38,541 bases of DNA from Candidimonas sp. GTDB taxonomy: Bacteria > Pseudomonadota > Gammaproteobacteria > Burkholderiales > Burkholderiaceae_B. Both the position numbers and the translations under genes were made by a program. This document shows, piece after piece, positions 1 through 38,541 of the stretch (positions are counted from its first letter, which is position 1; every line of letters starts with the position of its first letter). The DNA lies in NCBI GenBank assembly GCA_004298545.1, contig SCQX01000210.1, positions 1 to 38,541 of the forward strand. Direction: 5' to 3'. The notes under the pieces were generated by a model. It was not told where the DNA came from. It did no database searches and saw only the letters and a program-made list of their open reading frames with translations.

Positions 1-699
1 CGCCAGCGGCTGTTGGCGTATTTCGATCAGGCAATCGAACCCTGCGGCAACTGCGATACGTGCCTGGAACCGCCTCAGGCCTGGGATGGAACCGTGGCGG
101 CGCAGAAGGTGTTGTCGGCGGTCTATCGGTTGTGGCGGGAGCGGGGTCAGCGCTTTGGCGCGGGGTACGTCATCGATATCCTGCGCGGCAAGCCGACGGC
201 TCGCATCGAGCGATACGGACACGATACGCTGACGGTGTTTGGCGTGGGTGCCGATTTGTCTGAGCAGGCCTGGCGCGGCGTATTGCGTCAGTTGCTGGCG
301 CAGCGGCTGCTGGTGGTGGATCACGACGGCTATGGCACGCTGGCGTTGACCGATGGCAGCCGTGCCGTGCTCAAGGGAGAGCGCCACCTGATGCTCAGGC
401 GTGAGCCGGCGAGTACCGCTCGCGGTGGTCGCGGGGCGTCGAAGCGCGTCAAGGAAACTGTGTTCCTCGAACCCGATGCGCAGGTGCGTTTCGACGCGCT
501 GCGCGCCTGGCGCGCCGAGACGGCGCGCAGCCACGGTGTGCCCGCGTATGTGATTTTTCACGATGCCACGCTGCGTGAGATTGCGCTGAGCCACCCCTCG
601 TCGCTGGATGATCTGGCGCGCGTGAGTGGCGTTGGCGCGCGCAAGCTGGATGCCTACGGCGTGGAACTGCTGCATTGCGTTGGCGTTGCCGACACGTGA
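1..699 (+). CDS. recQ: ATP-dependent DNA helicase RecQ, C-terminal part
   Basis: This is the 3' end of a RecQ-family helicase, which unwinds DNA during recombination and fork repair. The reading frame is open from the first base of the window, so the ATPase and helicase domains lie outside to the left. The visible 232 residues begin inside the zinc-binding region, where a CGNCDTC cysteine cluster can be seen. They continue through the winged-helix RQC domain and end in a typical HRDC domain (about the last 75 residues, containing the LARVSGVGARKLDAYG helix-hairpin segment). The gene converges on ruvB, with 84 bases between the two stop codons. That gap shows no convincing terminator. Identification rests on the order zinc cluster, RQC, HRDC. 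Confidence 0.93.
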   Translation, partial: RQRLLAYFDQAIEPCGNCDTCLEPPQAWDGTVAAQKVLSAVYRLWRERGQRFGAGYVIDILRGKPTARIERYGHDTLTVFGVGADLSEQAWRGVLRQLLAQRLLVVDHDGYGTLALTDGSRAVLKGERHLMLRREPASTARGGRGASKRVKETVFLEPDAQVRFDALRAWRAETARSHGVPAYVIFHDATLREIALSHPSSLDDLARVSGVGARKLDAYGVELLHCVGVADT

Positions 700-783
700 G
701 TTCTTGTGTCACCCTGCCAGACGGCGCCTTCAAATACTCACGGCGTCAAATCCTCGCCGATTCGTTTGAATTGAAAAAATACA

Positions 784-1860
784 CTAGCCGTCGGCCTGGT
801 TGAATAGATCCGGCGTGGCCGGCGCCGATGGCGGTGTGAGGCCGAGGTGGCGCCAGGTGGACTGCGTGGCGATGCGGCCGCGGGCGGTGCGCTGCAAGTA
901 GCCGTTCTGGATGAGGTAGGGTTCGATGACGTCTTCTATGGTGTCGCGTTCCTCGCCGATGGCCGCCGCGAGACTGTCGACGCCGACTGGACCGCCGTCG
1001 AATTTGTGGATGATGGCCTCCAGCAGCTTTCGGTCCATGAGATCCAGTCCGCAGGGGTCCACCTCCAGCATCGACAGTGCCGCGTTGGCAATGGTGGCGT
1101 CGATGCGGCCATTGGCCTTGACTTCCGCGTAGTCGCGCACGCGGCGCAGCAGCCGGTTGGCGACTCGTGGCGTACCGCGCGCGCGGCGGGCGATTTCGTG
1201 CGCGCCATCGGCTGTTGTGTCCGCATTGAGCAAATGGGCGCTGCGCATGACAATGCGGGTGAGCTCCTCGGTGTTGTAGAACTCCAGGCGGGCGACGATG
1301 CCGAAGCGGTCGCGCAATGGGTTGGTGAGCATGCCCGCGCGGGTGGTGGCGCCGACGAGCGTGAACGGCTGCAGATCGATTTTTACGCTACGCGCCGAAG
1401 GGCCTTCGCCGATGAGGATATCGATCTGGTAGTCTTCGAGCGCGGGGTACAGGATTTCCTCGACGACGGGTGACAGCCGGTGAATTTCGTCGATGAAGAG
1501 GACATCGTTCTTTTCGAGATTGGTGAGCAGCGCGGCGAGGTCGCCGGCGCGTTCCAGAACCGGGCCGGACGTTTGACGCAACTGGACGCCCATCTCGTGA
1601 GCAACGATATGGGCCAATGTCGTCTTGCCGAGGCCGGGCGGGCCGAAAAGCAGGACGTGGTCGAGGCTTTCCTGGCGATTGCGGGCAGCGGAAATGAAGA
1701 TTTCAAGCTGCTCGCGCACGCGGTCCTGCCCCACATAATCGCTGAATGCGCGCGGGCGCAGCGCGCGTTCGAGCGATTCTTCATTGGGGGACGCGATTTG
1801 CGGAGTGATGATCCGTTCCTGGGCGGCGGCGCCGGAGAGGGAATCGGAGTGTATGGCCAT
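784..1860 (-). CDS. ruvB: Holliday junction branch migration ATPase RuvB
   Basis: RuvB is the hexameric AAA+ motor that, with RuvA, drives branch migration of Holliday junctions. The 358-residue protein shows the Walker A motif GPPGLGKT at residues 73-80, a Walker B IDEIHR segment, the sensor region GATTRAG and the C-terminal winged helix. The open frame continues upstream to about 2028. I place the start at the ATG at 1860 because the protein from [10 protein letters not shown] onward matches the family in length and start position, while the upstream residues look like translated leader. In many bacteria ruvB follows ruvA directly. Here a peroxidase-encapsulin pair on the other strand separates them, so ruvB has its own promoter region, which contains a LexA-like inverted repeat at 1940-1959. 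Confidence 0.96.
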
Positions 1861-1939
1861 GGCGGGAAGAATCGTTTGGTGGCGCGTGGAATCGTGCTGA
1901 TGGGAGCCGGTGCGGCCGGGCGTCGTGATGGGCGCTGGG

Positions 1940-1959
1940 CACTGGATATGATAACAGTG
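1940..1959 (-). promoter_or_regulatory. Candidate LexA (SOS) box upstream of ruvB
   Basis: Read on the minus strand the site is CACTGTTATCATATCCAGTG. It resembles the LexA consensus CTGT-N8-ACAG with one half-site mismatch (CCAG instead of ACAG) and has symmetrical CACTG/CAGTG flanks. It lies about 80 bases upstream of the ruvB start. SOS control of ruv genes is established in Escherichia coli. Its use here is inferred from this single site. Confidence 0.42.
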
Positions 1960-2039
1960 CTTTATCGAAAATGATCGATATGCCTTCCGCATTATCGTGC
2001 CGTTGGGCCGGCCGCGTGTGCACGCCACTGCGCCCCCGG

Positions 2040-2068
2040 TTGTCGCCGCGGGTGCGAATTGTTATCCT
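2040..2068 (+). promoter_or_regulatory. Candidate sigma-70 promoter of the peroxidase-encapsulin operon
   Basis: TTGTCG and TATCCT are separated by exactly 17 bases and lie about 64 bases upstream of the peroxidase ATG, which has a GAAGGGG ribosome binding site. Both hexamers deviate from consensus, so the call is tentative. Confidence 0.38.
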
Positions 2069-2131
2069 GCGGGTAGGGTTGTCTGCCTTTGGCGCTGCTT
2101 TCCACACAGTTTTTGAAGGGGTCGAATCCGC

Positions 2132-3172
2132 ATGGAAACACCTGAGCCGCAAGCAGTGTGCGGCCCCATCACGCACAGTGTGATCTTCCTCGTTGCCACC
2201 CTTGCCCCCGGCGATGAAGCGGCGGCAAGGGTGCGGGCCTGGTGCCCGGGTATCTCGGCACTGGTGCGTTCCGTCGGCAAACGGGTGCCGTCGGCAAATC
2301 TGTCCTGCGTTTGCGGATTCAGCTCCGGCGCCTGGGATGCATTGTTTGGCGAACCGCGGCCAGCCTCGCTGCATCCGTTTCGGGAATGGGGTCCCTCCGG
2401 GCGCCTGGCGGTTGCCACACCGGGCGATGTTCTTCTGCACATACGGGCTGATCGCGCCGATCTTTGTTTCGAGTTGGCGACGCGTCTGCTGGAGCCGCTG
2501 GGCGATGCGGTGTCGGTAGTCGACGAGGTTCACGGGTTTCGCTATTTCGACATGCGCAGTATGGTCGGGTTCGTTGATGGCACCGAAAATCCGGCTGGCC
2601 GGGAAGCGCTGGCATTCACGATCGTCGGTGATGAAGACCCGGCTTTCGCGGGAGGCAGTTACGCGCTCGCGCAGAAGTATCTGCACGACATGAAGGGCTG
2701 GAATGCGCTGCCGGTGGAGACGCAGGAACGCATCATCGGGCGCACCAAGTTGTCGGACATCGAACTGGACGAAGCGGTGAAGCCGTCGTGGTCGCACAGT
2801 TCACTCACGACGCTCGAGGAAAACGGCGCCGAGGTGAAAATCCTGCGCGACAACATGCCGTTCGGGCGGCCGGGCGCCGGCGAGTTCGGTACGTACTTCA
2901 TTGGCTACGCCCGCTCTCCGGCGCCAATCGAGCACATGCTCGAGCACATGTTCGTCGGCAATCCGCCGGGTAATTATGATCGCCTGCTCGATTTCAGCCG
3001 CGCGGTTACGGGAGGGCTGTTCTTCGTTCCCTCGGCCGACCTGCTTGCCGCGCTGGCGGCACGCGGTCCGCAACCCGCCCGTGTGGCGGATGTTGCGGAT
3101 ACTTCCGTTTCGCTGCCTGAAGCGTGCCACGACGGGTCATTGAATATTGGTTCTCTGAAAGGAAGCGCTTGA
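2132..3172 (+). CDS. DyP-type heme peroxidase, encapsulin cargo
   Basis: This is a dye-decolorizing (DyP) peroxidase of 346 residues, a heme enzyme that reduces hydrogen peroxide. It shows the diagnostic GxxDG motif as GFVDG at residues 146-150 (distal aspartate 149), the probable proximal heme ligand His222 in SWSH and the distal arginine 239 in ILRDN. The last 13 residues, DGSLNIGSLKGSA, form a cargo-loading peptide of the family 1 encapsulin type. They are set off from the enzyme domain by a Pro/Ala/Ser-rich linker. The next gene encodes the shell and starts at the base after this stop codon, so the two are almost certainly co-translated. The enzyme is therefore expected to be packaged inside the encapsulin. 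Its physiological substrate cannot be read from the sequence. Confidence 0.96.
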   Translation: METPEPQAVCGPITHSVIFLVATLAPGDEAAARVRAWCPGISALVRSVGKRVPSANLSCVCGFSSGAWDALFGEPRPASLHPFREWGPSGRLAVATPGDVLLHIRADRADLCFELATRLLEPLGDAVSVVDEVHGFRYFDMRSMVGFVDGTENPAGREALAFTIVGDEDPAFAGGSYALAQKYLHDMKGWNALPVETQERIIGRTKLSDIELDEAVKPSWSHSSLTTLEENGAEVKILRDNMPFGRPGAGEFGTYFIGYARSPAPIEHMLEHMFVGNPPGNYDRLLDFSRAVTGGLFFVPSADLLAALAARGPQPARVADVADTSVSLPEACHDGSLNIGSLKGSA

Positions 3173-3970
3173 ATGGATAATCTACATCGTGAACTTGCCC
3201 CGGTCAGCAGCGCCGCGTGGTCGCAGATAGAAGAGGAAGTGGCGCGTACTTTCAGGCGTCTGGTTGCCGGGCGGCGCGTGGTCGACGTAGAAGAGCCCGG
3301 CGGCATCGCGCTGGCGGCTGTCGGCACGGGTCGCCAGCGTTCCATCACGGCACCGCGGGAAACGGTGCGGACGCAGTTGCGGGAAGTGAAAGCGCTGGTC
3401 GAATTGACGGCGCCGTTCACGCTGCGGCGGGACGCGGTCGACGCGGTTGAACGGGGTGCGAACGATTCCGACTGGCAGCCGGCGAAAGACGCGGCGCGAG
3501 AATTGGCTTTCACCGAGGATCAGGCAATTTTCGACGGCTATGGCGCGGCTGGCATCGTTGGCATCCGCGAGGGGTCTTCGAATGGCCAGGTGGCGTTGCC
3601 GGACGATGTCGACGACTATCCCGCCGCCGTCGGCCATGCGCTCGAGCAGCTGCGCCTCGCGGGGGTGGATGGTCCGTATGCGGTCGTGCTCGGGGCCGAT
3701 GCGTACACGACGCTGTTTCAGGGAAACAATGACGGCTATCCCATCGTCGAGCACGTCAAGCATATCGTGAACGGCGATCTGGTCTGGGCGCCGGCAATTG
3801 CCGGGGGCTGTGTGCTGAGTACGCGCGGCGGCGACTTCGAACTGCGCCTTGGTCAGGATCTCTCGATTGGCTACTTCGGTCATACCGAGGACAGCGTCCA
3901 CCTTTATCTGCGTGAAACCTTGACGTTCCTCATGTTGACGAGCGAAGCATCGGTGACGATACGGGGGTAG
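3173..3970 (+). CDS. Family 1 encapsulin shell protein (linocin M18-like)
   Basis: This is a shell protein with the HK97 phage capsid fold that self-assembles into a protein nanocompartment. The 265-residue length is typical of family 1 encapsulins. The N-terminus (MDNLHRELAPVSSAAWSQIE) and the C-terminal segment with the YFGHTEDSVHLYLRETLTF run are characteristic. These proteins were once annotated as linocin M18 bacteriocin. The ATG follows the peroxidase TGA with no gap, and its ribosome binding site (AAAGGAAG) lies inside the end of the peroxidase gene. The loading peptide on the preceding peroxidase identifies that enzyme as its cargo. The module points to oxidative stress defence. The gene is convergent with ruvA, 45 bases away, and a short GCCACC/GGTGGC hairpin in that gap has no T-tract. 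Confidence 0.96.
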   Translation: MDNLHRELAPVSSAAWSQIEEEVARTFRRLVAGRRVVDVEEPGGIALAAVGTGRQRSITAPRETVRTQLREVKALVELTAPFTLRRDAVDAVERGANDSDWQPAKDAARELAFTEDQAIFDGYGAAGIVGIREGSSNGQVALPDDVDDYPAAVGHALEQLRLAGVDGPYAVVLGADAYTTLFQGNNDGYPIVEHVKHIVNGDLVWAPAIAGGCVLSTRGGDFELRLGQDLSIGYFGHTEDSVHLYLRETLTFLMLTSEASVTIRG

Positions 3971-4015
3971 GGCGCCGCCGCGTGCGGGAATTGGCCACCG
4001 GGCGTGGGTGGCACT

Positions 4016-4588
4016 TCAGCGGGCCAGCGACTTCAGGCACGCGCGGATGCCTTCCGCAATACTGACGTCGGGGGGCAGCTTTTTCAGCGCGGCCTGCGAC
4101 TCGGCGGCCGAGTAGCCCAGTGAGAGCAGCGCGTTCAGGATATCGTCGCGGCCCGAGGCCGGCGCGCCGGCGGCGCGGCCCCTGTCGGGTCCAAGTTTGC
4201 CGCGCAGTTCCAGCAGCAGCCGTTCCGCCGTTTTCTTGCCAATGCCCGGTACGCGTGTCAGACGCGCGGTTTCCTGCTGGGCGATGGCGTTGGCGAGTTC
4301 ATCCACCGTCATGCCCGACAGCAGGGCCAGCGCCGTGCGCGCCCCTATGCCGCTGACCTTGATCAGCGCGCGGAATGCCGAGCGTTGGCCGGCGGTCGAG
4401 AACCCATAAAGTACCTGAGCGTCCTCGCGCACGACCAGCTGCGTGAAAAGCATCACGCGCGCGCCGGCCTCGGGCAGATCGTACAACGTGCTCATGGGCA
4501 CGTCGATTTCGTAACCGACGCCTCCGGTGTCGACGCACACGGTGGGAGGCGTCTTTTCCAGCAGGGTGCCGCAGATACGTCCGATCAT
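4016..4588 (-). CDS. ruvA: Holliday junction branch migration protein RuvA
   Basis: RuvA is the tetrameric DNA-binding subunit that holds the Holliday junction and recruits RuvB. The 190-residue protein has the N-terminal OB-fold ([21 protein letters not shown]), two helix-hairpin-helix motifs (VSGIGARTA and [16 protein letters not shown]) and the C-terminal domain III ([14 protein letters not shown]) that contacts RuvB. It follows ruvC after 30 bases on the same strand and is the last gene of the ubiH-dusB-fis-purH-ruvC-ruvA string. ruvB is not next but lies 2.1 kb further on, beyond the encapsulin module. Confidence 0.97.
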
Positions 4589-4618
4589 GGGTGAGCATCC
4601 TTTCAGGGTTTGGCGTCG

Positions 4619-5167
4619 TCAACCGACGAGGCGCCCGCCACGCAGGCGTCCGGTGCGACGGCCGGCGTGCAATCCAGCCACCTGTTCCAGCCGCCGCTTC
4701 AAAGGCGCGATATGGGCATGACAGATGGCGCACGCGAGCGCGTCGGCGGAGTCGGCGGTGGGGGTGTCATCCAGCGTCAGCAAACGTTTCACCATTTCCT
4801 GCACCTGCGTCTTGTCGGCATGGCCGTTGCCGACGACGGCCTTCTTGATCTGCAGCGCGGTGTATTCGTGCACCGGCAGACGGCTGTCGGCAAGGCCGCA
4901 GAGCGCCGCCCCGCGAGCCTGGCCCAGCAGCAATGTCGAGGTGGGATTGGTGTTGACGAATACTTTTTCTATGGCGGAGACGTCCGGACGGGTATCGGTG
5001 ACGATTTCGCGAATGTTGTCCAGTATGACTTTCAGACGCTGCGCCAGCGCTTGTTCGGGGGGCACGATGATCGTGCCGCTGGCGATGTAGCGCAAGCGCG
5101 CGCCCTCGCACTCGACGACACCGAATCCGGTGCGCCTCAGGCCAGGATCGATGCCGATGATCCGCAT
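4619..5167 (-). CDS. ruvC: Crossover junction endodeoxyribonuclease RuvC
   Basis: RuvC is the dimeric nuclease that resolves Holliday junctions. The 182-residue product begins [17 protein letters not shown], with catalytic Asp7. Glu67 in SAIEKVF and the acidic cluster around [12 protein letters not shown] supply the remaining metal-binding carboxylates expected of the RNase H-like fold. The C-terminus is slightly longer and more basic than in Escherichia coli. The gene begins 8 bases after purH and is followed by ruvA 30 bases on, consistent with one transcript. Confidence 0.97.
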
Positions 5168-5175
5168 GGCCTGTG

Positions 5176-6768
5176 TCAGTGGCGGAAGTGTCTGGCGCCG
5201 GTAAGCACCATGGCCACGCCGCGTTCGTTGGCCGCGGCGATGACCTCTTCGTCGCGCACACTGCCGCCGGGCTGGATGACACAGCTTGCGCCGGCATCCG
5301 CGATGACGTCCAGGCCGTCACGAAATGGGAAGAAAGCGTCCGATGCGACCGCCGACCCCGTCAGGCTGAGCCCGGCGTTGGCCGCCTTGATGGACGCGAT
5401 GCGTGCGGAATCGACCCGGCTCATCTGGCCCGCGCCTATGCCCAGGGTTGCACCCTCGTGCGCGAAAACGATGGCGTTCGACTTGACGTACTTCGCAACC
5501 CACCATGCCAGCCGAAGATCGCCCATTTGGGCGTCGCTGGGGATTTTCCGGGTGACGACGCGAAAAGTGTCTTCCGGCACGCGGCGGTCGTCGGGGGTCT
5601 GCACCAGCCAGCCGCCGCCCACGCGCTTGATGTCGAAATCGTTGTGGGAATGGCCTTGCGGCACGCGCAGCACGCGTACGTTTTTCTTTGCTGCCAGCAG
5701 CCGCAGCGCTTCCGGCGTGTAACCGGGCGCCAGCAGAACTTCCAGGAACTGTTTGGTGACGGATTGGGCGGTGGCGGCGTCGACAGTGCGGTTGAAGGCG
5801 ATGATACCGCCGAATGCGGACACCGGATCGGTCTTGAGCGCGTGGTGGTAGGCATGTTCCGTCGACTCGGCAAGCGCGACGCCACAAGGGTTTGCGTGTT
5901 TGACGATGACGCATGCGCAGGTGTCGAAACTGCGCGCGCACTCCCACGCGGCGTCGGCGTCCGCAATATTGTTGTAGGACAGTTCCTTGCCCTGAATTTG
6001 TTCGAAACCCGCAAGGAGGCCGGCGTGCGTGGATCGGTCTTCATAGAACGCGGCGTTCTGATGTGGATTCTCGCCGTAGCGCAGTGTCTGGCGCTCGTGC
6101 ATTTGCACCGTGAGCACGCGCGGCCAGGTATTGCGGCGTGGTGGCTGGTCTGGTTCGGGCTCCGCGTCGGCCAGGCTCGTCAGGTAGGCGGCAATGGCGC
6201 CATCGTACGCCGCCGTGTGGGCGTAAACCTTGCTTGCCAGTTCCAGCCGCAGACCGTAGCCCGGTGCGTTGTCCGGGCCGTCCATTGCCGCGAGCACGCG
6301 CGCGTAGTCATCTGGATCGATCACCGCCGTGACGCCACCGTGCGCGTAGCCGAAGTTCTTGGCGGCCGACCGCAGCATCGCGGGACCGCCGATATCGATG
6401 TTCTCGACGGCGTCGGCAAGCGGGCACCCGGGTTTGGCGATAGTTTCGCGGAAGGGATAGAGATTGACCACCAGCAGGTCGATCGGGGCGATGCCCAGGT
6501 CGCCGATCGTTTTCATGTGAGTCTGGCTGTCGCGGCGCGCCAGCAGGCCGCCGTGGATTTTGGGGTGCAGCGTCTTGACGCGCCCATCCAGGATTTCCGG
6601 CGAGCCCGTGTAGGCAGCGACCTCGGTCACGTTCACGCCCGCCTCGGCGAGCAGATGTGCCGTTCCGCCCGTCGACAGCAGGTGTACGCCACGCGCTGCC
6701 AGGGCCTTGGCGAAATCGACGATACCGGTCTTGTTGGAAACGGAAAGTAGGGCGGTTTTGATGGTCAT
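5176..6768 (-). CDS. purH: Bifunctional purine biosynthesis protein PurH (AICAR transformylase/IMP cyclohydrolase)
   Basis: PurH catalyses the last two steps of de novo IMP synthesis. The N-terminal MGS-like domain ([23 protein letters not shown]) is the IMP cyclohydrolase. The larger C-terminal part is the AICAR formyltransferase, with [19 protein letters not shown] and a C-terminal [10 protein letters not shown] chose the ATG at 6768, giving 530 residues, the usual family size. The frame stays open to 7302, but that extension would run over fis and is not conserved-looking. The gene lies 23 bases after fis and 8 bases before ruvC. Confidence 0.97.
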
Positions 6769-6791
6769 GTCGATTGCTTGGGTGAAAAACG

Positions 6792-7031
6792 TCAGGCGCG
6801 CAGCCCGTGCGCGGTCAGCTTCTTGCGGAGTGTGCTGCGGGTGATGCCGAGCATTTCTGCGGCGCGCGACTGATTGCCGCCCGCCTTCTCCAATGCGATC
6901 TCGAGTACCGGTCGCTCGACACAATGTATCACCATGCCAAGAATGTCGCGCGGCGGCGCGTCGCCCAGCTCCGCGAAATAACGTTCCAGGCTGTCCCGGA
7001 CGGGCTGTTCTAGGAGATTGTCGTGGTTCAT
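6792..7031 (-). CDS. fis: Fis family DNA-binding protein
   Basis: Fis is a small nucleoid-associated protein and transcription factor that bends DNA and activates rRNA and many other promoters. From the ATG at 7031 the product is 79 residues ([19 protein letters not shown]). The C-terminal helix-turn-helix reads [23 protein letters not shown], close to the family pattern. A longer frame exists upstream, but 79 residues fits betaproteobacterial Fis. The dusB-fis order, with dusB 83 bases upstream, is the same as in enterobacteria and supports both calls. Confidence 0.95.
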
Positions 7032-7114
7032 GGCGGCGTGATGAGGAATACCGATTGGAGGTTCTTGTGATGTCGTATTTCGACGTTGCGCGGCGACAGG
7101 CGGCGCCGGCGGGA

Positions 7115-8134
7115 TCATGCCGCCAGGGCGTAGCCGTTATCTGGGGAGATCGGCCAGTCGGCTGGTCGATCGAGAAACCATTGTTCGAGCAGGCGGGTTT
7201 GTTCGTCTGTGTTTTCTGCCAGGTTGATATCGCGCACCAGCGCCGCGCCGCCGGGCATGCCGCCAAGATACCAGCCAATGTGCTTGCGCGCGGAACGCAC
7301 ACCGATCACGCTGCCGTAGAACCGGTAGTGGTCGTCCAGGTGTTCGAGCAGGCGCTGGCGCAGTTCGCCATAGGTGGGTGGCATAGCGCGCGTGCCCGTC
7401 TCGAGGAATTGCGCGATTTCGCGGAAGATCCAGGGCCGCCCTTGTGCGGCCCGGCCCACCATGATGGCGTCGGCGTTCGTGTAATCGAGGACGTCGCGCG
7501 CCTTCTCGGGAGAATCGATGTCGCCGTTCGCCACCACGGGAATACGGACGGCCTGCTTGACCGCGCGTATGGTGTCGTACTCTGCTGTGCCGCGGTACAG
7601 ATCGCAGCGCGTGCGGCCGTGGACGGCCAGGGCCGCGATGCCGATGTCTTCGGCCAGGTGGGCGACGCGAGTTGCATTGCGTGATTCGCGATCCCAGCCG
7701 GTGCGCATTTTGAGTGTGACCGGCACGCCCAGCGGCATGCAGGCTTCGACGACCCGCTCGAGTATGCGCGCAACCAGCGCTTCGTCGCGCAGGAGCGCGG
7801 AGCCGGCGGCCGCGTTGCAGACTTTCTTCACCGGGCAACCCATGTTGATGTCGATGATGCGCGCGCCGCGGCTCACGTTGAATACGGCTGCCTCCGCCAT
7901 CATCGCCGGATCCGCGCCCGCGATCTGCACCGCGACCGGGTCGATTTCCCCATCGTGATTCAGGCGCCGGGAGGTTTTGACGCTGGCCCACAGCAGGGGA
8001 TTGCTGGCGGCCATTTCCGACACCGCGTAGCCGGCTCCCAGCTTTTTGCAGAGCTGGCGGTACGGGCGATCCGTCACCCCCGCCATGGGGGCGACGAATA
8101 CACGATTGGGTAGGGTCCACGGGCCGATGCGCAT
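7115..8134 (-). CDS. dusB: tRNA-dihydrouridine synthase B
   Basis: DusB is a flavoenzyme that reduces specific uridines in the tRNA D-loop to dihydrouridine using NADPH. The 339-residue protein starts [19 protein letters not shown] and has the FMN-binding TIM barrel. The conserved active-site cysteine lies in the [19 protein letters not shown] region, and VHGRTR, VVANGDI and [11 protein letters not shown] follow. It sits between ubiH (62 bases upstream) and fis (83 bases downstream) on the same strand. The conserved dusB-fis linkage makes subtype B the best choice over DusA or DusC. Confidence 0.95.
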
Positions 8135-8196
8135 CCGGCGATTTTAAACCCTCCGCAATCAGGGTCATGAACCGTTGGGTGTCGTGCGCCGGGAGG

Positions 8197-9333
8197 TCAG
8201 ATCCGCAGCCCCTGCATCAGGTGGCGCGCGAGTGGCGCGCGCAATGTTCGACTGAGGTCGAGCGCCAGCAGGCAAAGGCCGCGGGTGTGTCGCGGCAACG
8301 GGTTGTGCGTGGCGAAGACACGTGGCAGGAAGTCTGTGATGCCCGCCGTCAGGTAGCGGTCCGCGCGCCGCCGGCGTGCGAACGCCGCCAGAATTTGCGT
8401 TGGCGTCGTCGAGGGGTGGGCCAGCCAGGGCGACAGGGCCTGGGCAAGTTGCGCGGCATCGCGCAGACCCAGATTCAGACCCTGGCCCGCCACGGGGTGC
8501 AGGGTTTGCGCCGCGTTGCCAATGGCCACGATGTCGGGATCCGGCAGCGAGGGGCCGGCGTGCAGGCTCAGCGGAAAGATGTGGCGCTCGCCTTTCAGGC
8601 CGAATTGGCCGAGGCGGTCGCCGAATGCCGCGCGCAGTGCCGTTGCGAACGCGGTGGACGACAGGTTCGCCAGCTCGCGCGCGTGGTCGGGCGCGCAGCA
8701 CCAGACCATGCTGTACAGGCCGCCTTCGTCGGGGTGGGGCAGCATGGCCAGGGGCCCTTCGTCGGTGAAGCGCTCGAAGGCCCAGCCCGGACGCGGTTGC
8801 CCGACCTCGACGGTGGCCACTACGGCGTGCTGGCCATATTCGCGATGCAGCCCCCGCGGACGCGCGCCGTCCGACAGCACGGCCACCCTGCTGGAAAGCA
8901 CCTGCTCATCCAGTGCGATTTGAACGTTGCGTCCGCTGGTCGCGGTGGCCCGCGACGATTCGATCAGCGTCACGCCGCTGTGTGCCGCCGCGCGGCGCAG
9001 GGCGTCCAGAAGTGCGGCGTACGCGACGACGCAGCCCAGACGTGGCACGCCGAGGTCTTCGCAGCGAATCAGCGTGCGTCCGAAATAGTGGCGTTGCGAC
9101 ACGTGCACGGTTCGCACGTCGGCGGCACGCGTTGGCCACGCCTCGAGCTGCTCGAGCAACATGCGGCTGCCCTGGTTCAGGGCAAGACTGCGCGGGTCGA
9201 CCCCGTCTGCGGGCGGCCTGCCGATGAGCGCGATGCGGGCGGGGTCGGGCGCGTAGCGCGCCAGCAACAGCGCCAGCGCGGTTCCCGTGGGGCCGGCGCC
9301 GCGGATGGCGATGTCGTAGTCGTCTGATTTCAT
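8197..9333 (-). CDS. ubiH: UbiH-type FAD-dependent monooxygenase of ubiquinone biosynthesis
   Basis: This is an aromatic-ring hydroxylase of the UbiH/UbiF/UbiI family, which adds hydroxyl groups to the ubiquinone precursor at the membrane. The 378-residue protein has the N-terminal dinucleotide-binding motif GAGPTGTALALLLA, a central LSDGARPRG segment, and the C-terminal FAD motif GNAAQTLHPVAGQGLNLGLRD. That last motif has the GNAAQTLHP form I associate with UbiH more than with UbiF or UbiI. It has a good ribosome binding site (AAGGAAC) just upstream of the ATG at 9333. It leads the string running through dusB, fis, purH, ruvC and ruvA. Regiospecificity within the family is inferred. Confidence 0.86.
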   Translation of the reverse strand: MKSDDYDIAIRGAGPTGTALALLLARYAPDPARIALIGRPPADGVDPRSLALNQGSRMLLEQLEAWPTRAADVRTVHVSQRHYFGRTLIRCEDLGVPRLGCVVAYAALLDALRRAAAHSGVTLIESSRATATSGRNVQIALDEQVLSSRVAVLSDGARPRGLHREYGQHAVVATVEVGQPRPGWAFERFTDEGPLAMLPHPDEGGLYSMVWCCAPDHARELANLSSTAFATALRAAFGDRLGQFGLKGERHIFPLSLHAGPSLPDPDIVAIGNAAQTLHPVAGQGLNLGLRDAAQLAQALSPWLAHPSTTPTQILAAFARRRRADRYLTAGITDFLPRVFATHNPLPRHTRGLCLLALDLSRTLRAPLARHLMQGLRI

Positions 9334-9357
9334 GACTGTTCCTTGTGTCGCTACAAT
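9329..9357 (+). promoter_or_regulatory. Candidate promoter of the 6S RNA-like transcript
   Basis: A good -10 hexamer, TACAAT, ends at 9357. Seventeen bases upstream is a weak -35 (TTCATG). Initiation about 7 bases downstream would place the RNA start near 9364, exactly where similarity to 6S RNA begins. Confidence 0.38.
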
Positions 9358-9363
9358 GCTGTC

Positions 9364-9562
9364 TCAGAGACCCGCACAACGGGTTCATCGGGTTACCGTA
9401 CCGCCCCGCGGGCGCTCCACGGCGTCGGCAACAGGCGCTACCGGAACGACTGTCGACGTTTGCCCCAGGCTACCCGGTTCTCTTCAGGGGGGCGTCAGGC
9501 TCGGGCGACGATGGCAGGCAGTGCCCAGGGATTTTATTCCTGGGCGGCGTACGCGCGGGTTG
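9364..9562 (+). ncRNA. ssrS: Candidate 6S RNA
   Basis: 6S RNA binds the sigma-70 RNA polymerase holoenzyme by imitating an open promoter. From memory I can align three blocks of this untranslated stretch with Escherichia coli 6S RNA. The 5' end CTC-GAGA-CGCA-CGGG corresponds to 9364-9383. A small hairpin followed by GGCGCTCC and an xCGG segment (about 9401-9422) matches the bubble-side region. CCTGGGCGGC near 9539-9549 matches the 3' CCTGCGGCGGC. The terminal segments ACCCGC (9370-9375) and GCGGGT (9555-9560) can pair. The locus next to ubiH also fits, since ssrS lies close to the pepP-ubiH region in enterobacteria. The exact 3' end is uncertain, and a full covariance-model fit was not possible. 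Confidence 0.58.
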
Positions 9563-9593
9563 GGGCGCGCATGGAACTTCTGGGAATTCCTGT

Positions 9594-10169
9594 ATGACTC
9601 GGTCTTTGGACAGCCTGTGCGCGGCCATGTTTTTCCCCGTTCTCTCCGTCATCGATGATCGACGGCGGGTTCCCGCGTCTGGCGACGAATCGCATGCCGA
9701 GGCAACTGGCGGCGCGGATGCCGCGCAGGAGGGGGGCGCCGGGCGGGGCGGCGCTCGCCACGTTGGCAAGCTGAAAGCGGCGTGGCTGGCCTGTTTGTTC
9801 GGTGTCTTCGGGCTGCACTGGTGGTACCTGAGGCGGCGGTACGCGTGGGCCGTCACGGCATCGGCGCTGCTCATGCTCGCGCTCAGCCGCTTTTATTCGA
9901 GCTGGTGGGAGAATCCCCCCATGCTGCTCCTGTTGGTTCCGGCGCTCGAAGGCGTCATCGAAGCGCTGGTGTTCGCGCTCAAACCCGACGCGCAGTTCGA
10001 TGCGCGTTACAACCCTGCATCCGGGCGCGCCACCCGCACCGGCTGGAACGCCGTGCTCACCGCCATATTTGCGACGGTATACGGTGTTCTGGTCCTCACC
10101 TGGGGGCTGGCGTTTGTGGTGATGTACGTCTACGAGACCATGGGATGGCTCGACGGTCTCGTCTACTGA
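9594..10169 (+). CDS. TM2-domain-like small membrane protein
   Basis: The function is not known. From the ATG at 9594 the product is 191 residues. The first 60 or so residues are hydrophilic. Then comes a TM2-like hairpin, KLKAAWLACLFGVFGLHWWY, with the typical Lys-Ala start, Gly-Phe-Gly-Leu-His centre and following aromatic residues, then two further hydrophobic stretches (MLLLLVPALEGVIEALVF and a C-terminal VYGVLVLTWGLAFVVMYVY). This predicts about four membrane helices. A second in-frame ATG at 9627 is possible, and neither start has a strong ribosome binding site. It follows the candidate 6S RNA on the same strand and precedes the manganese riboswitch. Confidence 0.7.
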   Translation: MTRSLDSLCAAMFFPVLSVIDDRRRVPASGDESHAEATGGADAAQEGGAGRGGARHVGKLKAAWLACLFGVFGLHWWYLRRRYAWAVTASALLMLALSRFYSSWWENPPMLLLLVPALEGVIEALVFALKPDAQFDARYNPASGRATRTGWNAVLTAIFATVYGVLVLTWGLAFVVMYVYETMGWLDGLVY

Positions 10170-10235
10170 AGTCACTGGGCCGCAACAGGCGTTTTTCGCA
10201 AGGGGCTTTTCCGTATCGCCGCGCGGCGGGTTATC

Positions 10236-10244
10236 TGCTAGAAT
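10236..10244 (+). promoter_or_regulatory. Extended -10 promoter for the riboswitch-antiporter transcript
   Basis: TGCTAGAAT is an extended -10 element (TGn plus TAGAAT). It would start transcription near 10251, shortly before the riboswitch begins at about 10262. No good -35 hexamer is visible, as is common for extended -10 promoters. Confidence 0.52.
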
Positions 10245-10261
10245 CCGCCTGCTTTTTCTCG

Positions 10262-10425
10262 TCATTGGGGAGTAGCCATCCCGGTTGATGGGGCGTGCGC
10301 ATGGCCGCCGCGCCAACCAGGAGCTTGCGTCAACATGCTCGGCGGGTTTCCCGTCGTGGCGCAAGCGGTCGCACCGGCGTTCGACGCCGCGTGTGGGCTC
10401 AGCGAGACCTTTGGCCACGGCGTGC
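10262..10425 (+). promoter_or_regulatory. yybP-ykoY (manganese-sensing) riboswitch
   Basis: The conserved blocks of this riboswitch class are all present in order: TTGGGGAGTAGCC at 10265-10277, GCGTCAACATGCTCG at 10327-10341, and GCGAGACCTTTGGCC at 10402-10416. Variable stems lie between them. Members of this class bind Mn2+ and switch on manganese efflux or related genes. The aptamer lies in the 356-base gap upstream of a cation antiporter gene, in the right orientation and behind an extended -10 promoter. The identification is by direct recognition of the motifs. Confidence 0.9.
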
Positions 10426-10435
10426 GACCGGGCGT

Positions 10436-10461
10436 CCCGTTTGGCTAGTCAGCCGAACGGG
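10436..10461 (+). promoter_or_regulatory. Hairpin in the riboswitch expression platform
   Basis: CCCGTTTGGCT and AGCCGAACGGG form an 11-base-pair stem with one G-T pair and a four-base loop. There is no T-tract after it, so it is probably not a simple terminator. It lies between the aptamer and the start codon at 10526 and could take part in switching. Confidence 0.55.
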
Positions 10462-10525
10462 GGCCCGAGTGGGCGGAGCGCGCCGTCGGCCATGGTCGTC
10501 AGCCCGCCCGGATCGAACGCCGCCA

Positions 10526-11527
10526 ATGCTCACCGTCTGCCTCTTGTTCCTCGCTTCGGCCGCGGCCATTTACGTCGCGTGCGAGTATTTCGTCAATGGC
10601 ATCGAATGGGTGGGCTGGCATCTTCGGCTGGGCGCCACCGCTGTGGGGTCGGTTCTGGCGGCTTTTGGCACCGCGTTGCCTGAAAGTGCCGTTACTTTCA
10701 TGGCGGTATTTTTCGGCTCCACCCAAGGCGGCAAGGACATCGGAGTTGGCGCGGCGCTGGGCGGTCCGCTGGTGCTGGCAACCGTGGCCTATGCCGTGGT
10801 TGGTTTCGCCTTGCGCCATCGGGCGGCGCGCGGGGCGCCGTCGGCACGGATCGACGCCGATCAGAGGCGGCTCGCTCACGATCAGTCCTGGTTCATGGTG
10901 ATTTTCGTCGCCAAGCTCGTGCTGGGCGTCCTGGTGTTTTCCTGGAAGCCGTGGCTCGCGCTGCTGTTCCTGTCGGCTTACGGCATCTATATCTGGCGCG
11001 AGCTGGGCGCGGGCGGCGCGAGTCTGGCCGGCGAGGACATCGGGCCTTTGAAGATCTGCCCGTGCCAGTCCCACCCCAGTGTGTTTCGCGCGCTGCTGCA
11101 AACGGGCGTGGCGCTTGTCGTCATCGTCGTCGCATCGAATGAGTTCGTGCGCCAGATCGGCACCATTGCGCTCTGGTCGGGCGTGTCGCCACACATCGCG
11201 GCATTGGTACTGGCGCCGGTGGCGACGGAATTGCCGGAGATCATGAACGCGATAATCTGGGTGCGCCAGGGCAAAGAGCGCCTGGCCCTGGCGAATATAT
11301 CCGGTTCGATGATGATACAGACGACCATTCCCAGCGCCATGGCCATTGGAATGACGCCCTGGCTGCTGGATACGCCGCTGCTGGTATCGGGGGGTATCAC
11401 CCTGCTTTCCGTGGCCGGGCTGCGATGGGCTTTCGGGCACGGAACCGTCGGCCCGAACACCCTTGCCCGCAGCGGCGCGCTGTATGTGGCCTTCGTGATT
11501 TTTGGCCTGGTGTACTTTGGCGCTTGA
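10526..11527 (+). CDS. Sodium/calcium exchanger-family cation antiporter under riboswitch control
   Basis: This is an integral inner-membrane antiporter of the Ca2+:cation (CaCA) family, similar in layout to YrbG/CaxA. The 333-residue protein has two homologous halves. Each carries the alpha-repeat signature around the ion site: FGTALPES at residues 47-54 and ATELPEI at 233-239. About ten hydrophobic segments are visible, with a polar loop near residues 100-120. I chose the ATG at 10526 because the frame upstream translates the riboswitch. The yybP-ykoY riboswitch suggests Mn2+ as signal and perhaps substrate, whereas the family name implies Ca2+. The sequence alone does not decide this. A CPC motif at residues 178-180 lies in the central loop. 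Confidence 0.88.
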   Translation: MLTVCLLFLASAAAIYVACEYFVNGIEWVGWHLRLGATAVGSVLAAFGTALPESAVTFMAVFFGSTQGGKDIGVGAALGGPLVLATVAYAVVGFALRHRAARGAPSARIDADQRRLAHDQSWFMVIFVAKLVLGVLVFSWKPWLALLFLSAYGIYIWRELGAGGASLAGEDIGPLKICPCQSHPSVFRALLQTGVALVVIVVASNEFVRQIGTIALWSGVSPHIAALVLAPVATELPEIMNAIIWVRQGKERLALANISGSMMIQTTIPSAMAIGMTPWLLDTPLLVSGGITLLSVAGLRWAFGHGTVGPNTLARSGALYVAFVIFGLVYFGA

Positions 11528-11575
11528 AGGGTCGGTCTGCGGCGAATAGGGCGGTCGATTGGCGCTGGCCGGTGG

Positions 11576-11604
11576 TTGAGGTACCGGTGCGACGCGACTA
11601 CAAT
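11576..11604 (+). promoter_or_regulatory. Sigma-70 promoter of the CtaG-M48 operon
   Basis: TTGAGG and TACAAT are separated by 17 bases. The -10 ends 90 bases upstream of the CtaG start codon, in the 167-base gap after the antiporter gene. Confidence 0.62.
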
Positions 11605-11694
11605 GTTGCGGTCTTCGGGGGTGTGGTGACTGCCGTATCGCGAAGCACGCCACGCGGGGCCGAGCCCCGGCATTCGGCTTTCTGGATTTTACGC

Positions 11695-12585
11695 ATGGAT
11701 CTGATCGGCTGGCTGACACCCTGGGAATTTTCCCCCACCTTTCTGCTCGTATTCATCGTCGCGGTCGTCTTGTTCCTGCGCGGCTCGTTCGTGCATCACG
11801 TCACTGTGCGGCGCCAGCTGTGCTTCTGGCTTGGCATGGCGATGCTGTATTTTTCGCTGCAGACTCGGCTTGATTATTACGCCGAGCGCATGTTCTTCAT
11901 CCATCGCCTGCAGCATCTGGTCCTGCATCATCTCGGGCCGCTACTCGTCATGGGCGGCTACCCCGGTTCGGTGATGCGCGCTGGCTTGCCCCAGGCGTGG
12001 CGCCGCCGTCTGCGTGAATTCCAGGGTACGCCGTGGGGCCGCGCGCTGGGCGCCACACTGACCAACAAGTACCTGATTCCATCCGCGTTCCTGTTCCTTG
12101 TTCTGATCTGGCTCGTTCCCACGATTCAGTTCTACTCCATGCTCGACTGGCGCCTGTACCGGCTCATGAACTGGTCGGTGACGATCAGCGGCATTCTGTA
12201 CTGGAATCTGGTTCTCGACCGGCGCACTTGTCCGCCGTGTTCGATGCCGGTGGGCGGTCGCGTTTTTTCGCCCGTGCTTACCATGACGCCGCAGATGATC
12301 ACGGGGGCGTTCCTGACGTTCACCCGGCAGGACCTCTACCCCATATTCGATCTCTGCGGACGCGCCATTCCGGGAATTTCGGCGGCGTCCGACCAGACGC
12401 TCGGTGGCCTGATCATGTGGGTTCCGGCCGGCCTGATCGAGGTCACCGGCATGATGGTGGCGTTGGGAACGCTGCTGCGCTTGTCGAGCAAGAGCCGTCT
12501 GCCGAACAAGCGTGATCTGGCCCTCGCACGCCAGCGCGCAGCCGCGGCCGCGGCTGTCGCGGCGGCGGATTCCGGATACTCATGA
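11695..12585 (+). CDS. ctaG: CtaG-family cytochrome c oxidase assembly protein
   Basis: This is a multi-pass membrane protein of the caa3-type CtaG family, which helps assemble heme-copper terminal oxidases. The 296-residue product has about seven hydrophobic segments. The characteristic HRLQHLVLHHLGPLL histidine-rich stretch lies near residues 70-84, and MTPQMITGAFLTF comes later. It differs from the Cox11-type CtaG, which is a single-pass protein with a CFCF motif that is not seen here. I chose the ATG at 11695, downstream of a good promoter. Its stop codon overlaps the start of the next gene by four bases (ATGA). The Ala-rich C-terminal tail is low complexity. Confidence 0.87.
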   Translation: MDLIGWLTPWEFSPTFLLVFIVAVVLFLRGSFVHHVTVRRQLCFWLGMAMLYFSLQTRLDYYAERMFFIHRLQHLVLHHLGPLLVMGGYPGSVMRAGLPQAWRRRLREFQGTPWGRALGATLTNKYLIPSAFLFLVLIWLVPTIQFYSMLDWRLYRLMNWSVTISGILYWNLVLDRRTCPPCSMPVGGRVFSPVLTMTPQMITGAFLTFTRQDLYPIFDLCGRAIPGISAASDQTLGGLIMWVPAGLIEVTGMMVALGTLLRLSSKSRLPNKRDLALARQRAAAAAAVAAADSGYS

Positions 12586-14105
12586 TCGAACTCACGCTCC
12601 TTGCGCGGTGGCTGCGGCGCTTGCGGCGCTCGAGCGTGGGGGCAGTTTGCGGCGGGGTCATTTTCTCTCTGGCGATATTGCCGTCGTCCTGGGCGCAGCC
12701 GATCGGGATTCCGAGCATGGGCTCGGCGTCTTCCGCCGAGCTTTCTCCAGAGCTGGAGCGGATGCTGGGCGATGCGCTCATGGAGCACGGTCGGCGCGAC
12801 CCCACGTACATCGCCGATCCGGACGTCGATCAATATCTGACCCACATGGGTCGGACGCTTGTGGCGCATGCACCCAATGGCGCCCAGCATATACAGGTTT
12901 TCGCCATTCGCGATCCGCAGATCAATGCCTTCACGATGCCGGGAGGCTACATCGGCGTGAACAGTGGGCTGGTGGTGGCCACCACCAACGAATCCGAACT
13001 GGCGTCGGTCATCGCCCACGAAGTGGGGCATGTCATCATGCGCCACATCGCGCGCGGCATGACCGAGCAGTCGCAGAACCGCGGTGTGCTGGTGGCGTCG
13101 CTGGTGGGGGCGTTGCTTGCCGCGCTGTCGGGCAGTGGCAACCTGGCGATGGGAATGGCGTCGTTTGGGCAGGCGGCGGCGGTAGACCGGCAGCTCGGCT
13201 TTTCCCGCGGCGCGGAGCAGGAGGCCGACCGCGAGGGGTTTCACATGCTTACTGCCGCCGGCTATGACCCGCGCGGCATGGTGCAGATGTTTCGTTCGCT
13301 GATGAAATCGTCCAGCCTCAACGAGGTCTCGGGCGGCACGCCGTTCGCGCAGAGCCATCCTCAGTCCATTCAGCGGCTTTCCGACATTGAAAACCGGGTC
13401 GAGCAGATGCGGCCGGTGCACCACCAGGATAGTGCCGACTATTGGTTCGTTCGCGCCAAATTGCGTGCCATGCAGGCGGGCGACGAAGAGTCGCGTCGCC
13501 AGGTGTCGAGCCTGTTCGAGGCTGATGCGCGCAGCGCTTCGGGAACGGTCCGGTCGGCGGCCTGGTATGGCGCCGCCTATCTCGCCTGGCAGATGCGCGA
13601 CACGGCGAAAGCACAGTCGGCGCTGCGTGAAGCCAGAGCCGATGGGGATTCCCCCGAAATCGATGAGTTGTCGATTACGCTTGCCGGTGACGCGCACGAT
13701 GGCGCCGCGGCCCTGGCGATGGCGCGCGCGGCGTGGGCGCGGTGGCCCGAAAGCCAGGGCGTGGCCCTGGCGCTGGCGCGCAGCTTGCAGCAGGCTGGCG
13801 ATGTGGCAGCGGCATCCACGTTTCTGCAGGCGCGGGTGCGGCAATGGCCCCAGCTGCCTCTCATGCGCAAGTTGTTGGCGCAGGCCTACGAACAGCTTGG
13901 CAAGCCAGTCGAGGCGCGCCGCACGATGGCCGAGTATTACGTGCACACGGGCGCTTTGCCGACGGCGGTGGAACAACTGCGCCAGGCGCGCAATCTGTCG
14001 CACGACTTCTACGTGCAGTCCGAACTCGATGCCCAGATTCGCGATTTGCGCCAGCGGCTCGATACGGAACGCGCCTTGCTCAAGCAATTCAAGGTACAAC
14101 CTTGA
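12582..14105 (+). CDS. M48-family metalloprotease with TPR-like C-terminus (BepA-like)
   Basis: This is a probable periplasmic zinc metalloprotease related to BepA (YfgC), which checks outer-membrane protein assembly. The 507-residue product has an N-terminal signal sequence ending near SSWAQ (residue 39), the HEVGH zinc motif at 146-150, and the third-ligand region EQEADREG at 212-219. A C-terminal alpha-helical stretch from about 280 onward is rich in Ala and Leu and looks like TPR repeats. The ATG overlaps the ctaG stop by four bases, so translation is probably coupled. BepA-type quality control is inferred from domain order. The gene converges on the YheT-like gene, 61 bases away. Confidence 0.9.
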   Translation: MIELTLLARWLRRLRRSSVGAVCGGVIFSLAILPSSWAQPIGIPSMGSASSAELSPELERMLGDALMEHGRRDPTYIADPDVDQYLTHMGRTLVAHAPNGAQHIQVFAIRDPQINAFTMPGGYIGVNSGLVVATTNESELASVIAHEVGHVIMRHIARGMTEQSQNRGVLVASLVGALLAALSGSGNLAMGMASFGQAAAVDRQLGFSRGAEQEADREGFHMLTAAGYDPRGMVQMFRSLMKSSSLNEVSGGTPFAQSHPQSIQRLSDIENRVEQMRPVHHQDSADYWFVRAKLRAMQAGDEESRRQVSSLFEADARSASGTVRSAAWYGAAYLAWQMRDTAKAQSALREARADGDSPEIDELSITLAGDAHDGAAALAMARAAWARWPESQGVALALARSLQQAGDVAAASTFLQARVRQWPQLPLMRKLLAQAYEQLGKPVEARRTMAEYYVHTGALPTAVEQLRQARNLSHDFYVQSELDAQIRDLRQRLDTERALLKQFKVQP

Positions 14106-14166
14106 TTCGACGGCGTCCGAGGCCGGAAGCTTCCCGCCGAACACTTCATTCGACGCGGTGGATGCC

Positions 14167-15258
14167 TCAGCTGCCGGTTCGGAAGAAGCGTTCGATGCGG
14201 GCGGGCAGCCAGTCGCTGTGGCCGGGGAAGGGGCCACTGGTGAATCCAACATGGCCGCCACGCGCGGGTTGGTGCAGCAGGACTTCGTCCGAGCAGTCGC
14301 GCGTGGCGGGCAGCGATGGTGCGGGAACGAAGGGGTCGTTGCGCGCATTGAGCACCAGCGCCGGTACGTGTAGCGATTTGAGGATTGACTTACTCGATGC
14401 GCGGGTCCAATAGTCGAGCGCGTTCTCGTAACCGTGCAGGGGGGCCGTGTATAGATCGTCGAAGTCGCGCAGCGTTTTGATGCGGCTTGCGCGCAATACG
14501 TCCACGGTTCCCGGGAATCGTTGTGCCTTCTCGATGAGTTTGCGTTTCATGGGTCGCAGAAAGTACACCGCGCACAACCGCCGCACGATGGGCGATGTCG
14601 ACAGGCGATTGCCGCAGGCGACCAGATCCAGCGGGACACAGATGCCCGCAACGGCCGTCAGCCAAGCGGTGGTTTGCGGGTGATCGCCCAGGCATTTGAG
14701 GAGTGCGTTGCCGCCCAGCGAGATTCCCACGCCATGCCAGCGCGCGCGAGGCAGATGTTTGCGCGCCGTCATCAGCATGAAGGCCAGATCGGCGGAATCG
14801 CCCGAGTGGTAAGCGCGCGCCATGCGATTGGGAAAGCCCGAACAGCCGCGGAAGTGCGCCACGACGACGGCCCAGTTTCTGGCAAGGAAATGGTGGGCGA
14901 TGGCTTGTGCATAGGGGCTGCCGCTGCCACCTTCGAGCCCGTGAAACAAAATGAGTGCGTTGGTCGTACCGCTGGCGGCGAGTGCGCGCCGGTCGGCATC
15001 GCGCATCCAGCGCCGTGCGGCCGTATGCGCGAGTTGCGCATCGATACGATCGGCCCGGCCCGTGCCGCTGCCGGCTACCGGCCCGCGGGGCGCCAGCCAG
15101 TCGAAGTCGATGAAGTCGCCATCCGGAGTGTCGACGCGTTCGCGCACGAATACGGCCTGGTGATGATGCGCCATCGTGGCGCTGTAAAGGGTCTGGGAAA
15201 GACCGCCCGGGAGCCATGACGGGCAGGGGCAATCGGATACGTCTATCCTTGCGGTCAC
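14167..15258 (-). CDS. YheT-type alpha/beta hydrolase
   Basis: This is an alpha/beta-fold hydrolase of the YheT/ABHD1-3 family, whose natural substrates are mostly unknown. It shows the oxyanion segment LILFHGLEGGSGSPYAQ, the nucleophile elbow GVGISLGGNALLK (serine within GISLGG), a later aspartate in NARNDPF and a histidine in GGHVGFTSG. The GTG at 15258 is preferred, giving 363 residues. The N-terminal SWLPGGLSQTLY segment is typical of the family and would be lost if the ATG at 15174 were used. It begins 9 bases after the SnoaL-like gene and ends the ilvE operon. Confidence 0.9.
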   Translation of the reverse strand: MTARIDVSDCPCPSWLPGGLSQTLYSATMAHHHQAVFVRERVDTPDGDFIDFDWLAPRGPVAGSGTGRADRIDAQLAHTAARRWMRDADRRALAASGTTNALILFHGLEGGSGSPYAQAIAHHFLARNWAVVVAHFRGCSGFPNRMARAYHSGDSADLAFMLMTARKHLPRARWHGVGISLGGNALLKCLGDHPQTTAWLTAVAGICVPLDLVACGNRLSTSPIVRRLCAVYFLRPMKRKLIEKAQRFPGTVDVLRASRIKTLRDFDDLYTAPLHGYENALDYWTRASSKSILKSLHVPALVLNARNDPFVPAPSLPATRDCSDEVLLHQPARGGHVGFTSGPFPGHSDWLPARIERFFRTGS

Positions 15259-15267
15259 AGGCGTGCT

Positions 15268-15690
15268 TCAGTGGAGAATGTCGGGGATGTCCTGAAGATC
15301 GAACAGATCGGCGTCGCGCGGCGCGCCAGCCGCATGGCGCAATATCAGTCGCCAGCCGGCGGGGCCTTTGTGGAAAAGATTGGTGGCGTAGCAATTCGCG
15401 GTTTGTATGCCGTCGGGGGTGATCGCGGACACATGCTCGATCAGCACATGGGCCGAACTCATGACGCCCGGGATGACGACTGGTCGAAGCGGGCGGATGG
15501 TCAAGGGGCCGTTATTGAAGATTTGGCCCCACGAACTCTGTATGGCTGCGCGGCCAATCAGGCGTATTCCGCCGGGATGGATGCAAACGACGTCGTCGTC
15601 TTCGCTCCAGACTTGCATCATGAGGGCCAGGTCGGCGAGCCTGGAGGCTTCGTAAAACGTGCTCTCGGCTTCTTCAGGCGTGGTGAACAT
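15268..15690 (-). CDS. SnoaL/NTF2-like domain protein
   Basis: This is a small protein with the cone-shaped NTF2-like fold, found in isomerases, hydrolase-like enzymes and binding proteins. From the ATG at 15690 the product is 140 residues. It has the typical N-terminal helices (EEAESTFYEASRLADLALMM), then VWSEDDDVVCIHPGG, IGRAAIQSSWGQIF and a final antiparallel sheet (GWRLILRHAAGA). The HPGG segment after a DDDV run is shared by a DUF4440-like subgroup. The frame extends upstream to 15759 but would overlap the zinc-finger gene. The function is unknown. It lies 11 bases after the zinc-finger gene and 9 before the YheT gene. Confidence 0.82.
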   Translation of the reverse strand: MFTTPEEAESTFYEASRLADLALMMQVWSEDDDVVCIHPGGIRLIGRAAIQSSWGQIFNNGPLTIRPLRPVVIPGVMSSAHVLIEHVSAITPDGIQTANCYATNLFHKGPAGWRLILRHAAGAPRDADLFDLQDIPDILH

Positions 15691-15701
15691 GGCCGGCGCC
15701 G

Positions 15702-15923
15702 TCAGTGGGTGTGCCGCGGAGGTTTCTCGCCGTCCTTCAGGTGGTAGATGGCGCTGCAATAAGGGCAGGATGCGGTGCCCCCTCTTTTGACGATTTCGAT
15801 GTACACGCGCGGGTGCATGCTCCAGAGTGGCGCTTTCGGCCCGGGGCAGTAGAGCGGCAGATCGTCGGCTTCGATCTCGATGGTGTCGCTGCGCGGTGTG
15901 GTGATCGTCCCTGTGCGGCTCAT
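15702..15923 (-). CDS. Small zinc-finger protein (CHCC type)
   Basis: The 73-residue protein has a zf-CHCC-like arrangement. A cysteine in LPLYCPGPK is followed by HPRVYIEI with its histidine, then a CPYC pair before the YHLKDGEKPP end. Such proteins resemble the NDUFS6 zinc subunit of mitochondrial complex I and are common small proteins next to ilvE-like genes in betaproteobacteria. Their bacterial role is not established. The chosen ATG at 15923 gives the compact family length. It lies 38 bases after ilvE on the same strand. Confidence 0.85.
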   Translation of the reverse strand: MSRTGTITTPRSDTIEIEADDLPLYCPGPKAPLWSMHPRVYIEIVKRGGTASCPYCSAIYHLKDGEKPPRHTH

Positions 15924-15961
15924 GATGTTTCCTGGAAAAGAGTGCGGGTCTCGCGGCGCGT

Positions 15962-16882
15962 TCACACTTTGGTCAGCCAATGCTGGTACTTCGCGTTTTT
16001 CCCGCTGACGAGGTCGAAGAAAGCCTGTTGCAGCTTATCCGTGATGGGGCCTCGCCGGCCGGGCCCGATGGCGCGCCCGTCGACTTCCCGTATGGGTGTG
16101 ACTTCAGCCGCCGTGCCGGTAAAGAAGGCCTCGTCGGCGATGTACAGGTCGTCGCGCGAAAGGCGTTTGGTTTGCAGCGGAATGCCCAGATCCGTGGCCA
16201 GCGTGTGGATGGTGGAGCGGGTGATGCCCATGAGCGCCGACGCGATCTCGGGCTCGCACAGAACGCCGTCCTTCACGAGAAAAATATTTTCGCCCGAGCC
16301 TTCGGCGAGAAAGCCTTCGGTGTCCAGCAGGACGGCTTCGTCGTAGCCGTTGTCCTTGGCCTCGGCGTTGGCCAGAATGGAGTTGGCGTACGTGCTGGCA
16401 ACCTTGGCGCGGGGCATGGTCGAGTTCACGTACGGGCGCGCGTATGACGATACTTTGACGCGTATGCCATTTTTCAGCGCGTCTTCACCGAGGTAGGCGC
16501 CCCATGGCCAGGCGGCAATGGCCACGTGCACCGTTGCGCCCTTTGGCGAGACGCCCATTTTCTCCGAGCCGTAGAAGATCAGCGGGCGGATGTAGCAGGA
16601 CTCCAGCGTATTGGCGCGTACCACCTCGCGCTGCGCCGCCATGATGGTGTCGCGGTCGTACGGGATGGGTATCTGGTAGATGTGCGCGGAATTGAACAGG
16701 CGCCCGGTGTGGTCGTGCAGGCGGAAAATGGCGGTGCCCGACGGGGTGTCGTAGGCGCGCAGCCCTTCGAACACCGACAGGCCATAATGCAGAGAATGTG
16801 TAAGAACATGTGTCGTGGCATCGCGCCAGGGTACCAGTTTGCCGTCATACCAGATGAAACCATCGCGATCCGCCATCGACAT
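15962..16882 (-). CDS. ilvE: Branched-chain amino acid aminotransferase IlvE
   Basis: IlvE transfers the amino group between glutamate and the 2-oxo acids of leucine, isoleucine and valine using pyridoxal phosphate. The 306-residue protein has the fold-type IV pattern: GFIWYDGKLVPW at the N-terminus, HSLHYGLSVFEGLRAYDT, MPRAKVASTYANSILAN around the catalytic lysine region, DEAVLLDTEGFLAEGSGENIF, and FFTGTAAEVTPI. The ATG at 16882 is preceded by a strong GGGGGAG ribosome binding site. A TACAAT -10 (minus strand, 16910-16915) lies upstream, but I find no good -35. It heads a four-gene leftward string and is divergent from rhlE. Confidence 0.96.
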   Translation of the reverse strand: MSMADRDGFIWYDGKLVPWRDATTHVLTHSLHYGLSVFEGLRAYDTPSGTAIFRLHDHTGRLFNSAHIYQIPIPYDRDTIMAAQREVVRANTLESCYIRPLIFYGSEKMGVSPKGATVHVAIAAWPWGAYLGEDALKNGIRVKVSSYARPYVNSTMPRAKVASTYANSILANAEAKDNGYDEAVLLDTEGFLAEGSGENIFLVKDGVLCEPEIASALMGITRSTIHTLATDLGIPLQTKRLSRDDLYIADEAFFTGTAAEVTPIREVDGRAIGPGRRGPITDKLQQAFFDLVSGKNAKYQHWLTKV

Positions 16883-17219
16883 ATTGCTCTCCCCCAAAAA
16901 TAAGGAAACATTGTACCAAGGGCATCGGGGCCCGTGCGCCGGGTGGAAAGGAACCGCAGTGCGGGGCGATCCGTGTCGATGGCGTGGGGGGTGATGAGAT
17001 AATCGGTTGATTTTTAACGACACTTTTCGAAGTGTCGCGTACGATTCGGTCGATTTGTCACCGCCGGTGCGGTAAACTGCATAGGTTTTGACCGCGCGCT
17101 GGTTTGTTGATTCGCGCGGCATTATATTCGTGTCGCGTTGTTTTGTGCGGTTGTGCGGCACTTGAAAATACAGGTGGTACCCAATAAGCGGCACTCAGTG
17201 TGCGGCACTCAACGACTCA
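16883..17219. other. Divergent intergenic region between ilvE and rhlE
   Basis: This 337-base gap holds the ilvE ribosome binding site and -10, an AT-richer stretch with a perfect hairpin (17018-17037), a possible rhlE -10 (TATATT at 17123-17128, no clear -35) and three copies of GCGGCACT (17155, 17188 and 17202) just before the rhlE start. I see no open frame with coding character in it. Confidence 0.7.
17018..17037. repeat. Perfect hairpin/inverted repeat upstream of rhlE
   Basis: CGACACTT and AAGTGTCG form a perfect 8-base-pair stem with a TTCG loop. On the plus strand the T-tract precedes the hairpin and is not after it, so it is not a normal terminator in either direction. It could be an operator or an RNA structure. 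Confidence 0.6.
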
Positions 17220-18599
17220 ATGACCGACTCAACGATCTCCAATACAGCAATTCCCACGTTTTCCGATTTTGGCCTGCACCCAAGCGTTCTTGAAGCGGTC
17301 GTGGCGGCCGGATACGTTACCCCCACTCCCATTCAGGCAATGGCCATCCCCAAGGTGATGGACGGCCGCGACGTCATGGGCGCAGCGCGGACCGGCACCG
17401 GGAAAACCGCCGCCTTTTCACTCCCGATCCTGCACCGGCTGATGCCGCTGGCAACCCATAGCGCCTCGCCGGCGCGGCATCCCGTGCGCGCGCTGATTCT
17501 CACGCCCACGCGTGAGCTGGCCGATCAGAACTATCAGAACGTCGTCAGCTACGGCAGGACCACGCCGCTGCGGTCGGCGGTGGTGTATGGCGGCGTCGAC
17601 ATCCGCCCGCAGTGTGACGCCTTGCGCCGTGGCTGCGAAATTCTGATCGCGACACCGGGACGCCTGCTCGACCACGTGGAGCAGAAGAACGTGAATTTGG
17701 GCCATGTCGAGATCCTGGTCCTGGATGAGGCCGATCGCATGCTCGACATGGGGTTTTTACCCGATCTCGAGCGCATCCTGCACCTGCTGCCGGCAAAGCG
17801 CCAGAGTTTGTTGTTTTCGGCGACGTTCAGCAATGAAATCCGCAAGCTGGCGCGCGGCTTCCTGCGCGATCCGGTGGAAATCGACGTGGCCCCCCGCAAC
17901 GCGACGGCCGAAAATGTGTCGCAGATCGCCTACCCGGTCCCCAGTGCCGACAAGCGCGCGGCGGTGGTCCATTTGGTGAAGTCGCGCGGCCTGAGCCAGG
18001 TCATCGTGTTTTCGAACACGAAGGTTGGAACCAGCCGCCTCGCGCATCAGCTCGAGCGCGACGGGGTGAAGGCGGAATCCATCCACGGCGACAAGAGCCA
18101 GCTCGACCGCATGAAGGCGCTGGACGCGTTCAAGGCGGGGCAGCTCGACGTGCTGGTCGCCACCGATGTGGCGGCGCGCGGGCTGGATGTGGCGGGCGTG
18201 CCGTGTGTCATCAACTACGACCTTCCGTACAACGCCGAAGACTACGTCCATCGCATCGGGCGCACCGGGCGCGCCGGGGCGTCGGGCGAGGCGATCGCCT
18301 TCTTCGCGCCCGACGAAGAGCGGTATCTGCTCGATATCGAGAAGCTCATCAAGCTGAAGATACCGCGCGGCCATCTCGATCTGCCCGCCGAGGCGCGCCG
18401 GCCGCGTGGCCCGCGGCTTGGCACCGTGCATGGCGGTTCGGCTGTCCGGGCGAAGCGTCCGCAAGACGATTTTTTCCACAAGCCCTACGTGCCGGCGCCC
18501 GCGTCATCGGCCGTGGCGCGGCAGGCGCCCGTTCCATCCGCTCATTCGGCGCAACGGCGAGCCGTTGGCGTCTTGTTGGGGGGCGGAACGTCCCACTGA
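17220..18599 (+). CDS. rhlE: DEAD-box RNA helicase, RhlE-like
   Basis: This is an ATP-dependent RNA helicase of the DEAD-box family, acting in ribosome assembly or RNA turnover. The 459-residue protein has the Q motif (TPTPIQ), Walker A AARTGTGKT, PTRELA, TPGRLLDH, LDEADRMLDMGF, SAT, VATDVAARGLDV and HRIGRTGRAG, in order. The C-terminal tail after about residue 385 is Ala/Pro/Arg-rich and disordered, as in RhlE proteins. There is no clear Shine-Dalgarno sequence in the repeat-containing leader before the ATG. The stop is followed by a run of about ten C residues, a place where length errors are possible. It converges on the thioredoxin-like gene. Confidence 0.93.
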   Translation: MTDSTISNTAIPTFSDFGLHPSVLEAVVAAGYVTPTPIQAMAIPKVMDGRDVMGAARTGTGKTAAFSLPILHRLMPLATHSASPARHPVRALILTPTRELADQNYQNVVSYGRTTPLRSAVVYGGVDIRPQCDALRRGCEILIATPGRLLDHVEQKNVNLGHVEILVLDEADRMLDMGFLPDLERILHLLPAKRQSLLFSATFSNEIRKLARGFLRDPVEIDVAPRNATAENVSQIAYPVPSADKRAAVVHLVKSRGLSQVIVFSNTKVGTSRLAHQLERDGVKAESIHGDKSQLDRMKALDAFKAGQLDVLVATDVAARGLDVAGVPCVINYDLPYNAEDYVHRIGRTGRAGASGEAIAFFAPDEERYLLDIEKLIKLKIPRGHLDLPAEARRPRGPRLGTVHGGSAVRAKRPQDDFFHKPYVPAPASSAVARQAPVPSAHSAQRRAVGVLLGGGTSH

Positions 18600-18687
18600 C
18601 CCCCCCCCCTCATTACCTTTTACACCGTCCGCGTGCCGGGCGTTTGGCTGGCGGCACGATGTCGGTTCGGCAGAGACTGATGCCTAC

Positions 18688-19086
18688 CTACGCGTTGGAC
18701 GCGCGGCTGGCAGCCATCGATTGACGCAGCAGCGGCGGCGCGGCGCGCGCCGGGTCGATCGGGCGGTCGGCGCGGCGGATCAGGCGCTCGAGGTGACCGA
18801 TGTGGGGGGGAAGCGCGCCGAAGAAAAGCGTGTGCGAGGCATCCTGCACGGCAATGGTGGGAAAGTTCTCCACGTCGATGTCGCCGAGCAGCTCGGGGCT
18901 TTCTTCGATGTCTATCCAGATGAAAGTTCGCTCCGGGTTGCGGCTTGCCAGATCCGTGAAGCTATCGTAATACTTGCGGCAAGTATCGCACCATTGCGCG
19001 CAATAGCAGGCGACGACCTGCCCTGGGCAGGTCGCGAGCCGGGTTTCCAGGGCGGATGGATCGTGCAATGGATTGAAAACGGTCAT
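18688..19086 (-). CDS. Thioredoxin-fold protein with CDTC active site
   Basis: This is a cytoplasmic-looking thioredoxin-family protein of 132 residues without a signal peptide. The active site is QWCDTCRKYY, cysteines 33 and 36, with the dipeptide DT replacing the GP of classical thioredoxins. The cis-proline region is DVENFPTIAVQD. A C-terminal extension of about 30 residues is basic and Ala-rich. Its reducing partners are unknown. It converges on rhlE, and the promoter region is shared with the divergent EI24 gene. Confidence 0.85.
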   Translation of the reverse strand: MTVFNPLHDPSALETRLATCPGQVVACYCAQWCDTCRKYYDSFTDLASRNPERTFIWIDIEESPELLGDIDVENFPTIAVQDASHTLFFGALPPHIGHLERLIRRADRPIDPARAAPPLLRQSMAASRASNA

Positions 19087-19149
19087 GGGGGTGAACCGGC
19101 GGGGAATTCACTTATCATAGTCGTGTTTTCTGTTTGAGTCCTGGTGGTC

Positions 19150-19944
19150 ATGGCAAACTCCGATCTGATGGCGCGCGGCGGCAATCCGCGGTCGCGCGAT
19201 GGCTTGGCCGCGGTGGGGGTCGCATTCCGCCGCGCCCTGGTCTCGCAGTGTCATCCCAAGATGATTCTTGCCCTGTTCCTGCCGTTCGTGATTGCCCTGC
19301 TGGGGGCCATTGCGCTGCTGTGGGTGTTTTGGACGCCGTTGACGGCGTGGCTCAATGGCGAGGCCGCCGGCTGGACCGCGCTCAACGACGTCGACCAGTG
19401 GATGGTGACGCTGGGCTTGTTTTCATTGAAGTTGTACCTGATACCGTTTTTGGCGCTTTGCATCCTGTTGCCGCTGTCAGGCATTCTGGGGCTCGTCATC
19501 GCGGCGATCTTCGTCATGCCGATCGTGCTCAATCACCTCGATCATCGCAACTACAAGGGGCTGGCCCGGCGCGGCGAATATGCGGGCACCGTTGGCACCT
19601 GGAACGCGGTGTGGGTCGGTTTGCTGTTCATGGCTGGCTGGCTGCTTACAATGCCGCTGTGGCTCATTCCGCCGCTGGCGATCGTGCTGCCGGTGTTCTG
19701 GTGGGCCTTCGCTTTCACGCGCATGCTGCGGGTGGATGCCATCGTCGAGCACGCCAGCGCCGCCGAGCGCAAAATTCTCTGGCGCCGCCATAATCGCCAA
19801 TTATGGGCCATTGGCGCCTGCCTTGCGGTTGCCAATCTGCTGCCGCCGGCCTGGTTGATACTGCCGGTGTTTTCCGCGCTGGTATTTGCCCATTTTGGCC
19901 TGGAAGCTTTGCGCCAGCTGCGGCAAGAAGCGTCCGTTTCCTGA
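19150..19944 (+). CDS. EI24/CysZ-like integral membrane protein
   Basis: The 264-residue product is a membrane protein of the EI24 family, which includes the sulfate transporter CysZ. Hydrophobic segments lie near residues 39-60, 90-120, 150-185 and 220-250, with a loop carrying NHLDHRNYKGLARRGEY between the second and third. The substrate is unknown and a CysZ role is not assured, as no cys genes are nearby. The ATG at 19150 is used. A GTG two codons upstream is also possible. It is followed after 16 bases by a molybdopterin-binding-domain gene, suggesting co-transcription. Confidence 0.82.
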   Translation: MANSDLMARGGNPRSRDGLAAVGVAFRRALVSQCHPKMILALFLPFVIALLGAIALLWVFWTPLTAWLNGEAAGWTALNDVDQWMVTLGLFSLKLYLIPFLALCILLPLSGILGLVIAAIFVMPIVLNHLDHRNYKGLARRGEYAGTVGTWNAVWVGLLFMAGWLLTMPLWLIPPLAIVLPVFWWAFAFTRMLRVDAIVEHASAAERKILWRRHNRQLWAIGACLAVANLLPPAWLILPVFSALVFAHFGLEALRQLRQEASVS

Positions 19945-19960
19945 TCGGTCGAGGTTCCTC

Positions 19961-20764
19961 ATGTCTTTCATCGCGCCGCGCGTGAAACTGCTCATCATTG
20001 GCGATGAAATTCTATCCGGCCGCCGCCAGGACAAGCATTTCGTCAAATTCGTGGAATTCCTCGCCAGACGCGGGATGCAGCTCAGTGGCGCCGAGTTCAT
20101 ATCCGACGACCGCGACACCATCGCGGCGGTGTTGAAGCGCACGTTCGCCAGTGGCGCCATCGTTTTTTCCTGCGGTGGCATTGGTGCGACGCCCGACGAC
20201 CGGACGCGGCAGGCGGCCGCCCAGGCGCTGGGCCTGAAGCTGGTTCTGCATCCGGAAGCGGCGCGCCTCATTGCCCAGCGCTGCGCCGACAACGCCCGCC
20301 ACGGTCAGGGCAGCGCCGACATGTCTCTGCCCGAGAATCAGCAGCGCCTGCAAATGGGCATGTTTCCGGAAGGTGCGGAAATCGTTCCCAATTCGTTCAA
20401 CAAGATTCCGGGGTTCTTCATTCGCAACCATACGTTCATGCCGGGATTCCCCGAGATGGCCTGGCCGATGATGGAGTGGACGCTCGATACGCGCTATGCC
20501 AATCTACAGCACAAAACGACCCGGGTCGAGCATTCCTTCCTTGCGTTTGGCCTGCCGGAATCCAGAATTACACCGGCACTCGAGGAACTGGAGCGGCGGT
20601 GGCCGGGCGTCAAGGCGTTCAGCCTGCCCAGCGTGGGTGCTCCCGGGCGTTCCTACATCGATCTGGGCGTCAAAGGTGAGCCTGCGGCGGCGGCGCAGGC
20701 GCTGACCTACTTGCGCGACGAAGTGGTTCGTGTCGGCGGCATGCTCACGCCGCCGCAAAAGTAG
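19961..20764 (+). CDS. Molybdopterin-binding-domain protein (CinA N-terminal-like)
   Basis: The N-terminal 170 residues carry the MoCF_biosynth (MogA/MoaB/CinA) fold, with IGDEILSGRRQDKHF and SCGGIGATPDDRTRQAAA as the characteristic substrate-binding loops. The remaining 100 residues form a small domain with a GMFPEGAEIVPN segment. The protein is 267 residues and lacks the CinA C-terminal deamidase domain. Proteins like this are often labelled competence/damage-inducible protein A, but their biochemical role is not settled. The ATG at 19961 has a nearby GAGG ribosome binding site. A GC-rich hairpin without a T-tract (CCAGGG/CCCTGG) follows the stop. Confidence 0.85.
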   Translation: MSFIAPRVKLLIIGDEILSGRRQDKHFVKFVEFLARRGMQLSGAEFISDDRDTIAAVLKRTFASGAIVFSCGGIGATPDDRTRQAAAQALGLKLVLHPEAARLIAQRCADNARHGQGSADMSLPENQQRLQMGMFPEGAEIVPNSFNKIPGFFIRNHTFMPGFPEMAWPMMEWTLDTRYANLQHKTTRVEHSFLAFGLPESRITPALEELERRWPGVKAFSLPSVGAPGRSYIDLGVKGEPAAAAQALTYLRDEVVRVGGMLTPPQK

Positions 20765-20851
20765 GTGACCAAGCAACGCGCCAGGGGGCGCCCTGGTGAC
20801 ACGGCCAACTCGTCAGAGAATCTCTGAGCGAACATTTTTATCGTCAGGGGC

Positions 20852-20880
20852 TTGCGGAACGTCGTTTTTTTTCATAGTAT
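20852..20880 (+). promoter_or_regulatory. Sigma-70 promoter of the IclR-family gene
   Basis: TTGCGG and TAGTAT are separated by 17 bases, eight of them a T-run. The -10 ends 35 bases upstream of the chosen ATG. This supports the shorter start of the regulator. Confidence 0.62.
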
Positions 20881-20915
20881 GGAATTTCCGTGTTGCATCG
20901 CGTCAATTCCTGCTC

Positions 20916-21731
20916 ATGCCAAGATCTTCCGCGTTGTCTTACTCTTCGGGGCCGCTCTCGCCACCTACTATGCCCTCCGTCACGGTGCAGGTGCTCGAGC
21001 GAGCCATGTCGTTGCTCGACGTGCTGGCCGAGCATGTGGAACCCGTGTCGCTGAAGGACTTGGCCGCCACGACGCATCTGCACGCATCGACGACCCACCG
21101 TATCTTGAACGATCTGGTCGTGGGGCGCTATGTCGAGCGCGTCGACAGTGGCCTGTACCGGCTGGGGATGCGGCTCCTCGAACTTGGATCCCTGGTGAAG
21201 GGGCGGCTGAATGTGCGTGAGGTGGCCATCGAGCCAATGCGCGAGCTGCACCGCCTGACGGGCCAGACCGTGAATCTGTCGCTGCGCCAGGGCGACGAGA
21301 TCGTCTACGTCGAACGCGCGTGGAGCGAGCGCTCGGGCATGCAGGTCGTGCGCGCGATCGGCGGACGCGCGCCGCTGCACTTGACTTCCACGGGGAAGCT
21401 GTTTCTGTCGATCAGCGATCCGCGCCAGGTTCGGGCCTATGCGCTACGCACCGGCCTGGCGGGCACGACGCGCAACAGTATCACGCAGCTCGATCGGCTC
21501 GAGCATGATCTGACTCTGGTCCGGCGCCACGGCTATGCGCGCGACAATGAAGAGCTGGAGCTTGGCGTGCGCTGCATTGCCGCCGGTATCCACGACGACA
21601 CCGGCAAGCTGCTGGCCGGCCTTTCGCTGTCGGCGCCCGCCGAGCGCATGCGCGACGAATGGATTCGGGCATTGGTCGAGACGGCTTCCCGCATTTCGGG
21701 GGCGCTGGGCTACGAGGGCCGCTCGAACTGA
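20916..21731 (+). CDS. IclR-family transcriptional regulator
   Basis: This is a DNA-binding regulator of the IclR family, often controlling aromatic or central carbon pathways. The 271-residue product has an N-terminal winged helix (VLERAMSLLDVLAEH, SLKDLAATTHLHASTTHRIL) and an effector-binding GAF-like domain. The latter shows APLHLTSTGKLFLS and ELGVRCIAAGIHD, typical of the family. An earlier ATG in frame at 20796 is rejected because the promoter at 20852-20880 lies inside that extension. The effector is unknown. The next gene is a phasin, so a link with polyhydroxyalkanoate control is possible but unproven. Confidence 0.92.
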   Translation: MPRSSALSYSSGPLSPPTMPSVTVQVLERAMSLLDVLAEHVEPVSLKDLAATTHLHASTTHRILNDLVVGRYVERVDSGLYRLGMRLLELGSLVKGRLNVREVAIEPMRELHRLTGQTVNLSLRQGDEIVYVERAWSERSGMQVVRAIGGRAPLHLTSTGKLFLSISDPRQVRAYALRTGLAGTTRNSITQLDRLEHDLTLVRRHGYARDNEELELGVRCIAAGIHDDTGKLLAGLSLSAPAERMRDEWIRALVETASRISGALGYEGRSN

Positions 21732-21770
21732 GCAGCGCGGTGGCCCGCGATCAACCGGATTCCCCCCGCG

Positions 21771-21863
21771 TGATCATCATGCGGTCACGGGATCCCTTGA
21801 GATGATCATTGCCTGGCACGGTCACCGGGGGGGCGATTCGGTCGAATGATCATCACCGGGTCA
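21771..21863. repeat. Three TGATCAT repeats with GGTCA
   Basis: TGATCAT occurs at 21771, 21803 and 21847. Each is followed by GGTCA, at offsets of 12, 17 and 12 bases. The first and third copies agree at 17 of 23 positions. The elements end about 65 bases upstream of the phasin -35, so they could be binding sites for an upstream regulator. Confidence 0.6.
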
Positions 21864-21906
21864 TCCGATTCTCCGAGCGACTGTTACATATGGATTCAAA
21901 CTAATT

Positions 21907-21994
21907 TGTTGCGCTGCGACAAATAGATATTGACAAGGTGTCGTAGATATATAAAATAGCAATTGTGCAGTGCAGCAATACCAGTTGCGAAGCA
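21907..21994. promoter_or_regulatory. Candidate PhaR-type operator sites at the phasin promoter
   Basis: TGC-N3-GCA dyads occur at 21966-21974 (TGCAGTGCA) and 21986-21994 (TGCGAAGCA), 20 bases apart. A related TGCGCTGCG lies at 21910-21918 inside the imperfect palindrome TTGTTGCGCTGCGACAA (21907-21923). PhaR repressors of PHA-producing bacteria are known to bind TGC-rich dyads in phasin promoters. The assignment is by motif similarity only. Confidence 0.5.
21930..21957 (+). promoter_or_regulatory. Sigma-70 promoter of phaP
   Basis: A perfect -35 (TTGACA) and a TAAAAT -10 are separated by 16 bases. The transcript would have a leader of about 140 bases before the phasin ATG. Confidence 0.78.
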
Positions 21995-22106
21995 AGAGAA
22001 TCAGATTGAGAGCCTTCCACTGCGAAGACTTCCGCTGCGCATCGTTGAACGTGGTTCGATCGTCAATGCTTTGGCCCGGAGGGCCAGTCGGAGGAATTAA
22101 ATTACC

Positions 22107-22685
22107 ATGAGCGCCATACCCCAGAATATTCTTGCCAGCCAGAGAGCCTCGCTGGATAACCTCGTTGCCATCCAGAACGTATTTTTCGAAGGCTTCGAGA
22201 AGCTGGTGGATCTGAACCTGAAGGCCGCCAGAGCCAGCCTCGAAGACGCCGTCCAGCGCACGCGCGAGGTGGTTGAACTCAAAGACGCCCAGGATGCCGT
22301 CTCGTTTGCGTCCGGTCTGACGCAGCCGAACGCGGAAAAGGCCTTGGCCTACGGCAGGCACGTGTACGATATCGTCAGTGGCGTGCAGGCTGATCTGACC
22401 CGCCTGAGCGAAGAGCAGATCTCCGAAAATCAGAAGCAGGTGAGCGACGCGATCGAGCAGTTCTCGAAAAACGCGCCCGTCGGCACTGAAAGCGCGGTGG
22501 CGTTGCTGAAATCGTCGCTGTCGACGGCAACCAGTGCGTACGAGTCGGTTGCCAAGGCTGCGAAGCAGGCGAGCAGGGCTGCGGAATCCAATCTTGCAGC
22601 GGCGACCAATGCAACGCTGAAGGCGGCGACCGACGCGGTCGAAGCGGCCAAGCCCGCGGCGCGCGCACGCCGCGCGGCGGCCTGA
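22107..22685 (+). CDS. phaP: Phasin (PHA granule-associated protein)
   Basis: Phasins coat polyhydroxyalkanoate storage granules. The 192-residue protein has the TIGR01841-type phasin layout: an N-terminal amphipathic part (NILASQRASLDNLVAIQNVFFEGFEKLVDLNL), a long helical region rich in Ala, Glu and Lys, and an Ala/Lys/Arg C-terminal tail. The ATG has an excellent ribosome binding site, GGAGGA at 22090-22095. It is a single-gene unit with its own promoter and terminator. No PHA synthase is in the window, so PHA storage is inferred from this gene alone. Confidence 0.94.
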   Translation: MSAIPQNILASQRASLDNLVAIQNVFFEGFEKLVDLNLKAARASLEDAVQRTREVVELKDAQDAVSFASGLTQPNAEKALAYGRHVYDIVSGVQADLTRLSEEQISENQKQVSDAIEQFSKNAPVGTESAVALLKSSLSTATSAYESVAKAAKQASRAAESNLAAATNATLKAATDAVEAAKPAARARRAAA

Positions 22686-22707
22686 TCGAAGGCATTCCCC
22701 CGTCATC

Positions 22708-22740
22708 ACCCGCCATGATTCGTCATGGCGGGTTTCTTTT
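22708..22740 (+). terminator. Rho-independent terminator of phaP
   Basis: CCCGCCATGA and TCATGGCGGG form a perfect 10-base-pair stem with a TTCG loop, followed by TTTCTTTT. It begins 23 bases after the phasin stop. Confidence 0.96.
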
Positions 22741-22766
22741 GCGTGCGCGAAATTAAAACTTATAAT
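22739..22766 (+). promoter_or_regulatory. Sigma-70 promoter of the gamma-glutamyltransferase homologue
   Basis: TTGCGT and a perfect TATAAT are separated by 16 bases. The -35 overlaps the last bases of the phasin terminator tract. The start codon is 54 bases further on. Confidence 0.65.
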
Positions 22767-22820
22767 CGCCTCACCTTCAACGAACACTGACGCGCCGCGG
22801 TGGCGGCGCGCCGCCTTCCC

Positions 22821-24446
22821 ATGAAAAATTTCGACTGGGCCAATCCCTATCCTTCCGCGCGAATTCCGGTGTTTGCCCGCAACGTCGTGGCAACCTCGCA
22901 TCCACTGGCAGCGCAGGCCGGTTTGCGCATGCTCCTGAAGGGGGGCAATGCGGTGGATGCGGCGTTGGCCGCGGCGGCAACCATCGTTCAGGTGGAGCCG
23001 GTGTCTTGCGGCCTGGGTGGCGATTGCTTCGCCATCGTGTGGGACGGCGGCAAGCTGCATGGCTTGAACGCGTCGGGTTGTGCGCCAGCCGCCTGGAATG
23101 TCGACTATTTCAAGCGTAAGTACGGGGTGGATGCAAACGGCCTGGCGAAGCGACCCACGCGCGGCTGGGATTCAGCAACCGTACCAGGGGTCGTTGCCGG
23201 CTGGGCGGCGTTGCACGAAAAATTTGGCAAGCTGCCGTTCGAGGATTTGTTCGCGCCCGCCATCGAGATTGCCGAGCGCGGCTACGCCGTGCCGCCCGTC
23301 GTCGCGGCCAAATGGGCGAACGCGGTCGACGAACTGCGCGATCAACCGGGTTTCGCGCAGGCTTTTCTGCCCAAGGGCCGCGCCCCGCTGGTCGGCGAGA
23401 CGTTTCGTCTGCGCGGTGTGGCGCACACTTTGCGGCGCATCGCCGAGACGCGGGGGCGTGATCTCTACGAGGGCGAGCTGGCCGAGAAGATCGTGGCGTT
23501 CAGCCGTGCGCACGGCGGCGCTTTCACGGCGGACGATCTGCGCAATTACCGCCCCGAGTGGGTCGAGCCCATCGCGCGTGATTATCGCGGCTACACGTTG
23601 CACGAATTGCCGCCGAACGGGCAGGGAATCGCGGCGCTCATCGCTTTGGGTATTCTCGAGCAGTTCGATGTGGCGAGCATGCCGGTTGATTCGCCGGCGT
23701 CGCAGCATATTCAGATCGAAGCCATGAAACTGGCCTTTGCCGATCTGTACCGCTATGTTTCAGATCCGCGCAGCATGGATGTGACGCCGGCGCAAATGCT
23801 GGGCGATGCGTATCTGCGCAGTCGCGCCAAGCGCATTCGCCCCGATCGCGCCGGCCGCTATCAGGCGGGCCGGCCGTATGCGGGCGGAACGATTTATCTG
23901 TCCGCCGCGGATGAGCACGGCATGATGGTGTCTTTCATCCAGTCCAATTACATGGGGTTCGGCTCCGGCATCGTCGTGCCCGAAACAGGCATCAGCATGC
24001 AGAATCGCGGCGTCGGCTTCTCCATGGATCCGCACTCGCCCAATGTGGTGGCGGGTGGCAAGCGGCCGTTTCACACCATCATTCCCGGCTTTCTGACGCG
24101 TGATGGCAAACCAGTCATGAGCTTTGGCGTCATGGGCGGCGATATTCAGCCGCAAGGCCATCTGCAGACGGTCGTGCGCATGATCGACTACGGCCAGCAG
24201 CCGCAGGCGGCCTGCAGCGCACCACGTTGGAAAATCAATCGCGATTTCAGCATCGACGTTGAAACGGGCATGAATCCCGATACGGTGCGGGCGCTGGTGG
24301 ATCTTGGCCACCCGCTGAAGCCCAATGGCGACTACTACATGGGTTTCGGCGCCGGGCAGTTCATCTGGAAGATGTCGGATGACCCCGGCGATGGCTACGT
24401 CGCTGCCAGCGACAGCCGGCGCGATGGCCAGGCCGTCGGGTTTTGA
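22821..24446 (+). CDS. Gamma-glutamyltransferase-family Ntn hydrolase
   Basis: This is a member of the gamma-glutamyltranspeptidase family, autocatalytically split into two subunits. The 541-residue product has the family start (VVATSHPLAAQAGLRMLLKGGNAVDAA) and the glycine-rich GLGGDCF. The segment GGTIYLSAADEHGMMVSF holds the probable nucleophile Thr357, which would become the N-terminus of the small subunit. There is no signal peptide, so it may be cytoplasmic and closer to oxamate amidohydrolase-like or other GGT relatives than to the periplasmic glutathione enzyme. A GTG at 22800 is an alternative start. It ends 4 bases from the pyrD stop, tail to tail. Confidence 0.88.
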   Translation: MKNFDWANPYPSARIPVFARNVVATSHPLAAQAGLRMLLKGGNAVDAALAAAATIVQVEPVSCGLGGDCFAIVWDGGKLHGLNASGCAPAAWNVDYFKRKYGVDANGLAKRPTRGWDSATVPGVVAGWAALHEKFGKLPFEDLFAPAIEIAERGYAVPPVVAAKWANAVDELRDQPGFAQAFLPKGRAPLVGETFRLRGVAHTLRRIAETRGRDLYEGELAEKIVAFSRAHGGAFTADDLRNYRPEWVEPIARDYRGYTLHELPPNGQGIAALIALGILEQFDVASMPVDSPASQHIQIEAMKLAFADLYRYVSDPRSMDVTPAQMLGDAYLRSRAKRIRPDRAGRYQAGRPYAGGTIYLSAADEHGMMVSFIQSNYMGFGSGIVVPETGISMQNRGVGFSMDPHSPNVVAGGKRPFHTIIPGFLTRDGKPVMSFGVMGGDIQPQGHLQTVVRMIDYGQQPQAACSAPRWKINRDFSIDVETGMNPDTVRALVDLGHPLKPNGDYYMGFGAGQFIWKMSDDPGDGYVAASDSRRDGQAVGF

Positions 24447-24450
24447 GGAA

Positions 24451-25488
24451 TCAGGCCAGCGCGCGCACGCACGCTTCGATGAGCGCCGGGCCGCGGTAGA
24501 TCAGCCCCGTATAGAGTTGAACGGCGTCGGCGCCCGCCGCGACTTTTTCCTTGGCATCGCCACCGCAAGCAATGCCGCCAACGCCGATGATCGCGATCGC
24601 GTTGCCCAGCCGCTGGCGCAGCCGGCGAATGACGGTCAGTGACATTTCGTGCACGGGAGGCCCCGACAGGCCGCCCGTCTCGTCCGCGTGCGGCAGGTTC
24701 CGCACCGCGTCGCGCGATAGAGTCGTGTTGGTGGCGATCACGCCATCGATGGCATAGTGCGCCAGGGTGTCGGCAATGGCGTCGATCTGCTCGGTGGTCA
24801 GGTCGGGCGCCACCTTCACCGCAATGGGCACATGGCGGCCGGTCTGATCGGCCAGTTCGCGGCGTTTGTCGCACAGGCTGGCCAGCAGGGCGGCCAGTTC
24901 CTCGCGTTCCTGCAATGAGCGCAGATTGCGGGTGTTGGGCGAGGAGATGTTGATCGTGATGTAGTCGGCATGCGCGTACACGCGCTCCAGCCCGAGCAGA
25001 TAGTCGTCGACAGCCTGCGACATTGGCGTATCGGCATTCTTGCCGATGTTCAGGCCCAAAATGCCGCCGTCTTGGCGCCAGTGGCTCTTTTTGATGTTTT
25101 CCACGAACGCGTCGAGGCCATCGTTGTTGAATCCCAGCCGGTTGATCAGGGCCTGCGCGCGTGGCAGGCGGTACAGGCGTGGCCGGGGGTTGCCGGGCTG
25201 CGCGCGCGGCGTGACCGTGCCCACCTCGATGAAGCCGAACCCCAGGTTGCCGAGACAGTCGATGAACGCGCCGTTTTTGTCGAGGCCGGCGGCGAGGCCA
25301 ACCGGATTGCGCAGCCGCATGCCCATGAGGGTACACGGCAATTCCGGCGCGCTGCGCAGGAGCCGGCGGGTAAGCGCGCAATCGTACGCGCGCAAGAGCG
25401 AGGCGAGCGTGAGATCATGCGCGGTTTCCGCATCGAGCGAGAACAGGGCGGGGCGGGCCAGCGGGTAGGCGTTGAACAGAAGCGGCAT
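24451..25488 (-). CDS. pyrD: Dihydroorotate dehydrogenase (quinone), class 2
   Basis: PyrD oxidises dihydroorotate to orotate in pyrimidine synthesis, passing electrons to quinone at the membrane. The 345-residue protein has the extra N-terminal helices typical of class 2 ([19 protein letters not shown]), then [14 protein letters not shown], the active-site serine region [10 protein letters not shown], and the phosphate-binding [14 protein letters not shown] binds in the TIM barrel. It is the last gene of the leftward NUDIX-aat-bpt-pyrD series, 82 bases after bpt. Confidence 0.97.
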
Positions 25489-25570
25489 GAATGATCGTGG
25501 ATTGGTGTGCCGTGCGCAAATTCGAACTCAGCGGACGGCGCCCGGCGCGAGACTGCGACGGCCCGCGGTG

Positions 25571-26305
25571 TCAGAGGCTTTCGACATCCGGCTCCGTCCA
25601 CACCCCGTCTGTAAGGATCTGGAACGGCCTGAAGCGCGACTTGTAGCGCATTTTACGGCTTTCCTTGATCCAGTACCCCAGGTAGAGCCACGGCAGGCCC
25701 AGTTGCCGGCACTGCGCTATTTGCCACAGTATGCCGTAGGTGCCAAGGCTGCCATGAGCTTCCGGGTCGAAGAAGGTGTAGACCGCCGACAGCCCGCTCT
25801 TGAGGATGTCGATGATGGACACCATGACCAGGCGCCCGTCCGGCGTGCGGAAGTCGACGAGGCGGGAGTCGACGCGGCTGGCCAGCAGGAACTGTGTGTA
25901 TTGGGACCGGCTGTCTTCGTCCATGCCGGCTCCCGGGTGTCTCTGCTTCTGGTAGCGGTCGTACAGCGCGAACTGCTCTGGGTCCCAGTGCAAGTCGGTA
26001 GTGTGCGCCACCAGGCCGCTGTGGCGTCGGGCGGTCTTGCGTTGTGTGCGTGTTGGCTGGAAGCGCCGCGCGTCGATGCGGATGGACTGGCACGCGTGGC
26101 AGGCGTCGCAATGGGGCCGGTACGTGAAGAGGCCGCTACGGCGAAAGCCTTGTTCGACCAGAGCCGAATAGACTTCGGGACCGATCAGGTGCGAGGGGGC
26201 GGCAACCTGAGAGCGCGCCTCGTGCCGTGGCAGGTAGCTGCAGGGATAGGCCGCCGTCACGTAGAACTGGACGGCCTTGAAAATGGATTCCGACGGGTGG
26301 CTCAT
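25571..26305 (-). CDS. bpt: Aspartate/glutamate leucyltransferase Bpt
   Basis: Bpt transfers leucine from Leu-tRNA to proteins with N-terminal Asp or Glu, marking them for ClpS/ClpAP degradation. The 244-residue product matches the ATE/Bpt family: [15 protein letters not shown] with the conserved Cys, the [18 protein letters not shown] cysteine cluster, [14 protein letters not shown], and [18 protein letters not shown] near the end. The ATG at 26305 is used. The longer frame up to 26413 has no supporting features. It lies 79 bases after aat, the other N-degron transferase. Confidence 0.95.
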
Positions 26306-26384
26306 GGTGGGCTCGACAGTGTTGCTTGGCGTGCCGGCGGCTGACCGATTCCCCGGTGTGCCGGCGTGGCGGCCGACCAATCCA

Positions 26385-27131
26385 TTATGACGGGGTTGGC
26401 GCACCGAGCGCAAGTGGGTTCGATTGCATCAGGCGGCCCGCCGGCCACCTCGGCGCCGGAAGAGCCACTGCGGCGTCCAGCAGGGCCAGAAACTGGCGCC
26501 GCGCCATGGGGCGCGCGCCCAGGCTGGCAAGGTGGCTGGTCTGCTGCTGGCAGTCGATGTGGGAAAACCCGTGTTGCCGCAGGAAGTCCACGAGGTAGGC
26601 CAGTGCGATCTTGGAGGCATCGCGGCGTCGGTGAAACATGGATTCGCCAAAGAAGAAGCGTCCCAGGGCGACGCCATACAGTCCGCCCTCCAATTGGCCG
26701 TCGATCCAGGTTTCCACACTGTGCGCCTCGCCGGCCTGGTGCCACGCCAGGTAAGCGGCCTGGATGGCGGGCGAGATCCACGTGCCCGCCTGCGTGGCCC
26801 TGGGTTGCGCGCAGGCCTGGACCACGCGTTCGAAAGCAGTGTCGGTCTTGATCTGGACGGATGCGTGGGCGCTGTACTCGGCGTGCGCAATTTGTCGCAG
26901 GGTCTTGCGCAGCGAGTGCGACGGCTTGAAATCCGCGCACGCCAGCACCATGCGCGGGTCGGGGCTCCACCACAGGATGGGGTCCTCTTCGTTGTACCAG
27001 GGGAAAATTCCGCGGCTGTAAGCAGCGCGCAGCCGCGTCAGCGACAGACAGCCGCCAATGGCCAGCAACCCGTCGGGGAGCGCCGATGCCGGATCAGGAA
27101 ATGGTGAGACTTCGTCGAGCCAGACTAGCAT
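26385..27131 (-). CDS. aat: Leucyl/phenylalanyl-tRNA-protein transferase Aat
   Basis: Aat adds Leu or Phe to proteins with N-terminal Lys or Arg, making them ClpS-recognised substrates. The 248-residue protein has the family signatures [61 protein letters not shown] and [16 protein letters not shown]. It starts 9 bases after the NUDIX gene and is followed by bpt. Together the two enzymes cover basic and acidic N-terminal residues of the bacterial N-degron pathway. Confidence 0.97.
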
Positions 27132-27140
27132 GACGGCTGT

Positions 27141-27725
27141 TCATTCACGTGGCGGCGGCAGGGCGTAATGGTGGATGGGGTACACACCGCGACGGCGGTC
27201 TTCCAGGTAATGTTCCAGCGTGGTGCGCACCGTGCGGAAGGCGAGATCGGCCCATGGAACGTCGGCGGCGTCGAAAAACCGCGCTTCGAGTGTCTCGAAA
27301 CCGGGCGACATCTCGGCCGCGAGCACACGCGCCAGATAAAAGAAATGGACTTGTTCGACGTGAGGCACGTCGATGATGGTATAGATCTGGCCAAGCTCGA
27401 ACCGTGCGCCCGTTTCCTCCTTGGCTTCGCGCAGAGCGCCCTGCGCCGTGGTTTCCCCCAGCTCCATGAAACCCGCCGGCAGAGTCCAGAACCCGCGCCG
27501 CGGCTCGATCGCACGGCGACAAAGCAGCAGCTGTTCACCCCATGCAGGAACGACGCCCACGACGTTGAGCGGGTTGTGATAGTGCACCGCGCCGCAGTGT
27601 TCGCAGACGTCGCGCGCGCGCGTGTCGTCGGGGGGTACGCGGTGCGTGGTGGCGTGGCCGCACTGGGTGCAGAATTTTTGTGCGCGTGGGGCAGGAAAAT
27701 AGAAGGAAGGGGCGTGCGGAGTCAT
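27141..27725 (-). CDS. NUDIX hydrolase with N-terminal zinc ribbon
   Basis: This is a NUDIX-family pyrophosphohydrolase of 194 residues, probably acting on a nucleoside diphosphate derivative. An N-terminal zinc ribbon (KFCTQCGH and VCEHCGAVHYHNP) precedes the NUDIX box GFMELGETTAQGALREAKEE. The VGVVPAWGEQLLLCRRAIEP strand comes just before it. This arrangement is common in proteobacterial zinc-ribbon NUDIX proteins of uncertain substrate. The ATG at 27725 fits the family start, and earlier in-frame ATGs at 27749 and 27797 are possible. It lies 9 bases upstream of aat. Confidence 0.9.
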   Translation of the reverse strand: MTPHAPSFYFPAPRAQKFCTQCGHATTHRVPPDDTRARDVCEHCGAVHYHNPLNVVGVVPAWGEQLLLCRRAIEPRRGFWTLPAGFMELGETTAQGALREAKEETGARFELGQIYTIIDVPHVEQVHFFYLARVLAAEMSPGFETLEARFFDAADVPWADLAFRTVRTTLEHYLEDRRRGVYPIHHYALPPPRE

Positions 27726-27972
27726 TGTGAGAATGCCGGGTGAATCCATGTAAAGTACTCGATCGCGCATGCGTTGTCGCCGCGGCCGGCGCGTCAACCA
27801 TTATCGCGCGTTGCGCTTGCGCCATGTCGGTCGCGGCCGCCCTGCGATACATTCGGCCGCTTGCGACGGCGCGCGGGGCGCATTGGCGCCAGCGGCGAGG
27901 TCGGGACCGTCTACAATACGCCCGGTCTCTTGCGGGTGCCAATGGCCGACCCGATTTCCAGCGAGTCTATTC

Positions 27973-28410
27973 GTGAATCCCAAAGGCTGTTCATTTCTGC
28001 TTGCCCTGTTCGTGGTCGTGGTGGGCCTTGGGTTGGGTTATGGGAAGTTTCGCGCGCAGCAGCGCAAGGCATTGCGCGACGCGCGCATCGCGCAATGGCA
28101 CGGGCCGCTGCTGGCCATGCTTGGCCATCCCCCGCATGTCTCGTTTCGCAACCAGGCATTCAGCGTTTCGGGGTTTCTTTGCGGCGAGTTTGCCGAAGCG
28201 GCGGCGTCGACGGTGCCACACTTCCAGCGATTCGTGGTCAGCCCCGACCATGTGGTCGTGGTGGGCGCGCGCGCCTACACGTCGAGCGGCGACGAGCTGG
28301 CGCGCCGCCAGTGGCGCGATGATCAGGCCCGCCTCGATCAGTTGACGGCGCGCGGCGCCACGCCCGAACACGCATTCGACGCGGTGGCGTGGGATCCCCA
28401 TTGCCAATGA
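27973..28410 (+). CDS. Small membrane-anchored protein of unknown function
   Basis: I do not recognise this protein. Starting at the GTG at 27973 it has 145 residues. An N-terminal hydrophobic helix (FLLALFVVVVGLGLGYG) is followed by a basic stretch (RAQQRKALRDARIAQW) and a soluble domain of about 100 residues ending GATPEHAFDAVAWDPHCQ. The frame is open further upstream but without an ATG near the helix, so GTG is the likely start. There is no strong ribosome binding site. It is 40 bases upstream of the racemase gene and may be co-transcribed. Codon usage looks like that of its neighbours. Confidence 0.66.
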   Translation: MNPKGCSFLLALFVVVVGLGLGYGKFRAQQRKALRDARIAQWHGPLLAMLGHPPHVSFRNQAFSVSGFLCGEFAEAAASTVPHFQRFVVSPDHVVVVGARAYTSSGDELARRQWRDDQARLDQLTARGATPEHAFDAVAWDPHCQ

Positions 28411-28450
28411 ACCGGGATTACTATTTGGAATACAAGGGATATGTCGCGGC

Positions 28451-29218
28451 ATGGTGAATGACGACACGGTTGAGGCGTTGCGCGACGCGGACGATTCGCG
28501 CTTCGGTGGCCCCTTCCTGGGGGTGCTGGGCGGCATGGGCCCCATGGCGGGGGCGGTGTTCATGGAACGGTTGACCGCCCTCACGCCCGGCAGCGTCGAC
28601 CAGGCGCACGTGCCGGCAATTCTGTGGAGCGACCCGCGCATACCTGATCGTCCCGCGGGCCGCGCGGGCATGGGGCCAGACCCGCTGCCCTGGATGCGCA
28701 ATGGCATGCGCCATCTCGAGCGCGCGGGCGCGCGCGCCATCGTCATCCCCTGCAATACCGCGCACGTGTGGTACGACGCGCTGGCGGCGGCGGTGTCGGT
28801 TCCCGTCCTGCATATCGTATCCGCCGTCGTCGACGATCTGCGTCGCCAGGGGGTGGCGCGTGGCCGCATCGGCTTGCTTGGAACGGCCACGACGCTGCGG
28901 CTGGCGCTTTACCAGCGCGAGCTGACCCGCCTTGGCTACACTTGCGTCGTGCCGGACGAAGACGAACTTGCGCGTCATTGCGCCGAATCGATCCGTCTGG
29001 TGAAGATGAACCACCTGATCGATGCCCGCGGACCCGCCACCGAAGCGGTGGTGTCGCTGCTGCGCCGTCGAGTCGATGCCGTGGTGTTGGGCTGCACCGA
29101 GTTGCCGCTGGCATTGCCGCATGCCGTTCGCGGGGAATTCGGTACCGTCATGACCGATTCGATCGACGCCTTGGCGCTGGCGGCAATTGCCTGGCATGCC
29201 GCGGCTGTCGGCTCGTGA
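28451..29218 (+). CDS. Aspartate/glutamate racemase-family protein
   Basis: This is a PLP-independent racemase-family enzyme of 255 residues. It has the start GVLGGMGPMAG, the first catalytic cysteine C101 in VIPCNTAHVWY and the second C215 in VLGCTELPL, the two-cysteine arrangement used for proton abstraction in aspartate racemase-like enzymes. HIVSAVVDDL and GLLGTATTLR are further family segments. Substrate could be aspartate, glutamate or another acidic amino acid and cannot be decided here. It converges on copD, 31 bases away. Confidence 0.9.
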   Translation: MVNDDTVEALRDADDSRFGGPFLGVLGGMGPMAGAVFMERLTALTPGSVDQAHVPAILWSDPRIPDRPAGRAGMGPDPLPWMRNGMRHLERAGARAIVIPCNTAHVWYDALAAAVSVPVLHIVSAVVDDLRRQGVARGRIGLLGTATTLRLALYQRELTRLGYTCVVPDEDELARHCAESIRLVKMNHLIDARGPATEAVVSLLRRRVDAVVLGCTELPLALPHAVRGEFGTVMTDSIDALALAAIAWHAAAVGS

Positions 29219-29249
29219 ATCCAGGGATCCGTCGCCCGTTCGCCACCTT

Positions 29250-30134
29250 TCATCTGGGCAGCATGGTGGTGCCGAGTCTGGCCGCCAGTATCAGTACGGC
29301 CACGAGTACGATTGCTTCGACGATGAGCACCGAACGGAATCCGCGAGCGCCCGCATCCTCTCCCTTGTCCAGGCGTTTCATCCAGGACCATCGGTCCCAG
29401 GAGCCGAGTGCTACGGCGACTACTGCCAGGGCGACCTTCGTGGCGAGAATCTTGGTGTAAGTGGTGTCCCACGGGTGCGCCGAGGGGCCCAGTGTGCGGA
29501 CCGCGTTGACCAATCCCGTGGCGACCACCGTCGGCACGGCGATTGTCGCCATCTTCGATAAGCGGTGCGCAAGCGCGCCGCGCTGTCGTGTGCTCCAGGT
29601 GTGCCAGGTGGGAATCGACAGCGCGCAAATGCCTACCGATCCCGCCCACGCACCCGCGGACAAGATATGAATGGTGTGCACCAGTACGGCGGCGCTGAAA
29701 AATCCGTCGTCGGCCGCGTGTCCGGTTGCGGCACGTGCGTAACTGAAGGCAATCAGGCCCGGTATGTATAGCAGCCCGTAACGCGAGCGCGGGGTTGCCC
29801 GCGCGGCGCGCGGGCCAACCGCCGCCGCCAGTATGATCCAGGCGGCCAACGCGACCCAGACCATGGCGCCGTAATCCGACCGCGTCAGTACCAGCCATGC
29901 GGCGCCCGGAAAGCCCGCGGCGTCCGTATCCGTCATCGCGACGGTGGATGCCGAGAAGTATGCCGCCAGCCCGATGCCGAGCAGCGCGATGATCCAGCGA
30001 CTGTAGCGGAAAAGACTGGCGGCCACTGGCGGCGGCACCGCGCCGCGTATGACCGCGGTGCCAATGCCGCCCGCCAGCGCTGTGTCGACCCAGGCGGCGG
30101 ACAGGGGTTGCAGCCACTGTGCGGCCACGCTCAT
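29250..30134 (-). CDS. copD: Copper resistance/uptake membrane protein CopD
   Basis: CopD is an inner-membrane protein associated with copper import or tolerance together with CopC. The 294-residue product has about eight hydrophobic segments and the CopD-domain region HTIHILSAGAWAGSVGICAL, with histidines H153 and H156 (about) that could bind metal, followed by VPTVVATGLVNA. It lies 11 bases after copC and is the last gene of the trmB-orf216-copC-copD operon. Confidence 0.9.
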   Translation of the reverse strand: MSVAAQWLQPLSAAWVDTALAGGIGTAVIRGAVPPPVAASLFRYSRWIIALLGIGLAAYFSASTVAMTDTDAAGFPGAAWLVLTRSDYGAMVWVALAAWIILAAAVGPRAARATPRSRYGLLYIPGLIAFSYARAATGHAADDGFFSAAVLVHTIHILSAGAWAGSVGICALSIPTWHTWSTRQRGALAHRLSKMATIAVPTVVATGLVNAVRTLGPSAHPWDTTYTKILATKVALAVVAVALGSWDRWSWMKRLDKGEDAGARGFRSVLIVEAIVLVAVLILAARLGTTMLPR

Positions 30135-30145
30135 CGTTGCAGCCG

Positions 30146-30535
30146 CTACTTTACGGTGAACGTGTAATGACCTTGTGTGCGGTGGCCGTCATCGGCCACC
30201 GCCACCCACCGTACCTCGTATTTGCCGGCGGATAAGGCGGGCAGTGCGACACGCATGATTTTGCGTGAGCGGCCTTCGACGCTTGATTTCGCGCGATTGA
30301 CCGGTTTGCCCTCGGCGTTGCGCACCGTCAGGTGGCTGAACGCCGACTCGAGCGGATTGTCGTACGAGATGCGCACTTGTTCGGGGGCGGCCACCGTTGC
30401 GCCGGGCGCCGGAGTTTCGTGAACAGGGTGGGCGTGCGCCCAGGCCTGCCCCGCCACGCCGAGCGTGAGTACGCCGGCGGTGGCGAACGAAACGAAGATC
30501 GCGCGAACCGTATGATGCGGGGTGGCGGTGGTCAT
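30146..30535 (-). CDS. copC: Periplasmic copper-binding protein CopC
   Basis: CopC is a small beta-barrel copper chaperone of the periplasm. The 129-residue precursor has a signal peptide ending GQAWA (residue 33), so the mature protein would begin HAHP with His34 at the N-terminus, the usual Cu(II)-binding arrangement. The histidine of ADDGHRTQGHYTF near the C-terminus (H118) completes the expected site. The body shows the family run PAPGATVAAPEQVRISYDNPLES. The frame upstream of the ATG at 30535 is disregarded because it precedes the signal peptide. It is 10 bases after orf216 and 11 before copD. Confidence 0.92.
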   Translation of the reverse strand: MTTATPHHTVRAIFVSFATAGVLTLGVAGQAWAHAHPVHETPAPGATVAAPEQVRISYDNPLESAFSHLTVRNAEGKPVNRAKSSVEGRSRKIMRVALPALSAGKYEVRWVAVADDGHRTQGHYTFTVK

Positions 30536-30545
30536 GGTTCCGATC

Positions 30546-31196
30546 CTAGTGGAGCGACGCCAGTTTGACGCTCGTATCGCCCAAAGCGTGCGCGACATCA
30601 TACATGGCCTGGTTGAGTAGTTTGTGTGTGTTTTCATCGGCACCATGGCCGTATTTCACGTCGATGTCGGCCATGACCTGGTTATGAATGGTATGCGATA
30701 GAGCCTTGTCGAACAAGTAGCCGGACCAGAACGTTCCATCGGGCGTCGTGCCCGCCTGCACCAGTGCGCGGGCCAGCTTCACACCCTTGAGATCCGCAGG
30801 CGCCTTCGGGAGCTTCACGCCCGCTTCGGTGGCGCGCTTGAGGCCGTCATGCACCGCGAACGTCATGCCGTTGATGAAATTCTTCACGTCTTTCTCGCCA
30901 TACTGCTTGTTCAGCTTGGAGACTTCGGCTTTTACGGTTTTTTCACCCAGCATCGACACTAGCGCCTTGTCGAATGTGAAATGTTCGGCTCCGCCCCCGG
31001 CCTTGACCAGCGCAGCGGTGGCGGTAAGTGCCGGTGCGCCGGTGTAGATCGGGCCACCGAACCAGTTCATGCCCATGTCTTTTTGCGCGGTGGCGGGTGC
31101 CGCGTTGTCGGCGGCAGCGGCGGTGCCGGCGAAGGCCAGACCTAGCGCGGCGGCCAGTACGACCGGTGCAGCGGAGAATTTCCGAGTGAATTTCAT
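30546..31196 (-). CDS. Periplasmic protein of unknown function in the cop operon
   Basis: I do not recognise this family. The 216-residue precursor has a clear signal peptide (MKFTRKFSAAPVVLAAALGL, cleavage near AAA-AD at residue 29). The mature part looks largely alpha-helical and carries eight histidines spread along it (residues 72, 116, 168, 171, 184, 191, 203, 216) and no cysteine. Met41 and Met43 lie near its N-terminus. Its place between a TrmB-type regulator (46 bases upstream) and copC (10 bases downstream) suggests a metal-binding or metal-sensing periplasmic role. That is inferred from context only. Confidence 0.8.
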   Translation of the reverse strand: MKFTRKFSAAPVVLAAALGLAFAGTAAAADNAAPATAQKDMGMNWFGGPIYTGAPALTATAALVKAGGGAEHFTFDKALVSMLGEKTVKAEVSKLNKQYGEKDVKNFINGMTFAVHDGLKRATEAGVKLPKAPADLKGVKLARALVQAGTTPDGTFWSGYLFDKALSHTIHNQVMADIDVKYGHGADENTHKLLNQAMYDVAHALGDTSVKLASLH

Positions 31197-31242
31197 AATG
31201 GGTTCCTTTGAAATGATGATGGGAGGCTTCGCGCCGACGCGA

Positions 31243-32076
31243 TTATGCGGCCTTGGCGCTGAGCCCTTGCAGATAGGCGGGAAACCCCCCGTCGGGGTAT
31301 AAATCGTTGAGTTCGCTGAGTACCGGTGCGGGCAAAAGCTCGCTGATGTGATTTCCCAGCGCCTCGCTGAGGGTCGCCAGGGTGAGGTTCTGGCGTATGA
31401 ATGCGCTGGCCAGTTCCACCAGCAGTTGCTGGTTGGTTGTCATGCCGCCGGTGGTGTCGTCGCCCGCCTGCCCCACCAGCGCGGTTCCGTCGTCGGCAAC
31501 CAGCACCAGCCAATGGCAGCTTGTGTCGGGTGCAATCGCATGGCGATGGATGGAACCTTGACAGCCGCCGCACTCGTGTTCGCAGGCTTGCAGGCAGAGT
31601 GTCGTGATATGTATGCCGCGTTCGACCGCCATGCGCAGGGCAGCGGCCAGCGCGGCCGCTTCGGAAGCCTGCAGCGCGATGAACAGCGTGCTGTGGCAGG
31701 TATCGATGATTTGCTGCGCCTTTGCCAGCAATTCGTTGCCCCGCAGGTTGAAGACCACGGCGGGCTCGTGCTTGCGCGTCTGGTGCGCCAGCGCGCGTCC
31801 CGCCGCGACCAGGGCGCGCTTGTGTTCGAATTCCAGGCTGCGCAGCAGCTGGCGCGGAGGCGTTGGCGTGTAACGCTGGCTGCCATCGTGTTCGGCGCGC
31901 AATATGGCGCCGCGCTCGACCAGTTTTTCGGCCACCGCATAGATGTTGGCGCGCGGAATTCCGGTTTTCTTGGCAAGCTCGTAACCGTTGAGCGCGCCCT
32001 CGCTGACCAGCGCCGCGTAGGCGCGTGCTTCATATTCGGTGAACCCGAGCTGTTGAAGCGTTTTGATCGTATCCAT
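31243..32076 (-). CDS. TrmB-family transcriptional regulator with Cys/His-rich insert
   Basis: TrmB proteins are winged-helix regulators best known from archaea, where they sense sugars. This 277-residue protein has the N-terminal TrmB domain (LQQLGFTEYEARAYAALV, GYELAKKTGIPRANIYAVAEKL, GSQRYTPTPP). It then has a PLD-like effector region carrying C161, C165, H167, C169, C172, H177, H179 and C187 within 27 residues. Such a cluster is unusual for a sugar sensor and looks like a metal site. The gene is the first of an operon with orf216, copC and copD and overlaps its own promoter with repeated operator-like sequences. Copper or zinc sensing is my inference. The ATG at 32076 is used. Confidence 0.86.
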   Translation of the reverse strand: MDTIKTLQQLGFTEYEARAYAALVSEGALNGYELAKKTGIPRANIYAVAEKLVERGAILRAEHDGSQRYTPTPPRQLLRSLEFEHKRALVAAGRALAHQTRKHEPAVVFNLRGNELLAKAQQIIDTCHSTLFIALQASEAAALAAALRMAVERGIHITTLCLQACEHECGGCQGSIHRHAIAPDTSCHWLVLVADDGTALVGQAGDDTTGGMTTNQQLLVELASAFIRQNLTLATLSEALGNHISELLPAPVLSELNDLYPDGGFPAYLQGLSAKAA

Positions 32077-32092
32077 TGCGTATGCGGGCCGG

Positions 32093-32120
32093 CAACTAGT
32101 AGTTGTTTGTATAGCAACTA
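32093..32120. promoter_or_regulatory. CAACTA/TAGTTG operator-like repeats at the trmB promoter
   Basis: CAACTAGTAGTTG (32093-32105) is a 13-base palindrome. A further CAACTA at 32115-32120 makes an inverted repeat with the TAGTTG at 32100-32105. The third half-site overlaps the -10 box of the trmB promoter, so a protein bound here could block transcription. Confidence 0.6.
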
Positions 32121-32144
32121 TAGACTAAATCAGCGGACTGTCAA
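32117..32144 (-). promoter_or_regulatory. Sigma-70 promoter of the trmB-cop operon
   Basis: On the minus strand a perfect TTGACA -35 and a TATAGT -10 are separated by 16 bases. The -10 overlaps the CAACTA repeat. It lies about 40 bases upstream of the regulator's ATG. Confidence 0.78.
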
Positions 32145-32236
32145 GACATGAATGCGTGTTGCGGCGCGCCTCGTGGCGCAGGGTGTGGGTGCGCTGCGGC
32201 GCCCGATCGACGGGTTGGGTGTGAGGAGGAGGCACG

Positions 32237-32264
32237 AAAAAGCCCGCGCGACGGCGGGCGGGCT
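32237..32264 (-). terminator. Rho-independent terminator downstream of tRNA-Cys
   Basis: On the minus strand AGCCCGC and GCGGGCT form a 7-base-pair stem with a 10-base GC-rich loop, followed by a TTTTT tract. It lies 87 bases after the tRNA 3' end. Confidence 0.8.
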
Positions 32265-32350
32265 GGTCATTCGATGTCGGGAAAAACGGGAAACCGCGGA
32301 AAATGTATTAGATTCGTATCGGCGAGGTGCCTGGAAACCCGCGGGAACAC

Positions 32351-32424
32351 TGGAGGCGCAAGCCGGAATTGAACCGACGTACACGGATTTGCAGTCCGCT
32401 GCATAACCACTCTGCCATTGCGCC
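32351..32424 (-). tRNA. tRNA-Cys (anticodon GCA)
   Basis: The minus strand reads as a complete 74-base tRNA with an encoded CCA end. The acceptor stem pairs GGCGCAA with TTGCGCC, the D-arm contains AGAGTGGTTATGCA, the anticodon loop is CTGCAAA giving anticodon GCA for cysteine, and the T-arm shows GGTTCAATTCC. No intron or mismatch is evident. The terminator at 32237-32264 follows. Confidence 0.97.
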
Positions 32425-32471
32425 GCGCCCTTCGCCACACCTGCGTCATGGCGCGCGAAAGTTAGCCTTCC

Positions 32472-32477
32472 ATTCTA
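32472..32477 (-). promoter_or_regulatory. Candidate -10 of the tRNA-Cys gene
   Basis: The minus strand has TAGAAT 47 bases upstream of the tRNA 5' end. No convincing -35 is present, so this is a weak call. Confidence 0.3.
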
Positions 32478-32497
32478 CACCATCGATTCGCGTCCAT

Positions 32498-32884
32498 TCA
32501 TGGATTCAGCAAGTCGTGCGTGCTCGTGCGTGATCGGTCGGCGGTCGCCTTCAATGCATTGACGAACTGGGTATTGCTGTCAACGATGAATTCCCGCCAT
32601 TTTTCCATCAATGAATCCGCCGATTTGGCTTTCAGCTCGGTATCGTACGAGAACTGATGGATGGCAACCGATTTGCTTTCTATCAGAAACCTGACGTACG
32701 CGAATGCGGTGATGGAGTCGTCCGGCTTGCTCAGGTTCAGTGACAGGTCGAGCACGAGCAGGGGGAAACGGGCCGTGGCGAATTCTATTTCCTTGGAAGC
32801 ATTCGTATTGGCGATGGAGCAAATGGAGGGGAAGATGCGACGGAAGTCTTGAACCAGCCCGTCGAACGCTTGTTCGCTTGTCAT
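32498..32884 (-). CDS. Unrecognised small protein beside tRNA-Cys
   Basis: I do not recognise this 128-residue protein. It has no signal peptide or clear membrane helix. It alternates short hydrophobic strands (FPLLVLDLSLNL, ITAFAYVRFLI) with polar stretches and ends in a helical, charged tail (EKWREFIVDSNTQFVNALKA). Its base composition is lower in G+C than the neighbouring genes, and its position next to a tRNA gene is where imported DNA often sits. No integrase or flanking repeat is present, however. There is no clear ribosome binding site upstream of the ATG. Confidence 0.66.
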   Translation of the reverse strand: MTSEQAFDGLVQDFRRIFPSICSIANTNASKEIEFATARFPLLVLDLSLNLSKPDDSITAFAYVRFLIESKSVAIHQFSYDTELKAKSADSLMEKWREFIVDSNTQFVNALKATADRSRTSTHDLLNP

Positions 32885-32968
32885 CGAAAAGTTGGCCCGT
32901 TGTCAGGCATCATTCGTGTTGGACGGTCGGAATACGGCGTCGACCCTTTTGCCGCCCGATCGCCGTCG

Positions 32969-33799
32969 TCATCTCGCGGTGTTTTGAAAGAGCGCGTTCA
33001 GTTCCTGGTGTGGCATGGCACCGGCGAAGTCGTCGAACCGCCCGCTCTCGAGCAGCGTGCGCGCGGCGCGCTGCGCACCACCCCAGGCGGTGCGGGCAAG
33101 CCCGCCACCCACGCTGATGCGCCGTACGCCCATTGCGGTAACGTCTTGCAGGGTGAACTCGCTGGTCGAGCCGATCAGCAGATTGACGGGTTTGGGTGAC
33201 ACGGCCGCAATGATCGCGGTGATTTGCGCGCGCGTATGGATACCCGGCGCGTAAAGGCAATCGGCCCCGGCTTGCGCATAAGCTTTGAGGCGGACGATGG
33301 TGTCGTCCAGGTCGGGGCGGCCGACGATGAAGTTTTCGGCGCGGCCGACCAGCAGCGTGTCGCCACCGGTTTCGTCGATTGCCGCGCGCGCGGCCCGCAT
33401 TCTGGCGACGGCGTCGTCGAGACTGCGCAGCGGCGCGTCTGGATTGCGCGTCGAGTCCTCGATCGACAGGCCGGCCACCCCGGTGTCGACGGCCATGCGC
33501 ACACTCTCTGCCACGCCGCTGGGATCCGATGCGAAACCGTCCTCGAAATCCGCGTTGATGGGGAGATTCGTGGCTTCCACGAGCGACCGCAAATGAGCCA
33601 GGACCGTGGCGCGCGGCACCGTGTTGTCGGCCCGACCCTGCGACCAGGCGAAGCCGGAGCTGGTGGAGGCCAGTGCCTTGAACCCCAGGCTTTGCAGGAA
33701 CAAGGCGCTACCCACGTCCCAGGGGTTGGGCAGCAGGAAGCAGCCTTGCGCGTGTAGCGCCTTGAACGCGGCGCGTTTCTGTTGAATGGTGAAACCCAT
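32969..33799 (-). CDS. Isocitrate lyase/PEP mutase-family protein
   Basis: This is a TIM-barrel enzyme of the isocitrate lyase/phosphoenolpyruvate mutase superfamily, probably a C-C bond lyase acting on a 2-oxo or methylcitrate-like acid. The 276-residue protein has the early LLPNPWDVGSALFLQSLGFKALASTS region, the metal-binding NADFEDGFA motif, AGLSIEDSTRNP, and LVGRAENFI. It lacks the KKCGH catalytic signature of true isocitrate lyase and methylisocitrate lyase, so the reaction is uncertain. The ATG at 33799 has a G-rich ribosome binding site, and a possible TATACT -10 (minus strand, 33843-33848) lies upstream. Confidence 0.88.
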   Translation of the reverse strand: MGFTIQQKRAAFKALHAQGCFLLPNPWDVGSALFLQSLGFKALASTSSGFAWSQGRADNTVPRATVLAHLRSLVEATNLPINADFEDGFASDPSGVAESVRMAVDTGVAGLSIEDSTRNPDAPLRSLDDAVARMRAARAAIDETGGDTLLVGRAENFIVGRPDLDDTIVRLKAYAQAGADCLYAPGIHTRAQITAIIAAVSPKPVNLLIGSTSEFTLQDVTAMGVRRISVGGGLARTAWGGAQRAARTLLESGRFDDFAGAMPHQELNALFQNTAR

Positions 33800-33937
33800 G
33801 GACCCCCCCGAACGAATGGATAGTCGCGGAACTGTTGGGGACAGTATAGGCGCCCTGACGTCCGGCCTCACATGCCGCGCAGCCGCGCGCGTTCCCGCGA
33901 ACGGGGATGACCCGGGGGCGCCGCACCCGCCTCCGCC

Positions 33938-35467
33938 TCACGGGACGATTTCGACGATGCCCGGGTTCCGCGCCGCGTAATCCATAGCGTAGGTGAGCTC
34001 ATCCGCGGTTTCGGTGTGCACCTGCAACAATGGCTGGCTCCTGGCGACCTCGGTTCCAAGCACGACTTCCATGAGGACACCGGCGGCCTTGGCTTCCGGC
34101 GCGCCGGCCAGTTTCGCGAGTTGCGCAAGCTTGCGGTTGTCGATGAAGGCAATCCGCCCCGCGCGGCGCGCGGTCAGAGGGCGCACATGCGTCGCCCGCG
34201 GTGGCTCGCGCATGCCCCCCTGCGCCTGGCAGATGCGCTGGAACTTGGTCCAGGCGCGTCCGTCGGCCAGGGTGGAGAGGGCCAATTCGTGGCCGGCGCC
34301 CTTGGCGGCTGCGCCACCGACCTCCAGCACGGTGCCGGCAAGCATCGTGGCGCGTTCGCGCAGATCGGCAGGGGCGTCGCGGCTGCCTTGCAGGACGGCC
34401 AGGATGTCGCGCGCTTCCAGCGCGGGTCCGATGCCGCGGCCGACGGGCTGCGAGCCGTCCGTTCGGATGCAGCGGGCCCGCAGCCCGAACCGCGCGGCGA
34501 CCGCGACGAGCTGGTCGCTCAGGCGGCGCGCAGCACCTTCCGTTCGCACCTTGGCGGTCGGGCCGACGGGAATGTCGAGCACGACGTGGTTCGATCCCGC
34601 CGCGATCTTCTTGGACAGCACCGACGCGATCAATTGCCCTTCGGTGTCCAGGTCGATTTCACGCTCCACGCGAACGAAAATGTCATCGGCCGGGCTCAGG
34701 TGCATGGCGCCGCCCCAGGCGACGCAACCGCCCTCCGATTCCACTACGCGGCGCAGGGTAGAGATGTCGAGATCGACCGGCGCCAGGGTCTCCATGGTGT
34801 CCGCGGTTCCCGCCGGCGAGGTGATGGCCCGCGAAGAGGTTTTGGGCATCACCAGGCCGTTGGCCGTGGCGATCGCGACGATGATCGGGGTTGTCCGGTT
34901 GCCGGGCAGCCCGCCGATGCAGTGTTTGTCCACCACCACCGGCGCGTCCCACGTCATTCGCTCGCCGACGTCGATCATGGCCTGCGTGAGATCGACGATC
35001 TCTTGTTCGTCCAGTGGCAGTGCCGCGCTGGCGGTCAGGAAAGCCGCCAGATGCGCGTCGGTGTAGCGCCCGGAGGCGGTGTCGCCGACGATGGCCGCCA
35101 GCGCGGCCGCATCCAGGCGATGCCCATAGATGCGCCGTCGTACATCTGCCAGGGATTCCAGTACGGGCGCATGGCGAACGGTGAGGGCGTCGCCCTCCGC
35201 GACGCCCAGCCGCTCCCAGGCGGCTTCGGACAGCGCCGCCTCGCCAGGCGCGACCAGATCGCCATCAGCCTGGAACAGGATTGCCTGCACCTGGCGCCCG
35301 CCGGCGCAAAGCAGCACCTGCGAGTGGGATGACAGGCCTTCGGCGCGGCAGACGTGACAGTCGGTGTGCATGATCGCGATGACTTGGTGCCGCGCGTGCA
35401 ATCGCAGGCGCCGGGCGCGCAGTGTTCGAGGCGCATCGGTTCCGCTGGCGGGGGGCTGCGATATCAT
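33938..35467 (-). CDS. AMP/thymidine phosphorylase family protein (type 2)
   Basis: This is a nucleoside/nucleotide phosphorylase of the thymidine phosphorylase family, type 2, which includes the archaeal AMP phosphorylase. The 509-residue product is longer than DeoA (about 440). Its extra N-terminal domain spans about residues 1-90. Then come the central DKHCIGGLPGNRTTPII phosphate-binding segment, KTSSRAITSPAGTADTMETL, and the C-terminal domain. This KHCIGGLPGNRTT form is that of the AMP phosphorylase-like group. Its ATG overlaps the metallo-beta-lactamase stop by four bases, so it is the third gene of a coupled operon. AMP or other nucleoside 5'-phosphates are the likely substrates by family. 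Confidence 0.88.
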   Translation of the reverse strand: MISQPPASGTDAPRTLRARRLRLHARHQVIAIMHTDCHVCRAEGLSSHSQVLLCAGGRQVQAILFQADGDLVAPGEAALSEAAWERLGVAEGDALTVRHAPVLESLADVRRRIYGHRLDAAALAAIVGDTASGRYTDAHLAAFLTASAALPLDEQEIVDLTQAMIDVGERMTWDAPVVVDKHCIGGLPGNRTTPIIVAIATANGLVMPKTSSRAITSPAGTADTMETLAPVDLDISTLRRVVESEGGCVAWGGAMHLSPADDIFVRVEREIDLDTEGQLIASVLSKKIAAGSNHVVLDIPVGPTAKVRTEGAARRLSDQLVAVAARFGLRARCIRTDGSQPVGRGIGPALEARDILAVLQGSRDAPADLRERATMLAGTVLEVGGAAAKGAGHELALSTLADGRAWTKFQRICQAQGGMREPPRATHVRPLTARRAGRIAFIDNRKLAQLAKLAGAPEAKAAGVLMEVVLGTEVARSQPLLQVHTETADELTYAMDYAARNPGIVEIVP

Positions 35468-36834
35468 AGCGTGAAGGTTTGCTCCGGTCGGGGGACGGTG
35501 GCCGGCCATCCGGTGTCTCTCTCGATGCGCACGCGCAGCGCGTCGGACGCGTCCGGTTCGCCGTGAATGATGAAAACGCGGGACGGCGCGCGGCGGAACC
35601 CGGACAGCCAGCGCATCAGTTCGTTGGCGTCGGCGTGCGCCGATAGGGTAGCCAGATTGGCGATGCGCGCGCGCACCGGCACCCACTGCCCGTGAATCTT
35701 CACCTCGCGCGCCCCTTGGAGCAGCTTCCGGCCACGCGTGCCCGCGGGCTGGAAACCGCTGAAGAGGATAGTATTCTCGCCCCCGGGCGCGAAGGCGGCC
35801 AGGTGGTGGAGCACGCGGCCGCCCGTGGCCATGCCGCTGGCCGAGATGATGACCTTCGGGGCGCCGCTGGCGGTGATGCGCTTGGATTCCTCGGCCTCGC
35901 GCGTGTAGGTGGCGATGCCGCAGGCGGCGCGGCACACCGCCGGCGTCAGGCGGTGATCGTTCCGATGCGTATCCAGCAGCCGGGCGGCGTTGATCGCCAT
36001 CGGGCTGTCCAGATAGATGGGGACGGATGCGAGCCGGCCCGCCTCGCGCAGCCGCCACAGGTGATAGAGCACGAGCTGCGCGCGGCCGACCGCGAACGCC
36101 GGAATGATGACCGTGCCGCCACGGCCCACGGTTTCCCCGATCAGCGCGCCCAGCGCTTCCGCAGGGTCGTCCGGGGCGTGGACGCGGTCGCCATACGTGG
36201 ATTCGATGGCGATGCAGTCGGCCTCGGCCACGGGCTGGGGGTCGAAGAACACCGGGTCGCCGTAGCGCCCCAGATCGCCCGAGAAGACGATGCGCCGGCC
36301 GTCCCACGCAATTTCCGCGGTGGCGGCTCCGAGAATGTGACCCGCGTAGCGGAACGTCAGTGTGGCGCCGCCCGGAAGCGGCGCCGGCTGGCCGAATGGA
36401 ACGGGCGTGAAGCGCGCGAGCGCGCGCTCGGCATCCTCCACTGTGTACAGGGGAAGCGCCGGCTTGTGCCGGGAGAACCCCTCGCGGTTGGCGTGTTCGG
36501 CATCCTTTTCCTGCAGGTGGCCGCTGTCTTTCAGGATGAGGTCGGCAACGTCGATTGTCGCCGCGGTGGCAAGAATCGCACCGCGAAAGCCATCGCGCAC
36601 CAGCCTGGGCAGGTAGCCCGAATGATCGAGGTGGGCGTGGGTGAGCACCACCGCGTCGATCGTGGAAGGTTCGATCGGCAATGGCTGCCAGTTGAGTTCA
36701 CGCAGATTCTTCAGGCCCTGGAACAGGCCGCAATCGATCAGGATGCGCTTCTTGCCATCGGTGAGAAGATGTTTCGATCCGGTGACGGTGCCTGCACCCC
36801 CCAGCGAGGTGAGCGTCAGCACGGCGGTTCTCAC
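35464..36834 (-). CDS. Metallo-beta-lactamase/beta-CASP RNA-processing protein
   Basis: This is a beta-CASP metallo-beta-lactamase of 456 residues, related to RNA exonuclease/endonuclease proteins (YsfA/CPSF-type). The zinc motif HAHLDH lies at residues 66-71 with LTHAHLDHSGYLP. A VFSGDLGRYGDP region, the beta-CASP block IIPAFAVGRAQLVLYHL, SGMATGGRVLHHL and LSAHADANELMRWL follow. It starts with GTG, overlapping the upstream gene's stop by four bases (GTGA), and itself overlaps the phosphorylase start by four (ATGA). Translation of all three is probably coupled. Nuclease activity is inferred from the family. Confidence 0.9.
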   Translation of the reverse strand: MRTAVLTLTSLGGAGTVTGSKHLLTDGKKRILIDCGLFQGLKNLRELNWQPLPIEPSTIDAVVLTHAHLDHSGYLPRLVRDGFRGAILATAATIDVADLILKDSGHLQEKDAEHANREGFSRHKPALPLYTVEDAERALARFTPVPFGQPAPLPGGATLTFRYAGHILGAATAEIAWDGRRIVFSGDLGRYGDPVFFDPQPVAEADCIAIESTYGDRVHAPDDPAEALGALIGETVGRGGTVIIPAFAVGRAQLVLYHLWRLREAGRLASVPIYLDSPMAINAARLLDTHRNDHRLTPAVCRAACGIATYTREAEESKRITASGAPKVIISASGMATGGRVLHHLAAFAPGGENTILFSGFQPAGTRGRKLLQGAREVKIHGQWVPVRARIANLATLSAHADANELMRWLSGFRRAPSRVFIIHGEPDASDALRVRIERDTGWPATVPRPEQTFTL

Positions 36835-38541
36835 TGACTGGTCACCGCGATATCGGCCGGAGAGCCGAGCCCGTCGATGGCCTTGCGTTCGGCTGTGGTG
36901 AGCAGTGTGTCTCGCGTCCAGCCGGACAATGGCGCGGCGGCCGCGACGAGGTGCGCCCAGGAACAGTGATTCGCGAACAGCATGCCGGCGACGTCCAGTG
37001 TGCCGCCGCGGCTGATGTAGCCGCGCGCCGCCGTGCGCCGCGGGCCATCGTCCAGCCGTCGCAGCAGGCCCAGCATCGGTTCCGGCCGCGTATGGGTGGC
37101 GATCAGGCGGGGCAGGCCTGGCGGGAAGAGATTCGCCACGGTCTCGTCGTCGGCGGCGAAATCCGCCTCGAGCAGGTCGCGCGGCGCGCGAAAGCGCCCG
37201 GGCTCCAGCAATGCGGTGACGACCACCCGGCGTCCGCGGGCGGTGAGCCGGCGCGCGGCCTTGAGCGCTTCCTCCAGCTGGTAGGCGCCGATCGCGACGA
37301 TCTGGAGTTCCGCCCCCGAGAGCTCGCCGTGAACATGGGCCGCGCCCGTGTTCACGAAACGCTCAGCCGCTTCGGCGCCGAAGCGGTACGGCATGTCGCG
37401 CTTGGACACGATCAGGCACGCCACCTGGCCACGGCCGCGATAGACCATGCGCAGCGCGGCCATTGCGCTGTTCACATCGACCGGGAACAGCACGCGGGAT
37501 GTATCGGACATTTCCCCCAGCAGCGCTTCGCCGACGGTGGGATCCTGGTGCGACTGTTCGTTCTTGGCGTTCTCCCAGGTATGGGACGTTACGACGAGCG
37601 GCACCGAGATCCAGCCGGGCTGCCTGCCGGCCACACGCTGATGGCGCGAGAAGATGATCTCCTGGCGAAGGCCGCCCAGCATTTTCATGGCGAAGGCCTC
37701 GTAGCTGACGATCAGGTTGATGCCGCCCTTGTTGGCGAGCGCGGCACCGGCCACGGCCTCTTCGTTGAGGGCCGTGATGACGGCGCCGTGGACCGCGTCC
37801 GCGACGCCCGCTTCGGGCGTATTCACGCGGTGCTTGAGCCGTTCGAGCGTGGCGCCCATGTGGTTGGACTTCAGCTCGTCGGGGTTCCCGACCCGTGGGC
37901 GCAGGCCGGGATTGGCGTCGACGAGCTCGACGAACCAGCGATCGAGCGCCTGCATGGCGCAAGCGGGCGGCGCGCCGGCCAGCGCCCAGTCGGGTTCGGG
38001 AAGGCGGGGCGCCGGCGGATTGCGCATCGCCAGGGGATGCCGGCTTGCCGGTTCACGGCCCTGGCGGTCGTGGATGGCGATTTCGGCGACGGCGCGCTCG
38101 ATTTCGTCGGGCGGGACGAAGAGCAGGTGCGCGGCGTCGTTGAACTGCGCGCGCGCCGATTCGTCGTGCGACGGGTTGCCGGCCAGCGGAAGGTTGTGCG
38201 CGGCGTTGGTGCCCGCGCCGGGAAATCCGAACCCCTTGACGGTTTCGGCGATGATGTAGGGAATGGGCGCGGGGTAGGTTCGCCCGGCATGGGCGGCGTA
38301 GCGGCCGAGCCGCTGTTCGGCCTCGACGATCGCCCATGCGATGGCGGCCGGATCGCGGCCATCGACCCGGATCGGCGCGAAGCCATTGTGCGTGAGATGC
38401 GTTGCCAGCCAGTCGGCACCACCCTGTTGGGTGATCTGGCTGCGCTCCTCGATGCGCCGCCCGTTGAGGATCATGATGGGGACGACCATGCCCGAGTCTT
38501 CCGCCCGCCACCAGCGCGGCTCGGACTGGTCGCCCCGCTGG
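36831..38541 (-). CDS. Divergent phosphoketolase-like protein, partial
   Basis: The gene runs off the right edge of the window. The C-terminal 569 residues are seen. Phosphoketolases split xylulose 5-phosphate or fructose 6-phosphate into acetyl phosphate plus an aldose phosphate using thiamine diphosphate. Recognisable parts are MVVPIMILNGRRIEE, SYEAFAMKMLGG, VVTSHTWENAKNEQSHQDPT and FPVDVNSAMAALRM. The usual QDHNGFSHQDP is replaced by ENAKNEQSHQDP, and the SEH-QGWLEGY motif is not seen. It therefore belongs to a divergent subgroup or may use another substrate. Its stop overlaps the beta-CASP gene start. Confidence 0.84.
   Translation of the reverse strand, partial: QRGDQSEPRWWRAEDSGMVVPIMILNGRRIEERSQITQQGGADWLATHLTHNGFAPIRVDGRDPAAIAWAIVEAEQRLGRYAAHAGRTYPAPIPYIIAETVKGFGFPGAGTNAAHNLPLAGNPSHDESARAQFNDAAHLLFVPPDEIERAVAEIAIHDRQGREPASRHPLAMRNPPAPRLPEPDWALAGAPPACAMQALDRWFVELVDANPGLRPRVGNPDELKSNHMGATLERLKHRVNTPEAGVADAVHGAVITALNEEAVAGAALANKGGINLIVSYEAFAMKMLGGLRQEIIFSRHQRVAGRQPGWISVPLVVTSHTWENAKNEQSHQDPTVGEALLGEMSDTSRVLFPVDVNSAMAALRMVYRGRGQVACLIVSKRDMPYRFGAEAAERFVNTGAAHVHGELSGAELQIVAIGAYQLEEALKAARRLTARGRRVVVTALLEPGRFRAPRDLLEADFAADDETVANLFPPGLPRLIATHTRPEPMLGLLRRLDDGPRRTAARGYISRGGTLDVAGMLFANHCSWAHLVAAAAPLSGWTRDTLLTTAERKAIDGLGSPADIAVTSQ

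Follow-up and report, generated by a model that had tools for sequence, protein, structure and literature searches.

A manganese riboswitch ahead of a CaCA-superfamily antiporter gene in Candidimonas sp., a probable manganese exporter locus of the Bordetella BP3410 type

The riboswitch and the antiporter gene

The DNA analysed here (the window) is a stretch of 38,541 nucleotides from Candidimonas sp., in which a yybP-ykoY riboswitch aptamer (Rfam RF00080) is followed by the gene of a 333-residue antiporter of the Ca2+/cation antiporter (CaCA) superfamily (Table 1). A sequence-only reading of the window had recognised the three conserved blocks of this riboswitch class in front of a CaCA antiporter, and this was borne out: cmscan of the whole window aligned the full RF00080 model (1-177), conserved blocks included, at 59.7 bits (E 2e-13; gathering cut-off, 45 bits), and the encoded protein matched PF01699 in two stretches at 97.7 bits (cut-off, 24.9). 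The same aptamer was found again when a short stretch was scanned, and a genome scan returned this one copy of RF00080 only. The span given in that reading, 10262-11527, ends exactly with the gene but begins one base inside the first aptamer block. A chance match is ruled out by the E value, as is a riboswitch serving another gene, none being present between aptamer and antiporter. The region downstream (11695-14105, + strand) encodes a CtaG-like cytochrome oxidase assembly factor and an M48 peptidase with TPR repeats, neither of which has an evident link to manganese.

Table 1. Coordinates of the features of the riboswitch-antiporter locus
Feature	Position	Strand	Remarks	Basis
Probable extended -10 promoter element, TGCTAGAAT	10236-10244	+	hexamer TAGAAT at ~10239-10244
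Mn2+ (yybP-ykoY) riboswitch aptamer, RF00080	10255-10429	+		cmscan
First aptamer block, GTCATTGGGGAGTAGCC	10261-10277	+	holds the P1 5' strand	located in sequence
Second aptamer block, GCTTGCGTCAACAT	10323-10336	+		aligned to Rfam consensus
Third aptamer block, GTGGCGCAAGC	10356-10366	+	pairs with GCTTGCG of the second block	Rfam structure
P1 3' strand, GAGACCTTTGGCC (GAGACCUUUGGCC)	10404-10416	+	switch strand a
Strand c of the putative OFF hairpin, ACGGCGUGCG	10417-10426	+		covariation with c'
Candidate strand b, GACCGGGCG or part of GAGUGGGCGGAG	10426-10434 or 10467-10478	+	ambiguous
Extra hairpin in the platform loop, CCCGUUUGGCU-AGUC-AGCCGAACGGG	10436-10461	+		predicted in the window fold
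Strand c', CGCGCCGUCG	10479-10488	+		covariation with c
Strand a', GGCCAUGGUC	10488-10497	+	mimics the P1 5' strand, can capture strand a
Strand b', CAGCCCGCCCGGAUC	10500-10514	+	3' strand of the helix next to the start codon
CaCA (YRBG-like) antiporter gene, 333 aa	10526-11527	+		PF01699

Of the 80 related leaders, 79 retain GGGGAGTAG within the first block. Strand a, which is the P1 3' strand, is nearly invariant in the 60 leaders that were aligned, and it can pair either with the P1 5' strand or with strand a' downstream. The promoter element of Table 1 would place the transcription start of this species at about 10251; a match of 5-6 out of 6 to TATAAT is found within 37 bases upstream of the first block in 56 of the 80 leaders, against about 4% of shuffles. 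Manganese-dependent folding and activation are known for the Bordetella counterpart of this leader (PMC8546581), and by analogy the window leader would behave in the same way.

The gene probably starts at the ATG at 10526, since homologues align from that methionine, although its frame continues open beyond it on the upstream side. A structure model of the protein (pLDDT 90.4, pTM 0.88) found its best PDB matches by Foldseek among the H+/Ca2+ exchangers (4kpp, VCX1, YfkE) and NCX_Mj; the closest solved relative in sequence is a Na+/Ca2+ exchanger. The NCX/CAX fold (about ten TM helices in this superfamily), the two PF01699 stretches, and E53 and E238, which do not vary across 115 sequences and are the counterparts of the glutamates E54 and E213 in the alpha repeats of NCX_Mj, place the protein in the CaCA superfamily. 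By score, however, it is a relative rather than a member of the curated calcium/sodium antiporter family of the YRBG type (TIGR00367), with 70.1 bits against a cut-off of 179.65, so the name "Ca/Na antiporter" should not be applied to it.

In NCX_Mj, S51, S77, N81 and S236 are described as ligands of Na+ or water (PMC12874050); their counterparts in the antiporter are A50, G80, L84 (or T86) and A/S261, while S210 aligns with an invariant glutamate (E235) and D240 with an invariant glutamine (Q265), in a mapping that has gaps near N81 and D240 and is uncertain there by a residue or two. Since the Na+-site residues are replaced, this suggests that the antiporter is not coupled to Na+, hinting at H+ as the coupling ion.

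Linkage of riboswitch and antiporter among relatives

A survey of genomes for this pairing, which the sequence-only reading had proposed, recovered it in both sets that were searched. Of 150 genomes sampled from the same order, five (that of the window included) carry a homologue with 53% identity or more, and in all five RF00080 lies directly upstream on the same strand. At least 531 relatives came out of a scan of named genomes, and the best 80 of these were kept (57-64% identity), including sequences from Bordetella, Achromobacter, Candidimonas, Pusillimonas, Luteibacter, Dyella, Frateuria, Acinetobacter seifertii and others; 77 of these 80 have RF00080 upstream above the Rfam cut-off. The leaders L129 (42.7 bits) and L181, which are not among the 77, retain the first aptamer block, and one relative among the 80, L177 from a metagenome-assembled genome, has no recognisable riboswitch upstream. 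In L177 (2550-3001) a sequence resembling strand b' of the platform described below, CACGCCCGGCC, seems to be retained before the start codon without an aptamer.

In a maximum-likelihood tree, the window gene belongs to an Alcaligenaceae clade with Bordetella, Achromobacter and Pusillimonas (support 100/97), and its product is about 64% identical to the nearest relatives among the matches listed. In Bordetella trematum the single CaCA gene and the single RF00080 stand next to each other, from which we infer that BP3410 of Bordetella pertussis belongs to the same clade; the window gene would thus be an orthologue of BP3410, a comparison made through other Bordetella species.

In B. pertussis the pairing of riboswitch and CaCA gene was tested in 2021: manganese induces BP3410 via the riboswitch, induction is lost when two conserved G residues of the aptamer, or the promoter, are mutated, calcium has no effect on expression, and a functional copy of the gene lowers cellular manganese about five-fold (PMC8546581). 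A 2023 review accordingly lists BP3410 among the bacterial Mn exporters, under Ca2+:cation exchangers, YRBG (PMC9936198). We consider it highly likely that in the window, too, a Mn2+-sensing yybP-ykoY riboswitch turns on a Mn2+ exporter of the CaCA superfamily that is orthologous to BP3410. The prediction of the sequence-only reading that this antiporter exports Mn2+ is, by analogy with BP3410, well supported; it does not, however, give a new function to an uncharacterised type of transporter, because for BP3410 the same prediction had already been made and tested (PMC8546581). The window locus is hence a new example of an arrangement already known from Bordetella.

The inventory of the Candidimonas genome fits such a role. 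Family searches found one CaCA gene and, in an assembly listed as 96.9% complete, no gene of the UPF0016/GDT1 or MntP type, and the window antiporter is the only candidate exporter among these three types. With a single CaCA gene, a single riboswitch and neither an MntP nor a UPF0016/GDT1 gene, and with the search covering these three exporter types, the antiporter is probably the main Mn exporter of this organism.

A covarying expression platform

The region between aptamer and gene was aligned across 60 leaders, beginning with the P1 3' strand and ending at the start codon, and the pairs of three helices were counted. Helix 1 (a:a') is formed by ACCUUUGGC of the P1 3' strand and GCCAUUGGU, the latter resembling GUCAUUGG of the P1 5' strand, and it hardly varies. 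Helix 2 (c:c') extends helix 1 by seven pairs, all seven of which show compensatory double changes, with about 94% of the cells paired. Helix 3 (b:b') links the loop of the putative OFF hairpin to the bases 4-14 nt before the start codon; 95.1% of the cells of its 12 pairs are paired, and six of the 12 show double changes. Together the three helices comprise 26 pairs, with 95.2% of the cells paired and double changes in 13 pairs. None of 500 shuffles attained any of these measures, a control that yields no probability, the leaders being related; controls that preserve this relatedness agree, the pairing falling to 30-43% when the partners are slid by one to three columns. Since the pairs of a:a' hardly vary, the covariation backs mainly c:c' and b:b'.

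The hairpin made of helices 1 and 2 competes with P1 for strand a. Helix 3, in turn, can hardly coexist with helices 1 and 2, judging from the geometry, because it crosses them, and they contain 14 pairs and leave few bases before b'. In the leader of G390 (L192), a more distant homologue, a like arrangement can be read by eye with a quite different b, CACGGUCGGACG with CGUCCGACCGUG. We found no description of this conserved platform in the open-licence literature searched, and it is the part of the present analysis that may be new.

We propose that this platform is the switching part of the riboswitch, which very probably turns on manganese export. Without Mn2+, strand a would pair with a' and the helix would be extended by c:c', producing a long OFF hairpin at which expression would stop. 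With Mn2+, the aptamer would dock and P1 would hold strand a, so that the OFF hairpin would be lost, the full mRNA made, and the b:b' helix free to form close in front of the start codon; the antiporter would then export Mn2+, probably in exchange for H+. One feature is left unexplained by this model: a 12-bp helix that forms in the ON state so near the start codon, 4-14 nt ahead of it, would be expected to hinder translation.

How the OFF state would be brought about may differ between leaders. In the Bordetella leaders the end of the OFF hairpin lies 184-202 nt past the first block, where the short, approximately 200-nt leader transcript BprK (PMC3110155, PMC8546581) is reported to end, and this match fits premature transcription termination as the simplest OFF state there. 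In the window, a simple terminator scan of the leader gave nothing useful, and a' is followed by GUCAG, with none of the U-rich tail that many relatives have; because this copy is without a U-tract, its OFF mechanism may be a different one. Intrinsic termination at the window leader is doubtful, and Rho-dependent or translational control may operate instead. More generally, translation or Rho, and not intrinsic termination, might be the route by which the platform acts, with the OFF hairpin or b:b' gating the access of the ribosome or of Rho and the change in mRNA level being secondary. We regard this as a substantial possibility, if not quite a probable one, and it overlaps with the preferred explanation; most leaders have a short U-run behind a', the U-runs of many relatives are weak, and b' is conserved and within ribosome reach of the start codon, whereas the length of the Bordetella BprK transcript argues for termination at the OFF hairpin. 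The window leader is further distinguished by a 26-nt hairpin with a perfect 11-bp stem (Table 1), which is present in this leader only among the 60 aligned.

Manganese export, calcium transport and known systems

Among 46 riboswitch loci examined across the class and order samples, the gene downstream encodes a protein with the UPF0016 motif in 37, MntP in two and a CaCA protein in five, that of the remaining two not being assigned by motif. In one genome that also has the CaCA pairing, an 88-bit Mn riboswitch (L087; G368:C56, 1501-1670) stands before a PF13557 (Phenol_MetA_deg) gene (1632-2501, + strand), an unusual target. Distant CaCA homologues (approximately 30-37% identity) are common and mostly without a riboswitch, but two in the order sample, those of G296 and G390, do carry one and represent a second lineage with this pairing. 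In G296 (L193; G296:C29:79400-81600) a decayed UPF0016 gene (564-665, + strand) is preserved between the riboswitch and the CaCA gene, with 62% identity over 34 residues (E 1e-10) and the motif EIGDKT now reading DIGNKT. It seems that here a CaCA gene took over from a UPF0016 Mn exporter under one and the same riboswitch, which lends independent support to Mn export by this CaCA subfamily.

Whether calcium is moved in addition is a separate matter. An exporter of both Mn2+ and Ca2+, with Mn2+ as the physiological trigger, would overlap with the preferred explanation, since the latter needs only Mn2+ export; the family has its ancestry in Ca2+ transport, and a Streptococcus Mn riboswitch drives an Mn2+/Ca2+ ATPase (according to the title of Martin et al. 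2019, cited in PMC9936198). We nevertheless think such dual transport rather unlikely, given that BP3410 is not induced by calcium (PMC8546581) and that the literature searched yielded no Ca2+ transport data for this clade. The other reading raised from the sequence, that the antiporter exports Ca2+ and Mn2+ merely acts as a signal adjusting Ca2+ movement, is highly improbable: the family name (Na_Ca_ex) and the Na+/Ca2+ exchanger as closest solved relative speak for it, but BP3410 exports Mn while its expression ignores Ca (PMC8546581), the Na+ or water ligands of NCX_Mj are replaced in the family, and in L193 a superfamily gene stands behind a decayed UPF0016 gene, with one riboswitch ahead of both.

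Riboswitch control of manganese export by CaCA antiporters is no peculiarity of Bordetella: the arrangement is common among the Alcaligenaceae and the Rhodanobacteraceae and also occurs in some Moraxellaceae. Given how wide the pairing is, many genes named "calcium/sodium antiporter" deserve re-annotation. The covarying platform, for its part, offers a specific and testable model of how the switch operates. A broader proposal would combine a two-layer switch, in which the OFF hairpin is set against P1 together with an excluding and possibly translational b:b' helix, with the assignment of the whole subfamily bearing the ATELPE motif and the invariant glutamine, now annotated as Ca2+/Na+ antiporters, as H+-coupled Mn2+ exporters, riboswitch-less members included. 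We advance this combination tentatively, as possible but on balance doubtful.

Several known systems share parts of this arrangement. The overall fold and the alpha-repeat glutamates are those of NCX_Mj (Na+/Ca2+) and of CAX/VCX1 (H+/Ca2+), but the Na+-site serines and asparagine of NCX_Mj are replaced in the antiporter. The UPF0016/GDT1 proteins (MneA, MntX) and MntP under RF00080 within this order and class have the same aptamer family and the function of Mn export in common with the window locus; they belong, however, to transporter families unrelated to CaCA, and the distance from the aptamer end to their start codons is mostly no more than tens of bases, which leaves no room for a long platform. 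In the yybP-ykoY riboswitch of Lactococcus lactis, helix P1.1 and a terminator are described as competing for one 3' strand (PMC11087558, PMC9190785), the same logic as is proposed here for the window switch; the gene controlled is a different one, yoaB, and no mention of a helix like b:b' close to the start codon was found in these accounts.

The closest likeness is to BP3410 and BprK of Bordetella, where a riboswitch of the same Rfam family stands immediately before a CaCA antiporter gene. The window leader differs in its extra hairpin and missing U-tract, and whereas the published gene of B. pertussis has mostly been put out of action by a duplication (PMC8546581), the window gene is an uninterrupted frame for a protein of 333 aa.
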